Assembly: GCA_947475995.1 (NCBI GenBank)
Contig: CANJNI010000017.1
Coordinates: forward strand, 1-64,000
DNA length: 64,000 bases
Direction: 5' to 3'
Source of the DNA: Beijerinckiaceae bacterium
GTDB lineage: Bacteria; Pseudomonadota; Alphaproteobacteria; Rhizobiales; Beijerinckiaceae
Shown here: positions 1-64,000 of the stretch, one piece after another
Layout of the letters: each line of letters starts with the position of its first letter
Numbering within the stretch: the first letter of the stretch is position 1
Notes under the pieces: generated by a model
Told to the model about the DNA's origin: nothing
Seen by the model: only the letters and a program-made list of their open reading frames with translations
The model's database searches: none
Made by a program: the position numbers and the translations under genes

Positions 1-167
1 CCCACGGAACAATCCCAGCGAGTGTCCGGACAACGTTCGAGTGCCGGCCTCGTCTGCATGGGCTTGCCATAATCCGGAAGTCACGGCAGATTGGAACTCG
101 GACCCGCGTTCATCTGGAGAATGCCGGTTCAGGGTCGTGCGCTGAGCAGCAGCAGGCATTATGCCTC
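1..167. other. Intergenic tail of the window, no gene seen
   Basis: I see no convincing gene, hairpin or repeat here. It is the region downstream of the malic enzyme stop and is cut by the window edge. Confidence 0.5.
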
Positions 168-2453
168 CTACCTCCCCGCCTCCTGCGCCTCCGCCACCGC
201 AATCGCCGTCATGTTCACGACCCCTCGTGCGGTGACGCTCGGTGTCAGGACATGCGCCGGCAGCGCGGGTCCGGTGAGGATCGGCCCGACAGGCAGCGCA
301 TCCGCCACCACCTTGATCATCTGGAACGCGATATTGGCGGCGTCGAGGTTCGGCATGACCAGTACGTTGGCCTCGCCCTTCAGGGTCGAATTCGGCAGAA
401 GCTGATCGCGGATCGCCTGCACCAGCGCCGTATCGGCGGCCATCTCGCCATCGACTTCAAGTTCCGGATTGCGCGCGCGGATGATCTTCAACGCTTCGCG
501 CATCTTGATCGCCGAGGGCGTGTCGGCGCTGCCGAAATCCGAATGCGACAGCAGCGCCACCTTGGGCACAAGGCCGAAGCGCCGCACATGGTTGGCGCAA
601 TAGACCGCCGTATCGGCGATCTCTTCCGGCGAGGGGTCGGGCCGCACATGAGTGTCGGCGAGGAAGTATGCGCCGCGCGAGGAGATCAGCAGGCTCACAG
701 CCGCGTAGTCGTTGACCCCCGGCGCATAGCCGATGATGTCGCGCAAAATGTCGGCGCTCTGGTCGAAGCGCGCTTCGAGGCCGCAGAGCACCGCATCCGC
801 ATCGCCGCTCTTCACCGCAATGGCCCCGATGGTCGTCATGCTGGCGCGCAGCCGCGCGCGCGCCGCCGTCGGTGTCACGCCCTTGCGGCCCGTAACGTCG
901 AGCAGCATCTTCACGTAATCGTTGTGACGGTGATATTCGGCCGGATTAAGCAGATCGAAGTCCTTGTCGGGCCGCAGCGCCAGGCCGAATTTCGCAATGC
1001 GCGCCTCGACCACCAGCGGACGTCCGATCAGGATCGGCCACGCGAGTCCTTCCTCGATCACCACCTGCGCGGCGCGCAGCACGCGCTCGTCCTCGCCATT
1101 GCAATAAATGACGCGCTTCGGATTCGCTTTCGCCCGTGTGAAAACCGGCTTCATGATGAAGCCCGAACGGAACACGAAGCGCACGAGCGAATCCTCGTAG
1201 GCCTTGAGGTTCTCGATGGGCTTGCGGGCGACGCCCGTCTCCATGGCGGCCTTCGCGACGGCGGGCGCGATGCGCAGGATCAGGCGCGGATCGAACGGCG
1301 ACGGAATCAGCGAATGCTCGCCGAAGGTCGGCGCTTCGCCCCCGTAGGCGCGCGCGACAACATCGGACGGCGCCTCGCGCGCCAATTGGGCAATCGCGTT
1401 GACGGCCGCGATCTTCATTTCCTCATTGATGGCCGTCGCCATGCAGTCGAGCGCGCCGCGGAAGATGTACGGGAAGCACAGGACGTTGTTGACCTGATTG
1501 GGATAGTCCGAACGCCCGGTGCAGATCAGCGCATCGGGGCGCGCGGCCAGCGCTTCGTCGGGCGAAATCTCCGGATAGGGATTGGCGAGGGCGAGAATGA
1601 GAGGCCGCCGGCCCATCTGCTTCACCATCTCGGGCTTCAAAACGCCGCCCGCCGAGAGGCCCAGAAACACGTCGGCCCCGGAAATCACTTCGGCCAGCGT
1701 GCGCGCGTCCGTCTCCTGCGCATAGACCTCTTTCCACGGGTCCATCAGTTCGTTGCGGCCCTTGTAGACCACGCCCTTGATGTCCGTGACCCAGATGTTC
1801 TCGCGCCTTGCACCGAGCTGCACGAGCAGGTTCAGGCAGGCGAGCGCCGCCGCGCCTGCCCCCGACGCGACGATCTTCACATCGCCGATCTTCTTGGCCG
1901 ACAGTTCCAGCGCATTCGTCACAGCGGCGCCGACGATGATGGCGGTGCCGTGCTGGTCGTCATGGAAGACAGGAATCGCCATGCGCTCGCGCAGGCGCGC
2001 CTCGACCTCGAAACATTCCGGCCCCTTGATGTCCTCAAGGTTGATGCCGCCAAAGGTGGGCTCCAGCGCCGCGATCACATCGACGAGCTTCTCGATGTTC
2101 TTCTCGGCCACCTCGATGTCGAACACGTCGATGCCGGCGAATTTCTTGAACAGGACCGCCTTGCCTTCCATCACAGGCTTGGCGGCGAGCGGGCCGATAT
2201 CGCCGAGTCCCAGCACGGCGGTTCCGTTGGTGATGACGGCGACGAGATTCTGGCGGGCTGTCAGTTCCGCCGCCTGCCCCGGATCGTCCACGATGGCCTC
2301 GCAGGCCGCCGCCACGCCGGGCGAATAGGCCAGCGCCAGGTCGCGCTGGTTGCCGAGCGGCTTGGTGGCCTGAATTTCCAGCTTTCCGGGCTTGGGAAGC
2401 CGGTGATAGACGAGCGCGCCGGTGCGCAGATCGTCCGACATGACGGAGGCCAT
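168..2453 (-). CDS. maeB: NADP-dependent malic enzyme, long form with phosphotransacetylase-like domain
   Basis: Oxidatively decarboxylates malate to pyruvate with production of NADPH, linking the TCA cycle to pyruvate. The 761-residue product has the layout of the long bacterial malic enzymes: malic N-terminal and NAD(P)-binding domains over about residues 15-420 (GLGDIG at 82-87, an ASGAGAAA nucleotide loop further on), then a phosphotransacetylase-like domain to the end ([23 protein letters not shown]), which in this family is regulatory. I chose the ATG at 2453 because AGGAG lies 8 bases upstream. The frame stays open to 2597, but that extension has no family-like sequence. A second in-frame ATG at 2441 is possible. 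The gene is divergent from the glycosyltransferase at 2636. Confidence 0.95.
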
Positions 2454-2635
2454 CGGGTCCTCTCCTGACAGAAGCGGGTCGGGCGCTGATGTTGCAGCGC
2501 AGAAAGTTCGTTTTACACGGCTTGGCCGCTGTGCCCAACGGATTTGGAGCCGCAGCCCTCCGGGGCAAGCGCAAAATGCTGCGGCGATTGCGGACATGGC
2601 GCGGCTCCCCTAAAAGCCGCGCAGCCGAGGTCCCC

Positions 2636-3394
2636 ATGTCCGCCACCGATGCCGCCGCCGTACCGATTCCCGACGAGGTGACCGTCTGCATCACTTCCTG
2701 CGGACGGCTGGACCTGCTGGAGCGGACGCTGGCCTCCTTCCGGCGCTACCACACGGGCGGCAAATTCCTGATTTCCGAGGATTCTGCGGATCAGGCCGTG
2801 GTCGAACAGGTGCGCGCCGCCTATCCGTGGGCCAATATCCTGTCGAGCACCGGCCGCACCGGCATCATGAAGTCCATCGACCGGCTCTATGAGGCGGTCC
2901 AGACGCCCTTCATCCTGCATCTGGAGGACGACTGGGAATTCGACGGACCTATTGATTTCGCCGGCGCCCTCGGCCTGCTGCGCACCAACATGGACATCGC
3001 CAATGTCTGCGTGCGCGCCATCGAGGAAATCCGCCCGAAATACCGCAAGAGGTCGAACGTCCTCACCCGCGACGGGGCGCAGTTTCTGGTCATGTGGCCG
3101 GACGCCCATCCCGAATTCTTCGCGTGGTCGCCCAATCCGGGCTTCATTTCGATCGACATGTACCGCCGCTACGCGCCCTTCTCGCGCGTCATGCCGGACC
3201 AGATGTCCGGGCTGATGAAGAAGGACGGCCTGACGCAGGCCTTCCTGCTGCCCGGCGTCGCCCGCCACATCGGCCACGGGCGCAATGTGGTGGACCCCAC
3301 CATGCCGGCGCGGCCGAAGTCGCGACCCGCCAAATGGCTGCGGGCCATCAAGAAGAAGCTCTATTACTGGGGCCTGCGGAAAGAGCCGTTCTGA
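2636..3394 (+). CDS. Glycosyltransferase family 2-like protein
   Basis: Probable GT-A-fold glycosyltransferase of 252 residues acting in surface polysaccharide or lipopolysaccharide assembly; donor and acceptor are unknown. The start of the fold is visible (VTVCITSCGRLDLLERTL at about 16-33), and the acidic LEDDWEF at 96-102 is the likely metal/nucleotide-sugar motif. The C-terminus is basic (RAIKKKLYYW), suggesting contact with the membrane face. The frame is open upstream of 2636, but the resemblance begins after this ATG. Its TGA overlaps the next gene's ATG (TGATG), so the two are translationally coupled and probably serve one glycan. Confidence 0.8.
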   Translation: MSATDAAAVPIPDEVTVCITSCGRLDLLERTLASFRRYHTGGKFLISEDSADQAVVEQVRAAYPWANILSSTGRTGIMKSIDRLYEAVQTPFILHLEDDWEFDGPIDFAGALGLLRTNMDIANVCVRAIEEIRPKYRKRSNVLTRDGAQFLVMWPDAHPEFFAWSPNPGFISIDMYRRYAPFSRVMPDQMSGLMKKDGLTQAFLLPGVARHIGHGRNVVDPTMPARPKSRPAKWLRAIKKKLYYWGLRKEPF

Positions 3395-4182
3395 TGGCCG
3401 CCCCTTCCCCGATCGCGCTCAGCACCCTCATCCGCACCAAGAACGAGGCTGACCGGATCGCCGCGACCCTTGAGGCCGCGCAGGCGCTTGGCGGGGAGAT
3501 CGTCGTCATCGACGCGGGCTCGACCGACGCCACCGTGGAGATCGCGACCCGGCTGGGCGCGCGCGTGATTCACAATCCGTGGCCCGGCTTCGGGCCGCAG
3601 CGGCATTTCGGCGAGGCGCAATGCGCCCATGATTTCATCTTTTCGCTCGACGCCGACGAGATCGTGACGCCCGCAATGGCGGCGGAAATCCGCGAGGTCT
3701 TTGCGCGCCCGAACCCGCCACGGTTGATGACCATCCGGAAGGCGATGATCTTCCCGCATTGGAAACATCCGCCGCCGCTCGGCTTCTGCCACGACCAGAT
3801 CCTGATCTACGACCGGCGCATCGCCCGCACCGGCCCCAACCCCAATTGGGACAAGCTGGAGATCAGCATCAGCGACAGGCCGCACCTGATCCGCGCCCCG
3901 CTCTGGCATTTCAGCGTCCGGGACTGGAACCACGCGGTCGCCAAGTGGAATTACGTCGCCCAGCTCGCCGCCGACACCCAGAAGGAACGGCCCCGCGCCC
4001 TGCTGCTGATGCGGCTGGTGATTGAATTCCCGTGGAGTTTCATCAAGTTCTACTTCCTTCGCCGATATTTTCTGGGCGGCGCGGACGGCTTCACCATGGC
4101 GGTCGTCACGGCTTTCGGGCGTTTTCTGCGGATCGCCAAGATGCTGGAGCGGAAAGACCATCCCCCCGGCAAACCTGAATAG
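3394..4182 (+). CDS. Glycosyltransferase family 2, LPS-core type (WaaE/KdtX-like)
   Basis: Probable inverting sugar transferase, 262 residues. The N-terminus carries the GT2 signature TLIRTKNEADRI (11-22) and VIDAGSTDATVEIA, and the DXD-like LDADE at 85-89. The Trp- and His-rich C-terminal half with a hydrophobic, aromatic stretch (FPWSFIKFYFLRRYF) resembles the WaaE/KdtX group, which adds a sugar to the lipopolysaccharide inner core; the exact sugar cannot be read from sequence. The start overlaps the stop of the upstream glycosyltransferase by one base. Confidence 0.85.
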   Translation: MAAPSPIALSTLIRTKNEADRIAATLEAAQALGGEIVVIDAGSTDATVEIATRLGARVIHNPWPGFGPQRHFGEAQCAHDFIFSLDADEIVTPAMAAEIREVFARPNPPRLMTIRKAMIFPHWKHPPPLGFCHDQILIYDRRIARTGPNPNWDKLEISISDRPHLIRAPLWHFSVRDWNHAVAKWNYVAQLAADTQKERPRALLLMRLVIEFPWSFIKFYFLRRYFLGGADGFTMAVVTAFGRFLRIAKMLERKDHPPGKPE

Positions 4183-4232
4183 GCATAAAGCATGCTCGCA
4201 TCGCCGCACCGAACCCGCTATAGGGCGATTCA

Positions 4233-5414
4233 ATGAGCCTGATTACCTCTACCGAAGACCTCGCCGCCGCCTGCGCGCGCTTTGCCCGCCACCCGTTCGT
4301 CACGGTGGATACGGAATTTTTGCGGGAGACGACCTTCTGGCCGAAGGTCTGCGTCATCCAGATCGCCTCGGACGACGAGGCGGTGGCCGTCGATACTCTG
4401 GCCGACGGCATCGACCTCCAGCCCTTCTTCGATCTGATGGCGAATCCGGCCGTCACCAAGGTCTTCCACGCCGCCCGGCAGGATCTCGAAATCGTCTGGA
4501 ATCTGGCCAAAATGATTCCCGCGCCCCTGTTCGACACGCAGGTGGCCGCCATGGTCTGCGGCTTCGGCGATCAGGTCAGCTATGGCGAACTCGCCCAGTC
4601 GATCTGCAAGGTGGCGGTCGACAAGTCCTCGCGCTTCACCGACTGGTCGCGCCGCCCGCTGTCCGAGGCGCAGGTCGCCTATGCGCTCGCCGACGTGACC
4701 CATCTGCGCGACATCTACCGCGCCCTGCTGTCCAAGCTCGAACAGTCCGGCCGCATCGGCTGGCTTGCCGACGAGATGGGTTCTCTCACCTCGCCCGCCA
4801 CCTACGAGCAGCATCCCGATAATGCCTGGGAGCGCTTCCGGGGCCGCGCCCGCAAGCCGCGCGACCTCGCAGTGCTGATGGAAGTCGCCGCCTGGCGCGA
4901 ACGCGAGGCGCAGACCAAGGACGTGCCGCGCTCGCGCATCCTGAAAGACGACGTGATGATCGAGATCGCGCTGGCCGCGCCCCGCACGGTCGAGGCGCTC
5001 GGCAATCTGCGCGCCTTTCCGCGCGGCATGGAACGCTCGCGCGCCGGCTCCGACATTCTGGCCGCCATCGAGCGCGGACTCGCCCGCGACCCGAAGACAT
5101 TGCCGCCCATCGAGCGAGACCGCCGCAACGGCGGCGGCGGAGCGACGGTGGAACTGCTGAAAGTCCTGTTGCGGCAAGTCGCCGAACGGCATGGCGTCGC
5201 CGCCAAGATGATCGCCACGGTGGACGATCTCGAAGCCATTGCGGTCGACGACCGCGCGACTGTTGCGGCGCTCTCGGGCTGGCGCAAGGAACTGTTCGGC
5301 ATCAAGGCGCTCGAACTCAAGCGCGGGCGTCTCGCGCTGACGGTGGAGCGCGGCAAGGTCGTCACGCTCGAATGGCAGGAGCTTCAGGCGTCTGCCGAAG
5401 AAACTCAGCCGTAA
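4233..5414 (+). CDS. rnd: Ribonuclease D
   Basis: 3'-to-5' exoribonuclease that trims tRNA and other structured RNA ends. The 393-residue length is typical. All DEDDy catalytic residues are visible: D26 and E28 in VDTEF, D84 in ARQDLEI, and Y150/D154 in YALAD. An HRDC domain follows at about 205-285 ([15 protein letters not shown]). The gene ends tail-to-tail with the tauE-like gene, the two stop regions overlapping by 10 bases. Confidence 0.96.
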
Positions 5415-6154
5415 ACGCGCCAGAAGAAGGCCGCCGTGATCGCGCTGTTCAGCGCAATGATGCCGGCGCGCAGGAGCTTTTGCGGAACACGCCGGGCTAT
5501 GCGCGCGCCGACGTAACCGCCTATCACGCCGCCCGCCAGCATGGTCAGCGCCTGCGGCCAGAACACAGTCCCGACGGATGCAAACAACGCCACCGCGCAG
5601 GCGTTGAGCGACCCCACCAATATGGACCGCAGCCCGGCCGTGGCGCGCAGATCATGCACGCCGAACAGGCTCCACATGGCAAGCATCATGATGCCGACCG
5701 CGCCGCCGAAGTAACCGCCGTAGACGGCAATGATGAATTGCAGCCCCAGCAGGCCGCGCAGCCCAAGCGTCACACGGCGGCTCAGCCATTCGCCGATCTG
5801 CCGTCCGAATGCGAAGGCGCTCACGCCGAGAAGCAATATCCATGGAATGATCGCGTCGAACGCCCGGGACGGCGTCACCAGCAGCAGAATCGCGCCCGCG
5901 ATTCCACCTGCAAGGCTGACGGGCAAAAGCGTCTTCACCGACACGCCGTTCAGCTTCTCGAAATCGTGCCGGTAAGCATAGGCGCTGGCGAAAGCGCCGG
6001 GGAAAAGCGCAACCGTGCTGGTCATGTTGGCCGAGACGGCCGGCACGCCCGCAAGGATCAGCGCCGGCACGGTGACGAAAGAGCCGCCGCCCGCAGCGGC
6101 GTTCATCGCGCCTGCCAGCAGACCGGCGCCGAACACCAGAAGCGGTTGCTCCAC
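5405..6154 (-). CDS. TauE/SafE-family membrane transporter
   Basis: Predicted inner-membrane anion exporter of the sulfite/sulfonate-exporter family, 249 residues with about seven to eight hydrophobic segments. The N-terminus has the family's small-residue signature ([17 protein letters not shown]), repeated weakly in the second half ([13 protein letters not shown]). It starts with GTG preceded by GGAG and lies 15 bases after the ppx stop, so it is probably the last gene of the ppk-ppx run. The substrate cannot be predicted; an inorganic anion link to phosphate metabolism would be inference only. Confidence 0.88.
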
Positions 6155-6169
6155 GCCTGTCTCCGCCCG

Positions 6170-7693
6170 TCAGTCGACGATCTTGATCTCGGGTTCGCGG
6201 CCGATGATGCGCGCCAGATGCTTCATGCGGCTCGCCACGCGCTCGCTCGCCAGATCGGCAAATTCGCGCGGCAGCGTCAACGTCATCTTCGATTTCGTGC
6301 AGATCAGCGGCGCGCGCGGCAGCACGTCCGCCATGGCGGCGCTGATCACATAGGCGACGCGGGTCGCAGCGCCCAGCACCTGCGCGCGGTCAAGCATGCG
6401 GGCGGAGGCGAGCGTGCGCACATGGGGGCTCACGTCGTCGTCGCCGTCCATGTGCCGGTAGGAGGCGGCCAGCGCCAGATAGGCGCGTCCGGGATGATCA
6501 ATGCCGACAAAAGCCGCATTGGCGATGATGTTGAGCGACTGCTCGCCGCGATAGTCCGGATGCGCGCGCCAGCCGATATCGGCCAGCAGGCAAGCCGCAT
6601 GGCGCAGGCGTTTTTCGCCGGGCGTCTCGTCCAGATGACTGGTGCGGATGAACTCGTCCGTCCAGTCGCACAGTTCCTCGCCGTGGCGTGGATCGCGCGA
6701 GCGCAGCAGGTTCAGCTCACGCGCGGATTCGATCAGCGGGTCGATTGCACGCGCCGAAGGATCGAGCCGTTCGAACAGAAGCCCCTCGCGTAGTCCGGAC
6801 GCCGAAACCACGACTTCCTTCGGCTTGGCGCGGCGGATGATTTCCTCCAGCACGACCGCCCCGTAGGCCAGCAATGGACGGCGCGCGGCCGAGACCGATG
6901 CAATGTTCACCAGCGCATCCGCGTTGACGCGCTCCACAAGCGCCGCAAAGTCGGCGGCGTCCCGCGCGGGAATCACATAGCCGTGCATCACGTTGAGCGG
7001 ATAGTCGCGCTGGCGCATGTGCAGTTTGGCGAGCGCCCGCCATGTGCCGCCCACGGCGTAGAACGTGCGGCCCTTCAGGCGTTCCATCTGCGGCGCGTCT
7101 TCGAGCGCCTTGCGGACGATCTTCAGCGCCTTCTTGGGCGACCGGCCCGAAAGATCCATCAGGGCCAGGCCGCCAAGGCGCAACGACACGCCCTTGCCGA
7201 TCCGCACGCCCTTCACATCATTGAGTTCCAGTGAGCCGCCGCCGAGATCGCCCACGACGCCGTCCGGCTGATAGAAACCCGACAGGACCCCCATGGCGGC
7301 GAGTTCCGCCTCGCGACGTCCCGCCAGAAGTTCGATCGGCGCCCCGATGGCTTTCTGCGCATCGGCCAGGAAGGCGGGGCCGTTCGCGGCGTCGCGCGCA
7401 GCGGCGGTGGCGATCACCCGCACATCCCTGATGCGCATGGTGGAGCACAGGACGCGGAAACGCCGCAACGCTGCAAGCGCGCGATCGACGCCTTCCTCGT
7501 TCAGCTTGCCGCTCGTCGCAACGCCCTTGCCGAGCGCCGCCATCACCTTGTCGTTGAAGATGGGCGTCGGCGCGCGCGTCAGGCCTTCATAGGCCACCAG
7601 ACGCACGGAGTTCGAACCGATGTCGACAATCGCCAGCGGCTCCAGATCGGGAAGTCGTCCTGGCGCGAGAAACTTGCTGTCTGCTGCTTGCAT
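6170..7693 (-). CDS. ppx: Exopolyphosphatase, Ppx/GppA family
   Basis: Hydrolyses terminal phosphate from inorganic polyphosphate (and, in some members, pppGpp). The actin-like ATPase fold is shown by AIVDIGSNSVRLVAYEG near residue 20 and the second phosphate loop GDLGGGSLEL. The C-terminal half carries HD-domain-like helices (HLDETPGEKRLRHAA), as in alphaproteobacterial Ppx. The product is 507 residues from the ATG at 7693; a TTG at 7702, overlapping the ppk stop, is an alternative. It is directly downstream of ppk, giving synthesis and breakdown of polyphosphate in one transcript. Confidence 0.93.
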   Translation of the reverse strand: MQAADSKFLAPGRLPDLEPLAIVDIGSNSVRLVAYEGLTRAPTPIFNDKVMAALGKGVATSGKLNEEGVDRALAALRRFRVLCSTMRIRDVRVIATAAARDAANGPAFLADAQKAIGAPIELLAGRREAELAAMGVLSGFYQPDGVVGDLGGGSLELNDVKGVRIGKGVSLRLGGLALMDLSGRSPKKALKIVRKALEDAPQMERLKGRTFYAVGGTWRALAKLHMRQRDYPLNVMHGYVIPARDAADFAALVERVNADALVNIASVSAARRPLLAYGAVVLEEIIRRAKPKEVVVSASGLREGLLFERLDPSARAIDPLIESARELNLLRSRDPRHGEELCDWTDEFIRTSHLDETPGEKRLRHAACLLADIGWRAHPDYRGEQSLNIIANAAFVGIDHPGRAYLALAASYRHMDGDDDVSPHVRTLASARMLDRAQVLGAATRVAYVISAAMADVLPRAPLICTKSKMTLTLPREFADLASERVASRMKHLARIIGREPEIKIVD

Positions 7694-7698
7694 CGAAT

Positions 7699-9909
7699 TC
7701 AATCGGTTTCCAGTCGCAGATAAAGGCTCTTCGGACTCGACACCTTCAGCGACTTGCCGCGCCCCGACAGGCTCGGATTGGTCATGAAGTAATTGTGCGC
7801 GTTGAAAGGCTCTTCATTTTCGCGCGGGACTATGCGCTGGCTCGATCCGTCGGGCAAGACCCGGTAGCTCTGCTGATTATCTATCAAATTGGCTACCATG
7901 ATCTGGTCCAGAACCTGATCATGCACAGTCGGATTGGTGATCGGCGCCATGACTTCCACGCGCCGGTCGAGGTTGCGCTGCATCAGGTCGGCGGACGAAA
8001 TATACACATGCGCCTTGGCGTGCGGCAGGCCGTGGCCGTTGCCGAATGCATAGACGCGCGCATGTTCGAGAAAGCGGCCGACGATGGACTTGACGCGGAT
8101 GTTTTCCGACAGGCCTTTCACGCCCGGGCGCAGGCAGCAGATGCCGCGCACAATGAGTTCGATCTTCACGCCCGCCTGCCCGGCGCGATAGAGCGCGTCG
8201 ATGATCTCGGCGTCCACAAGCGCGTTGCACTTGCACCAGATCGCCGCAGGCCGCCCGGCTTTCGCATGGGCGATCTCTTCGTCGATATGCGTCAGGATGC
8301 GCTTCTTCAAGGTAATCGGCGAGACCGCCATGCGCTCAAGCCCGCCGGGCTCTGCATAGCCGGTGATGTAGTTGAAGATGCGCGACACATCGCGCGCAAT
8401 CACCGGGTCGGCGGTGAAATAGGAAATGTCGGTATAAACGCGCGCCGTCACGGGATGGTAATTGCCAGTGCCGACATGGCAGTAGGTGGCAAGGGCCGAG
8501 CCCTCGCGCCGCACCACCATGGAAAGCTTGGCGTGCGTCTTCAGTTCGATGAAGCCGAACACGACCTGCGCGCCCGCGCGCTCCAGATCGCGCGCCCAGC
8601 GAATATTCGCTTCCTCGTCGAAACGCGCCTTGAGTTCGATCAGCGCCGTAACGGATTTCCCCGCTTCGGCCGCCTCGATCAGCGCGCGCACGATGGGGCT
8701 GTCGGATGACGTGCGATAGAGCGTCTGCTTGATGGCCACGACGGACGGGTCGCGCGCCGCCTGATTGAGAAACTGCACCACAACGTCGAAGGATTCATAG
8801 GGGTGATGAACCACCAGATCCTTTTGCTTGATGGCAGCAAAACAATCGCCCCCATGCTCTCGCAGCCGCTCCGGAAAGCGTGGATTGTAAGGGACGAATT
8901 TCAGTTCGGGACGTTCGAGCGAAACGATTTCGGCAAGTTCGTTCAGCGCCAGCATGCCTTCATCGGCGAAGACCTGATCGGACGTGACGTCCATTTGCTC
9001 CGCCACGAATTGCCGCAACGAATCCGGCATGCGGGCGTCCATTTCGAGACGAATGACCCGGCCGCGACGGCGACGTTTCAGGGCGGATTCGAAAAAGCGC
9101 ACGAGATCTTCGGCTTCTTCCTCGACTTCCAGATCGCTGTCGCGCACCACGCGGAAAGCGCCTTGCCCGTCGACATTATAGCCGGGGAAAAGCCGCCGGC
9201 TCTGCATGGCGATCAGGTTTTCGAGCGCGAAGAAGCGCACATGTCCGGGCTTCAGCGCATCCGGCAGACGCACGAAACGCTCGATCTTCGCGGGCAGGCG
9301 CACCAGCGCATTCAGCCGCTCGCCGTCGCGGATGCGGCGCAGTTCCAGCGCTACCGTAAAGCCCAGGTTTGGAATGAACGGGAACGGATGCGCGGGATCA
9401 ATTGCGAGAGGCGTCAGAACCGGAAACACATGCAGCATGAAATGATCATCGAGCCACCCGGCCTCCTCGGGCGCAAGATCAGCCTGCTCGACGATGGAGA
9501 TGCCGACCTTCTCAAGTTCGCCGCGCAGTTCCGTCCAGCGCTTCTGCTGGTCGTTGGCCAGTTCGGTGACGCGCTCCGTGATGCGCGCAAGTTGCTCGGC
9601 AGGCGAAAGCCCGTCGTCGGACGGGGTCACGACGCCGCTGCGCAACTGGCCGCGCAAGCCGGCGACGCGCACCATGAAGAATTCATCGAGATTGTTGGCG
9701 GAGATCGACAGGAACCGAACCTGCTCCAGCAGAGGATGGTTCTGGTTGCTGGCTTCGAGCAGGACCCGCCGGTTGAACTCCAGCCAGGAAAGCTCACGGT
9801 TGATGAAACGCTGCGGCGACTGGGCGAGAGCTTCATCCACCTGCGCGGGCGGCGCGATCTCCACGGCCTTGCGGGCCTCCCGGGTCTTCAGGGCCACAAC
9901 AGTCTCCAT
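7699..9909 (-). CDS. ppk: Polyphosphate kinase 1
   Basis: Reversibly polymerises ATP gamma-phosphate into polyphosphate at the inner membrane. The 736-residue product is full length: N-terminal domain with [13 protein letters not shown], head domain, and two PLD-like C-terminal domains. The conserved histidine regions are present ([17 protein letters not shown] and [17 protein letters not shown]). It is the first of the ppk-ppx-tauE series and follows hda on the same strand after 61 bases. Confidence 0.97.
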
Positions 9910-9970
9910 CCGTTAAGCGTTCCGCCGTGACGGAAGCCCTTAATCTATGACACAAACATGACGGAGCGGG

Positions 9971-10654
9971 TTAACGGCCCCCCTCGATGCGGCGTAATAC
10001 CTCGCCGGCCATCGGTCGCGTCACCGGTCTGCCGCGGGCCAGCGCCTCCCGGTCCAGCGCGTCCACGATGCGCCGGGCGGCGTCGAGCGAGCGCTCGATC
10101 CGCACCTTCAGGTATTCGACAACGCTCGTGTCGATCACGAGTTGCTTGTCGGCGAAGAGTTTGACGAGAACAGCCCCGACAAGCGCGTCGTCGGGTTCGC
10201 TGATCTCGATGGCGGGCGCCAGCCGCAGGCGCGAGAGCAGGTCTTTCGTCTGCACTCCCCACGCATCCGGCCAGTTACGCGCAGTGATGACCAGCCATGC
10301 GCCGCATTCGCCGGCCAGATTGAGCAGGTGAAACAGCTCCTTCTCGATGCCGCGCGCAGCGTCGGCGTCTTCGAGCAGGATGGCTCCCGAATGCGCCAGC
10401 CCCTGCAGGTCGGCCAGCGGCAGCGCCCGCGCCGCCAGCACCCGCGCGCCCGCGCGCGCCGCCCAGATCGCCGCCAGATGGCTCTTGCCCGCGCCGGTCG
10501 GCCCGACCAGAAGCGCCACGCGCCCGGGCCATTCGGGCCAGCGCTCGAACATCTCCCAGGCGCGCTCGTTCGACGGCGAGACGAGAAAGTCTTCCCGCCC
10601 GAACCGCGGCTCCAGCGGCAGGTCCAGCGTCAATTGCCTCGGCGTTTCGCTCAC
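9971..10654 (-). CDS. hda: DnaA-homologous regulator Hda/HdaA
   Basis: AAA+ protein that, with the DNA-loaded sliding clamp, stimulates ATP hydrolysis by DnaA and so prevents re-initiation of replication. At 227 residues it lacks the DnaA DNA-binding domain, as expected. The N-terminus holds a clamp-binding QLTLDL motif (7-12). Walker A is GPTGAGKS (51-58), Walker B is ILLEDAD, and a sensor-2-like arginine region is near the end (SLDAARRIV). The ATG overlaps the upstream permease stop by 4 bases, so the two are coupled. Confidence 0.92.
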   Translation of the reverse strand: MSETPRQLTLDLPLEPRFGREDFLVSPSNERAWEMFERWPEWPGRVALLVGPTGAGKSHLAAIWAARAGARVLAARALPLADLQGLAHSGAILLEDADAARGIEKELFHLLNLAGECGAWLVITARNWPDAWGVQTKDLLSRLRLAPAIEISEPDDALVGAVLVKLFADKQLVIDTSVVEYLKVRIERSLDAARRIVDALDREALARGRPVTRPMAGEVLRRIEGGR

Positions 10655-11793
10655 GGAAGCCGCTCGGGCCCGGTCAAGGCTTCAGGCCGACCGCCGTGAT
10701 ACAGGGCGCTCGCCAGATATTGCGCAAGGGCGAAACGGATCAGCACCCCGATGGCGGCCGCCACCGGCACGCCGAGAATAAGCCCGGTGAATCCGAAGAA
10801 AGAGCCCGCCACGATCAGGGCGAACATCAGCCAGACCGGATGCAGCCCGACGGATTGCCCCACAAGACGCGGCGTCAGCACGTTTCCTTCCAGAAACTGT
10901 CCCGTGCCGACCACAACGAGAGACATCAGGACAAGGCTCCAGTTCGGCCAGCCCTGCACGATGGCGATGATGACCGAGAGAACGAGTGCGGTCAGCGAGC
11001 CCACATAGGGAATGAAACTCAGCAATCCGGCCGATATGCCGATGAGCAGGCCGAAATGCAGACCGATCATCGACAGGCCGATCCCGTACCACGCGCCCAG
11101 AAACAGGCAGACCAGAGACTGCCCGCGCAGGAAGCCCGCAATGGCCGTGTTGATCTGCCGGGCGAGGCTGCGCACCACATCGCGATTCTGGAGCGGAACC
11201 CAGCCGTCGACGGTGTCGATCATCTTGTTCCAGTCGAGCAGCAGGTAGAAGGCCACGACCGGCGTGATCACCAGCAGCGAAAACACGCTGATGAGCGCCT
11301 GCCCGCCGGACCACAGCGATTTCAGGAAGCCCGCGATCCACTGGGCGCCTTGCTTCAGGATATCGCCGAGCGAACTCTGGATGTTCTGCAGATCGGGCGG
11401 CGAGGTCGTGGCGGGGTCGATCCCGAGACGCTCGAAAATTCCTCCCGCATATTTTTCAAACAGCAGGCTGCCCTGGTCGGTCGCCAGCGAGCGCAGCGTC
11501 GTCACATAGCCCGGCAGCTTCTCGGCGAAACCGACAAGCTGCGTGACCAGCACCGGCACCAGGACGATCAGCACCAGCACGAAAATGAGCGTGAAGAAGG
11601 TCAGGATCGCTACCGTCGCCCAGAGCCGGTTCATGCCCCGCGCTTCCAGCCGGTCCGCGACCGGGTCCAGCAGATAGGCGAGGATCAACCCCGCCGCGAA
11701 CGGCATCAGGACGCCGCCCAGCGCGTAGAGCACGAGCATCAGCACGGCGAGCGCGCCGAGCCAGAAGCCAACCTGTCGTTCGAGCCGCATCAT
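10651..11793 (-). CDS. AI-2E/PerM-family membrane protein
   Basis: Integral membrane protein of 380 residues with about eight hydrophobic segments, in the family that includes TqsA and PerM. Visible features are the N-terminal triple hydrophobic block (LVLYALGGVLMPFAAGLILA), a soluble loop near 100-150, and the conserved C-terminal stretch with VGQSVGLHPVWLMF. Transport function in this family is documented for few members, so the substrate is open. Its position directly before hda is familiar from other alphaproteobacteria. Confidence 0.87.
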   Translation of the reverse strand: MMRLERQVGFWLGALAVLMLVLYALGGVLMPFAAGLILAYLLDPVADRLEARGMNRLWATVAILTFFTLIFVLVLIVLVPVLVTQLVGFAEKLPGYVTTLRSLATDQGSLLFEKYAGGIFERLGIDPATTSPPDLQNIQSSLGDILKQGAQWIAGFLKSLWSGGQALISVFSLLVITPVVAFYLLLDWNKMIDTVDGWVPLQNRDVVRSLARQINTAIAGFLRGQSLVCLFLGAWYGIGLSMIGLHFGLLIGISAGLLSFIPYVGSLTALVLSVIIAIVQGWPNWSLVLMSLVVVGTGQFLEGNVLTPRLVGQSVGLHPVWLMFALIVAGSFFGFTGLILGVPVAAAIGVLIRFALAQYLASALYHGGRPEALTGPERLP

Positions 11794-11844
11794 TTGTTCG
11801 GGCCGCCTTGCTTCGACGATGAATGGCCGCGCCGGCCGGAGCCG

Positions 11845-12411
11845 TCAATGGTCTCCGGCATCGCTTTCCATGTGGCGCATCCACTGGGTGAGATAGGCGA
11901 TGGTGGAGGCCAGCGTCAGCAGCGCAACCAGCCAGACCAGTCCTGTCTGCCACGGGCCGGGCTGGAGTTCGAAGCCGCGCGCCCCCAGCACAAGCCCCGC
12001 CAACGTGATTTGCGCCGCCGTGTTGAGCTTCGAAACCCACAATGGCCGGATCGTCACCGGATTGTCGAGCAGCCACGACATGATGACCGCGCCGATGATG
12101 AGGACGTCGCGAAACACCACGAGAATCGTCAGCCATGCGGGCAGCGCGCCGACGACCGCCAGCACGACATAGATGGTGATGAGCAGCGCCTTGTCGGCCA
12201 GAGGGTCCAGATACGCCCCCAGTTCGCTCGTGAGGTTGAACTGCTTGGCCAGAAAGCCGTCGACGGCGTCCGAAATCCCGGCTGCGAGGAAGATCAGGAA
12301 CGCCTTGGTCCATTCCTGATCGATGATGAGCAGGATCACCACCGGCACAAGCGCCAGGCGGGCCAGACTGATCAGATTGGGAAGGCTGGAAAACAGCGGG
12401 AAGGCGCTCAT
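11845..12411 (-). CDS. CDP-alcohol phosphatidyltransferase family protein (PgsA-like)
   Basis: Membrane enzyme expected to transfer a phosphatidyl group from CDP-diacylglycerol to an alcohol; glycerol-3-phosphate is the most likely acceptor, but this is not certain. Of 188 residues, most lie in five or six hydrophobic helices. The family motif is present as SDAVDGFLAK followed by GAYLDPLAD, so all acidic residues are kept, but the usual DG-x2-AR reads AK. I use the ATG at 12411, where the PgsA-like N-terminus (LPNLISLARLALVPVV) is 7-8 residues in; an ATG at 12432 is an alternative. Confidence 0.85.
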   Translation of the reverse strand: MSAFPLFSSLPNLISLARLALVPVVILLIIDQEWTKAFLIFLAAGISDAVDGFLAKQFNLTSELGAYLDPLADKALLITIYVVLAVVGALPAWLTILVVFRDVLIIGAVIMSWLLDNPVTIRPLWVSKLNTAAQITLAGLVLGARGFELQPGPWQTGLVWLVALLTLASTIAYLTQWMRHMESDAGDH

Positions 12412-12473
12412 CAGGCGGACAGGATAGCACATTCCCCACCGGCCGCGACCATCAGGGGCGTCCGTAACGTCGC

Positions 12474-14744
12474 TCAGGGTGTTACCGCCATGTATTGCGC
12501 GATGTCGGGCGTGTCCTCATCGGTTTCGGCCGCCGGGGCGGGCGTCTCTGGCGCCGGGGACGGAAGCTTCGCATGCGACCATGGGCGGTCGTAACCCGGC
12601 GTCCGGTGTGTCTTGCGGATCAGTTCCCCCTCCGGGCCGAACCTGATTTCGGTCGCCCCGAACCCGTCGAGAAACTGCCCGTCGATCACCACGTCCGGCC
12701 CCTTGCAGAGGCTGCCGACCCACAGGCGCGTGATCACGACGTCCGACCGGCCGCAATCTTCCGGCAGCGCTGCACGGTCGAAGACCAGCGCGATGATTCG
12801 TCCGTCCGCCGCCTCGCCGACGCAGCCCGACCGGTCGCATCGCGACGCGCCGCCGAGCGTCGGATCGCGGGGCGAACGGCTGTCCGCATCCGCCGTCAGC
12901 CATTGCGCCGCACCGAACAGATTCGATCGCGCATTCATCACCTCCAGGCTTCCCGACGCTGCCCGGTAAGCGACGATCTGCCCGCGCGCATCGACCAGCA
13001 CGTCGGGGCGGGGATGCACCGCAGCCAGTCCGATCCCGGTCAGCGCGAAAAGCAGGCCCGCCCATCGAATCCACGTCTGCCAGATGGCGATCCACAGAAT
13101 GGCCAGCGCCATCAGCAGCACCGCACCGCCGCCGAAGGCCGGAATGTAGCGGACCGAGCCGGACAGACCTGCCACCCAGTGCGACACCTGCATCATCAGT
13201 CCGACGCCCTGCCCGGCGACCCACCAGGCGGGCGCGTCCAGCCCGAAGGCCCCCGCCGCCACGCCCAGCACCGACATGGGCATGATGATGAACTCGACAA
13301 CCGGCAGGACCAGACTGTTGCCGATCAGCCCGTAGGGATTGATCCTGTGAAAGTGGAAGGTCGCGAACGGGTCCGTCGCCAGGCTCGCTACAAGCGTCGT
13401 CACCAGCATGGCGACGAGCACGATGCGCATCCGGTCGAGCCAGCCGTCAGCAGGCTCGACTCTGCTGAAATCCCTTGAGGGACCGCGCTCGAAGGCCGCG
13501 ACCATCGCAGCCACCGCCGCGAAGGACATCTGGAAACTCGGACCGATCAGCGTCTGCGGCTCGCGGATCAGGACGATGAAGGCCGCAATCGCCAGATTGC
13601 GCATCGACAGCGCCGGCCGATCGAAAAGGATCGCCCCCAGAATGACGAGCGTCATCACCAGCGAGCGCTCCGTGGCGACTTCCGAACCCGCGAAAATGTC
13701 GTACGCGATGGCCCCGAAGATCGCGCAGCCCGCCGCCCATTTCTTGATGGGATATTGCAGCGCGACGGCGGGGAACAGGGCCAGCAGCGCGCGTACGCTC
13801 CACATGAAAAGGCCCGCCGCCAGCACCATGTGCAGCCCCGAAATCGACACGACATGATAGATTCCGGCGCCGCGCAGGGCATCGTTCATGTCTTCCGGGA
13901 TGAGCCCGCGCTTACCGGTGACCAGAGCCGCCGTGACCGCCCCGACGCCGCCGCCGACCACGCCGACGATCCGGTCCGTCAGGTTGTTGCGGGCCCGGTC
14001 GATGGCCGCATTGATGCGCGCGGTCCAGACCACCGGCGCGTCGGGCGCGCGCTCCATCCGGCCGGTCACGCTGCCGATGCCGCCGATCTGCGCAAACCAG
14101 GCGTCGCGGGCAAAGTCGTATCCGCCCGGCTCCGAGGCCTGCGGGGGAGGCATCAGCCGCAGCCCCGCCTGCACGGTCGTTCCTGCGGGGAATTCCGGAC
14201 GCGCCCGCGTCGTGACCCGCACGCGCACCGGCGTCGTTTCGGTCGTCAGCCCTTCCATGGAGACCAGACGCAGCAACATGCGCCCGCCGCTGCGATGATC
14301 GTCCACGGTCTCGATATAGGCGACGGCCTTTCCGACGATGGTCCGCGTCACGACCGGCGCAGTCGCCAGCCAGGTCTGGAAGGTCGCCAGCGTCAGGCCG
14401 CCGAACGCCATCGTCGCGCACAGGACGAGCCGGAACAGCCTGACATGCTCCCGGACATGCGCCCAGAGCGCGCCGGCCGCGAAAACTGCCGTCGTCGCCG
14501 CGCCCGCCCAAAGGGAAGGCTCCCGATCCGCAGCGAAATAAAGGAGAATGCCCGCCCCGAAAAAAGCAGGAAGCCAGAGGAAAAGCCTGCGCTGGTCAAT
14601 CTCCTGCGCGACGGCCGCATCCAGCTTGCCGCGCGCCGCGCCAATGAAACCCGTCAGCCAGTCCCCGAACCCGGCGCCCGGCCGCGCGAGCGGACGCGCT
14701 GCGGCTGCGCCCGCGACTTTCGCGCCTGATCCCCCGACCGCCAT
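12474..14744 (-). CDS. ComEC/Rec2-family competence-like membrane protein
   Basis: Polytopic inner-membrane protein of 756 residues, related to the channel that passes single-stranded DNA into the cytoplasm in transformable bacteria. A DUF4131-type N-terminal part is followed by a competence domain with the hallmark [13 protein letters not shown] and about ten hydrophobic helices. The C-terminal soluble region (after about residue 590) occupies the place of the metallo-beta-lactamase domain, but no HxHxDH metal motif is visible, so it is either degenerate or divergent. I place the start at the ATG at 14744; the open frame continues to 14867 without family-like sequence. Divergent from gltX. 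Confidence 0.88.
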
Positions 14745-14917
14745 CGTCCAGACTGCCCGCCTGCCGGCTTTGTCTGCGGAAATGCTTTTCCTGCAAACGG
14801 GGTCGTGATAACGCCCCAACGCCGCTCCTGTCCGGCTCCATGCTACACGATGCCGGCTTGGCCTCAACCGGGCGTCGTGGCGGCGAACTTCTCCTCACAG
14901 GTCCAGAGTACGCATTG

Positions 14918-16342
14918 ATGTCAGAGCCGGTGGTTACCCGTTTCGCCCCGTCCCCGACGGGCTTCCTGCATATCGGCGGCGCCCGCACGGCGCTGTTCAA
15001 CTGGCTTTATGCACGCCGTTTCGGCGGCAAGATGCTGCTGCGCATCGAGGATACGGACCGCGAGCGATCCACCGACGCCGCCATTGCGGCCATCATCGAC
15101 GGCCTGTCCTGGCTGGGCCTCCAGTGGGACGGCGACGTGATTTACCAGTTCGCCCGCGCCGCCCGCCATGCGGAAGTCGCCCATGAACTGCTGGCGCAGG
15201 GCAAGGCCTATCATTGCTATGCGTCGCAGCAGGAACTGGAAGAAATGCGCGAGAAGGCGCGCGCCGAAAAGCGCCCGCCCCGCTATGACGGCCGCTGGCG
15301 CGACCGCCCCGCCTCCGACGCTCCGGCGGGCGTCAAGCCGGTGGTGCGCCTCAAGGCCCCGCAGGAAGGTGAAACGGTCGTGGACGATCGCGTGCAGGGC
15401 CGCGTGGTGTTCCCCAACAAGGATCTGGACGACCTCGTCCTGTTGCGCTCTGACGGCACGCCCACCTACATGCTGGCCGTTGTGGTGGACGATCACGACA
15501 TGGGCGTCACCCACATCATCCGCGGCGACGACCATCTGACCAATGCGGCCCGCCAGACCCACATCTATCAGGCGATGGGCTGGAAGGTTCCCTCCATGTC
15601 GCACATCCCGCTGATCCACGGCCCGGACGGGGCCAAGCTCTCCAAGCGCCACGGCGCGCTGGGCGTCGACGCCTACCGGGGCATGGGCTACCTGCCCGCC
15701 GCCCTGAGGAACTATCTGGTGCGTCTGGGCTGGAGCCAGGGCGACAAGGAATTCTTCTCGACCGAGGAAATGATCGCTGCTTTCGATCTGCCGCAGATCG
15801 GCCGGTCGCCGGCGCGTTTCGACTACGCCAAGCTCGAAAACATGAACGGCCAGTATATGCGCCAGACGCCCGACGCTGAGCTGGTCGCGGCGATCGAAAG
15901 CACCCTGCCCTACCTGCCGAACGGCGAGCATGTTGCAGCGCAGCTAAACCCGGACAAAAAGGCGCAACTCCTCGCCGCCATGCCCGGACTGAAAGAACGA
16001 GCCAAGACTCTCATCGAACTGGTCGACGGCGCAGGATTCCTTTTCGCCCGGCGTCCCCTGCCGCTCGACCCGAAAGCCGCCGAAATTCTTGCCAAGGGCG
16101 GACGGGAGCACATTGCAGCCATGCTGCCGAAGCTGGAAGCCCTGCCCGACTGGACGGCTGCCGCCGCCGAGGCGGCAGTTCGGATTTATGCCGAGGAAAA
16201 CGGGGCAAAGCTGGGCCAGGTGGCGCAACCGCTGCGCGCCGCACTCACCGGCCGCTCAACATCTCCGGGGATTTTCGATGTTCTGGAGGTGCTGGGGCGC
16301 GAGGAATCCCTTGGGCGTCTGCACGATCAGGCGAAAGCCTGA
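14918..16342 (+). CDS. gltX: Glutamyl-tRNA synthetase
   Basis: Class I aminoacyl-tRNA synthetase, 474 residues, charging tRNA-Glu (or tRNA-Gln in the mis-charging pathway). The HIGH signature is LHIGG (17-21) and the KMSKS-type loop is KLSKRHG near 240. The anticodon-binding domain follows. Alphaproteobacteria often carry two gltX copies; which one this is cannot be told from the window. I start at the ATG at 14918 ([15 protein letters not shown]); the frame is open further upstream to 14840, where it would run into the region opposite comEC. Confidence 0.95.
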
Positions 16343-16426
16343 AAATCGCGCCCGTACGGCGCCGAAAGACGGATGCAGGACTGCGTTGCCGCAGCGCTGT
16401 CCTGCTAAAGGCGAGGGCTGCTGCGC

Positions 16427-16458
16427 TTGAACCTCCCGGTTCAATGGGATAGCTATAT
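16427..16458 (+). promoter_or_regulatory. Candidate gltA promoter overlapping an inverted repeat
   Basis: TTGAAC at 16427-16432, 17 bases, then TAGCTA at 16450-16455 (also readable as CTATAT at 16453-16458) fits a housekeeping promoter. The -35 sits in a 7-bp inverted repeat, TTGAACC-TCCC-GGTTCAA (16427-16444), a possible operator. It lies about 75 bases before the gltA start. Confidence 0.45.
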
Positions 16459-16533
16459 CGCGGCGCAACAATTTGACGCAGCGGGACCCCGCAGGGGGGC
16501 CCGGGCGGCCACAAGATCAAAGGCGATTTCTGT

Positions 16534-17823
16534 ATGAGCGCAAAGACTGGCACCATCAAGATCGGCGACAAATCGGTGGAGATGCCGGTCCGAAGCGGGA
16601 CCATCGGCCCGGATGTGGTCGATATCGGCAAGCTGTATGGGGCGACCGGCGCGTTCACCTACGACCCGGGCTTCCTGTCCACCGCCGCCTGCGAGTCGAA
16701 GATCACCTATATCGACGGTGACGAAGGCGTTCTGCTGCATCGCGGCTACGCGATCGAGGAACTCGCCGGCCAGGGGGATTTCCTCGAAACCTGCTACCTG
16801 TTGCTCTACGGGGAACTGCCCACCGCAGCCCAGAAGTCGGATTTCGACTATCGCGTCACGCGCCATACGATGGTGCACGACCAGATGACACGGTTCTACC
16901 AGGGCTTCCGCCGCGACGCGCATCCGATGGCCGTCATGGTCGGCGCCGTTGGCGCGCTCGCCGCATTCTATCATGACTCGACCGACATCACCGATCCGAC
17001 GCAGCGCATGATTGCGTCCATGCGGATGATCGCCAAGATGCCGACGCTCGCCGCGATGGCCTACAAGTACAACGTCGGCCAACCCTTCGTGTATCCGAAG
17101 AACGACCTCGACTATGCGTCGAACTTCCTGCGCATGTGCTTCGCGGTGCCGTGCGAGGAGTACCGGATCAACCCGGTCATCGCGCGCGCGCTCGACCGCA
17201 TCTTCATCCTGCACGCCGATCATGAGCAGAACGCCTCGACCTCGACGGTCCGCCTCGCGGGCTCGACGGGCGCGAATCCGTTCGCCTGCATCGCGGCCGG
17301 CATCGCAGCCCTGTGGGGACCTGCGCACGGCGGCGCCAATGAAATCTGCCTGCAGATGCTCGCCGAAATCGGCACCGTGGACCGCATTCCGCAGTTCATC
17401 GCCCGCGCGAAGGACAAGAACGATCCCTTCAAGCTCATGGGCTTCGGACATCGCGTCTACAAGAACTTCGATCCGCGCGCCAAGATCATGCACCAGACCT
17501 GTCACGAGGTTCTGAAGGAACTCGGCATCAAGGATGATCCGCTGCTCGACGTCGCCATGGAACTCGAAAAGATCGCCCTGAACGACGAATATTTCATCGA
17601 GCGCAAGCTGTATCCGAACGTGGACTTCTATTCGGGCATCACCCTCAAGGCGATGGGCTTCCCGACCTCGATGTTCACGGTGCTGTTCGCCGTCGCCCGC
17701 ACGGTCGGCTGGATCGCCCAGTGGAAGGAAATGATCGAGGACCCGAACCAGAAGATCGGCCGTCCGCGTCAGCTATACACCGGCTCCCCGCGCCGCGATT
17801 ACCTGCAGCCCGACAAGCGCTGA
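16534..17823 (+). CDS. gltA: Citrate synthase, type II (hexameric)
   Basis: Condenses acetyl-CoA and oxaloacetate to citrate, the entry step of the TCA cycle. The 429-residue length and N-terminal beta-domain ([20 protein letters not shown]) are those of the NADH-sensitive Gram-negative type. Catalytic histidine regions are present: [23 protein letters not shown], and [15 protein letters not shown]; the conserved aspartate region is YPNVDFYSG. It has its own upstream gap of about 190 bases with a candidate promoter and ends in a strong terminator. Confidence 0.97.
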
Positions 17824-17844
17824 AGGTTCTCATACGAGCTTTTC

Positions 17845-17869
17845 AAAGGGGCCCTCCGGGCCCCTTTTT
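17845..17869 (+). terminator. Rho-independent terminator of gltA
   Basis: A 10-bp perfect stem AAAGGGGCCC / GGGCCCCTTT with a TCC loop, followed by TT, 22 bases after the gltA stop. Confidence 0.85.
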
Positions 17870-17978
17870 GTTGCCCGCGCGCCATAGATGTGGGCTTACC
17901 GCCAGCGCGTCTTGACTCCCCCGGCGGGCGACCGCAATCAAACACAGCGGCGTCCGGGCCGCATCCGGACCCGCTTTC

Positions 17979-18845
17979 TTGTCTCTGCGCGATCTACAAT
18001 ACAGGCTCGAATATGCGGTCTTCTGCGCTGTAGCGTGGATTGCCGCGAGCCTGCCTGTCGAGACGGCCTCGAACGTCAGCGCCGCCCTGTGGGGCTGGAT
18101 TGCGCCGCTCCTCAAGCGCCACCGCCGCGCGCTCCGCCATCTCGAACTGGCCTTCCCGGAAAAGACCGAATCCGAGCGCAGCGCGATCGCACTCGCCATG
18201 TGGCGCAACCTCGGCCGCGTTTTCGCGGAAGCCTTCCATCTCGACGCCATTCTCGACAGCGGCCGCATCACCTTTGACGGCGTCGAGGAAATGGCCGCCA
18301 GCGGACTTGCCGAGCATGGAATCGTCGGGTGCAGCGCCCATCTGGGCAATTGGGAGATCGCCGCCAGCCTCGCGGAAAAACTCGGCATCGAGGCGCTCGG
18401 CATCTACCAGCGCATCAAGAACCCGCATGTTGACGCACGGGTGCGGGCCATGCGGGCGCGGCTCTATCCAGCCGGGTTGCTGCCCAAGGAACCCGCGACG
18501 GGGCTGAAGGCGATCCGGCATGTACGCAACGGCGGCGCGCTCGTGATGCTCGCTGACTTGCGCGACCGCAACGGCCTGCCCGTGCCGTTCTTCGGCGCGC
18601 CCGCCCCCTCCACCACCTTCCCGGCCATGGTGGCTCGTACGCAGGACAAGCCCCTCGTGGCCGTGCAAGTGATCCGCCATCCCGATGTCCGGTTTACGAT
18701 TCGGGTCAGTCTGGTGGACGTTCCCCGCACCGGCGACCGCGACGCCGACATCAGGGTTGCGACGGCCAATCTTGAAAAAATGCTTGAGGGCTTCATCCGT
18801 CAGCAGCCGGACCAATGGATGTGGGCGCACCGGCGCTGGGGTTAG
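17979..18845 (+). CDS. Lysophospholipid/lipid A acyltransferase, HtrB/LpxL family
   Basis: Membrane-anchored acyltransferase of 288 residues that adds a secondary acyl chain to a lipid A precursor, or in some relatives makes another acyl lipid. The HX4E-type catalytic motif is HLGNWE near residue 121, preceded by an N-terminal hydrophobic anchor (YAVFCAVAWIAASLPVE) and followed by the family's LADLRDRNGLPVPFFG substrate region. The only plausible start is the TTG at 17979; I see no clear Shine-Dalgarno. The run htrB-like, xthA, cyclase is on one strand with gaps of 60 and 15 bases. Confidence 0.88.
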   Translation: MSLRDLQYRLEYAVFCAVAWIAASLPVETASNVSAALWGWIAPLLKRHRRALRHLELAFPEKTESERSAIALAMWRNLGRVFAEAFHLDAILDSGRITFDGVEEMAASGLAEHGIVGCSAHLGNWEIAASLAEKLGIEALGIYQRIKNPHVDARVRAMRARLYPAGLLPKEPATGLKAIRHVRNGGALVMLADLRDRNGLPVPFFGAPAPSTTFPAMVARTQDKPLVAVQVIRHPDVRFTIRVSLVDVPRTGDRDADIRVATANLEKMLEGFIRQQPDQWMWAHRRWG

Positions 18846-18905
18846 GCATGGTCAGCCCCCGCGTGGGCCACTAGACTGACGCCAACGAACGAAGGATTCC
18901 CGCGC

Positions 18906-19688
<783 letters not shown>

Positions 19689-19703
19689 CGTCCGGAGCCG
19701 CCC

Positions 19704-21983
19704 GTGGCAAACCATCCCGCCAGCAGCGACGCGAACCGGACACTCGTCCGGGACGGCGCGCGCCGCAGGCGCTGGGTGCGCAGGCTGCGCGAAAGCGCCG
19801 GTATGTTCGCCGTCATCGTGGCAGGATTTCTCCTCGCCTCCGCGCTGCATGAAAGCGAGATCGTCCAGCGCATCAACAATCTTGTTTTTGACCAGTACCA
19901 GCGCTGGAAGCCCCGCGTCTGGACGCCGGACATGCAGGTGCGCGTCGCCGATATCGACGACACGACGCTGGAACGCATCGGCCAATGGCCGTGGCCGCGC
20001 CAGCGCATCGCCGAACTGACGGACAAGCTCGCGCAGGCAGGCGCAGCCGCCATCGTGTTTGACGCCCTCTTTTCCGAACAGGACCGCTACGCCCCGCGCG
20101 AATTGCTGACTCACCTGCCGCCGCTGCCAGAGCGCGATGCGCTGCTGCGCGCCATGCAGGAGCAGAGATTGCTCGACGCTGACCCGCTCGCGGCCGCCTT
20201 CGCCCGGGCCCCCGTCGTGGCGGCGGCGGCCCTCACCGATCTGCCCGTGCGTGACAGACCGGAAGTGAAGGCGAGTTTCGTCACGCTCGGCGACAATCCG
20301 CGTCCGATGTTGCCGCACTTCGAAAACATGGTGATGCCCCTGCCGCAACTTCGCGCAGTCGTGCAGGGATTGGGAGTTATCAACTACATTCCCGATCTCG
20401 ATCAGGTCGTGCGCCGGGTACCGACAGCTTTCGCGGTGGGACCGCGCGGTTCGGAAATCATCGCGCCTTCGCTCGGCGTCGAGGCGCTGCGCGTCGCGTT
20501 GCGGACGACGACGCCGATCATCAAGTCCACCAATGCGTCAGGCGAGCAGACCTTCAACGACAAGAAGGCCATCGTGGCGGTCGGCATCGGCGATGCAGCC
20601 TTCCCGACGGAAGCTGACGGAAACGTCCGGGTTCATTTCGCCGGCGCGCAGCCGGGACGGCGCATTCCGGCATGGAAAATCCTGAGCGGCGAAGCATCCC
20701 CGAAAGATCTCGAAAACACCATCGTCCTCATCGGCTCCAGCGCTGCGGCTCTGGCGGATCTGCGCGCCACGCCCTTGCAATCGGCTGTGCCGGGAGTCGA
20801 GGTCCATGCAGAATTTCTCGAACACGTCCTGTCGGGCTCCCAGCTCGTGCGTCCGGATTGGGCCTGGGGCGCAGAAGCTATGGCGGTCGTGCTCGGCGGC
20901 TTGCTGATCGCCTTGCTCGTGCGTTCCCTGCCGCCGGTACTGGCGGCGGGCGCAGCCGCGCTTCTGCTCGGCGCGGGCCTCGCGGCAAGCTGGCAAGCCT
21001 TTGCGCAGGCCGATCTCCTGTTCGATCCGATCATTCCCGGCGCCACATGGCTGGCGGTTCACGCGATCACCACGGTCGGCGTCTTCCGCCGCACGGCCCG
21101 CGAGCGGCGCGAGGTGCGCACCGCCTTCAGCCGTTATCTTTCCCCCGTGGTGGTCGAGCAGATCGCCGCCGATCCGTCGAAACTGCGTCTTGGCGGCGAG
21201 ATGCGCAACGTCACGATCCTGTTCAGCGACGTGCGCGACTTCACGGCGCGGTCGGAGACCATGACGGGCGCCGGCGTCGTGCGATTTCTCAACGCGCTGC
21301 ATACGCCGCTCACCGATATCGTCATGGCGAGCGGCGGGACGATCGACAAATATCTTGGCGATGGCCTGATGGCCTTCTGGAACGCGCCGCTCGATACGCC
21401 TGATCACGCCACCGCAGCTTGTCGTGCAGCCCTAGCGATGACCGCCGCCGTTCCAGCCATCGACGCGAAGCTGCGCGCCGAAGCGCTCGCGGAAGGACGC
21501 GAGCATCGACCATTGCGCATCGGCATAGGACTCAACACCGGGGACGCCTTCGTCGGCAACATGGGATCGGAGCAGCGATTCGACTATTCGATCGTCGGTG
21601 ACCCGGTGAACGTCGCGGCGCGGCTGGAAGCCGCCACCAAGGAGTTCTTGGCGCCCATCATCGTTTCGGAATCGACCCGGAGAGCCGCCAGGGGATTCCT
21701 GTTCGTCGATCTGGGCCCGGCGGACCTGAAGGGCAAGGCCGCCCGCTCCCGTCTGTTCGCGCTGCACTGCGCCGAAACAGACGCCGCGCCCGACTGGGAA
21801 ACCTTCTGCGCGAGGCACGAGGCAGTGATGTCGGCCTCGCCTTCCGACAGATCGCAATTGCAAAGGCTGGTCGCAGAGGCGCAGGGGACGCCGACCGGCG
21901 CCCATTACGCGGGGCTTTACGCCCGTCTGTTGAAGGGAGAGAAGACCGCCATTGCCGAGGCCATTCAGGCCGGCGGCTCCTGA
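19704..21983 (+). CDS. CHASE2-domain adenylate cyclase (class III)
   Basis: Membrane sensor making a cyclic nucleotide in response to a periplasmic signal. Order of parts in 759 residues: a hydrophobic helix near 34-52, a periplasmic CHASE2 domain to about 385, two to three helices near 390-460, and a class III cyclase domain from about 495. Metal aspartates are in LFSDVRDFT; DKYLGDGLMAFW includes the adenine-selecting lysine; GDPVNVAARLEAAT carries the second specificity position and the transition-state residues. ATP rather than GTP is therefore the likely substrate. The start is GTG at 19704. The stop is 3 bases from that of the convergent exoR-like gene. Confidence 0.92.
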   Translation: MANHPASSDANRTLVRDGARRRRWVRRLRESAGMFAVIVAGFLLASALHESEIVQRINNLVFDQYQRWKPRVWTPDMQVRVADIDDTTLERIGQWPWPRQRIAELTDKLAQAGAAAIVFDALFSEQDRYAPRELLTHLPPLPERDALLRAMQEQRLLDADPLAAAFARAPVVAAAALTDLPVRDRPEVKASFVTLGDNPRPMLPHFENMVMPLPQLRAVVQGLGVINYIPDLDQVVRRVPTAFAVGPRGSEIIAPSLGVEALRVALRTTTPIIKSTNASGEQTFNDKKAIVAVGIGDAAFPTEADGNVRVHFAGAQPGRRIPAWKILSGEASPKDLENTIVLIGSSAAALADLRATPLQSAVPGVEVHAEFLEHVLSGSQLVRPDWAWGAEAMAVVLGGLLIALLVRSLPPVLAAGAAALLLGAGLAASWQAFAQADLLFDPIIPGATWLAVHAITTVGVFRRTARERREVRTAFSRYLSPVVVEQIAADPSKLRLGGEMRNVTILFSDVRDFTARSETMTGAGVVRFLNALHTPLTDIVMASGGTIDKYLGDGLMAFWNAPLDTPDHATAACRAALAMTAAVPAIDAKLRAEALAEGREHRPLRIGIGLNTGDAFVGNMGSEQRFDYSIVGDPVNVAARLEAATKEFLAPIIVSESTRRAARGFLFVDLGPADLKGKAARSRLFALHCAETDAAPDWETFCARHEAVMSASPSDRSQLQRLVAEAQGTPTGAHYAGLYARLLKGEKTAIAEAIQAGGS

Positions 21984-21986
21984 GCC

Positions 21987-22835
21987 TTAGCGGGCCGGAG
22001 CCCGCGCACGTCGCGGCTCGGCGCCATCCTTGAGATATTGAATCGCCATCTCGCGATCCTGACGTCCGGCCGCATCCATGGCTGCCTGATAATAGTCGGA
22101 GACCCATGTTTTCTTGGGGTCGTTGACGGTGGCCTCGCGGGCGAGCGTCAGCAACATCAGACCGCGGGCGCGCTGCGCCGGAAGTCCCGCGCGGCCATTG
22201 AACAGGAGATGCCCGAGCAACGCCTGCGATTCGGGATGGCTTTTTTCGGCAGCCTGCGCGAGCCACTTGCCGGCCTGCACTTCGTCCTTCCGGACGCCGT
22301 TGCCGTCGAGATACATGCGGGCGAGATTGAATTGCGCCGCCGGGTCGCCGAAGTTCATCGCCGCGTACTGGAACATCTCCAGAGCCCGCTGCACGTCCCG
22401 CCGCACGCCCGAATTCGCGATCCCGCTCAGGCTGTAGATCCCCACCGCCACGAAGGCGCTCGACACGAAGGGAATGTCGCGCTGATGGACCTCGTCCTCA
22501 TCGTAATTGTCGACGATGCGGGAAAAATACTGGTAGGCCTTGATGTCGTCGCGCCCGACGCCGTCGCCGTCCGCATACATGCGGCCAAGTTTCCACTGGG
22601 CGGCGGACTGGCCGCCGTCGGCGGCAAATTTGAGCGCCTCGACCGAGGAGGCGCGATCGCCGGAGCGGTAAAGATCGAACCCCTTGCGCTGAGCTTCGTG
22701 AGGGTTCTTGAAGAGCGGCAGCGGGGCCTTGGCGGTCGCCGGCGCCTGCTGGCCGTCGAGCGCAATGGCGGGGCCGAATCCGGCCCATGACACCAGCCCG
22801 CAGAAGGCCGCAACCTTGACGCAACTAGCCCGCAT
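21987..22835 (-). CDS. exoR: Periplasmic Sel1-repeat protein, ExoR family
   Basis: Secreted 282-residue protein with a signal peptide (cleavage probably after AIA, residue 25) and tandem Sel1/TPR-like repeats: GQSAAQWKLGRMYADGDGV, GDPAAQFNLARMYLDGNGV, SHPESQALLGHLLFNGRAG. The layout and opening (KGFDLYRSGDRASSVEALKFAA) resemble ExoR of Sinorhizobium and relatives, which holds the ExoS/ChvG sensor kinase inactive and so represses exopolysaccharide and activates motility genes. No chvG/chvI is in the window. The last 35 residues are basic and proline/arginine-rich. Assignment is by pattern, not by alignment. Confidence 0.8.
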   Translation of the reverse strand: MRASCVKVAAFCGLVSWAGFGPAIALDGQQAPATAKAPLPLFKNPHEAQRKGFDLYRSGDRASSVEALKFAADGGQSAAQWKLGRMYADGDGVGRDDIKAYQYFSRIVDNYDEDEVHQRDIPFVSSAFVAVGIYSLSGIANSGVRRDVQRALEMFQYAAMNFGDPAAQFNLARMYLDGNGVRKDEVQAGKWLAQAAEKSHPESQALLGHLLFNGRAGLPAQRARGLMLLTLAREATVNDPKKTWVSDYYQAAMDAAGRQDREMAIQYLKDGAEPRRARAPAR

Positions 22836-23235
22836 GGACGCCCGCCACTCCCGAAGCTTCCGACTGCGGAAGCTGAACGTTGCGCGCGCAACCTAGCGGC
22901 GAAGGCCTTGCAAAAACCTGAACGACCATATTCCCGAACTCTGATCGCGACCCCGAGAGGTCCGCCCCACGATCCCACAGCAACCAGATTAGCTCGGCGT
23001 TTATGGCACAATCGGGGCGCATTCAGCCCGGCGAAGCGGCGGATTTCCAATGAATTTCCGGCTGTTGCGGGAATGTCACAAGCGTAACCGGACATGCCTG
23101 GCGCTGGCCGGAAAACGCCTCGGGGGAAACAAATCCGCGCGAGTAATGTTGCAGATACACGAGTTTGATGCCAATCATAGGGAGTGTAGCCAATGCTACA
23201 CTTTCCCCGTCAATCCAGCTCGCGACGGTGTCAGA
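22836..23235. other. Intergenic region between divergent exoR-like and Nramp genes
   Basis: About 400 bases without a convincing gene. It must hold promoters for both divergent genes. The clear element is the 20-bp palindrome at 23183-23202, listed separately. A reading frame opening at 23050 runs into the transporter frame but lacks family-like sequence before residue 63. Confidence 0.6.
23183..23202. promoter_or_regulatory. Palindromic operator candidate (MntR-like) before the Nramp gene
   Basis: AGTGTAGC-CAAT-GCTACACT is a perfect 8-bp inverted repeat with a 4-base centre, 33 bases before the transporter ATG. Half-site spacing and the TAGC-N4-GCTA core look like the MntR operator of enteric mntH. 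Manganese control by a DtxR-type MntR is the natural reading, but the regulator is inferred. Confidence 0.6.
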
Positions 23236-24558
23236 ATGCGGATGTCTCGCCCGACGGAATTCATGGAAAACGATCGCGTTTCCCTTCCCGAATCGCACGC
23301 CAGCATTGCCGTAAGCGGCTCGCGCCTGCGCCGCTTTGCGGCGTTCCTCGGGCCAGGCTATCTGGTCGCCACCGGCTATATGGACCCCGGCAACTGGGCC
23401 ACGGCGCTTGCCGGCGGATCGAAGTTCGGCGCTGCCCTCCTGAGCGTGGTCGTTCTCTCCAGCCTCATGGCGATCCTGTTGCAGGCGCTGACGGCCCGGC
23501 TCGCCATCACCACCGGAAAGGACCTCGCGCAGGTCTGCCGCGAGCGATTCCCCCGCCCTGTCGCCTTCGTGCTCTGGATCATCGCCGAAGCTTCCATCGT
23601 GGCCACAGACCTCGCGGAGGTCATCGGCACCGCGATCGGACTCCAGCTCCTGTTCGGCGTACCGCTGGCGATCGGCGTCCTGCTGACGGCTCTTGATGTC
23701 TTCCTGGTTCTGGCGCTGCAGTCGCTCGGCTTCCGCAAGCTGGAAGCCTTCGTGATCGCGCTGCTGATCATCATTGCGGTGGCCTTCACCGGCCAGATGA
23801 TTCTGGCCCGGCCCGACATGGCCGTCATCGCCAAAGGCCTCATACCCACGACCCAGCTCTTCACCGATACGGAAATGCTGTACGTCGCGCTGGGCATTCT
23901 GGGCGCCACCGTGATGCCGCATAATCTCTACCTGCACTCAGGGATCGTGCTCACGCGGCAGATCGGCCCGACCATTCCGGAAAAGCGCGAAGCCATCGGT
24001 TTTGCAGTGCTGGATTCCACCATTGCGCTCGCCTTCGCGCTGCTGATCAACAGTTCCATCCTGCTGCTGGCGGCGTTCACCTTCTTCACGGCCGGCCAGC
24101 ACGAGGTGGCTGAGCTTCAGCACGCGCATGAACTGATCGGCCCGCTGCTTGGCACCACGCTGGCGGCGCATCTCTTCGGCATCGCGCTGCTCGCCTGCGG
24201 CTTGAACTCGACCGTCACCGCAACGCTGGCTGGCCAGATCGTCATGGAAGGCTTCATTCACCTGAAGCTGAAGCCGGCCGTGCGCCGGCTCGCCACGCGC
24301 AGCCTCGCCATCGTTCCGGCGGCTGCCGCCACCATCGCGGGCGGCGAAGACTCAACCGGAAAGCTGCTGGTTTTCTCGCAGGTCGTGTTGAGCTTCGGCC
24401 TGCCCTTCGCGATGATCCCGCTGGTCTGGTTCACCGCGTCGCGCAAGATCATGGGCGAACTGCGCGCGCCCGCAGCCATGACCATCGCGGCGGCGCTGAT
24501 CGCGGCCGTGATCGTCAGTCTCAATGTGAAGCTGATTGTCGATACGCTTCTCGGATAA
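23236..24558 (+). CDS. mntH: Nramp-family divalent metal transporter (MntH)
   Basis: Proton-coupled importer of Mn2+ and possibly Fe2+ in the inner membrane. The 440-residue product has eleven hydrophobic segments. The metal-binding motif DPGN is at 50-53 ([12 protein letters not shown]) and the TM6 motif is MPHNLYLHS; both are intact. The ATG at 23236 gives a normal N-terminus; an ATG at 23263 is an alternative. The upstream palindrome suggests repression by manganese. Confidence 0.93.
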
Positions 24559-24571
24559 GCTCCAAACGTCA

Positions 24572-24595
24572 AATGCCCGGCGGGGGCCGGGCATT
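24572..24595. terminator. Bidirectional hairpin between mntH and the amidohydrolase gene
   Basis: A 10-bp perfect stem AATGCCCGGC / GCCGGGCATT with a GGGG loop, between two convergent genes. It has no long T-run, so its strength is uncertain. Confidence 0.6.
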
Positions 24596-24624
24596 CGGAT
24601 GTTCGATAGAGCTGAACGAATGCG

Positions 24625-25854
24625 TCAGGCCCGCACGCCCCGCGCCGCCAGACGAGCCCGCTTCTCTTCGGAAATGAACGTGTCCAGCTTGAACAGCTTG
24701 CGGGCGTTTTCGCCCAGAATGTTCTTCTTCTGCTGAAGGTTCAGGAACGGCAGGTCGTAGATCGTCGACGGCAGGTCCATGTCCCAGTGCGGATAGTCCG
24801 AAGAATAGAGCAACTGCGTCTCCGCGTTGATCATCTTGAACGTCTCCTGCAGCATGGACTGGTTGTTCACCATCTCCATCGGCTGCGTCGTGTAGAACAT
24901 CTCGCGCATGTAGTCGCTCGGCAGGCGCTTCAGCGTCGGCGCTTCCGACGAGCGCATCATGTATTCGTTGTCGAGGCGCTGCATCAGGAACGGAATCCAC
25001 GCGAGCCCGCTTTCGATCCAGATCGACTTGAGGCCCGGAAAACGCTCCGGAATGCCGTTCACGACCCAGTTGGTCATGTGGACGATGTTGAACCACGAGA
25101 AGCCGAGCGCATGCGTCGCGATGAAGCGATTGGTGATGTGCATGCTCTGGTCGCCCCAGTTCGTCGCCGCATGGAAGGCGAGCGGCAGGCCGCGTTCTTC
25201 CAGAGCCCGATAGAGCTTCATATAGGCGTTGTCGTAGAGGCCCTTGTAGCGGACGGTGGTGATCAGGAAGCCGCAGACGCCCTTCTTGCCGGCGAAATCC
25301 TCGACCATCTTCAAGGCCGCAACCGGATCGTTCATCGGCAGATAGAGCATCGACACGAGGCGCGAGTCCTGCGCCAGAATCTTCTCCGTCAGCCACTTGT
25401 TGTAGGCGCGTGCATATTGCACCTCGACTTCAACGACCGGGTTGAGGCCAAGGCCCAGCATCGGCGTGGGGAAGATGCACGCCACATCGACGCCCATCGA
25501 ATCCATCCACTTGCGCGTCAGGCCGATGTCGCGATGCACCGCGCCCGGGGCCTGCTCGGTGCGGCGGTGGGCGTAGCGGGTGATGCGCCCCGCCATTTCC
25601 TGATAGCCGCCCGTCGAGCGCTGCATCATCGTCGCGCCCTTGGTGTACTTGAACTGGTCGCGCATCACCGGGTCTTCGATATATTCCCAGATGTCGCGGT
25701 AGGAATCCGTCTCGTAGTGGTGCGCATCCACGTCGATGATCATGAAGTCTTCGTACTTGCGATCCTCGGCCTGCTGCTGCGCATGGGCGAGCAGGCTGCG
25801 TGTATCAAAGGTTTCGCGGGCGGGATCGCTGACGATCGGGCTCATCACGTTCAT
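24625..25854 (-). CDS. Amidohydrolase family 2 metal-dependent hydrolase/decarboxylase
   Basis: TIM-barrel enzyme of 409 residues in the ACMSD/amidohydrolase-2 group, which includes aromatic-acid decarboxylases and lactone or amide hydrolases. The first metal motif appears as IIDVDAHHYE near residue 40, a barrel histidine as LAFHAATNWG, and the last aspartate as SSDYPHWDMDLPS. The start is ATG at 25854 with GAGGGAG upstream; the frame is open to 25899 without a better signal. It follows a Rieske ferredoxin and a 116-residue protein on the same strand, so the three probably act on one substrate, which I cannot name. Confidence 0.87.
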   Translation of the reverse strand: MNVMSPIVSDPARETFDTRSLLAHAQQQAEDRKYEDFMIIDVDAHHYETDSYRDIWEYIEDPVMRDQFKYTKGATMMQRSTGGYQEMAGRITRYAHRRTEQAPGAVHRDIGLTRKWMDSMGVDVACIFPTPMLGLGLNPVVEVEVQYARAYNKWLTEKILAQDSRLVSMLYLPMNDPVAALKMVEDFAGKKGVCGFLITTVRYKGLYDNAYMKLYRALEERGLPLAFHAATNWGDQSMHITNRFIATHALGFSWFNIVHMTNWVVNGIPERFPGLKSIWIESGLAWIPFLMQRLDNEYMMRSSEAPTLKRLPSDYMREMFYTTQPMEMVNNQSMLQETFKMINAETQLLYSSDYPHWDMDLPSTIYDLPFLNLQQKKNILGENARKLFKLDTFISEEKRARLAARGVRA

Positions 25855-25927
25855 TGGTTTCTCCCTCTGCATGAAGACCGCGCCATCCGGTCGATTCATG
25901 CGGTTGAATGAAAGATTTCGCGGCAGC

Positions 25928-26278
25928 CTATTCGGCAGCCTGCGCGCGGTGTTGCGGGGCGACGCAATTGCCGGTCATCGCCTGCCACATGCTGAGTTCG
26001 AACATCTGGACGTTCAGCGCATGGAGCATGTCGGTGGTGGACAGCATCACGTCGGTCGCGGTCAGGTCGCCTCCGCGCGGCGGGAATGGCGAGGCCATGC
26101 CCATCTCGGCCTTCTTCGCGTAGAAGCGAATGACCGCCGCCATCATGTCCTGCAAGGAGAGGTCCGACACCGTGTCGGGGTTCGCCATGGCGGCGCGCAG
26201 CTTTTCGGCCACGACCTTCATGGCGTCGCTGACGCTGGTGTCGATCTCGGTGACGATAACGTCGTCAGATGAGGACAA
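25928..26278 (-). CDS. Uncharacterised 116-residue protein in the Rieske/amidohydrolase cluster
   Basis: No family recognised. The sequence is soluble and mostly helical by eye, with methionine-rich segments (LSLQDMMAAVIRFYAKKAEMGM; a second helix around HALNVQMFELSMWQAM). The start is TTG at 26278, preceded by GGAGG inside the end of the Rieske gene and overlapping it by 14 bases, so translation is coupled. An in-frame ATG at residue 20 is the fallback start. Confidence 0.8.
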   Translation of the reverse strand: MSSSDDVIVTEIDTSVSDAMKVVAEKLRAAMANPDTVSDLSLQDMMAAVIRFYAKKAEMGMASPFPPRGGDLTATDVMLSTTDMLHALNVQMFELSMWQAMTGNCVAPQHRAQAAE

Positions 26279-26630
26279 AGACGCCTCCGTCGCGTTTCAC
26301 GATCTCATGCTTCTTCAGCCTGATGCGCGGATCGGGCGCGCATTCGCCGGTGAGGAGCTTGTATTCCCAGCCATGCCAGGGGCAAACGATGTGCGGATCA
26401 TCGTGATCGTAGGTCTGCCCCAGGAAGGTCTTGTCCTCGCCGAACAGGTCCACGACCTTGCCCTTGACGACGCCCTCGCAGGCGGGGCCGCCCTGGTGAA
26501 CGCAATGGTTCCGGTAGGCGTAAAACGCGCCCTTGTGGCGATATACGCCGACTTCCGTACGCCCCTGCCGGACGATCCGGATATCCCCGTCCTTCATTTC
26601 GGACTCCGGACAAACAAAAATCTCGGCCAT
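26265..26630 (-). CDS. Rieske [2Fe-2S] ferredoxin-like protein
   Basis: Small soluble electron carrier, 121 residues. The two iron-sulfur ligand boxes are C-x-H in NHCVHQGGPACEG and C-x2-H in CPWHGWEY. They are separated by about 37 residues instead of the usual 15-17, the extra loop being centred on LFGEDKTFLGQTYD. The start is ATG at 26630 with GGGAGGAG upstream. As first gene of the amidohydrolase cluster it could feed electrons to an oxygenase encoded elsewhere; no oxygenase subunit is in the window. Confidence 0.9.
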   Translation of the reverse strand: MAEIFVCPESEMKDGDIRIVRQGRTEVGVYRHKGAFYAYRNHCVHQGGPACEGVVKGKVVDLFGEDKTFLGQTYDHDDPHIVCPWHGWEYKLLTGECAPDPRIRLKKHEIVKRDGGVFVLI

Positions 26631-26853
26631 TCTGTCCCTGCTCCTCCCTCGCCCCTCATCCGGGCACGTCCGTCCGTTGCTCCGGACGCCAATAAACTAC
26701 TTTAGTCTCACCAAGCGTCACAGGCCAAGTGCGGCTATAGGCTCAGGGCCATTCCGGACGTGATTTTTTCGTGCTGCATTGCGGGGATGAGCAGACGGCC
26801 CGCCTTGCGCGACCCGAACCGGCGCGATAACCCGGTCCCAACAGGATTTCGCG

Positions 26854-27939
26854 ATGACAAACCCCACCGGTTCCGGCCTCACCTATGCTCAAGCTGGCGT
26901 CGACATCGACGCCGGGAACGAGATGGTCGAACAGATCAAGCCGCTCGTCCGGGCCACCCGCCGGCGTGGGGCGGACGCTGAAATCGGCGGATTCGGCGGC
27001 CTGTTCGACCTGAAGGCGGCGGGCTTCACCGACCCCATTCTGGTCGCCGCCAATGACGGCGTCGGCACCAAGGTGAAGATCGCCATCGAGAGCGGCATCC
27101 ACGATACGGTCGGAATCGACCTCGTCGCCATGTGCGTCAACGACCTGATCGTGCAAGGCGCGGAGCCGCTGTTCTTCCTCGACTATTACGCAACGGGCAA
27201 ACTTGATCCGAAAGCCGGCGCGGCTGTGGTGAAGGGCATCGCGCAGGGCTGCATCGAATCCGGCTGCGCCCTGATCGGCGGCGAGACCGCCGAAATGCCC
27301 GGCCTCTATTCGGAAGGCGATTACGATCTGGCGGGCTTCGCAGTCGGGGCCGCCGAGCGTGGGCGGCTGTTGCCGCGCGAGGATGTTGTGGCCGGAGACG
27401 TGATTTTCGGCCTGCCCTCCTCGGGCGTCCATTCCAACGGCTTTTCGCTGGTGCGCCGCATCGTGGCCCGCGCCGGATTGACATGGGACGCCCCTGCCCC
27501 GTTTGCGCCGGACATGACGCTCGCCCGCGCGCTGCTGACGCCCACAAAGCTTTATGTGAAGCCGCTGCTGGCGGCTCTGAAAGCCACCGACGGCATCAAG
27601 GCGCTGGCGCACATCACCGGCGGCGGGTTTCCGGACAATATTCCGCGCGTCCTGCCAAAGACCATCGGGGTCGAACTGGACCTGACGAAAATTCCCGTCC
27701 TGCCGGTTTTCCGCTGGCTGGCGCAGGAAGGCGGCGTGGTCGAACAGGAGATGCTGCGCACCTTCAATTGCGGGATCGGCATGATTGTCGTCGCCTCGCA
27801 GGCGAAGGCCGGCGAAGTGGAAAAGGCGCTGACGGATGCGAGCCTTGCGCCGGTCCGGCTCGGCGTGGCGGGCGCGCGCGGTGCAGACGCCGTCACTTAT
27901 TCTGGCAAGCTGGCGCTTGCGGGAAAGCTCGCGCTGTGA
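26854..27939 (+). CDS. purM: Phosphoribosylformylglycinamidine cyclo-ligase (AIR synthetase)
   Basis: Fifth step of de novo purine synthesis: ATP-dependent closure of the imidazole ring. The 361-residue product shows the family's [12 protein letters not shown] opening, the NDGVGTK and [15 protein letters not shown] metal/ATP regions, and GGETAEMPG. The start is ATG at 26854, with AGGA 9 bases upstream. Its GTGA overlap couples it to purN. Confidence 0.97.
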
Positions 27940-28595
27940 TCGTGCGGCGCAAGCGCACCGCTATCCTGATCTCCGGGCGCGGGTCGAATATGTCGTCGCT
28001 GATCGCGGCGGCGCGCAGCCCGGACTTCCCGGCGGAAATCGCGCTCGTTCTATCCAATAGGCCCGACGCTCCGGGGCTTGCGACCGCAAAGTCGCAAGGG
28101 CTCGCCACCGCCGCAGTCGATCACAAGATCTATGCGGGCCGTGAAGCCTTCGAGGGTTCGCTCCAGGCGATGCTAGACGCGCACTACATCGACTTCATCT
28201 GCCTCGCCGGCTTCATGCGCCTCTTGACGGCGAGTTTCGTCGAGCGTTGGCGCGGACGCATGATCAATATCCATCCGGCGATCCTGCCCTCCTACAAGGG
28301 CCTTCACACGCACGAGCGTGCGCTTGCAGACGGCGTGAAGATCCACGGCTGCACGGTGCATTTCGTTGTGCCCGAAATGGATTCCGGGCCGATCATCGCG
28401 CAATCCGCCGTGCCGGTGCTCGACTACGACACACCCGACACGCTCGGCGCGCGCGTGCTGGCGCAGGAACACATCATCTATCCGCTGGCGCTGGAACTGG
28501 CGACCAGCGAGCGCGTGTGGATCGACGGCAACCGCGTCGTCGGCGCGGCGAAAGACGGCGGCGAGCGACGGCTTGTTGTGCCCGAGCCGGATTGA
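27936..28595 (+). CDS. purN: Phosphoribosylglycinamide formyltransferase
   Basis: Third step of de novo purine synthesis, using 10-formyl-tetrahydrofolate. The product is 219 residues. [12 protein letters not shown] binds the phosphate, the catalytic Asn/His are in [13 protein letters not shown], and the conserved aspartate is in VPEMDSGPI. The start is GTG at 27936, overlapping the purM stop by 4 bases. Nothing terminator-like follows directly; the next 570 bases are the GANTC repeat array. Confidence 0.96.
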
Positions 28596-28650
28596 GTTTG
28601 GCGCGCAGAAAATTCGCTCCTGCGCCTTTTGCAATTAACCCTGCCGCAAC

Positions 28651-29084
28651 ACATCGGAACGCGAATCGCGTCTATCCCGATTCGGACTCGTTTGGTTCGC
28701 CCCTTGTGCGGAATTCGCCAATCCGGCACAGCATGCGCGCGTGTTGCGAAACGAAGTTTTCAGACAGCGCCGATCCGATTCAAGAACACATGATTCGGAC
28801 TCGTTTGGTTCTCGCCCTGTCCGATTTTTGTCGATCCGGCACAGTTCGCCGGATGACGCCGGAACGAATGATTCAGATGGCGTCGCGCGCATTTTGGAAC
28901 TCCCGATTCGGACTCGTTTGGTTCGCCCGCCGTTCCGCAAATCCCGCTTTGATTCACCTCGCGAGGCCTTCAAAAAAAGCCCGCCCGCTAGGCATTTGTT
29001 AAGCGCTGAAACGCGCGAATCGAACAGTCGCGATTCGGACTCTCTTTGTGCCGCTTGTGTGCGGAAAGTCCCGATTTGAGTCAT
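28651..29084. repeat. Diverged tandem repeat array packed with GANTC sites
   Basis: Four units start at 28679, 28792, 28905 and 29032 (spacing 113, 113, 127). The first three begin with the identical 20-mer GATTCGGACTCGTTTGGTTC; the fourth keeps GATTCGGACTC and then diverges. Units 1 and 2 share ATCCGGCACAG at offset +42 and stay in register through the rest of the 113 bases (compare 28747 with 28860). Units 3 and 4 share TCCCG-N-TTTGA-N-TCA at offset +37. Each unit opens with two GANTC sites six bases apart; the array has 14 GANTC sites in 420 bases. The 113-base period is not a multiple of three and the region has no credible gene, so it is non-coding DNA. Function unknown. Confidence 0.85.
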
Positions 29085-29110
29085 CAACGGGCAAGCGCAT
29101 CAGGCAACAA

Positions 29111-29138
29111 AAAAGCCGGAGCTTTCGCTCCGGCTTTT
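29111..29138 (-). terminator. Terminator of the cyclophilin operon
   Basis: A 12-bp stem AAAAGCCGGAGC / GCTCCGGCTTTT with a TTTC loop. On the minus strand it follows the cyclophilin stop at 29169 and is trailed by T residues. It could also stop rightward transcripts coming from purN through the repeat array. Confidence 0.85.
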
Positions 29139-29168
29139 GAAAAGGCTGCACTCAGTAAAGCGCTCGTC

Positions 29169-29624
29169 TCAGCTCAACGTCGCCTTGACGATCTTGTCGG
29201 GATTCTGCACGGGCTCGCCGCGCTTGATCTTGTCGACGTTCTCCATGCCGGACGTGACTTCGCCCCACACCGTGTACTGACGGTCGAGGAAGCGCGCATC
29301 GCCGAAGCAGATGAAGAACTGCGAGTTGGCAGAATTCGGGTTCTGGGCGCGGGCCATCGAGCAGGTGCCGCGCACATGCGGCTGGGCGTTGAACTCGGCC
29401 TTCAGGTCCGGATAGCTGGAGCCGCCGGTGCCGGTGCCCTTCGGGCAGCCGGTCTGGGCCATGAAGCCCTCGATGACGCGATGGAACACGATGCCATCGT
29501 AAAAGCCTTCGCCGACCAGCTTCTTGATGTGATCGACGTGGCCGGGCGCCAGATCGGGGCGCATCTTGATGACGACCGGGCCCTGCGTGGTTTCGAGCGT
29601 GAGCGTATTGCCTGCCTCGGACAT
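29169..29624 (-). CDS. ppiB: Cytoplasmic cyclophilin-type peptidyl-prolyl isomerase
   Basis: Catalyses cis-trans isomerisation of proline peptide bonds. The 151-residue product has no signal peptide. Active-site stretches are FYDGIVFHRVIEGFMAQTG, CSMARAQNPNSANSQFFI and YTVWGEV; the catalytic Arg and the Phe/Met/Gln residues are kept. The start is ATG at 29624 with AGGAAA upstream. It is the last gene of ppiA-like, TonB-C-like, ppiB. Confidence 0.95.
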   Translation of the reverse strand: MSEAGNTLTLETTQGPVVIKMRPDLAPGHVDHIKKLVGEGFYDGIVFHRVIEGFMAQTGCPKGTGTGGSSYPDLKAEFNAQPHVRGTCSMARAQNPNSANSQFFICFGDARFLDRQYTVWGEVTSGMENVDKIKRGEPVQNPDKIVKATLS

Positions 29625-29632
29625 GAATTTTC

Positions 29633-30241
29633 CTAGTGTGAGAGAGGGTCTGCCGGCTGCGCGCGCGTGGCCACGAACCGGATGGCGAAAGGACGCCCCG
29701 CAATAGCCGAACCGAGGTCCGGCGTAAACCGCAGGGGCGCGCAGGCGGAGATGGCCGCCAGAATGGAGCGCCGCAGCGCCTCGCGGTCCCCGCCCCCGGC
29801 CTTGATATATGTGACGGCAGGCGCGCCAATGACGCCGCCGCTGCGGGTGAACCCGAGCCGCAGGGAAATCTCGTAGGTCTCGCCTTCCCCGGGCGCGGGC
29901 GGCGACCAGCAATCGGCCAGTTGCTCGGCAATGTCGCGTGGCCGCCCGATGCTGCGGGCATCCCTGCCGTTCAACAGACCGGCAATCCGCTCCACCGTCA
30001 TGGTGAAGCCCTGCGGCTGCAAAACTGGATTTTGCGGATAGAGCGCGCCCGGATAGGGCGTGTGCGGTGAAGCCGCATGGGGCTTCAGATGCAGACGCGG
30101 CAGCGTCGGTTGGGCGGCCGCATGAGCATGCGGATAGGGCGCGCGGGGCGATTTCGCCCCGTGACGCTCCGGGCTTGCGGCAAGCGCTGGCGAGATCGCC
30201 AGCGCCCCCGCCAACAGGACTGCCGCAATCCTATTTGGCAT
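29633..30241 (-). CDS. Secreted protein with TonB/TolA C-terminal-like domain
   Basis: 202-residue exported protein: signal peptide (cleavage after ALA, residue 21), a His/Pro-rich linker to about residue 75, then a domain with the pattern of TonB/TolA C-termini (EISLRLGFTRSGGVIGAP, a helix with ILAAISACAPLRF, and a final strand FAIRFVATR). There is no TonB-like N-terminal transmembrane anchor beyond the signal peptide. The ATG at 30241 overlaps the stop of the upstream cyclophilin gene by 11 bases, and the downstream cyclophilin starts 8 bases after its stop. A role near the outer membrane is inference. Confidence 0.75.
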   Translation of the reverse strand: MPNRIAAVLLAGALAISPALAASPERHGAKSPRAPYPHAHAAAQPTLPRLHLKPHAASPHTPYPGALYPQNPVLQPQGFTMTVERIAGLLNGRDARSIGRPRDIAEQLADCWSPPAPGEGETYEISLRLGFTRSGGVIGAPAVTYIKAGGGDREALRRSILAAISACAPLRFTPDLGSAIAGRPFAIRFVATRAQPADPLSH

Positions 30242-30797
30242 CCGCCGCGAGCTGCATCTTGACGATCTTGTCCGGGCCCTGGACTTCGCCGTTGCGGTCC
30301 GCTGCGCCCTTCTTGATCTTGTCGACAATCTCCATCCCGGACGTGACTTCGCCGAACACCGTGTACTGGTTGTTCAGGAAGCTGGCCTCGGCGAAGCAAA
30401 TGAAGAATTGCGAATTCGCCGAGTTCGGATCGCCGGCGCGCGCCATGCCGAGCGTGCCGCGCTTGAAGGGCGTAGGGGTGAATTCCGCCGGAATGTTCGG
30501 CAGTTTCGAACCGCCGCGTCCCGTGCCGGTAGGATCGCCGGTCTGGGCCATGAAGCCCGCAATGACCCGGTGGAACACGATGCCGTCATAGAATCCCTGC
30601 TTCACGAGCGTCTTGATCTGCGCCACGTGCTTGGGCGCGAGGTCCGGCCGCAGGCGGATGGTGATGCGGCCATCCTTCGTGTCGAGATAAAGGGTGTTCT
30701 GCGGGTCGGCGGCCTGCGCGAAAGCGGACGCGACAGGCGCAGCCGCGAGCGCCGCAGCGGCTCCGGTCAACACGAGAGAACGGCGATCAATGGTCAT
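30231..30797 (-). CDS. ppiA: Exported cyclophilin-type peptidyl-prolyl isomerase
   Basis: Periplasmic relative of the downstream cyclophilin, 188 residues. The N-terminus is a signal peptide ending near ASAFAQA; DRRSLVLTG resembles a twin-arginine signal, so Tat export is possible. Active-site stretches FYDGIVFHRVIAGFMAQTG and NSANSQFFICF are intact. The C-terminal tail (DKIVKMQLA) matches that of the cytoplasmic copy, suggesting an old duplication. Confidence 0.93.
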   Translation of the reverse strand: MTIDRRSLVLTGAAAALAAAPVASAFAQAADPQNTLYLDTKDGRITIRLRPDLAPKHVAQIKTLVKQGFYDGIVFHRVIAGFMAQTGDPTGTGRGGSKLPNIPAEFTPTPFKRGTLGMARAGDPNSANSQFFICFAEASFLNNQYTVFGEVTSGMEIVDKIKKGAADRNGEVQGPDKIVKMQLAADAK

Positions 30798-30884
30798 GGA
30801 GCAATCCTTGTGTTCTGCCGGGAATCAGCCTCCCCGGCGGGAGTTGTGACAAGCGGCGCGGTCGCACGCAATTGCGAGCGGACT

Positions 30885-31397
30885 TCACACTTTCGGAGCG
30901 AACCTGGCCTTGAGGGCAGCTTCCACTTCCGCAGGCACGAAGCCCGAAACGTCGCCGCCCATCGCGGCAATCTGGCGGACGAGGGTGGCGGTGATGTGGC
31001 GCACGCCGGGCGAAGCCGGGAGGAATACGGTCTGCACGTCGCCGGCCATTCGGCCGTTCATGCCCGCCATTTGCATCTCGTAGTCGAAATCGGTCCCGTC
31101 CCGCAGGCCTCGCAGCAGCAACCCCGCTCCGTTGGCCCGCGCGGCCTCGACCGCCAGCCCCGCAAAGGTCGTCACGTCGATCTTCACACCTGTCGCGGCC
31201 AGAGGGGCGCAGGCCGCCCCGATCAAGCGCCGCCTCTCTTCGACCGTGAACAGGGGCGTCTTTCCCGGATGCACCCCGATGCCGATGACGATCCGCGCGC
31301 AGAAAGCCGCCGCCCCCCGGATCACGTCAACATGACCATTGGTGAGCGGATCGAAGGAGCCGGTGAAAAGGCCGGTCGCGCCGGTCTGTGCAGACAT
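30885..31397 (-). CDS. coaD: Phosphopantetheine adenylyltransferase
   Basis: Penultimate step of coenzyme A synthesis: 4'-phosphopantetheine plus ATP to dephospho-CoA. The 170-residue product has the nucleotidyl-transferase motif [10 protein letters not shown] (13-22) and the second conserved loop [15 protein letters not shown]. The start is ATG at 31397; the frame remains open upstream but without family sequence. A coaD - cyclophilin - cyclophilin order near gyrA is common in Rhizobiales; here two extra genes separate coaD from gyrA. Confidence 0.95.
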
Positions 31398-31488
31398 GAT
31401 GGGATGCTTCTCTGCGTGCTGGCCCGATGACGGCCTGAATCGGACCGCCAGATTTTCATCTCGAAAGCCCGATGGCAACCGCCCGGGC

Positions 31489-32609
31489 TCAGTCCCGCTG
31501 ACGGACCCGCAGAACGCCCTCGAAAAGATCGACCGTCTTGCGAATGGTGACCTCCCAGTCGTAATGGGCGCGCACTTGTTCAATGCCGGCCTGCCCGTAT
31601 CGCGCCGCCTCGTCCGGATGATCTGCGAGCCGGGCGATCGCTTGCGCGAGGCCATTGGCGTCACCCACATCAATCGACAGGCCCATGGCGCCGGCCTCCG
31701 CCAGCTTGCCCATGGCGCCGACCGGCGTGGAAATCACCGGCTTTCCGCAGGCGGCCGCTTCCAGCGCCGAGACGCAAAGTCCTTCGGATTCCGACGTCAC
31801 CGCATAGGCGGAAATGGCGTTGTAGAATGCGGGCAATTCCGAATGTTCGCGGGGTCCGGCCATCAGGACACTGTCCTGGAGGGACAATTCCTCGATCAGG
31901 GCGCGCAGCCTGGCCGCCTCCCCGCCCTCGCCGACAATCGCCAGAAAGACGTTCAGGTCCGGCCGCTCGCGGCGCAAAATGTCGACCGCCCGGATCGCCA
32001 CGTCCTGCCGGTAAACAGGTTCAAGCGCCTTGCAGATCCCGACCACGAAGGCATCCGCCGGAAATGCCCACGCCCTCCCGGCGGGCTGCGGCCGGAACGC
32101 ATCAGTTTCCACCCCGAAGGGAATGATCCATGCGTCCCCCCCGGTGAGTTTCCGGACCGCCTCGCGCATTCCCTCGGCCATGACCACAACGCGGTCCGCA
32201 AACAGCAGATTGCCCCGCACCAGAATTCGCTTGAGCCACGATGACCAGGGTGTGGTCAACACGTCCGAGCCCCAGGCGGTGATCACCAGTGGACGCACCC
32301 TGCTCAGCGCCGCCATGGTTCCGTAGCCGCCCGCATAATGCGCATTGACGATATCGGCCTCGATGGCGCGCGCCAGTCGACGGAACCACGCCACATTCAG
32401 GAAATAGCCGGCCCCGCCGCGATGCGGCGCCGCGTGCTGTCCCACCGCCGGGTCCAGAGACGTCAGAAAGCCGTGCTGCGAAGCCAGGTGAACGTCAAAG
32501 CCGCTAGCCCGTTGGCAAGGCGCACGAGGTGAATCGACGAACCATTGCCGAGAAGCAGGATGCGACCGCAAAAGTCAGAACCATCCTTGTTCAGTCGGCT
32601 GAAATTCAT
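31489..32609 (-). pseudogene. Glycosyltransferase family 4, interrupted by a frameshift
   Basis: The large frame (31489 to about 32505) encodes the body of a GT4 enzyme: an HYAGGYGTMAAL acceptor loop, AWGSDVLTTPWS, GICKALEPVYRQD, and the donor-site E-x7-E in SESEGLCVSALE. It has no normal N-terminus. That is found in the neighbouring frame from an ATG at 32609, which reads RILLLGNGSSIHLVRLANG, the classic GT4 opening. The two frames meet at about 32503, where one base (or four) is missing. Either the gene is recently inactivated or the sequence has an indel error; if restored, the product is about 373 residues. A TTG at 32571 is the only start in the long frame and is not credible. Confidence 0.8.
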
Positions 32610-32979
32610 CTCGCAGTCGTCAAAACGAACATGGCCCGCTGCGGCCTCGAGAAAGATTGGCGATCCAGAATAGCCACAACAGAAAACATCTTCATCAACC
32701 GAAGCCCGGAGGCATCATGCGCTTCCCGAACCAGGCTTGCAACTGCCGGCGGCGGATGATCGGCGTCTAAAGGCGCAGCGCGCCGGCTTCGTTGCTGCGT
32801 TTTCCAAACCTTGGGCGAAGCTATTCTTGCATGACTATTGGAAAACATTATCACCCGGAAAGGTGGTTGCCGGAGCGAACACCATCGTTTAGCATCCAGT
32901 TCGTCAATTCTATATTTTACTTTTTCGCGCTGACGTCACACCTGCGGTTTTCGTGGCAATCCTAGTGGAGAATGCGCCA
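32610..32979. other. AT-richer intergenic stretch, no confident gene
   Basis: About 370 bases between the broken glycosyltransferase and the small membrane-protein gene. Base composition is clearly less GC-rich than the surroundings, especially after 32820. A minus-strand frame at 32606-32854 is open but resembles nothing, and its stop overlaps the glycosyltransferase ATG. Confidence 0.5.
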
Positions 32980-33178
32980 ATGGATGGCGGGGCTTTTTTG
33001 GATAAAGAGAATAGCAAACAGTCCCGACGCTCCGCGAAGATCGCCCGCCGTAATGAGGAAAAGATGCTTCGCAGTTGGGGGAAAACAGTTCCGCAGACTT
33101 CAATTTCATCATCGGCCTGATTTCAGGCATCGCATTGACGCTTGTTCTGCTGGTTTTTTATGCAGTCTTCTTCGATTT

Positions 33179-33182
<4 letters not shown>
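32980..33182 (+). pseudogene. Small single-pass membrane protein, frameshifted at a GGGGGAAAA run
   Basis: An ATG at 32980, with GGAG about 10 bases upstream, opens a frame reading MDGGAFLDKENSKQSRRSAK and continuing with a basic stretch, which stops soon after. The frame one base back continues from about 33075 as SADFNFIIGLISGIALTLVL, a clear transmembrane helix, ending in FYAVFFDF at a TAG (33180-33182). The frames meet at GGGGGAAAA (33077-33085). One added base would give a 67-residue protein with a charged N-terminus and one C-terminal helix. It may be an indel error, a true mutation, or a -1 slip; if the first part is not used, a TTG at 33075 could still make a 35-residue helix protein. 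Confidence 0.5.
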
Positions 33183-35938
<2,756 letters not shown>

Positions 35939-36154
35939 GGGGCTGCAATTCCGGGATAAGAATCAGTGGACGAAGGTTAGCCCATCGGGGCCCGAAACGC
36001 CAGAAAAGCGGCCATCCCGGGCCGGGAATAACCCCTTGAAATTCAATGATTTGAAAATACCCGACCAGAAACCCGAAGCGCCGCCGGAGCAGCCTGCGCC
36101 GACCCGCCCGCAGGCGCGCCCGAAACAGCGCCGCCCGCACGTCTCCGGCTGAAA

Positions 36155-36676
36155 TCAGAACGGGATATCGTCGTCGATCTGCTCGGCCATGCGCCCGCCC
36201 GCTGCAGGGCGCTTTTCCATCGGCGAGGTCCGGCCGAAATTGCCGCTTCCGCTGCTGGCGCCGCCGCCGGACGCCACGCGCCCGTAGGAGCCGCCGCCCT
36301 CATCCCCCATGCCTTCGCGCGCACCGCGGCTGTCGAGCAGGGTCAGTTCGCCCCGGAAACGCTGCAGAACGACTTCCGTCGTCTGACGCTCATTGCCGTC
36401 CTTGTCGGTATATTTGCGGGTCTGCAACTGCCCTTCCACGTAGCAGCTTGATCCCTTCTTGAGATATTGCTCGGCGACGCGCGCAAGGTTCTCGTTGAAG
36501 ATGACCACGTTATGCCACTCGGTCTTTTCCTTGCGCTCGCCGGACGCCTTGTCGCGCCATGTTTCCGATGTCGCCAGGCCGAACGACACGACCTTGTCGC
36601 CCGACTGCATGGTGCGGACGTCCGGGTCCTTGCCCAGCCTGCCGATCAGAATGACCTTGTTGACGCTGCCAGCCAC
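36155..36676 (-). CDS. ssb: Single-stranded DNA-binding protein
   Basis: Tetrameric OB-fold protein that coats single-stranded DNA and recruits repair partners. The 173-residue product has the N-terminal fold (SVNKVILIGRLGKDPDVR, SYLKK-like QYLKKGSSCYVEGQLQTR), a Gly/Ser-rich linker, and the intact acidic tip DDDIPF. The start is GTG at 36676, with TTGGAGG upstream. It is divergent from uvrA, and the shared gap holds an SOS box. Confidence 0.96.
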   Translation of the reverse strand: MAGSVNKVILIGRLGKDPDVRTMQSGDKVVSFGLATSETWRDKASGERKEKTEWHNVVIFNENLARVAEQYLKKGSSCYVEGQLQTRKYTDKDGNERQTTEVVLQRFRGELTLLDSRGAREGMGDEGGGSYGRVASGGGASSGSGNFGRTSPMEKRPAAGGRMAEQIDDDIPF

Positions 36677-36818
36677 CGGAACCTCCAAGGAAAAGCCGGT
36701 CTCCCGGCGCAATTGTCGATACCTTAAACGCGCAACGCCCCGCGGTTGAGACGCCCGCCGCCACCAATTTCCACTTGTCCACCACTGACTACGGCAAACG
36801 CCTGCAATTGCGCGTCCG

Positions 36819-36841
36819 GAACAAATGTTCTATCTTTGTTC
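36819..36841. promoter_or_regulatory. LexA (SOS) box between ssb and uvrA
   Basis: GTTC-TATCTTT-GTTC at 36827-36841 is an exact match to the alphaproteobacterial LexA site GTTC-N7-GTTC. It overlaps a palindrome GAAC-AAAT-GTTC (36819-36830), which has the form of the Gram-positive SOS box. The site is 143 bases from both the ssb start and the uvrA start, so LexA probably controls both. Confidence 0.85.
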
Positions 36842-36983
36842 TAACGCAGGCGAGTCGGTCTGGCAAGCCGTCTGCTGGCGCCCCGCGCGGCCAAGCCTGT
36901 GAATTTCGACCGCCTGCCGTGGCAATCCCGCCGCATTGGCCTAAGTTAGTGGAAACTCCCGTCCCCGCACCGAGCCCTTTCGC

Positions 36984-39900
36984 ATGACAACCGCCAAGCC
37001 CCCCAAAGGGGCGAAGACTTCACGCGCCGCAAAGCCTGCCTCTCCGTCCCTGCCGGGACTGGAGGCCGTGCGGCCCGATCATCGCTTCATCACGATCCGG
37101 GGCGCGCGCGAGCACAATCTGAAAAATGTCGATCTGACGATCCCGCGCGACAAGCTGGTGGTCTTCACGGGCCTTTCGGGGTCCGGCAAATCCTCGCTCG
37201 CCTTCGACACGATCTATGCCGAAGGGCAGCGACGCTATGTGGAATCCCTGTCCGCCTATGCGCGGCAGTTTCTGGAAATGATGCAGAAGCCGGATGTCGA
37301 CCAGATCGACGGCCTGTCGCCCGCCATTTCCATCGAACAGAAGACAACGTCGAAAAATCCGCGCTCCACCGTCGGCACCGTGACGGAGATCCACGATTAC
37401 ATGCGCCTGCTCTGGGCGCGCGTCGGCATTCCGTACTCGCCCGCCACCGGCCTGCCGATCGAAAGCCAGACGGTCAGCCAGATGGTCGATCGCATCCTGA
37501 CCCTGCCGGAGCGCAGCCGTCTTTATCTGCTCGCTCCGGTCATTCGCGGCCGCAAGGGCGAGTATCGCAAGGAGATCGCGGAGTTCCAGAAGCGCGGATT
37601 TCAGCGCCTGAAAATCGACGGCCAGTATTACGAGATCGCCGACGCGCCGACGCTCGACAAAAAACTCAAGCACGACATCGACGTGGTGGTGGACCGCATC
37701 GTGGTGCGCCCCGACATTGCCGCACGGCTTGCTGAAAGCATCGAGACAGCGCTGGAATTGTCGGACGGACTCGCGGTCGTCGAATTTGCGGACGGCGCCG
37801 CGTCCCAGACTGGCGAGACCAACGCTGCGCCAGCCCAAACCGGAAAGTCGAAAGCAGCAGCCAACGTCTCGTCGCATTACGCGCCCGGCCACATCGTCTT
37901 TTCGTCGAAGTTCGCCTGCCCGGTTTCAGGTTTCACGATTCCCGAAATCGAGCCGCGGCTTTTCTCGTTCAACAATCCATTCGGCGCTTGCCCCACTTGT
38001 TCGGGTCTCGGCTCCGAACAGAAGATCGACGCCGAACTCGTGGTCCCGGACGGCAAGCAGACGTTGAAAAAGGGCGCCGTCGCCCCTTGGGCGAAATCAT
38101 CGTCCCCCTATTATCTGCAAACGCTCGAAGCCATCGGCAAGCATTACAAGTTCCGGCTCGATACGCCCTGGGACGATCTGCCGAAGAAGGCCCGCGACGT
38201 CATTCTGTTCGGATCCGACGAACAGGCCATCAAGTTTTCCTATGACGACGGCCTGCGCGCTTACGACGTGAAGAAGCCGTTCGAAGGAGTCGTACGCAAT
38301 CTCGAACGCCGGTATCTGGAAACGGAATCGGAATGGGCGCGCGAGGAAATCGGCCGCTTCATGTCGGCCACGCCATGCGCGGCCTGCAACGGCTATCGCC
38401 TCAAGCCCGAATCGCTGGCGGTGAAGATCAACGGCCAGCACATCGGCGAAGTGTCGGAACTGTCGGTCAGGAAGGCCGTAAAATGGGCGACCGACCTTCC
38501 TGAACATCTGGACACGAAGCGTAATGAAATCGCCGCGCGCATCCTGAAGGAAATCCGCGAGCGCCTGACATTCCTGAACGATGTGGGCCTCGAATATCTC
38601 ACGCTGGCGCGCAATTCCGGCACATTGTCAGGCGGCGAAAGCCAGCGCATCCGGCTGGCGTCGCAAATCGGATCGGGCCTGACGGGCGTTCTGTACGTGC
38701 TGGACGAGCCCTCCATCGGCCTTCACCAGCGGGACAATGCCCGACTGCTCGACACGCTTCGCCGCCTGCGCGATCTGGGCAATACGGTCATCGTGGTGGA
38801 GCACGACGAGGACGCGATCCTCACCGCCGATCATGTGGTGGATGTCGGCCCCGGCGCAGGCATTCACGGCGGCAAGATCATCGCGGAGGGCAAGCCTTCC
38901 GACATTATGGCCAATCCGAAATCGCTCACCGGCCAGTATCTGACGGGCGCCAAGATGGTCGCCCTGCCGCGCGCGCGGCGCAAGCCGCAGCCGGGCCGCA
39001 AGTTGAAGATCGTCGGAGCGCGCGGCAACAATCTGAAGAACGTCACTGCCGAGATTCCGCTCGGCACGTTCACCTGCATTGCGGGCGTCTCGGGCGGCGG
39101 CAAGTCGACGCTCGTCATCGACACGCTCTACAAGGCCGTCGCCCGCAGGCTCAACGGCGCGCTCGAACACCCTGCCCCGCATGATCGCGTCGAGGGACTC
39201 GAACACCTCGACAAGGTGATCGACATTGACCAGTCGCCGATCGGACGCACCCCGCGCTCGAATCCCGCGACCTATACGGGGGCGTTCACGCCCATTCGCG
39301 AATGGTTCGCGGCCCTGCCGGAGGCCAAGGCGCGCGGCTATCAGCCCGGTCGCTTTTCATTCAACGTGAAAGGCGGACGCTGCGAGGCCTGCCAGGGCGA
39401 TGGCGTCATCAAGATCGAAATGCACTTCCTGCCGGACGTCTACGTCACCTGCGATGTCTGCAAGGGCAAGCGCTACGACCGAGAAACGCTGGAAGTGAAA
39501 TATCGCGACAAGTCCATCGCGGACGTTCTCAACATGACCGTCGAGGAGGCCGGGCAGCTTTTCAAGGCCGTGCCATCGATCCGCGAGAAAATGGAGACGC
39601 TGGCGCGCGTCGGCCTCAACTATGTGCATGTCGGGCAGCAGGCCACCACGCTTTCAGGCGGCGAGGCGCAGCGCGTCAAGCTGTCGAAGGAACTATCGCG
39701 CCGCTCGACGGGCCGCACGCTCTACATCCTCGACGAGCCCACGACCGGCCTGCATTTCCACGACGTCGCGAAACTTCTCGAAGTGCTGCACGAACTGGTC
39801 GATCAGGGAAATACGGTCGTGGTGATCGAGCACAATCTGGAAGTCATCAAGACCGCCGACTGGGTGATCGACATGGGACCGGAAGGCGGCGACGGGGGCG

Positions 39901-40031
39901 GCGAGATCGTCGCGGCCGGGACGCCCGAGGACATTGTGAAAAACCCGCGCTCGCATACGGGCGCCTTCCTGAAGGAAGTGCTGGCCAGACGGCCTCTGCA
40001 AATCCCGAAGGGAAAACAGGCGGCGGAGTGA
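36984..40031 (+). CDS. uvrA: Excinuclease ABC subunit A
   Basis: Damage-recognition ATPase of nucleotide excision repair. At 1015 residues it is longer than most UvrA, mainly through an N-terminal extension of about 30 residues and a low-complexity insert at about 271-300 ([20 protein letters not shown]). Two ABC modules are complete: Walker A GLSGSGKS (63-70) and GVSGGGKS, and signature LSGGE twice. The zinc site before residue 340 reads CPVS (312-315) then CPTC (336-339), so one of four cysteines is serine, as I recall for other alphaproteobacteria; the second finger (CEAC, CDVC) is intact. Probably SOS-regulated. Confidence 0.97.
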
Positions 40032-40058
40032 ACTCCTGCGCCGCCTGAAGATATGGTC

Positions 40059-40388
40059 TCAGGCCTTGACGATCCCTGGAACGCCCTTGCTGACTTCCGA
40101 GCGCAGATACAGGTAGTAGGCAGCCGCCGCGACCGAGACGGTCATCGCTATGCCGATCTGAATCCACATCGCCCGGTCGTTCGACGCAAAGCGCGACGCG
40201 AACGTCAGCACGAGGCCGACCGCGCACACATACAGGATGAACGACTTGCGCATCTGCAGCGCATCGATCCGGGCCTTGGCGTTGCGGGTCGCGTCGTCGA
40301 TGCCGCTCGCAGCATCAAGCTCGTCTTGCTTCGCGCGATAATTTTCCCCGAGAATCCTCTGAAGATCCGAAACGGGCAGGACTGCCAT
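40059..40388 (-). CDS. Small membrane protein of unknown function, two helices
   Basis: 109 residues. A soluble helical N-terminus (LQRILGENYRAKQDELDAA) is followed by two hydrophobic segments (SFILYVCAVGLVLTFA and WIQIGIAMTVSVAAAAYYLYL). The start is ATG at 40388 with AGGGAG upstream; the frame is open to 40439. I recognise no family. It converges on uvrA with a 27-base gap. Confidence 0.75.
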   Translation of the reverse strand: MAVLPVSDLQRILGENYRAKQDELDAASGIDDATRNAKARIDALQMRKSFILYVCAVGLVLTFASRFASNDRAMWIQIGIAMTVSVAAAAYYLYLRSEVSKGVPGIVKA

Positions 40389-40654
40389 GCTGCTCTCCCT
40401 ATGCTTGCGATTGTGAGAATTTGAAATTCGCGGGAGCAAGGGGCCTGCGCGAATGCGATTTCGAACTTCGACAGCCGTCCGTTGGCGAATGCTGGGCAGG
40501 CGCCTTTCCAGGGACGCCGCGAGAGAAAGTTCGAAGATTCAATGGGCGTCGGAACGCTCCGCATGTCAAGCGGTGAAAATCCCCCATGCGCGCCCCGGGG
40601 ACCATCGACAGGGAGCGCCCGACGCGGCCATAATCGGTCCAACATGGGGGTTAC

Positions 40655-41350
40655 ATGCTCGAATCCGTCTTTCTTGAAGTCGACCACAGCCCGATGGAAA
40701 TGCTTGTCGGCGTTCCGGAGGGTGCGGGGCCGTTTCCCGGCCTTCTGCTGTCCCATCACCGCTACGGCCTGAGTCCCTTCACCTACGCGACGGCGGAGCG
40801 GCTCGTGCAGGAAGGCTTCGCGGTCGTCGCGCCGAACCATTATCACCACACGCCCGATGCGCCCGACGATACGGTCGCCAAGGACGGAATGACCGACGAG
40901 CATTGCATCAACGACATGCTGGAGGCGGTGATCTACCTGCGCAATCTGCCGAAGGTGAATCCGGCCGCAACCGGCATTCTGGGCCATTGCATGGGCGGGC
41001 GCGGCACGCTGATGGGCGCCGCCAATGTGCCGGGTATTCGCTGCGGGATTGTCTATTATGGCGGCGGCGTCATGACATCGCGCCACAATGCGCCCTCGGT
41101 CTGGTCGCAACTGGGAGCGATCGGCTGCCCCATCGCAGGCTTCTTCGGCGGCGACGACAAGAATCCCTCGCCGGAGGACGTGCGCATGATTTCGCAGACC
41201 TTCACGCAACTGGGGGTCGAGCACACGTTCAAGACCTATCCGGGCGTCGGCCACGGCTTCATGGACCCCGGCACGGCAAAATACGACGAGGCGGCGACGA
41301 AAGACGCCTGGTCCCTGTCGCTGGCTTTCCTGCGGACACATCTGGCATGA
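40655..41350 (+). CDS. Dienelactone hydrolase-family protein
   Basis: Alpha/beta hydrolase of 231 residues. A Cys nucleophile sits in GHCMGGRG near residue 112, with the acid likely in GGDDKNPSPED and the histidine in GVGHGFMD: the Cys-Asp-His triad of dienelactone hydrolase. Relatives open cyclic esters in aromatic degradation, but many have other substrates. The start is ATG at 40655 after GGGGG. Its TGA overlaps the next ATG (ATGA), coupling it to the SDR gene. Confidence 0.88.
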   Translation: MLESVFLEVDHSPMEMLVGVPEGAGPFPGLLLSHHRYGLSPFTYATAERLVQEGFAVVAPNHYHHTPDAPDDTVAKDGMTDEHCINDMLEAVIYLRNLPKVNPAATGILGHCMGGRGTLMGAANVPGIRCGIVYYGGGVMTSRHNAPSVWSQLGAIGCPIAGFFGGDDKNPSPEDVRMISQTFTQLGVEHTFKTYPGVGHGFMDPGTAKYDEAATKDAWSLSLAFLRTHLA

Positions 41351-42126
41351 ACGACGACGGCATTTTCCGCGACGGTTTCAAGCCCGGAGACGTCGTGGTG
41401 GTGACAGGCGGCGGCGGCGGTTTCGGCCGCGCCTTCTGCCGCCGCTTCGCCAGAGCGGGCGCACGCCTCGCAATCTGGGACGTGAAGGCGGACCTTGGCC
41501 AGGAGACCTTGCGTCAGGTGCGCGATCTCGGCGCGGAGGCCGAGTTTTATGAAGGCGATCTGGCCGATCAGGTCGATATCGACCGATGCGTCGCCGCCAC
41601 GCTGGAGCGGTTCGGCGCGCCCTTCCTGTTGATCAACAATGCCAGCATCTATCCGCGTTTCGATGTGCTGAACATGAATCCCGGTGTTTGGGAGCGAACG
41701 TTCAGGGTCAATGTCACAGCGCCGTTCCTGATCTCGAAAGCCTTCGGGCCGGGCATGATTGCCCGCAAGCGCGGACTCATCATCAACGTCGCCTCGGGGC
41801 GCGGCGTGGAAGGAACGCCCGGCGGCTCCGGCTATGCGGCCACCAAGGCTGCCCTGCTGTCCTTCACCAAGTCGCTGGCGCTCGAATGGGCGCGGCACAA
41901 CATTCGCGTCAACGCCATCATTCCGGGCGTGTCGCTGACCGCGCAGCCGCTCGAAAACACCACCGAGGAAGAGGTGATCGAGCGCGGGCGCAAGTCCATC
42001 CCGCTCGGCCGCGTCGGCTATCCGGAGGATATGGCGGGGCTTGCGGCCTTTCTGGCCAGCCCCGACGCCGCCTATATGACCGGTCAGGCAGTCGCCATGA
42101 ACGGCGGCCGGGTGCTGTTGCCGTGA
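41347..42126 (+). CDS. Short-chain dehydrogenase/reductase
   Basis: NAD(P)-dependent oxidoreductase of 259 residues. The Rossmann glycine motif is TGGGGGFGRA, with NNAS, the catalytic Ser in INVASGRG, Tyr-x3-Lys in GYAATKAAL, and an IIPG tail. The position after the first beta strand (WDVKAD) suggests NAD preference. The substrate is unknown. Translationally coupled to the dienelactone-hydrolase-like gene, so the pair likely works in one catabolic route. Confidence 0.92.
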   Translation: MNDDGIFRDGFKPGDVVVVTGGGGGFGRAFCRRFARAGARLAIWDVKADLGQETLRQVRDLGAEAEFYEGDLADQVDIDRCVAATLERFGAPFLLINNASIYPRFDVLNMNPGVWERTFRVNVTAPFLISKAFGPGMIARKRGLIINVASGRGVEGTPGGSGYAATKAALLSFTKSLALEWARHNIRVNAIIPGVSLTAQPLENTTEEEVIERGRKSIPLGRVGYPEDMAGLAAFLASPDAAYMTGQAVAMNGGRVLLP

Positions 42127-42175
42127 CTTCGCCACGACAGGTCTGCGCCCTTTCCGGATGGCAGGATATCCGCCG

Positions 42176-42607
42176 ATGAAGCGATCAAACGTCAGGTTGC
42201 CGAGCATCGCCGCCGCGATTTCCATGCTTCTGTGCGCGCTGTTTGTTCCTGTGCAATCCCGGGCGCAGGGTGCTGACGACTTTGCGATGAAGGCGAAATC
42301 CTTCGCCGATCTGCGCCTGATGCTGAACACGCAGCGCGCGAATCCCGCACTCGCTGAAAACCTCTGGCTCTATCTCGACCGTTATCCGGTTGCGGTGAAC
42401 CACATCGCCGATGCGCTCGTGCCGTTGAAGCTTCCGGTGCGGCTGAACGAAATGATCGGCTTTTTGCTTGCAGACGTGCACTGGAATTATCGCCAGGCCG
42501 GAAACAGTGCGGGCGAGGCCGCCGTGCTCGCGCAGATCAAAAGATTGCCCCCCGAGTCGCAGAAGGCATTCCGGGAGCTTTCAGACGCCTTGCGCGCAGC
42601 GCCGTAA
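42176..42607 (+). CDS. Exported protein of unknown function
   Basis: 143 residues from the ATG at 42176, with a signal peptide (SIAAAISMLLCALFVPVQ; cleavage near SRAQ). The mature part is helical and TPR-like in feel (AKSFADLRLMLNTQRANPAL, KRLPPESQKAFRELSDAL), but no repeat can be assigned with confidence. It starts 49 bases after the SDR stop and may share its transcript. Confidence 0.7.
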   Translation: MKRSNVRLPSIAAAISMLLCALFVPVQSRAQGADDFAMKAKSFADLRLMLNTQRANPALAENLWLYLDRYPVAVNHIADALVPLKLPVRLNEMIGFLLADVHWNYRQAGNSAGEAAVLAQIKRLPPESQKAFRELSDALRAAP

Positions 42608-42624
42608 GCCGACGTCCACCCAAA

Positions 42625-42654
42625 TAAAAATCGCGGCCTTCGGAAAGGCCGCGA
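42625..42654 (-). terminator. Terminator of the 42676-43473 gene
   Basis: A 10-bp stem TCGCGGCCTT / AAGGCCGCGA with a CGGA loop; on the minus strand it is followed by TTTTTAT. It also lies 24 bases after the convergent exported-protein gene. Confidence 0.85.
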
Positions 42655-42675
42655 CTGATAAGCGATGCTTGCTGC

Positions 42676-43473
42676 TCAGCCGTTGCTGTTCGAAGAACCG
42701 CTGCCCGACCCGCTGCCGCCCGGAAGGCTTTGCGCGGCCGGCGGATTCCCATTCTGCTGCGGATCTGCCCCCTGCTGTGCGGCATTAGTCCCACCAGTGA
42801 TCCCCCCGGTCGAAGAGGCGGCCTGATTCACATTGAACGTGTTGAACGTTCCGGTCTGGAAGCCGGCCGCCAATTGTCCGGTACCGCCCGGTTCGGCCGC
42901 CAGAACAGCGTTGGCAATCTGGTTGGCCGAAGCCGCATTACCGCCATTGTTCAGACCAAGGAATGCCAGCCCGAGGCCCGCGCCGACGGTGGCCTTCACG
43001 GCCGCGTTGGGCGAAGCTGCAGCCGCGCTCGCGATGCCGGTCGCAAGGCCCGGATTGGCCTGCACCGCATTGCTGATGCCCACCTGCATTTGGGATGCAA
43101 CAAGCGAAGAAGGAAAATCGGGACGGATAGCACCGAGCGCAGGGTTGGAAGCCGCCGCCGAGAAGGCCACCGCGAGTTGCCCGGCCAAGGCCGGATTGCC
43201 GGCAATGAGGTCCTGAACCTGCTGGCCGACCTGAAAGCCTGGCAGGTTGCTCGACAGAACGGCGCGAAGCAGGTTAGTAGCGGCTGCCTGCCGCGCGGCG
43301 GGCGACGTCGCATTCACAACCGCCCCCTGCAATGCGTTGATCTGCGCCTGGCTAAGCGCAGCCTGCGCCTGTGCCGAAGGCGCGGACAGACGGAAATTCA
43401 CGACATCGCCCATGGTCAGGGCGCCCATGCCGACCAGAGCCGCGACCGAAACACTCAGGTACTGCTTTTTCAA
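42676..43473 (-). CDS. Exported Ala/Asn/Gly-rich low-complexity protein
   Basis: 265 residues. The N-terminal signal/anchor (YLSVSVAALVGMGALTMG, possible cleavage after SAQA) is followed by a long alanine-rich helical region with repeated short phrases (NPALAGQLAVAFSAAASNPAL, NPGLATGIASAAAASPNAAV) and a Gln/Asn/Gly/Ser-rich tail ending SGSGSGSSNSNG. No enzyme motif. The start is TTG at 43473, preceded by GGAGG. Composition suggests a surface or envelope structural protein; family not recognised. Confidence 0.75.
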   Translation of the reverse strand: MKKQYLSVSVAALVGMGALTMGDVVNFRLSAPSAQAQAALSQAQINALQGAVVNATSPAARQAAATNLLRAVLSSNLPGFQVGQQVQDLIAGNPALAGQLAVAFSAAASNPALGAIRPDFPSSLVASQMQVGISNAVQANPGLATGIASAAAASPNAAVKATVGAGLGLAFLGLNNGGNAASANQIANAVLAAEPGGTGQLAAGFQTGTFNTFNVNQAASSTGGITGGTNAAQQGADPQQNGNPPAAQSLPGGSGSGSGSSNSNG

Positions 43474-43605
43474 CGCGACCCCTCCAAAACAGGTGTCAGG
43501 CCAGCCTGCCCGTTCACTCAAAATTTACATTTGTAAGCTTGGCCGATGCAGAAAGCGGAGTCGAGACCATAAGGTAGGCAATGGTTACGGCGGGCGAATT
43601 TCGCT

Positions 43606-45027
43606 TCAAATAGCAAAGCTCGTGCGACTTTCGAGCCACACTCCAAGGTCCCGCCGCGCCCGCTCGGTCAACGCGCGTTTGCGGGCCATCCCCTTCTCGG
43701 GTCCTTTCAGACGCTTGCCCTCGGGCGAAACCAGCGCTCCGCTGATGGGCGGAAACAGGCCGAAATTCACATTCATCGGCTGAAAACTCTGCGGCCCCGC
43801 GTCGATGGTCTCGATATGCCCGCCGGTGATGTGGTTGAGCAGCGCCCCGATGGCGGTGGTGGACGGCGGCTGCACAAATGTCTCGCCCAGCCGCTCGGCC
43901 GCCGCCATTCGGCCGGCCATCAGCCCGACGGCGGCGCTTTCCACATAGCCCTCGCAGCCGGTGATTTGCCCGGCGAAACGCAGGCGCGGATCGGCCTTCA
44001 GCCGCAGGAGCGGATCGAGCACACGCGGCGAATTGAGGAATGTATTGCGATGCAGGCCGCCGAGCCGCGCAAATTCGGCGTTCTCCAGCCCCGGAATGGT
44101 GCGGAAAATCCGCACCTGCTCCGCATGCTTCAGCTTCGTCTGGAAGCCGACCATGTTGTAGAGCGTGCCCAGCGCATTGTCCTGCCGAAGCTGGACGATC
44201 GCATAGGCCTTCACGGTCGGATTGTGCGGGTTGGTCAGCCCCACCGGCTTCATCGGCCCATGCCGCAAGGTCTCGCGGCCCCGTTCGGCCATGACCTCGA
44301 TGGGGAGGCAGCCGTCGAAATAGGGCGTGCCTTCCCATTCCTTGAAACCGGTCTTGTCGCCCGCAATCAGCGCATCGATGAAGGCGCCGTATTGGTCGCG
44401 ATCCAGCGGACAGTTGATGTAATCCGCGCCCGAACCGCCGGGCCCCGCCTTGTCGTAGCGCGACTGGAACCAGGCCTTGTCCATGTCGATGGAATCGCGA
44501 TGCACGATGGGGGCGATGGCGTCGAAGAACGCCAGTTGCGCCTCGCCCGTCAGGGCCAGGATCGATTGCGCCAGATCCGCCGACGTTAGCGGGCCGGTGG
44601 CGACGATGACGTTGTCGGCCTCCAGCGCCCGAATGTCCCTGATCTCCTCGCGCGAAAGCGTAATCAGCGGCTCGCCCTCGATGGCGGCGCTGACCGCCGC
44701 CGCAAATCCGTCGCGATCCACCGCAAGCGCGCCCCCGGCCGGAACCTGATTGGCGTCGGCGCTGCGCATGATGAGCGATTCCATGCGCCGCATTTCCTGA
44801 TGCAGAAGGCCCACCGCATTCGAAACGGCGTCGTCCGACCGGAAGGAATTGGAACAGACGAGTTCGGCAAGCTGGTCGGTCTGATGCGCCTCGGTGCCCC
44901 GCACCGGGCGCATTTCATGCAGCACGACCGGCACGCCGCGCCGGGCCAGTTGCCAGGCGGCTTCGCTTCCGGCGAGGCCGCCGCCGATGACCTGAACGGG
45001 CGCGATGGATCGTGTGCTGGCTGACAT
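43606..45027 (-). CDS. trmFO: Folate-dependent tRNA (uracil-54-C5)-methyltransferase TrmFO
   Basis: Makes ribothymidine at tRNA position 54 using methylene-tetrahydrofolate and FADH2. The 473-residue product has the FAD-binding N-terminus [20 protein letters not shown], the family's LHEMRP and [11 protein letters not shown] stretches, and a C-terminal [10 protein letters not shown]. The start is ATG at 45027; the upstream frame to 45108 is open but unlike the family. Confidence 0.95.
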
Positions 45028-45074
45028 GGCCGGCAACCTATGGACGAGCGAGGGCCGGCGCAACGCAAAACGAA

Positions 45075-45105
45075 AGCGCCCGCCGGGGGAGGACCGGCGG
45101 GCGCT
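45075..45105 (-). terminator. Hairpin terminator downstream of the DUF1127 gene
   Basis: A 12-bp perfect stem AGCGCCCGCCGG / CCGGCGGGCGCT with a 7-base loop; on the minus strand it is followed by TTCGTTTT. Confidence 0.7.
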
Positions 45106-45150
45106 CATCGCGAAGGATCGGAAGGGAGGAGTTATCCTTCGCGGAAGACC

Positions 45151-45306
45151 TCAGAAGCCGACGCTGCGGCGGGCGACGATTTCGATATCGCCGCGATTGA
45201 TGCCGAGATCGGCCAGTTCTCGGTCGGAAAGCTGGGAGAGTTCACGCACCGAGGCGCGGTAGCGGCGCCAGGCGTTGAGACGTTCGGAGATCGACTTGAT
45301 GGTCAC
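45151..45306 (-). CDS. DUF1127 micro-protein
   Basis: A 51-residue arginine-rich protein read from GTG at 45306, with AGGA 9 bases upstream. The core (RLNAWRRYRASVRELSQLSD, then RELADLGINRGDIEIVAR) is the DUF1127 signature. Such proteins are abundant in alphaproteobacteria and have been tied to RNA turnover and phosphate or stress responses. It has its own hairpin terminator, so it is an independent short transcript. Confidence 0.9.
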   Translation of the reverse strand: MTIKSISERLNAWRRYRASVRELSQLSDRELADLGINRGDIEIVARRSVGF

Positions 45307-45574
45307 GGTTCAGATCCTGATTTCGTTGAATTCCGCGCGCCGGACGGCCGGAATTGATGCAACGCAATATACAGATTGCTGCGGCGCACATGCAGCAGAA
45401 TTTCGACGCAGAAGCCATGCGTCTGGCGCATGGCATATTAAGCCTCTCTTAATAGTTCGGCGAAAAACCGCAGAATCAGCGCATAGCCCGCAGCCGGAGC
45501 GCTCCGGACGGCCTCGCCCGGAACCGGAATGGACCGTTCAGGTTCTCCCCGAAGCACATTTCGGGAGAATCGGC

Positions 45575-46030
45575 ATGCATGGCTCTTACATACGCTTCGG
45601 CCTCACCATCGCGATCTCGACCATCGTGATGTACGCCCTGATGTTCCTGAACGTCTGGTCGTCCGACCACATCTTCTGGAGTCAGACGCGCGCCTGGATG
45701 GCCTTGATCATGGGCGCGACTATGGCGGTCATCATGTTGTTATCCATGTGGAAAATGTATCCGCGCACCGGCCTCAACGTGGCGATCTTCATGGTGAGCG
45801 CCCTGCTCTTCGGCGGGTCTCTCTATATGGTCCGCTCGCAGGTCGCCGTGGATGACGTGTCCTGGATGCGGGCCATGATCCCCCATCATTCCATCGCCAT
45901 CCTCACCAGCGAGCGCGCAAAGATACAGGACCCGCGGGTTCGCCATCTGGCCGATGGCATCATCGAGACCCAGAAGCGCGAAATCGGCGAAATGCAGAAT
46001 CTCATCGCCGAAATGCGCCCCGGCCGTTGA
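45575..46030 (+). CDS. DUF305-domain membrane protein
   Basis: 151 residues. Three hydrophobic N-terminal helices (FGLTIAISTIVMYALMFL, AWMALIMGATMAVIMLL, VAIFMVSALLFGGSLYMV) are followed by a short periplasmic or cytoplasmic DUF305 helix pair with the hallmark MIPHHSIAILTSERA and EIGEMQNLIAEM. The family is ferritin-like and often near metal-handling genes; copA lies 2 kb away. The start is ATG at 45575 after CGGGAG. Confidence 0.85.
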   Translation: MHGSYIRFGLTIAISTIVMYALMFLNVWSSDHIFWSQTRAWMALIMGATMAVIMLLSMWKMYPRTGLNVAIFMVSALLFGGSLYMVRSQVAVDDVSWMRAMIPHHSIAILTSERAKIQDPRVRHLADGIIETQKREIGEMQNLIAEMRPGR

Positions 46031-46133
46031 GCCCGGGCAGTATCCGCCTGCGGGCCCTCAGGTTATATTTGGCGTCGCAGCCGCCACCCCCTAGGTTGCG
46101 GCCAGCGGCCCGCGAGTCGCGAGAGGAACCATC

Positions 46134-46322
46134 ATGGCAATCAAATTTGTGGACGTGAGCAACTCGCCTGCGCCCAGGACCGCCAAGCCAAAGGCCGCTG
46201 CGCCCAAACAGGCCGAACCCGAAGCAGCCGCTCCGGCGGAAGACAAGCTGCCGTTCGGAAAGCCTCCGTCCGCCAAGGCCATCAAGGCCGCCAAGGCGGC
46301 GGCCAAGAAAGCCAAGAAGTAG
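46134..46322 (+). CDS. Small basic Ala/Lys/Pro-rich protein
   Basis: 62 residues with GAGAGG ahead of the ATG. The N-terminus is MAIKFVDVSN, the centre is Pro/Ala-rich and the end is a lysine-alanine helix (KAIKAAKAAAKKAKK) like histone H1 tails. Binding of nucleic acid is a guess from composition. No family assigned. Confidence 0.7.
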   Translation: MAIKFVDVSNSPAPRTAKPKAAAPKQAEPEAAAPAEDKLPFGKPPSAKAIKAAKAAAKKAKK

Positions 46323-46343
46323 CCCGCAGAATCTCTGCGGGCT
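46321..46343. terminator. Bidirectional hairpin between convergent genes
   Basis: A 10-bp perfect stem AGCCCGCAGA / TCTGCGGGCT with an ATC loop, beginning inside the TAG of the 62-residue gene and ending 4 bases from the TPP-enzyme stop. Confidence 0.65.
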
Positions 46344-46346
46344 CTG

Positions 46347-48056
46347 TTACCCGCGCGGCCGGGTGGTGATGGCCAGCGTCACCGGCGTGCCGGCCGCGAC
46401 CTTTTCGAGCGCGCGGCGCAGCGCGCCTTCGAGCTTGGCCGGATCTTCCACCTTCTCGCCATGGCCGCCGCAGGCCTCGACGATCTTCTCGTAGTCGACC
46501 GACGGCGCGAGTTCGACGATGGGCAACTGGTTCGCCTTCGAGGCGTGGCCGGTCGGATACATGCTCATCGTGGCGCGACGCACCGCGAACCATTGCGAGT
46601 TGTTCATCACCAGCGTCAGTGTCGGCAGATTTTCCGAACGCGCCACGAAATGCGCCGCCGTCGGAACGCCGAACATGTACGATCCGTCGCCCACGATGCC
46701 GATCACCTGACGGTTGGGAGCAGCCACCTTCGCGCCGAGCATCTGCCCGATGCCCATGCCGAGCGCCCCCGAGGAACCCGACACCCACGAGTCGTGCGAC
46801 TCCAGTTCCATCACCGGGAACGGCACGCCGAGTTCGTCGCAAATGATCGCGTCTTTGGCCTTCACCTTGTTGAGGCAGGCCGCGACCCACAGCGGAGAGA
46901 TCGGGGCCATGGTGGAAGCCTGCACGATGGCGGCGCGCAAGGCCTCGTCCTGCTTCGCCCGCATGTCCATGATGGTCTTGCGGCGCGTCTCGATCGCCGC
47001 ATTGCCCTTGAGCTTGCCCTTGAGGGCTTCGCACAACATGCCGACAGCCGCGCCCGGATCGCCCGCCACCGCGAGGTCCATCTCGAAGCCGCGGAACGGA
47101 TAACGGGCGAACATCGGATCATGCGCGATATGGATGAACTTCGCATCGCGGCGCGGCGACATGCGCAACGGCACCCACGGCACCGCCGAGTCGAGCACGA
47201 TCACCAGATCGGACTTGTCGAGCAGCGCCTGCGTCATCAATCCCAGATTCATCGGATTGGACGACGAGAGATTATTATACGCGCCATTCTGGACGATCAT
47301 GATGGCGTTATCGAGCACCAGTTCGCCCAGCTTGCCGAACGCAGCGGCGGACTTGCTCGGATGCCCGGCGATGATCAGCGGCATTTCGGCCTTCGCGATC
47401 ATGTCGGCAGCCATCTCGATGGCATTGGCATTGGGCGCAGCCGCCATCGACCCCATGGGGCGCGAACGCGGAACCGGACCATGTTCCTTGTGACTTTCGG
47501 CCAGAACTTCACGCGGCAGTGTCAGATAGACTGGACCTTGCGGCTCGCTCATCGAAATGTCGATGGCGCGCTGCACGAGCGAGTTCACCGGCTGGCCGTG
47601 GCGCAGTTCGTAATCCCACTTCACATGCTCGCGCACGATGGCGGCCTGATCGAAATTTTCCTGCGCCCAATGGATCGGCACATCGCGCGAGCCATGCATC
47701 CCCTGCTCGGAGACCGGCGTGCGGCCAGCCGCCAGCAGGACCGGCACGTTGTCGCGAGCGGCGTTCATCAACCCGCAGATCGTATTGGCGGTGCCGACGT
47801 TCACATGCACCATCACGCAAGAGGGCTCGCCCGAAACTTTCGAGTAGCCCTGCGCCATCGCGATGGCGACATTCTCGTGCGGGACGGTGAGGAACTGCGG
47901 GATATCGCCGCCCTGCCCGGTCATGTGGACAATGCCCTCGATGATCGGCGCGAAATCCGTTCCGCCATTGGCGAACACATAGCGGACGCCGCAGGCCTTC
48001 AGGGCCGACATATAGGCTTCGGCGACGGTCGGGCCGGGCGTGTCATGGGCGTTCAT
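46347..48056 (-). CDS. Thiamine-diphosphate-dependent enzyme (acetolactate synthase-like)
   Basis: 569 residues in the acetohydroxyacid synthase/benzoylformate decarboxylase superfamily. The catalytic glutamate is E61 in [16 protein letters not shown]; the cofactor motif runs from GDGSYMFG to NNSQWF. The central domain is present. The reaction cannot be fixed: candidates are acetolactate formation or decarboxylation of a 2-oxo acid. No small regulatory subunit follows, which argues against a main branched-chain AHAS. The start is ATG at 48056 after ACGGAGG. Confidence 0.88.
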
Positions 48057-48225
48057 GAATTCCTCCGTGGTTGCGTTTGCGTACACCACGGCGGCGGGGC
48101 GTCACAAGGACGTTTTCGTTGGGTCCTGCGATGTGGGATGCGTTCCACTCAATGCTCTGGCGACGGACCGACATTGGCAATCGGACGCCCGCACCCCTAT
48201 CTTGAGGCTCCCTTCGAGTACCCCC

Positions 48226-50625
48226 ATGTCCTCCCCCAACCTTGCCCCGTCGAAATCCACCGTCGTCCTCCCGGTCGAGGGCATGACCTGCGCGACCTGC
48301 GCGGGACGCATCGAGACGGCTTTGGGCAAGCTGCCGGGCGTCGAGGCCGAGGTGAATCTGGCTGCCGAAACTGCCAGCATTACCTTCGATCCGACGCGCG
48401 TGACCCCTGCCCGGCTCGCGGAGACGATTGAAAACGCGGGCTATACGGTGCCGCATGAGAAGCTGGAACTGCAGATCGGCGGCATGACATGCGCCACCTG
48501 CTCGGGCCGCGTCGAGAAAGCGCTGGGCGGCGTGGCGGGCGTTGTGAAGGCGGAGGTCAATCTGGCGTCCGAGAAAGCTTTCGTGGAAGGCGTCTCCGGC
48601 GTTCTGCGGCCCGCCGATCTGATTCTGGCCGTCGAGTACGCCGGATACAGCGCCGAACTCCTCACCGGCGACGCCGAGCGCAACGCCGAAATCGACCGCA
48701 AGGAAGAAGCGCGCCGCCGTGCCGAAACGATCCGCATGGTCGTCGCACTGGCTCTGGCGGCGCCGCTGACGCTGCCCATGTTCGGCATCGCCGTTGATCC
48801 CTGGCTACAACTCGCGCTTGCGACGCCCGTCCAGTTCATCATCGGCTGGCGCTTCTATGTCGCTGCCTGGAATGCCGTCCGCAATGGCGCGGGCAACATG
48901 GACCTGCTGGTCGCGCTGGGAACCTCCACAGCCTACATCTATTCGGTCTGGCTGCTGCTCAGCGGCCGCGCGCACCATATGGGGCATCTTTATTTCGAAG
49001 CGGCCAGCGTCGTGATCGCGCTGGTGGTGCTGGGCAAATGGCTCGAAGGGCGCGCCAAACGATCCACCACGGCAACCATCCGCGCCCTGATGGCGCTGCG
49101 CCCCGAACGCGCCCGCATCGAACGCGACGGGCAGGAAGTGGAAGTCCCCGCCTCCGCCGTATCCGTCGGCGATGTGGTGATCGTCCGTCCCGGCGAGCGT
49201 CTTCCCACCGATGGCGTGGTGATCGACGGTCACAGTTCGGTGGATGAAAGCCTGCTGACGGGCGAAAGCGTTCCGGTCGAAAAAAAGACCGACGATCGCG
49301 TCACCGGAGGCGCGATCAACGGGTCGGGGCTTCTGCGCATCCGCACGAGCGCAGTGGGGGCGCAATCGACGCTGTCCCGGATCATCGCGCTGGTCGAGAG
49401 CGCGCAGGCGAAAAAGGCGCCGGTGCAGAAACTCGTCGACCGGGTTGCGGCGGTCTTCGTGCCCATTGTGGTGCTCTGCGCACTCGCGACATTTCTCGGC
49501 TGGTGGCTCCTCAAGGACGATGCAGCAGGCGGATTGATTGCAGCCGTGTCGGTGATGGTCATCGCCTGCCCCTGCGCGCTCGGACTGGCGACTCCCACTG
49601 CCTTCATGGTCGGAACTGGCGCTGCGGCGCGCGCGGGCATCCTGATCCGTGACCCCGAAGCTCTGGAACGCGCTCACCTGATCGACACCGTGCTGCTCGA
49701 CAAGACCGGCACACTCACGGAAGGCAAGCCGTCGATCACCGAGATCGTCGCGGCCGGCGACAGCGATGCGAATGTCTTGCGCCTCTCGGCTGCCGTGCAG
49801 AAAGGCAGCGAGCACCCGCTGGCGCGCGCCTTTCTGGAAGCCGCCGGCGCTGCGGCGCTTCCGCCCGCGACGGAGTTCACAAGCCGCACCGGCGAAGGCG
49901 TCGAGGCGAATGTGGAGAGTCGCCGCATCCTGATCGGCAATCGCCGCCTGATGGAGCGCCACGCTATCGACATCGCGGCTTTCGCCAAGCGCGCCGAGGA
50001 CCTGGAAATGCAGGGCCGCACCGTGATGTTCGTCGCGCAGGCGCAACCCGCCGCGCTGCTGGGCCTCGTGGCCGCCGCCGACATCATCAAGCCCGTTTCC
50101 GTCGCGGCCGTCGCGGCGCTGAAACGCGAAGGCGTCAACCCGATTCTCGCAACGGGCGACAATGAGCGCACCGCGCGCGCGGTCGCCCTGCAGGTCGGCA
50201 TCACCGACATTCGCGCCGGAATCCTGCCTGCCGGAAAGGCCGATGTGGTCGAAGAACTGCGCAAGGCCGGCAAACATGTGGCGATGGTGGGCGATGGGGT
50301 GAACGATGCGCCCGCGCTGGCCGCCGCAGATGTCGGAATGGCGATGGGCACCGGCGCGGATGTGGCCATGAGCGCCGCAGGAGTGACGCTGATGCGCGGC
50401 GATCCGCGTCTCGTGGCGGACGCGATCTCGATCAGCCGCGCGACCTACAAGAAGATCAAGCAGGGACTGTTCTGGGCGTTCATCTACAACATCGTCGGCA
50501 TTCCGCTGGCGGCGTTCGGCATGCTCGACCCGATGTTCGCGGGCGGCGCGATGGCGCTTTCATCCTTCAGCGTCGTCACGAATGCATTGTTGCTACGGCG
50601 CTGGAAGCCGACCGCCCACGCATAA
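48226..50625 (+). CDS. copA: Copper-exporting P1B-type ATPase
   Basis: Pumps Cu+ out of the cytoplasm. The 799-residue product has two N-terminal heavy-metal domains with MTCATCAGR (about 21-29) and MTCATCSGR (about 88-96), eight predicted helices with the ion-binding CPC in VIACPCALG, actuator TGES, phosphorylation DKTGTLT, SEHPLAR, TGDN and [10 protein letters not shown]. The start is ATG at 48226, giving [11 protein letters not shown]; the frame is open upstream to 48040. I see no clear CueR-type spacer promoter or nearby regulator gene. Confidence 0.95.
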
Positions 50626-50699
50626 GTCGACTGCAAAAATCGGGATTGAATGCAACGCAGCGCGGTCCATAATGCGCTGCATCAATCATGGGGACTGCG

Positions 50700-51401
50700 A
50701 TGATCGACCTGCATTACTGGCCGACGCCCAACGGGCACAAGATTACGATATTTCTGGAAGAAGCCGGGCTGGCCTACCGGATTCACCCGGTGAACATCGG
50801 CAAGGGCGAGCAATTCCGCCCGGATTTTCTGAAAATAGCGCCCAACAACCGTATGCCGGCCATTGTGGATCATGCGCCTGTGGATGCTGGCCCGCCGCTG
50901 TCGGTGTTCGAGTCCGGGGCGATCCTGCTTTATCTCGCCGAAAAGACAGGCGAGTTCATTCCCTCGGACGCGCGCGGGCGGGCGAAAGTCACCGAATGGC
51001 TGTTCTGGCAGATGGGCGGCCTCGGCCCGATGGCGGGTCAAAACCACCATTTCAACATCTACGCGCCGGAAAAGATTCCCTACGCGATCGATCGCTATGT
51101 GAAGGAAACCAACCGCCTCTATGGCGTGCTCAACAAGCAGCTCGCCGACCACGAATATATGGCGGGCGATTATTCCATCGCCGACATGGCCTCCTACCCG
51201 TGGATCGTCCCTTACGAGCGGCAGGGGCAGAAGCTCGAGGACTTCCCGCATCTGAAGCGCTGGTTTGAAGCCATGGCGACGCGGCCGGCCGTTGTGCGCG
51301 CCTACGAGAAGGCGAAGGAAGTGCAGGCGCAGCCCGCTCCCATGAGCGATGCCGACAAGAAGGTTCTGTTCGGCCAGACGGCGGATGTGGTGAAGAAGTA
51401 G
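50700..51401 (+). CDS. Glutathione S-transferase family protein (YfcG/YghU-like)
   Basis: 233 residues. The thioredoxin-like N-terminal half has WPTPNGHKITIFLEEAG, a cis-proline RMPAIVDH and the glutathione-binding FESGAILLYLAEK; the helical half has YSIADMASYPW. TPNGHK in place of a catalytic Ser/Cys is typical of the nu-class YfcG/YghU disulfide-reductase group. The start is ATG at 50700, with GGGGA upstream; an ATG at 50688 is possible. Confidence 0.9.
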   Translation: MIDLHYWPTPNGHKITIFLEEAGLAYRIHPVNIGKGEQFRPDFLKIAPNNRMPAIVDHAPVDAGPPLSVFESGAILLYLAEKTGEFIPSDARGRAKVTEWLFWQMGGLGPMAGQNHHFNIYAPEKIPYAIDRYVKETNRLYGVLNKQLADHEYMAGDYSIADMASYPWIVPYERQGQKLEDFPHLKRWFEAMATRPAVVRAYEKAKEVQAQPAPMSDADKKVLFGQTADVVKK

Positions 51402-51406
51402 GAAGC

Positions 51407-51436
51407 TTCCCTCTCCCCGTTTGCGGGGAGAGGGAA
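51407..51436. repeat. Dispersed Rhizobiales-type hairpin between convergent genes
   Basis: A 12-bp perfect stem TTCCCTCTCCCC / GGGGAGAGGGAA with loop GTTTGC. The same CTCTCCCC-loop-GGGGAGAG hairpin is scattered through many Rhizobiales genomes. Here it sits 5 bases after each of two convergent genes and probably acts as a terminator. Confidence 0.65.
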
Positions 51437-51441
51437 ACGCA

Positions 51442-53184
51442 TCACGCCTTGAAGCCGTGCCGCATGCTGAGCTTCATGAACACGAAGCCCAGGATCGTCA
51501 CTCCGCCTGCGATCAGAATGCTCATCGCCGCCAGTTGCGGCACCTCGCCGTTGTTCCACAGGTCGAGAATGACGATGGAGATGATCGCATTCTTGGGACC
51601 TGACAGCAGCACAGCCGCAGACAGGTCGCGGATCGCATACATGAACACGTAGATCCATGTCGCCACGACCGCCGGCATGGTGAGCGGCAGCACGATGGAA
51701 CGCAGGATGCGCCATGTGCCAGCACCTGACATGCGCGCGCTTTCTTCCAGCTCCTTGCTGATCGACACGATGCCCGAATAGTTGAAGCGCATCCCGTAAG
51801 GCAGGAAGCGCACCAGGAAGGCGAAGATCAGAATCCAGATCGTTCCATAGATCGGGATGAAGCGCATGTTGAGGAACTGCACCAGAATCGCGATGCCGAG
51901 CACGATGCCCGGGAAGATCAGCGGCAACGAGCAAAGAACGTCGATGGTCCAGCGCGCGCGCTCCTTGCGTCGCACCACCACCCAGCTCATCACCAGCGTG
52001 AGCAGCGAGACGACCGTGGCGCTGATGATGCCGACCGCCAGCGAGTTATAGAGACCCGCATGCGTGTCCTCGCGATACCAGAGCGCCGTATAGTTCTTCA
52101 GCGTCAGCTTGGCGAAATCATCCGGCGACGGCGACGTGTAGATCGGCAGGAACGAGGCCCACAACATGATGATCAGCGGGGCGGCCAGCGAAACCGGAAT
52201 GAGCAGGATGTAAATCCCCGCAGGCCACCGGCCCCAGCCCAGATCAATGCGCGAAGGCCGGAAGCCCTTGCCGGTGACGGTGGCGTAACGACCGCTTTCC
52301 TTCGTCAGCCTGTAATACCAGTAAAGCGGCAGCGCGACCGCGCCCATCAGCAGCACCGCATAGGCGCTGGCGTCGCCGTAGCGCGGCAGGAAGCCCGAAT
52401 GGATGCTGCGGTAGAGCGCCGTCGTCACCGTCGTGATGCCGCCCGGAATGCCGATCAGCAGCGGCACTTCAAACGATTCCAGCGTGCGGATGAAGGAGAG
52501 AAGCATCACCGCCAGAATGCTCGGGCGCGCCAGCGGAAGCGTGACCCGCAGCATGGTCTGCCACCATTTCGCGCCCGACATCGCGGCAGCTTCTTCCAGC
52601 GCCGGGTCCATGGCGGTCAGCGGCGGCAGGGCGAGAAGGAACGCGATGGGCGTCCACAGCATGCCTTCGATGAAGATCATGCCGCCGAGGCTGAACAGCT
52701 CGATCGGCACGCCCGTAATCCCGAAGGCCGAGCGAAGCCAGACGTTGATCAGGCCGTTGTTGGGGCCCAGCAGCAGGATCCAGCCGATGCCCTTCACGAT
52801 CAGCGGAGCGGCCAGCGACAGGAACGCGCCGACATAAACCGCCTGCCGGAACGGCACGTTGGTGCGCGCCACGAACCACGCCACCGAAAAGCCGAGAAAG
52901 ATCGCCACCACCGATGACCCGAGGGCGAAGAAAATCGTGATGCTCCAAAGTCCCCAGCCGCTGAGGTTGATGACGCGCACGTAATTGGTCAGGCCAAGCT
53001 CTGTGCGGAATCCGGGCAGCGGCACGCTGAAGCTGCTCTTGAGCAGGAAGAAGAACGGCGGAACGACGATGCTCGCGGCGACGAGGATGAGGATCCAGAC
53101 GCCCGGAACGCCGAAATCCACATGCGGAAACCAGCCGCGTTGATGGTGCGAGCGTTCGCCCGCGCCGAGAGCCTGCTGCGTCAT
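51442..53184 (-). CDS. Fused (dual-domain) ABC transporter permease, FbpB/ThiP type
   Basis: 580 residues with about twelve hydrophobic segments, made of two homologous permease halves. Each has the EAA loop that contacts the ATPase: EEAAAMSGAKWWQTMLRVTLP in the first and EESARMSGAGTWRILRSIVLP in the second. This is the architecture of iron(III), thiamine and phosphonate importers. Its partner is probably the binding protein at 54287 across the divergent gap; no ATPase of this type is in the window. The start is ATG at 53184, with a weak Shine-Dalgarno. Confidence 0.9.
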   Translation of the reverse strand: MTQQALGAGERSHHQRGWFPHVDFGVPGVWILILVAASIVVPPFFFLLKSSFSVPLPGFRTELGLTNYVRVINLSGWGLWSITIFFALGSSVVAIFLGFSVAWFVARTNVPFRQAVYVGAFLSLAAPLIVKGIGWILLLGPNNGLINVWLRSAFGITGVPIELFSLGGMIFIEGMLWTPIAFLLALPPLTAMDPALEEAAAMSGAKWWQTMLRVTLPLARPSILAVMLLSFIRTLESFEVPLLIGIPGGITTVTTALYRSIHSGFLPRYGDASAYAVLLMGAVALPLYWYYRLTKESGRYATVTGKGFRPSRIDLGWGRWPAGIYILLIPVSLAAPLIIMLWASFLPIYTSPSPDDFAKLTLKNYTALWYREDTHAGLYNSLAVGIISATVVSLLTLVMSWVVVRRKERARWTIDVLCSLPLIFPGIVLGIAILVQFLNMRFIPIYGTIWILIFAFLVRFLPYGMRFNYSGIVSISKELEESARMSGAGTWRILRSIVLPLTMPAVVATWIYVFMYAIRDLSAAVLLSGPKNAIISIVILDLWNNGEVPQLAAMSILIAGGVTILGFVFMKLSMRHGFKA

Positions 53185-53504
53185 ATGCTCAAGCCCCCGC
53201 AGCGCCTTTGCGCTCCCCGCGTCCGCAAGCACATTCCGACATACATCCGAGCCGACAATTCCGTCTCCCCATCCGACTGTTGTTGTTACGGTTTAGTGTC
53301 CCGCGACCAGGGCCAGTTTATAGCCATTCGCCCTGAAGGCAAACACGCGCAAGAGCAAAACCCCGACCGGCCCCGACATTGACTCGAGGGGTGGTTCCAA
53401 TAGCATGTTCGGACGATCCGCGACCGAAAAGCAACGCTTGGCGGCCTGGATGGCGGGAAGCAACGAAATTCGCCGCGTCCGTGAGACGGCGGCCAGGGGG
53501 AAAC
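53185..53504. other. Divergent intergenic region with candidate promoter
   Basis: About 320 bases between the divergent permease and AMDase-like genes. TTGACT at 53379, 16 bases, TAGCAT at 53401 is a plausible rightward promoter, about 100 bases before the ATG. I see no clear operator or leftward promoter. Confidence 0.4.
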
Positions 53505-54245
53505 ATGTTCGAAGCGGACGTTCCAAGGCACAAGATCGGCTATCTGTCTCCGCTCTCGATCATCGATAACTCCGCTTACGAATGGTACCGCCTCGCGCCT
53601 CCCGGCTACATGGCGGTGATGATTCCCATCGGCCTGTCCGAATTTTCCGCCAGGGACGTCGATCGCGTCTTCGGCCCGATCGATTCCATTCTCGACCAGT
53701 TGATGGGACGCGGCATCGAACTGACCCTTCAGGCCGGCACGCCGCTCGCCACCCTGATGGGCGTCGACGCTCATGACCGGCTTCTGGCGCATATCGAAAA
53801 GCGCACCGGCAAACCCGCGACCTCGACCACGATGGGCGTCGTCCGCTCCGCAAAGGCGATGGGCCTCAAGAATGTCGCGCTGGTCAACAAGTGGTCGGTG
53901 CCGATGAACAAGGTCTTGGCCGAGTTCTTCGCACGCGACGGCATTTCCGTTTGCGGCGCATCCACAAAGGAACTGGCGCCCGCCGACTTCGTGAAGATCG
54001 AGACAGGCGATCACATCCGTCTCTGCTACGAACTGTCCAAACAGGCTTTGCGCGAAAATCCCGATTGCGACGGCCTCTATATCGGCGGCGGAACATGGCT
54101 GTCGGAGCCGGTGACCCGCCATCTCGAAAAGGAAACCGGCAAGACCATCATCTGCAACCAGACGGCGCAGATCTGGGACATCATGCACATCCTCAACGAC
54201 TGGAAGCCCATTCCGGGCCACAACAAGCTTCTGGCGAAGCCCTGA
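53505..54245 (+). CDS. Arylmalonate decarboxylase/Asp-Glu racemase superfamily protein, cysteine-less, copy 1
   Basis: 246 residues. The sequence follows arylmalonate decarboxylase and maleate isomerase in outline, including GIELTLQAGTPLATLMG and GLKNVALVNKW. The first catalytic-Cys position is Gly78, as in AMDase, and the second, Cys188 of AMDase, falls on Gly194 in LYIGGGTWLSEP. Both classical cysteines are therefore absent; Cys217 in IICNQT is kept in both copies. Activity is thus open: a binding role or a different mechanism is possible. The start is ATG at 53505 after a G-run. First gene of a rightward cluster. Confidence 0.8.
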   Translation: MFEADVPRHKIGYLSPLSIIDNSAYEWYRLAPPGYMAVMIPIGLSEFSARDVDRVFGPIDSILDQLMGRGIELTLQAGTPLATLMGVDAHDRLLAHIEKRTGKPATSTTMGVVRSAKAMGLKNVALVNKWSVPMNKVLAEFFARDGISVCGASTKELAPADFVKIETGDHIRLCYELSKQALRENPDCDGLYIGGGTWLSEPVTRHLEKETGKTIICNQTAQIWDIMHILNDWKPIPGHNKLLAKP

Positions 54246-54286
54246 GAATCCAAGAAAGGCCGGAGGCAAACCGAAGGGAGATCATC

Positions 54287-55357
54287 ATGGCAAAGTCGTT
54301 AACTCCTGTGCTTGCCGCGCTCGCGTTGGGCGCGCTGGCCGTCTGTGCAAGCGCCCCTGCTGCTGCGCAACTGAAGAGCGTCGCGGAAGTCGCCAATTAC
54401 GCAGGCCCCGACCGCCAGAAAATTCTGGAAGACGGTGCGCGCCGCGAGGGCTCCATAATGCTCTACGCAACAGGCACGCAGATCCAGCCGCTGCTCGACC
54501 GTTTCAAGCAGAAGTATCCCTTCATAAAGGTCGAAATGCCGCGCGCCTCTTCGGCAGACACGGCGCGCCAGATTTACGAGGAATACAGCGCGGGCGTCTA
54601 CAACGTCGATGCGTTCGAGCTCTCCTCCTACGGTCTCGTGCCCATCCGCGACATGGGCTTCCTGCAGCCGTTCAAGACGCCGGAAGCCGCCAATTACGTC
54701 GACAGCGCGCTCGAACCCGGCGGGCGCTGGATCAGCGTCCGTGAAGGCTACATCGGCATCGGCTTCAACACGAAGGTGATCCCCGAAAAGGATGCGCCCA
54801 AGTCCTATCAGGACCTTCTCGACCCGAAATGGAAGGGCAAGATGGCCATCTCCAGTTCCGCCTCCACGGCGTCGAACTGGGTCGGGGCGATGCTGGTGAC
54901 TTATGGCGAGTCATTCGTGCGCCGCTTCTCCGACATGGACGTGCGTCTCTACAACATCACCGGGCGGGCGCTCGCCAATCTCACCATCTCGGGCGAAGCG
55001 CCGCTTGTGCCCACGACCTATCAGTCGCATGTGGAGGCGAGCCGCAAGGAAGGCGCGGCGATAGCCTGGAATCTCCCGGGGCCCGTTCCGGTGACAGACA
55101 CGGCGGCAGCCATCGCCACCAAGGCCCCGCATCCTCATGCGGCCATGCTGCTGATCGATTTTCTGGCCTCGAAGGAAGGCCAGTTGATCTACAAGGACCT
55201 TGGCTATTATTCCTCGCACAGGGAACTGGCGGACAACCAGATTCCCGGCATCCAGAAGCTGTTTCTCAGCAACCGGCCGAAATATGTCGAGGAATTCGAA
55301 GCCTGGACCGAACTGACCCAGAAGGTCTTCGCCAAGGGCGCGAAGCTGTCGCGCTGA
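54287..55357 (+). CDS. ABC transporter substrate-binding protein (iron/phosphonate type)
   Basis: Periplasmic binding protein of 356 residues with a signal peptide (cleavage after AAA, residue 27). The fold and the EGSIMLYATGTQIQPLLDRF opening match the group that pairs with FbpB/ThiP-like dual permeases; the ligand is unknown. The hinge region has GIGFNTKVI, and the C-terminal half has PHPHAAMLLIDFLASKEGQ. The start is ATG at 54287 after AGGGAG. It lies between the two AMDase-like genes, so the ligand is probably their substrate. Confidence 0.88.
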   Translation: MAKSLTPVLAALALGALAVCASAPAAAQLKSVAEVANYAGPDRQKILEDGARREGSIMLYATGTQIQPLLDRFKQKYPFIKVEMPRASSADTARQIYEEYSAGVYNVDAFELSSYGLVPIRDMGFLQPFKTPEAANYVDSALEPGGRWISVREGYIGIGFNTKVIPEKDAPKSYQDLLDPKWKGKMAISSSASTASNWVGAMLVTYGESFVRRFSDMDVRLYNITGRALANLTISGEAPLVPTTYQSHVEASRKEGAAIAWNLPGPVPVTDTAAAIATKAPHPHAAMLLIDFLASKEGQLIYKDLGYYSSHRELADNQIPGIQKLFLSNRPKYVEEFEAWTELTQKVFAKGAKLSR

Positions 55358-55372
55358 CAAAAAGGAAAAGCG

Positions 55373-56113
55373 ATGTTCGAAGATGCGGTGCCGAAAATAA
55401 AGCTCGGCGGATTGTTGCCCCTGCCCATCATCGACAACGCAGCCTACGAATTCTATCGCCTTGCGCCGCCCGGCGTCATGTCCGTCATGATCCCGGTCGG
55501 CCTGTCGGAATTTTCAGCGAAAGATGTCGAGCGCGTGTTTGCGCCGCTCGACAATTACCTCGATCAACTCTTCGAGCGCGGCGTCCACCTCGTCGCCCAG
55601 CATGGCGTGCCGCTGCCCATCCTCATCGGCGTCGAAGCCCACGACCGCATGGTGGCCCATATGGCGAAACATACTGGCCTGCCTGCTTCCTCCACGGTTC
55701 TGGCGGTGGCGCGCGGCACGCGCGATCTGGGGGTCAGGAAGCTCGTCGTGGTCAACAAGTGGAACGACTCCATGAACGCCTCGCTAGCCGAATTCTTCGC
55801 GCGCGAAGGCGTCACGGTCACGGGCAAGACGGTGGAAGAACTCTCGCCTGCCGAATTCGTCAAGCTTTCCACACGCGACAACATGAAGCTCGCGTATGAA
55901 CTCGGCTGCAAGGCGTTCGACGATCACCCCGATTGCGACGCCATCTATATCGGCGGCGGCGCCTGGCTGTCCGAGCCCGTCGCGAAAGAGCTTGAGCAGC
56001 AATACGGCAAGCCGGTAGTCTGCAACCAGACGGCGATGATCCGCGACCAGTTGAAAACCCTGAAGGCGTGGACGCCGCGTCAGGGCTTCAGCCGCTTGCT
56101 CGGATTGGCCTGA
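55373..56113 (+). CDS. Arylmalonate decarboxylase/Asp-Glu racemase superfamily protein, cysteine-less, copy 2
   Basis: 246 residues, the same length as copy 1 and colinear with it without gaps. Shared blocks include YRLAPPG, VGLSEFSA, VNKW, LAEFFARE and CNQTA. Again the second catalytic position is glycine (YIGGGAWLSEP) and the first region reads HGVPLP. The tandem arrangement around the binding-protein gene points to duplication; the copies have diverged enough that they may form a hetero-oligomer or act on two related substrates. The start is ATG at 55373 after AAGGAAA. Confidence 0.8.
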   Translation: MFEDAVPKIKLGGLLPLPIIDNAAYEFYRLAPPGVMSVMIPVGLSEFSAKDVERVFAPLDNYLDQLFERGVHLVAQHGVPLPILIGVEAHDRMVAHMAKHTGLPASSTVLAVARGTRDLGVRKLVVVNKWNDSMNASLAEFFAREGVTVTGKTVEELSPAEFVKLSTRDNMKLAYELGCKAFDDHPDCDAIYIGGGAWLSEPVAKELEQQYGKPVVCNQTAMIRDQLKTLKAWTPRQGFSRLLGLA

Positions 56114-56128
56114 GGAGATCGCAAGCAA

Positions 56129-56989
56129 GTGTCGGATTACAACCAGAACCGCGTTCAGGCCGGCAGTCTCATGCTGCATTACCTAGAATGGGGCAGCGGC
56201 GACCGCGTTCTGGTGTGCCTGCATGGCACGTCCATGTCGGCCAATGCGTGGACGCGGCTTGCGCGCGATCTGAAGGACGGATGGCGCGTCATTGCGCTGA
56301 ACATGCGCGGCCACGGATTCTCCGACCGCCCGGAAACCGGCTATTCGGTCGCCGAATATGGCGAGGACCTGCTGCACTTCCTCGATGCGCTCCACCTGAA
56401 GAAGGTCGATCTCATCGGCTCCTCGCTGGGCACGCAGGTCGCAGTCGACTTCGCCTCGCGGCATCCCGAGCGCGTCAACCGCATCGTGCTGTCCGACCCA
56501 AGTCTGGCTATCGATGAAAAGGCCATCGCGGGTTATGTGCGCCTGCACGAAACGCGCGCCCGCGTCTTCGACACATGGGAAGACGCCATAGGTTACTGCC
56601 ACGCCCTGCCCCAGCGCGCGAAGCTTTCAACCGAGATGCATGAACTCGCCGAAGCAGGCGACTTCAAGCAACTTCCCGACGGGCGCTATGAATGGTGCTA
56701 TTACCTGCCGGGCATTCTGGAAAGTTTTCGCAAGCTCACCGTCGACCAATGGGATCAGGTGGCTCGCATCGAGGCGCCGGTGCTGGTGCTGCGCGCATCG
56801 ACATCCCATGTATTGTCGAAGGCGAACGCGCTGCGCCTCGAACGCGAACTCAAGCACGGCGTGCTTTACGAAGTGCCGAACTCCAGCCACACGATCTGGG
56901 GCGACCAGCCGGAATTGCTGAGCGACCTGACGCGACGTTTCCTCGGCGGCGAAAATGTGCCGCGAAACGAGGTCGCCGGGTCTGCTTGA
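56129..56989 (+). CDS. Alpha/beta hydrolase
   Basis: 286 residues. Oxyanion region CLHGTSMSANAW, nucleophile Ser in GSSLGTQVAV, histidine in NSSHTIWG. It is a serine hydrolase, esterase or C-C hydrolase type, exact substrate unknown. The start is GTG at 56129 with GAGGAG upstream, 15 bases after the AMDase-like stop, so it belongs to the same transcript. An ester or lactone of the imported compound is a reasonable guess. Confidence 0.88.
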   Translation: MSDYNQNRVQAGSLMLHYLEWGSGDRVLVCLHGTSMSANAWTRLARDLKDGWRVIALNMRGHGFSDRPETGYSVAEYGEDLLHFLDALHLKKVDLIGSSLGTQVAVDFASRHPERVNRIVLSDPSLAIDEKAIAGYVRLHETRARVFDTWEDAIGYCHALPQRAKLSTEMHELAEAGDFKQLPDGRYEWCYYLPGILESFRKLTVDQWDQVARIEAPVLVLRASTSHVLSKANALRLERELKHGVLYEVPNSSHTIWGDQPELLSDLTRRFLGGENVPRNEVAGSA

Positions 56990-57037
56990 CCTGAACGGGC
57001 GACCGGCTACGCTCCCTCGCATAAAGGGGGAGGTTAC

Positions 57038-57616
57038 ATGAAAACAACTGCAGCAGCGTTTCTGTTCGGCGCAATCCTGTCTTCCGGCGCAATCGCGCAG
57101 GAAGGCTACACGCCATTGTTCGACGGCAAGACCCTGCCGGACTTCGTCAAGACCGGCGACGGCAACTGGCGCGTCGAGGACGGGGCCATCGTGGTCGACA
57201 AGCGCACCGGCAATGCGCCCTCCTATTTTCTCAGCAAGGCGAAGTACAAGGACTTCTCGCTGCTGGTCGAAGTGTGGGTGAGCGAGGACGCCAACAGCGG
57301 CCTCATGATCCGCTGCTCCGACCTCGCCAATGTAGGAGACCGCACATGCTACGAAGCCAACATCTTCGACACGCGCCCTGACCCGTCCTACGGCACAGGC
57401 GGCATCGTGCATTATGCGGAAGTCAGTCCGATGCCGAAAGCCGGCGGCAAATGGAACACGATCGAGTTCAGCGCGAAAGGCCGCCAACTGACCGTCACCA
57501 TGAACGGACAGAAAACCGCCGAAGTGCGCAACGCGCTCTTCGCGGAAGGCCCCATCGGGCTCCAGTACGGCGCAGGCACTGTGAAGTTCCGCAAGGTGGC
57601 CATCAAGCCGCTTTGA
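57038..57616 (+). CDS. Secreted DUF1080-family protein
   Basis: 192 residues with a signal peptide (cleavage after AIA, residue 20) and a concanavalin-like DUF1080 domain: YTPLFDGKTLPDF, DGAIVVDKRTG, and NSGLMIRC. Members include 3-keto-glycoside hydrolases, but many are unassigned. The start is ATG at 57038 after GGGGGAGG. It probably has its own promoter, with TTGACC just after the upstream stop. Confidence 0.85.
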   Translation: MKTTAAAFLFGAILSSGAIAQEGYTPLFDGKTLPDFVKTGDGNWRVEDGAIVVDKRTGNAPSYFLSKAKYKDFSLLVEVWVSEDANSGLMIRCSDLANVGDRTCYEANIFDTRPDPSYGTGGIVHYAEVSPMPKAGGKWNTIEFSAKGRQLTVTMNGQKTAEVRNALFAEGPIGLQYGAGTVKFRKVAIKPL

Positions 57617-57655
57617 ACTGACACGCGCACGGGGCGGCAATTAAGAATTCGCAAA

Positions 57656-57690
57656 GAAAAAGGCGGGCCGCGACGCGGCCCGCCTTTAAA
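57656..57690. terminator. Bidirectional terminator
   Basis: An 11-bp stem AGGCGGGCCGC / GCGGCCCGCCT with a GAC loop, an A-run on one side and TTTAAA on the other. It serves the DUF1080 gene and the convergent Bug-type gene. Confidence 0.85.
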
Positions 57691-57704
57691 CCAACGAGCG
57701 GCTC

Positions 57705-58748
57705 TTACCGCCCCGTATTCTGTTCGACGCCGCCGATGATGACCTTCAGCTTTTCGGTGACGGCCTTCGGGCTTGCGACGATTTCGGCGACGATCTGCTG
57801 GAGCTTCTCGCCCGACACCGGGTCGATATCGAAGTTTTCCTTCTTGGCCTCGGCGAGGAATTTCGCATCGGCCACCATCGTTTCGAAGGCGGCGCGCAAC
57901 GCCTTCACACGGTCCTCGGGCACGCCCGGCGATGTAAAGATCGGACGGCCGATCGTGGTCGACGCCGACAGCAGCTTCAGCACCTGACGGTCTTCGTCGT
58001 TCTTGGCGAGGTCCATCATCAGCGGCACGTCCGGCAGGTCGTGCGCCTTTTCGAGGCCGATCTGCACGAGAATGTTGATCTGCTTGTCGCGCAGCCAGTT
58101 CGGACGCGTCGCCTTCCACGCGGCCCAGGAGTTCGAACCGCGCCCGCCGACCTCTCCCTTCTCCATCGCAAGGTTGATGTCGTTGCCGCCCGGATAGCCG
58201 AGGATGACCTTGAACTTGGTGCCGAGCAGCGCGTTCATCGCCTTGGGATATTGCGACGAGGTGGAGCCGCCCGTCGCCCCCATCGGGACTTCCTTCTGCA
58301 TGGCGTCCTGGATCGTTTTAACGCCGGTCGTGTGCCACACGACCGTCGTGTTGTTGTCGGCGTTCGGATTGCCGATGTAGATGAACTTGTTGACGTCGAT
58401 CTTGAGCTGGTCGTCGCCCATCGCCTGCTCGACCGAGAGCGACTGGTCGGCTGTCGCCAGCACGGTGCCGTCCTTCGGGGCGGCGCTATAGACGAAATTG
58501 GCCGCCACGCGGCTTCCCCCGCCCGGCATGTTGCGCGGAACGATGTTGGGCTTGCCGGGGATGTATTCGCCCAGATGCCGGGCCACGAGACGCGCGTAGA
58601 GATCGTAGGTTCCGCCCGGCGTATAGCCGATGATCATGTCGATCTTCTTGCCCTTGTAGAAATCCTCGACGGATTGCTGGGCCATGGCCGGAACCGCTGC
58701 GGCGGTGATCGCTCCCAGAACCGAGATCGCGAGCGTCGTGCGTTTCAT
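57705..58748 (-). CDS. Bug/TctC-family periplasmic solute-binding protein
   Basis: 347 residues with a signal peptide (cleavage after AMA, residue 23). The fold is that of tripartite tricarboxylate transporter binding proteins: KKIDMIIGYTPGGTYDLYAR, IVPRNMPGGGSRVAAN, GATGGSTSSQYP. These bind carboxylates, acidic amino acids or similar ligands. No TctA/TctB membrane partners are adjacent, which is common for Bug proteins. The start is ATG at 58748 after AGGAG. Confidence 0.9.
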   Translation of the reverse strand: MKRTTLAISVLGAITAAAVPAMAQQSVEDFYKGKKIDMIIGYTPGGTYDLYARLVARHLGEYIPGKPNIVPRNMPGGGSRVAANFVYSAAPKDGTVLATADQSLSVEQAMGDDQLKIDVNKFIYIGNPNADNNTTVVWHTTGVKTIQDAMQKEVPMGATGGSTSSQYPKAMNALLGTKFKVILGYPGGNDINLAMEKGEVGGRGSNSWAAWKATRPNWLRDKQINILVQIGLEKAHDLPDVPLMMDLAKNDEDRQVLKLLSASTTIGRPIFTSPGVPEDRVKALRAAFETMVADAKFLAEAKKENFDIDPVSGEKLQQIVAEIVASPKAVTEKLKVIIGGVEQNTGR

Positions 58749-58780
58749 CCCAAACTCCTGTCAGAATATCTCAGGGCGCA

Positions 58781-58807
58781 AAAAAGGCCTGCCGTTCCGG
58801 CAGGCCT
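58781..58807 (-). terminator. Terminator of the 58859-59386 gene
   Basis: A 10-bp stem AGGCCTGCCG / CGGCAGGCCT with a TTC loop; the minus strand continues into TTTTTT, 50 bases after the membrane-protein stop. Confidence 0.9.
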
Positions 58808-58858
58808 GCACATATGGCCTCGGGCCAGCTTTGGAAAGCCCGGGCGGGGTCGAAAAGG

Positions 58859-59386
58859 TCAGGCTTTCAGGGCCGCAAGACCCTTCACGACTTCGCGCCC
58901 GATCCAGACGCCGAGACCCGTCATGAACACGGTCAGGGCGACGTTGAGGCCAAGCACGATCCAGCCGCCCGCTTCGGACTTGATCAGGTTGGTGACCATC
59001 ACGGAGGCGATAAGGAACAGCAGAACGCTGATGAGCGTGCCGAAAAAGGCCCGGAAACCAAGGTGGTCGATGCGCGCATAATGAGCTTCGAGAGGCGTTC
59101 CCTTCGCGAAGTCGACATAGAAGTACCACTTGCGGCCCGTGTAGACGTTCGCCCCGAACAGAACCATCATGGCCAGCACCATGGCCCCGAACATCACATG
59201 CGTCCCGGCATTGGTGATCAGCCCGATCAGCGGGATCAGCAGCCAGACGATGTTGGCGCCGACGATCAGATAGGAATTCCGGGCGGCCGCGCGCATGGCA
59301 TCTTCGGAAGGCGCGGTCTCGACCATGTTCGCGGGCATCTGGAACCCGGGAATCTTCATGAGGTCAGAGGTGGACAGTCTGGACAC
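58859..59386 (-). CDS. Four-helix membrane protein of unknown function
   Basis: 175 residues. After a soluble N-terminus there are four hydrophobic segments (YLIVGANIVWLLIPLIGL; VMFGAMVLAMMVLFGA; FFGTLISVLLFLIASVM; GWIVLGLNVALTVFMTGL), with an aromatic loop GRKWYFYVDF between the second and third. No family recognised. The start is GTG at 59386 after CGGGAG. Its own terminator follows. Confidence 0.75.
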   Translation of the reverse strand: MSRLSTSDLMKIPGFQMPANMVETAPSEDAMRAAARNSYLIVGANIVWLLIPLIGLITNAGTHVMFGAMVLAMMVLFGANVYTGRKWYFYVDFAKGTPLEAHYARIDHLGFRAFFGTLISVLLFLIASVMVTNLIKSEAGGWIVLGLNVALTVFMTGLGVWIGREVVKGLAALKA

Positions 59387-59515
59387 GCGTCACTCCCGGA
59401 GCTTTTCGAACGGCCTGCGGCCAAGGGTGGGCGTAGATTCCACGTAAGGCCCTGCAAGGTCAATCCGCCGCAGGCCTGGGAAAGAGGGAAAGCGGCCCGA
59501 ATTCGCCCTTTCGCG

Positions 59516-59920
59516 TCAGTCGTGATCCTTCCCGTCCGACTGCTCCAGATCGATGATCTCGATGACGTTGCGGTCCGGATCGTGGAAATAGGCGCTCCGG
59601 CCGCGGAACGTGCCCGTACGCCGATCCTCTTCCTTGAAAATCCGCACGCGCTTGCCGGCCAGATAGCCTTTCGCCCGGTCATATTCGTCGGCAGACACGC
59701 CAAACGCGGTATGGATCTCGTGCTTGTCGCCCACATTCGGCTCCACCGGCGTTTCGGAAAATGTCAGCACGAAATGATTGCCGTCCGGCGCGCGCATGAA
59801 GACCATCTGGCTGTTGCGGCGCAGACGTTCCAGACCGAGGATTCCGGTGTAGAAGGCCTCGGAGCGGTCGAGATCCTTCACCGGGATCGTGAAATGCACG
59901 AGACTGTCGAGTTTCAGCAT
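59516..59920 (-). CDS. VOC/glyoxalase-family protein
   Basis: 134 residues, two beta-alpha-beta-beta-beta modules: LDSLVHFTIPVKDLDRSEAF at the start and YFHDPDRNVIEIIDLE at the end. The pattern allows a His/Glu metal site, as in dioxygenases, lyases or antibiotic-binding proteins; the substrate is not predictable. The start is ATG at 59920. Divergent from the pirin gene. Confidence 0.85.
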   Translation of the reverse strand: MLKLDSLVHFTIPVKDLDRSEAFYTGILGLERLRRNSQMVFMRAPDGNHFVLTFSETPVEPNVGDKHEIHTAFGVSADEYDRAKGYLAGKRVRIFKEEDRRTGTFRGRSAYFHDPDRNVIEIIDLEQSDGKDHD

Positions 59921-60054
59921 TGTACCCGCCTGCTGGCAATCCGGACGCCCATGAAACGCCATCGTTTGCACGCGCGCAAGCGCCCGCCTGCGGCGCCGAA
60001 GTGGCGAAATGCGCGCTCGCGGGCCATATGCTTGACCAACGAGGAGAGGATTCC

Positions 60055-60924
60055 ATGACCCACAAGACAGTCGCTTCGGTTGAGCATGCCCCGCCCGCCC
60101 ATTGGGTCGGCGACGGCTTTCATGTGCGCCCGCTGTTTGCCGGCAAGGCCTTTACGCCTGCGGTAAGCCCCTTCCTGATGCTGGACTATGCGGCGCCGGT
60201 GAACTTCCCGCCCCGCCCCGGCAATCCGCCCGGCGTCGGCCCTCACCCCCACCGGGGCTTCGAGACCGTCACCATCGTGTACCAGGGAGAGATCGAGCAC
60301 CGGGATTCAGCCGGCCATTCCGGCAAGATCGGTGCGGGCGACGTTCAATGGATGACGGCTGCGCGCGGCGTGGTCCACGACGAGTTCCATTCGAAGGAGC
60401 AGTCCGCGAAGGGTGGCCTTGTCAGCATGGTGCAGCTCTGGGTGAATCTGCCCGCGAAGGACAAGATGTCGAACCCGCGCTACCAGACGCTGCTGGCGGC
60501 AGACATCCCGACTGTGGCGCTGGGCGAGGACGGAACCCTGCGGGTCATTGCGGGCGAGTTTGCCGGACACAAGGGCCCCGCGATGACGTTCTCCCCCGTG
60601 TCGGTCTGGGACGTGCGGCTGAACGGCGGCGGGGCGACCGAGATCCCGTTCGCGCGCGGCCACCGTTCGATGATCCCCGTACTGGACGGCGAGGTGAGGA
60701 TCGGCGGGCGCAGCTTCAAGGCGGGCGATGTGGTCTTCCTCAGCGAGGACGGCGATGCCGTTGCGCTTGAGGCGACCCGCGAGGCCAAGCTGCTCGTTCT
60801 GACCGGCGAGCCCATCAACGAACCCATCGCCCACTACGGGCCGTTCGTGATGAACACGCAGGCCGAGTTGCGTCAGGCCGTGGAGGACTTCAGGGCCGGC
60901 CGCATGGGCGATCTGGCGGCTTAG
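60055..60924 (+). CDS. Pirin-family bicupin
   Basis: 289 residues. The metal-binding cupin motif is GPHPHRGFETVT, followed by GDVQWMTAARGVVHDE, which carries the remaining histidine and acid. Some members are quercetinases, others regulators of pyruvate metabolism. The C-terminal second cupin is present (GHRSMIPVLDGEVRIGGRSF). The start is ATG at 60055 with GAGGAGAGG upstream; the frame is open earlier but not family-like. Confidence 0.93.
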   Translation: MTHKTVASVEHAPPAHWVGDGFHVRPLFAGKAFTPAVSPFLMLDYAAPVNFPPRPGNPPGVGPHPHRGFETVTIVYQGEIEHRDSAGHSGKIGAGDVQWMTAARGVVHDEFHSKEQSAKGGLVSMVQLWVNLPAKDKMSNPRYQTLLAADIPTVALGEDGTLRVIAGEFAGHKGPAMTFSPVSVWDVRLNGGGATEIPFARGHRSMIPVLDGEVRIGGRSFKAGDVVFLSEDGDAVALEATREAKLLVLTGEPINEPIAHYGPFVMNTQAELRQAVEDFRAGRMGDLAA

Positions 60925-60933
60925 CCAGAAGGG

Positions 60934-61314
60934 CTAGTAGCCGCCTTCCAGCGGCTTCAGCCCGTTCATCTCGAACAGGGCGTGGCGGCGCGCATTGGCG
61001 TAATCGAGCGCATTGGCGTGCGGCGGCGCGCCATAGGCCAGCGCCGCCGCACGCTCGAACTGGTTCAGCACCCAGCGGAACTCGCCCAGTTGGCGCACGG
61101 CGTCGTCAATGAAGCGCGCCCATTCGGCGTCGTCCGCGACAGCAACGTCGGCGACGCTCTCCAGCGCGAAACGGTGCTCCTCTTCGCCATAATAGAGGCG
61201 GTCAACGCGCTCGTAGCCGCGCAGCCGCGCCAGCAAGGCGATGAGATCGGCCACAGGGTCAGGCCTTGAGGCGGCCCACTGATGCGCCTGCGTTGAAGTC
61301 AGAACCTCGGCCAC
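60934..61314 (-). CDS. Uncharacterised 126-residue soluble protein
   Basis: Mostly helical and acidic in the middle (EEEHRFALESVADVAVADDAEW), with WVLNQFERAAAL and a tail NALDYANARRHALFEMNGL. No family recognised. The start is GTG at 61314, 14 bases after the stop of the small secreted protein, and it is the last gene of the leftward run. Confidence 0.7.
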   Translation of the reverse strand: MAEVLTSTQAHQWAASRPDPVADLIALLARLRGYERVDRLYYGEEEHRFALESVADVAVADDAEWARFIDDAVRQLGEFRWVLNQFERAAALAYGAPPHANALDYANARRHALFEMNGLKPLEGGY

Positions 61315-61328
61315 GATGCAATCCGTTG

Positions 61329-61634
61329 TCAGCGCCGACCGCCCGCCGGCATTTCCCTGCAGCGGTATCCCACCTGGCAGGTGGACTTATCACGGGTCGA
61401 AATGATCGCAGGCTCCGTGGTCTCGTTGCCGTTGCAGAAGGCGCGGGACGCGACAAAGCGGTCGGACGTCGCAGGCGCGATCTGCATGGTGACGGCGCCG
61501 CTCGACAGGACCCTGTTGGCCGCCGCCTCGCAACTCATGTTCGCCGCATTCGGACGCTCGGCCAGAGCCGGACTGAAAACTCCGGACAGCACCGTCGATC
61601 CGACGACCAAGATCGCCCCGACGATGGATCTCAT
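61329..61634 (-). CDS. Small secreted cysteine-containing protein
   Basis: 101 residues with a clean signal peptide (VGAILVVGSTVLSGVFSPAL; cleavage after ALA, residue 25). Four cysteines (SCEAA, FCNGN, TCQVGYRC) could form two disulfides. No family named. The start is ATG at 61634 with AAGGGAGAG upstream; the frame is open to 61706. Confidence 0.75.
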   Translation of the reverse strand: MRSIVGAILVVGSTVLSGVFSPALAERPNAANMSCEAAANRVLSSGAVTMQIAPATSDRFVASRAFCNGNETTEPAIISTRDKSTCQVGYRCREMPAGGRR

Positions 61635-61702
61635 GCGCAACTCTCCCTTGCGAACCGAACGGAATATAGGCTGTTTGCCCCGCTTCTGCGGGGCCCGGGC
61701 AG

Positions 61703-62281
61703 TCACTTTTCCGTCAATGCCCCGGACGTCCTGCGCCAGACTGTAGAAGTCACGCCGGCGGCGGCATCTATCAATTCGACCGGGGATGGCGCAAGGCCTG
61801 CGGAAGTCAGGAGGCTTTCAGCCGACGCCCCTCCGGCGCAGGCTGAAAAGACGAAATGCCCTGCCCCCAGCCGTGCGCCCGTGGCGCGTGTGAGGTGGAA
61901 TTCGTCGAAGCCGATCGAAAGAAACAGATCGAACACGCCGCGCCCGCCCGGAACCGCAACGCGGCCGCCTGACGGCAGGAGCGCCGCCGCGACGGCGCCC
62001 CACGCGAGCCCGGCAGGATTCCACCACCAGGTTCCATCGCGCTGTTCGAGGCTCATGGCGGAAGAAGAGACCACCACCCGTCTGCGCTCGCGCGGATTGG
62101 AATGCGCCTCGTGTCCGAGCCTTCCGAGCACGACAAGCTGCGCCCGATCCAGCTCGGCCTGAAAACGTCTCCAGTCGCCTTCGTTGCGCAATGCTTCCGG
62201 CATGTTTCCGGACGCATCGTTGATGCGATCGTCCATCGAGACAATCGCATAACCGGCAACGACAGCACGCGGCTGCGTCAA
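61703..62281 (-). CDS. RibD C-terminal/dihydrofolate reductase-like protein
   Basis: 192 residues with the outline of RibD-C reductases: [15 protein letters not shown] at the N-terminus, a central [13 protein letters not shown], and [20 protein letters not shown], where the strand-helix around the NADPH site is expected. It may reduce a pterin- or riboflavin-like or unrelated substrate. The start is TTG at 62281, overlapping the stop of the ABC ATPase (TTGA), so it is translated by coupling; an ATG at residue 15 or 25 is a fallback. Confidence 0.75.
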
Positions 62282-63051
62282 TGCAGGATCTGGCTGAGGA
62301 ACAGCTTTGTGCGCTCGTGCTGCGGATTCTTGAAGAATTCTTCCGGCGTATTGATCTCGACGATTTCGCCGCGATCCATGAACACCACCCGGTCCGCCAC
62401 CTGACGCGCGAAGCCCATCTCGTGCGTCACGCACAGCATGGTCATCCCGTCCTGCGCAAGCTGCACCATCGTGTCGAGCACTTCCTTGACCATTTCGGGA
62501 TCGAGCGCCGAGGTCGGCTCGTCGAACATCATGATTTTCGGCGACATGCAGAGCGAGCGCGCAATCGCCACGCGCTGCTGCTGGCCGCCGGAAAGCTGCC
62601 CCGGATATTTGAGCGCCTGATCGGGAATCTTCACGCGCGTCAGATAGTGCATGGCGATTTCTTCCGCCTGCTTCTGCGGCATCTTGCGCACCCAGATCGG
62701 CGCGAGCGTGCAATTCTCCAGCACCGTCAGATGCGGAAACAGGTTGAAGTGCTGGAACACCATGCCGACGTCGCGGCGAATCTCGTCGATGCGCTTGAGA
62801 TCATTGGTGAGCGGCACGCCATCCACCACGACCGTCCCCTGCTGGTGTTCCTCCAGCCGGTTGATGCAACGGATCATGGTCGACTTGCCGGAACCGGACG
62901 GCCCGCAGATGACGATCTTTTCGCCACGCCGCACGGTCAGGTTCACGTCGCGCAGAACGTGAAACTCGCCGTACCACTTGTGCATGCCGACGATTTCGAC
63001 CGCGATATCGTTCGTCACAGGCGTTGTCTTGACGAGAGGAGAGGCTGCCAT
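62278..63051 (-). CDS. aapP: Amino-acid ABC transporter ATP-binding protein
   Basis: 257-residue ATPase of the polar amino-acid uptake family. Walker [11 protein letters not shown]-loop [10 protein letters not shown], signature LSGGQQQR, Walker [13 protein letters not shown], and H-loop THEMG are all present. It follows the permease after 9 bases, so the pair forms one importer; AapP/AapJQMP of Rhizobium is the closest type I recognise. Confidence 0.93.
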
Positions 63052-63060
63052 TCTATGCTC

Positions 63061-64000
63061 CTATCGCCGCCGGCCGGCGGCGAGTTTACGTTCCAGCATC
63101 TGCGAGTATCGCGACATCGCGAAGCAGAACACCCAGTAGAAGATCGCCGCGAACACGTATCCCGTCGTCGAGATCGTCGGTCCGGCCCAGACAGGATCGA
63201 GACGCGCGGTTTCCACCGTTCGCAGGAAATCAAAAATGCCCACGATGGCGACGAGCGTCGTGTCCTTGAACAGCGCGATGAAGGAATTCACAATGCCGGG
63301 GATCACGGTCGTAAGCGCCTGCGGCAGGATGATCAACCGCATCATTTTCCAGTAAGGCAGGCCAAGCGCCATCGCGCCTTCGAACTGTCCTTTCGGCATG
63401 GCCTGCAGACCGGCGCGGACGACTTCCGCCATATAGGCGGCGGCAAACAGCGACACGCCGATCAGCGGGCGCAGCAGCCGGTCCGGCGTCCATTCCTGCG
63501 GCACAAACAGCGGCAGCATCGTGTTCGCCATGAACAGCACCGTGATCAGCGGCACGCCGCGCACGAATTCGATGAACACGACGCAGAAGAACTTCACGAA
63601 CGGAAGTTGCGAGCGACGCCCGAGCGCCAGCAGAACGCCAAGCGGCAGCGACGCCACGATGCCCACAGCCGCAACCAGCAGGCTGACGAAAACGCCGCCC
63701 CACAGGTTCGTCTCCACGATTGGCAGGACGCCCTCGAGTCCGCGCAGCAGGAAGAAGGCGACGACCGGATAGACGACGAAAAATGCAAAAGCCGCCATGC
63801 CCTTGCGCGGCAGTCGCGGAATCAGCAGCCACAGGATGAGCGCCAGTCCGAGCACGAGCGTGACGTCGACGCGCCAGGTTTCTCCGCGCGGATAGGACCC
63901 GTACATGAAGTATTCGAACTTGGCCGCCACGAAGGCCCAGCAGGCGCCCGCCCCCGGCGCGCGACAAGCCACACCATCCGGCGCCTGCCAGACCGCGTCG
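63061..64000 (-). CDS. aapM: Amino-acid ABC transporter permease (AapM-like), 5' end beyond window
   Basis: At least 313 residues; the frame runs out of the window with no stop, so the true start is beyond 64000. About seven hydrophobic segments are visible. Family features are GACWAFVAAKFEYFMYGSYP, the strand ETNLWGGVFVSLLVAAVGI, and the EAA loop ALGLPYWKMMRLIILPQAL. A periplasmic binding protein and second permease (AapJ, AapQ) are expected upstream. Confidence 0.9.
   Translation of the reverse strand, partial: DAVWQAPDGVACRAPGAGACWAFVAAKFEYFMYGSYPRGETWRVDVTLVLGLALILWLLIPRLPRKGMAAFAFFVVYPVVAFFLLRGLEGVLPIVETNLWGGVFVSLLVAAVGIVASLPLGVLLALGRRSQLPFVKFFCVVFIEFVRGVPLITVLFMANTMLPLFVPQEWTPDRLLRPLIGVSLFAAAYMAEVVRAGLQAMPKGQFEGAMALGLPYWKMMRLIILPQALTTVIPGIVNSFIALFKDTTLVAIVGIFDFLRTVETARLDPVWAGPTISTTGYVFAAIFYWVFCFAMSRYSQMLERKLAAGRRR

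Follow-up and report, generated by a model that had tools for sequence, protein, structure and literature searches.

The GANTC-rich stretch between the purN and cyclophilin genes of a Beijerinckiaceae bacterium consists of four diverged copies of one intergenic unit, the ~54-bp motif of which has been conserved at unrelated intergenic loci across several genera, in contrast to the drifting DNA around it. The interpretation that we put forward, and to which we give about an even chance of being correct, is that of a tandem array of CcrM-associated intergenic repeats (CIR), found so far in the family Beijerinckiaceae, that works as a cluster of DNA-binding sites. In the window (the whole stretch of 64,000 nucleotides that was analysed), the array spans positions 28657–29088 on the plus strand and contains 14 GANTC sites (28663–29082), all located exactly where the original prediction had placed them.

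Structure and genomic context of the array

The array is located between two convergent genes, as both a purN-type formyl transferase (PF00551; 27942–28595, plus strand) and a cyclophilin-type peptidyl-prolyl isomerase (PF00160; 29169–29624, minus strand) read towards it. The intergenic gap has the predicted size of about 570 bases, but its ends differ from those proposed: it extends between the stop codons of purN (28595) and of the cyclophilin gene (29169), and the terminator-like hairpin of the cyclophilin gene (29111–29138, minus strand) lies inside it. In agreement with the proposed non-coding character of the array, no domain was found in the open frames that overlap it. Two cyclophilin genes are located close together on the minus strand of the window (29169–29624 and 30231–30797), and two matches are also present in many genomes of the genus.

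The four units were confirmed to be in register, with GATTCGGACTC at 28679, 28792, 28905, and 29032 (spacings of 113, 113, and 127 bp). All are on the plus strand. Unit 1 (28673–28735) comprises the half-sites GTTC-N7-GTGC and the second arm TCGCCAATCCGGCAC. Unit 2 (28786–28848), the weakest among the four, has half-sites GTTC-N7-GTCC, and unit 3 (28899–28961) contains GTTC-N7-GTTC, an exact LexA-type box. Unit 4 (29026–29088), with half-sites GTGC-N7-GTGC and the second arm GTCCCGATTTGAGTC, is the top match of model R1, which was built from 11 units of three sister genomes. Over 53 bp, units 2–4 are 81, 66, and 62% identical to unit 1; the units are too diverged for Tandem Repeats Finder, which fails to detect the array even with a score of 30. 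Two further elements involve CcrM sites: a palindromic sequence, ACGCGAATCGCGT (28659–28671), with the site at its centre, 5′ of the unit 1 core, and, at unit 4, an inverted pair of CcrM-site arms, CGAATCG-N8-CGATTCG (29016–29037, plus strand).

The GANTC density of the array is ∼14 times that sampled in the genome (2.445 per kb, from twenty 20-kb stretches that cover 400 kb of 4.14 Mb). At this density ∼1.03 sites are expected in 420 bases, compared with the 14 observed, so the claim of an unusual density was borne out. The Poisson probability of at least 14 sites is 6e-12 when the expectation is taken from the 400-kb genome sample and 9e-8 when it is taken from dinucleotide shuffles of the window. 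It had also been considered that such a density might be ordinary elsewhere. In the 400-kb sample and the window together, at least eight GANTC sites in ∼400 bases occur in two places: 13 sites lie in the array and 16 upstream of a Suv3-like helicase gene, with the third-densest place containing 7; the density of the array is rare, though not unique, in the sampled genome. The window as a whole is short of GANTC (166 sites versus 336 expected from shuffles), and avoidance of this sequence is described in one account as usual in CcrM-bearing alphaproteobacteria (PMC3973325).

Architecture and conservation of the repeat unit

The anatomy of the unit was derived from 78 units aligned by model and taken from 31 sources, some of which are mutually homologous. 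The conserved part is the ~54-bp motif CTCCYGATTCGGACnnGnTTYGTnC-N7-GTGC-n6-TCCCGnnTYGGGAC, in which the consensus elements follow in the order CTCCYGATTCGGAC, nnGnTTYGTnC-N7-GTGC, and TCCCGnnTYGGGAC. A single CcrM site forms the centre of GATTCGG, which is part of a near-palindrome, CCGATTCGG; the half-sites GGAC, GTnC, and GTGC start at 11-bp steps, and a second palindrome is located ∼41 bp beyond the first. The 78-unit profile has the two-arm layout described for CIR, with a CCGATTCGG arm that contains the GANTC site and a TCCCGnnTYGGGA arm, the second arm being imperfect in the window. GTnC at +16 is present in 71 of the 78 units, GTnC-N7-GTnC in 52, and GTnC-N7-GTGC in 43. The second-arm palindrome is a tendency rather than a rule, since TCCCG-N3-CGGGA is exact in 17/78 units and TCCC-N5-GGGA occurs in 26/78.

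YGATTCG, with C or T preceding GATTCG, was found in all 78 aligned units, which were chosen by the model. All of them fit the GcrA-linked motif YGAKTCG as given in one study (PMC7987155), which is in line with the originally suggested link to CcrM and GcrA. By contrast, the pairing of GANTC sites six bases apart, originally regarded as the selected feature, did not prove general: the second site at +6 occurs in 10/78 units, all from the window and two sister genomes, whereas units of other genomes mostly have one core GANTC, with the remaining motif conserved.

Conservation is concentrated in the core, as had been anticipated from the drift of the flanks. Among the 11 sister units from three genomes, mean pairwise identity reaches 0.80 in the core; it drops to 0.58 and 0.53 in the two nearest stretches, to 0.44 between −42 and −24, and to 0.26–0.28 in the outermost flanks, a pattern that is suggestive of DNA bound by protein. 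The units of the window clade were found independently of the model, by repeat search and BLAST; at other loci the units were model-chosen, which inflates their core conservation. Weak conservation extends from about −41 to +83; the loci on which it was counted are partly homologous, and shared descent accounts for part of it.

Distribution among relatives

In line with the expected conservation in relatives, unit-model searches matched genomes of both the genus and the family. In two metagenome-assembled genomes (MAGs) of the same genus (G034 and G035), an array is located next to the same cyclophilin gene, the products of which are 91 and 95% identical to that of the window. The opposite flank varies. 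It is formed by purN in the window and by purN followed by a CMD-family gene in G034, and the order in G035 is purM, purN, a CMD-like gene (these three named from their sequences alone), one unit, an FkbM-type gene, and three units. The FkbM-type methyltransferase gene that separates one unit from the other three lies in L060:4475–6304. One weaker unit (E 4e-5) adjoins the cyclophilin gene of G064, a genome outside the 30 whose cyclophilin loci were fetched; 27 of those 30 loci, all from the genus, have at most four GANTC sites in any 400 bases of the fetched sequence.

A search with model R1 identified further units at unrelated loci within the genus. With model R2, built from 33 units, full-length units were detected at E <1e-7 in 11 of 51 genus genomes; the other 40 showed none at this threshold, so the unit is dispensable. 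At E 1e-4 or better, R2 matched 52/248 family genomes in 13/43 genera. In the other genera of the family, full-length units are located at different loci and often form tandem arrays. Forty of these 52 genomes, from 12 genera, have matches that reach model position 52 or beyond, and the remaining 12 have the left part alone. In two of the 40 (G097 and G168, from two of the 12 genera), the unit adjoins the helicase gene, as judged at those loci that were tested. Intergenic status in relatives was judged from open-frame lists alone. A class-wide search of 385 genomes matched four, namely this genome and three from outside the family with partial matches (model positions 5–44), one of them upstream of a helicase homologue and the other two with fetched flanks in which no such gene was detected. 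This search had limited sensitivity, as few candidates were scored per genome, and absence outside the family is accordingly weak evidence.

The units have no fixed chromosomal position, since they lie ∼0.09 to 2 Mb away from hemE, with contigs taken as circular, in the 11 of 12 searched genomes that have both on one contig. In genus g66, tandem copies are arranged at near-constant steps of about 195 bp, and long arrays (L381–L385) occur in the vicinity of two genes, one for a UvrD-type helicase (addA-like in sequence) and one that looks like addB. A unit is common to two contigs of G091, one of plasmid size (36 kb) and one chromosomal (4.3 Mb), and so are several hundred bases of its flanks, at 80–90% identity (L390:3607–4076 and L392:3683–4064). 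A scan of contigs for two cores returned 101 stretches, 80 of which (L066–L145) were checked for spacings other than multiples of three. Such pairs were present in five: L084 and L140 are the sister MAGs, L089 is a series of short repeats similar to one another, and in L073 and L144 the remaining motif is absent. Judged from their spacing, the other two-core stretches look like Ser-Asp coding repeats. No exact match to the motif pattern was found in viral contigs, which is a weak negative because the pattern detects a single unit out of the four in the window. The published literature that was searched, mostly outside subscription papers, yielded no account of the repeat family.

Similarity to a helicase promoter region

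The left 35 bp of the unit resemble the GANTC-rich region upstream of the Suv3-like helicase gene. This gene is present in 41/51 genomes; 30 loci were fetched, 26 of which were readable via a motif anchor (L224, L231, L233, and L236 were dropped). In all 26, GTTC-N7-GTTC is located upstream of the gene and is preceded by GATTCG, in 21 of them by GATTCGGnC, and the region contains 4–16 GANTC sites in 450 bases. The upper end of this range, 16 sites, is found in the genome of the window (L228, G000:C2:31784–36214; helicase gene at C2:33284). The conserved upstream region is long at all 26 readable loci of the genus and includes TTGAC and GTGAACAAA blocks along with the LexA-type box. Part of this region is also present at a helicase homologue outside the family (L402).

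Because GTTC-N7-GTTC is also located upstream of lexA in 7/8 genomes, the element in the helicase region is plausibly a LexA box, although the sequence is common genome-wide, with 130 occurrences in this genome compared with 65 for a reversed control. One study notes that an overlap between LexA sites and GANTC can occur in the SOS genes of other alphaproteobacteria (PMC7987155). The array unit itself was rejected as a LexA operator, since GTGC replaces GTTC and the exact box occurs in 1/78 units, namely unit 3 of the window.

The helicase upstream region was also considered as a replication origin and rejected: in G021, based on 20 skew samples, the GC skew turns at ∼4.3–4.6 Mb, a range that includes hemE (4.52 Mb) but not the helicase gene (4.68 Mb). 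In the genome of the window, a GTTC-N7-GTTC sequence lies in an AT-rich stretch upstream of hemE, a likely origin region (L304, G000:C2:163348).

Interpretation and alternative explanations

Taken as a whole, the array resembles clustered protein-binding sites more closely than a gene or an RNA. This reading is favoured by the sister arrays, which stay at the cyclophilin gene while the genes on the opposite side differ, by the occurrence of units across genera of the family with a well-conserved core and drifting outer flanks, and by the lack of a covarying RNA helix. It is also favoured by the succession of GATTCG and GTTC-N7-GTTC at every readable helicase locus and by the finding that no other sampled GANTC cluster is as dense as those of the helicase region and the array. 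The dispensability of the unit and the difference between its half-sites and the LexA box count against it.

The unit could be a composite site to which a conserved regulator binds, and this regulator would also act at the promoter of the Suv3-like helicase gene, the key 35 bp of which the unit resembles. CcrM methylation, with sites hemimethylated after passage of the replication fork, may tune the binding of this regulator. GcrA is the leading candidate for binding the GATTCG part, and a LexA-like direct-repeat binder is a candidate for the half-sites. The window array, placed between two convergent genes, is for this reason probably a binding cluster and no promoter of purN or cyclophilin, and it might serve in titration or as a nucleoid site. 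A more specific proposal, which we consider unlikely, is that the arrays are clusters of a composite, methylation-sensitive operator whose replication-dependent binding titrates a regulator of the cell cycle or of DNA damage, as an alphaproteobacterial counterpart of datA; their operator would be related to that of the helicase promoter, with GTGC instead of GTTC as the second half-site.

The main rival, somewhat unlikely in our judgement, is a non-autonomous mobile repeat of the MITE or REP kind that carries CcrM sites passively, moves rarely, is duplicated in tandem, and has no function for the host. The dispersed intergenic positions, the differences in loci between genera, and the near-constant steps of the g66 tandem copies are all consistent with such an element, and CIR are listed among MITE-like repeats in the accounts consulted (PMC2229807, PMC10969869). 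Against it stand the low number of copies per genome and the retention of the motif in old, diverged arrays such as that of the window. In addition, the sole pair of copies that was compared, that of G091, shares its flanks as well, so a clean jump of a single unit was rejected for this pair. Selection may instead act on the GANTC sites themselves, in a methylation-density or replication-timing element. The 14 sites in 420 bases and the preferred offsets of extra sites in the 78 units (−28 in 25 units, +68 in 13, −15 in 12, and +6 in 10) agree with this explanation, and GANTC outside the cores was above chance in two of the three sister arrays, with 6 outside-core sites versus 2.0 expected in this genome (G000; P 0.02) and 9 versus 2.6 in G034 (P 0.002). 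In G035 it was not above chance (3 versus 1.6, P 0.23), and one of four further arrays, in which the mask leaves some cores in, was above chance. As units elsewhere mostly carry one core site within an otherwise conserved motif, we regard this explanation as quite improbable.

That the units are small RNA genes or structured RNA elements is very unlikely. The second arm is a palindrome that is able to pair (in 78% of cells), and CIR are drawn as RNA stem-loops in a 2007 review (PMC2229807), but pairing of the second arm is no better than in shuffles (78.3 versus 78.4%) and falls when the arm is slid, as with any palindrome. The aligned units yielded no consensus RNA fold, folds of individual units differ, and no covariation supporting a helix was detected; among 1896 column pairs scanned no helix was convincing, and the top single-pair scores came from columns in which few sequences pair. 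At the gathering score, the one Rfam match in 18 related stretches was an ffh sRNA, unrelated to the units and at another place in L397, and the window gave two sub-threshold matches alone, both at the terminator. Without conserved or covarying secondary structure, assignment to a structured RNA family was rejected. For a promoter or regulatory region of purN or the cyclophilin gene, the resemblance of the left part to the helicase promoter is offset by the direction of both genes, which read towards the array, and by a simple consensus scan, blind to other promoter types, that recognised no sigma-70-like site in the window array; we consider this highly improbable. Hardly credible is a decayed gene or transposon end, named at the outset as a finding that would speak against a functional array. 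Open frames of 112–251 aa do overlap the array, but three overlapping frames have no Pfam family above the cut-off, plasmid and phage collections gave no match, and the motif recurs across genera.

Comparison with known systems

The preferred reading, a CIR-type array of clustered binding sites, has parallels in several known systems. Reservoirs of binding sites such as datA resemble the array in being intergenic clusters of (here putative) binding sites at few loci; their motif is different, and both the binder and the titration are hypothetical in the present case. The LexA operator of alphaproteobacteria, GTTC-N7-GTTC, shares with the unit a direct repeat with an 11-bp step, whereas 43 of the 78 units carry GTnC-N7-GTGC. 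The GcrA-linked motif YGAKTCG was, as one study describes it, not simply recovered in another species (PMC7987155). Promoters controlled by GcrA and CcrM, as characterised by this motif, are similar to the units in their shared YGATTCG, but the window array differs from them in its convergent neighbours and in having no recognised promoter.

Repeats of the CIR type were reportedly first described in Caulobacter by Chen and Shapiro in 2003. In the 2007 review cited above, CIR of Caulobacter and Brucella are presented as intergenic elements of ∼110 bp with two inverted repeats, a linker, and GANTC in one arm, and their functional role is given as undetermined (PMC2229807). Known since 2003, CIR would gain a testable handle from the present family, which has a defined consensus, forms tandem arrays in several genera, and resembles one conserved promoter. 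The array element is nearest to CIR among known kinds, a tentative assignment by architecture: as far as CIR are described there, both are intergenic and non-coding, have a CcrM site in one of two linker-joined inverted-repeat arms, and occur in several copies per genome. The CIR length of ∼110 bp compares with ∼54 strongly conserved bp and weaker flanks in the array element. What is new relative to that description, and sets the element apart from CIR, is its tandem arrays, its confinement to one family within the genomes searched, its half-sites at 11-bp steps, and its likeness to the helicase promoter.
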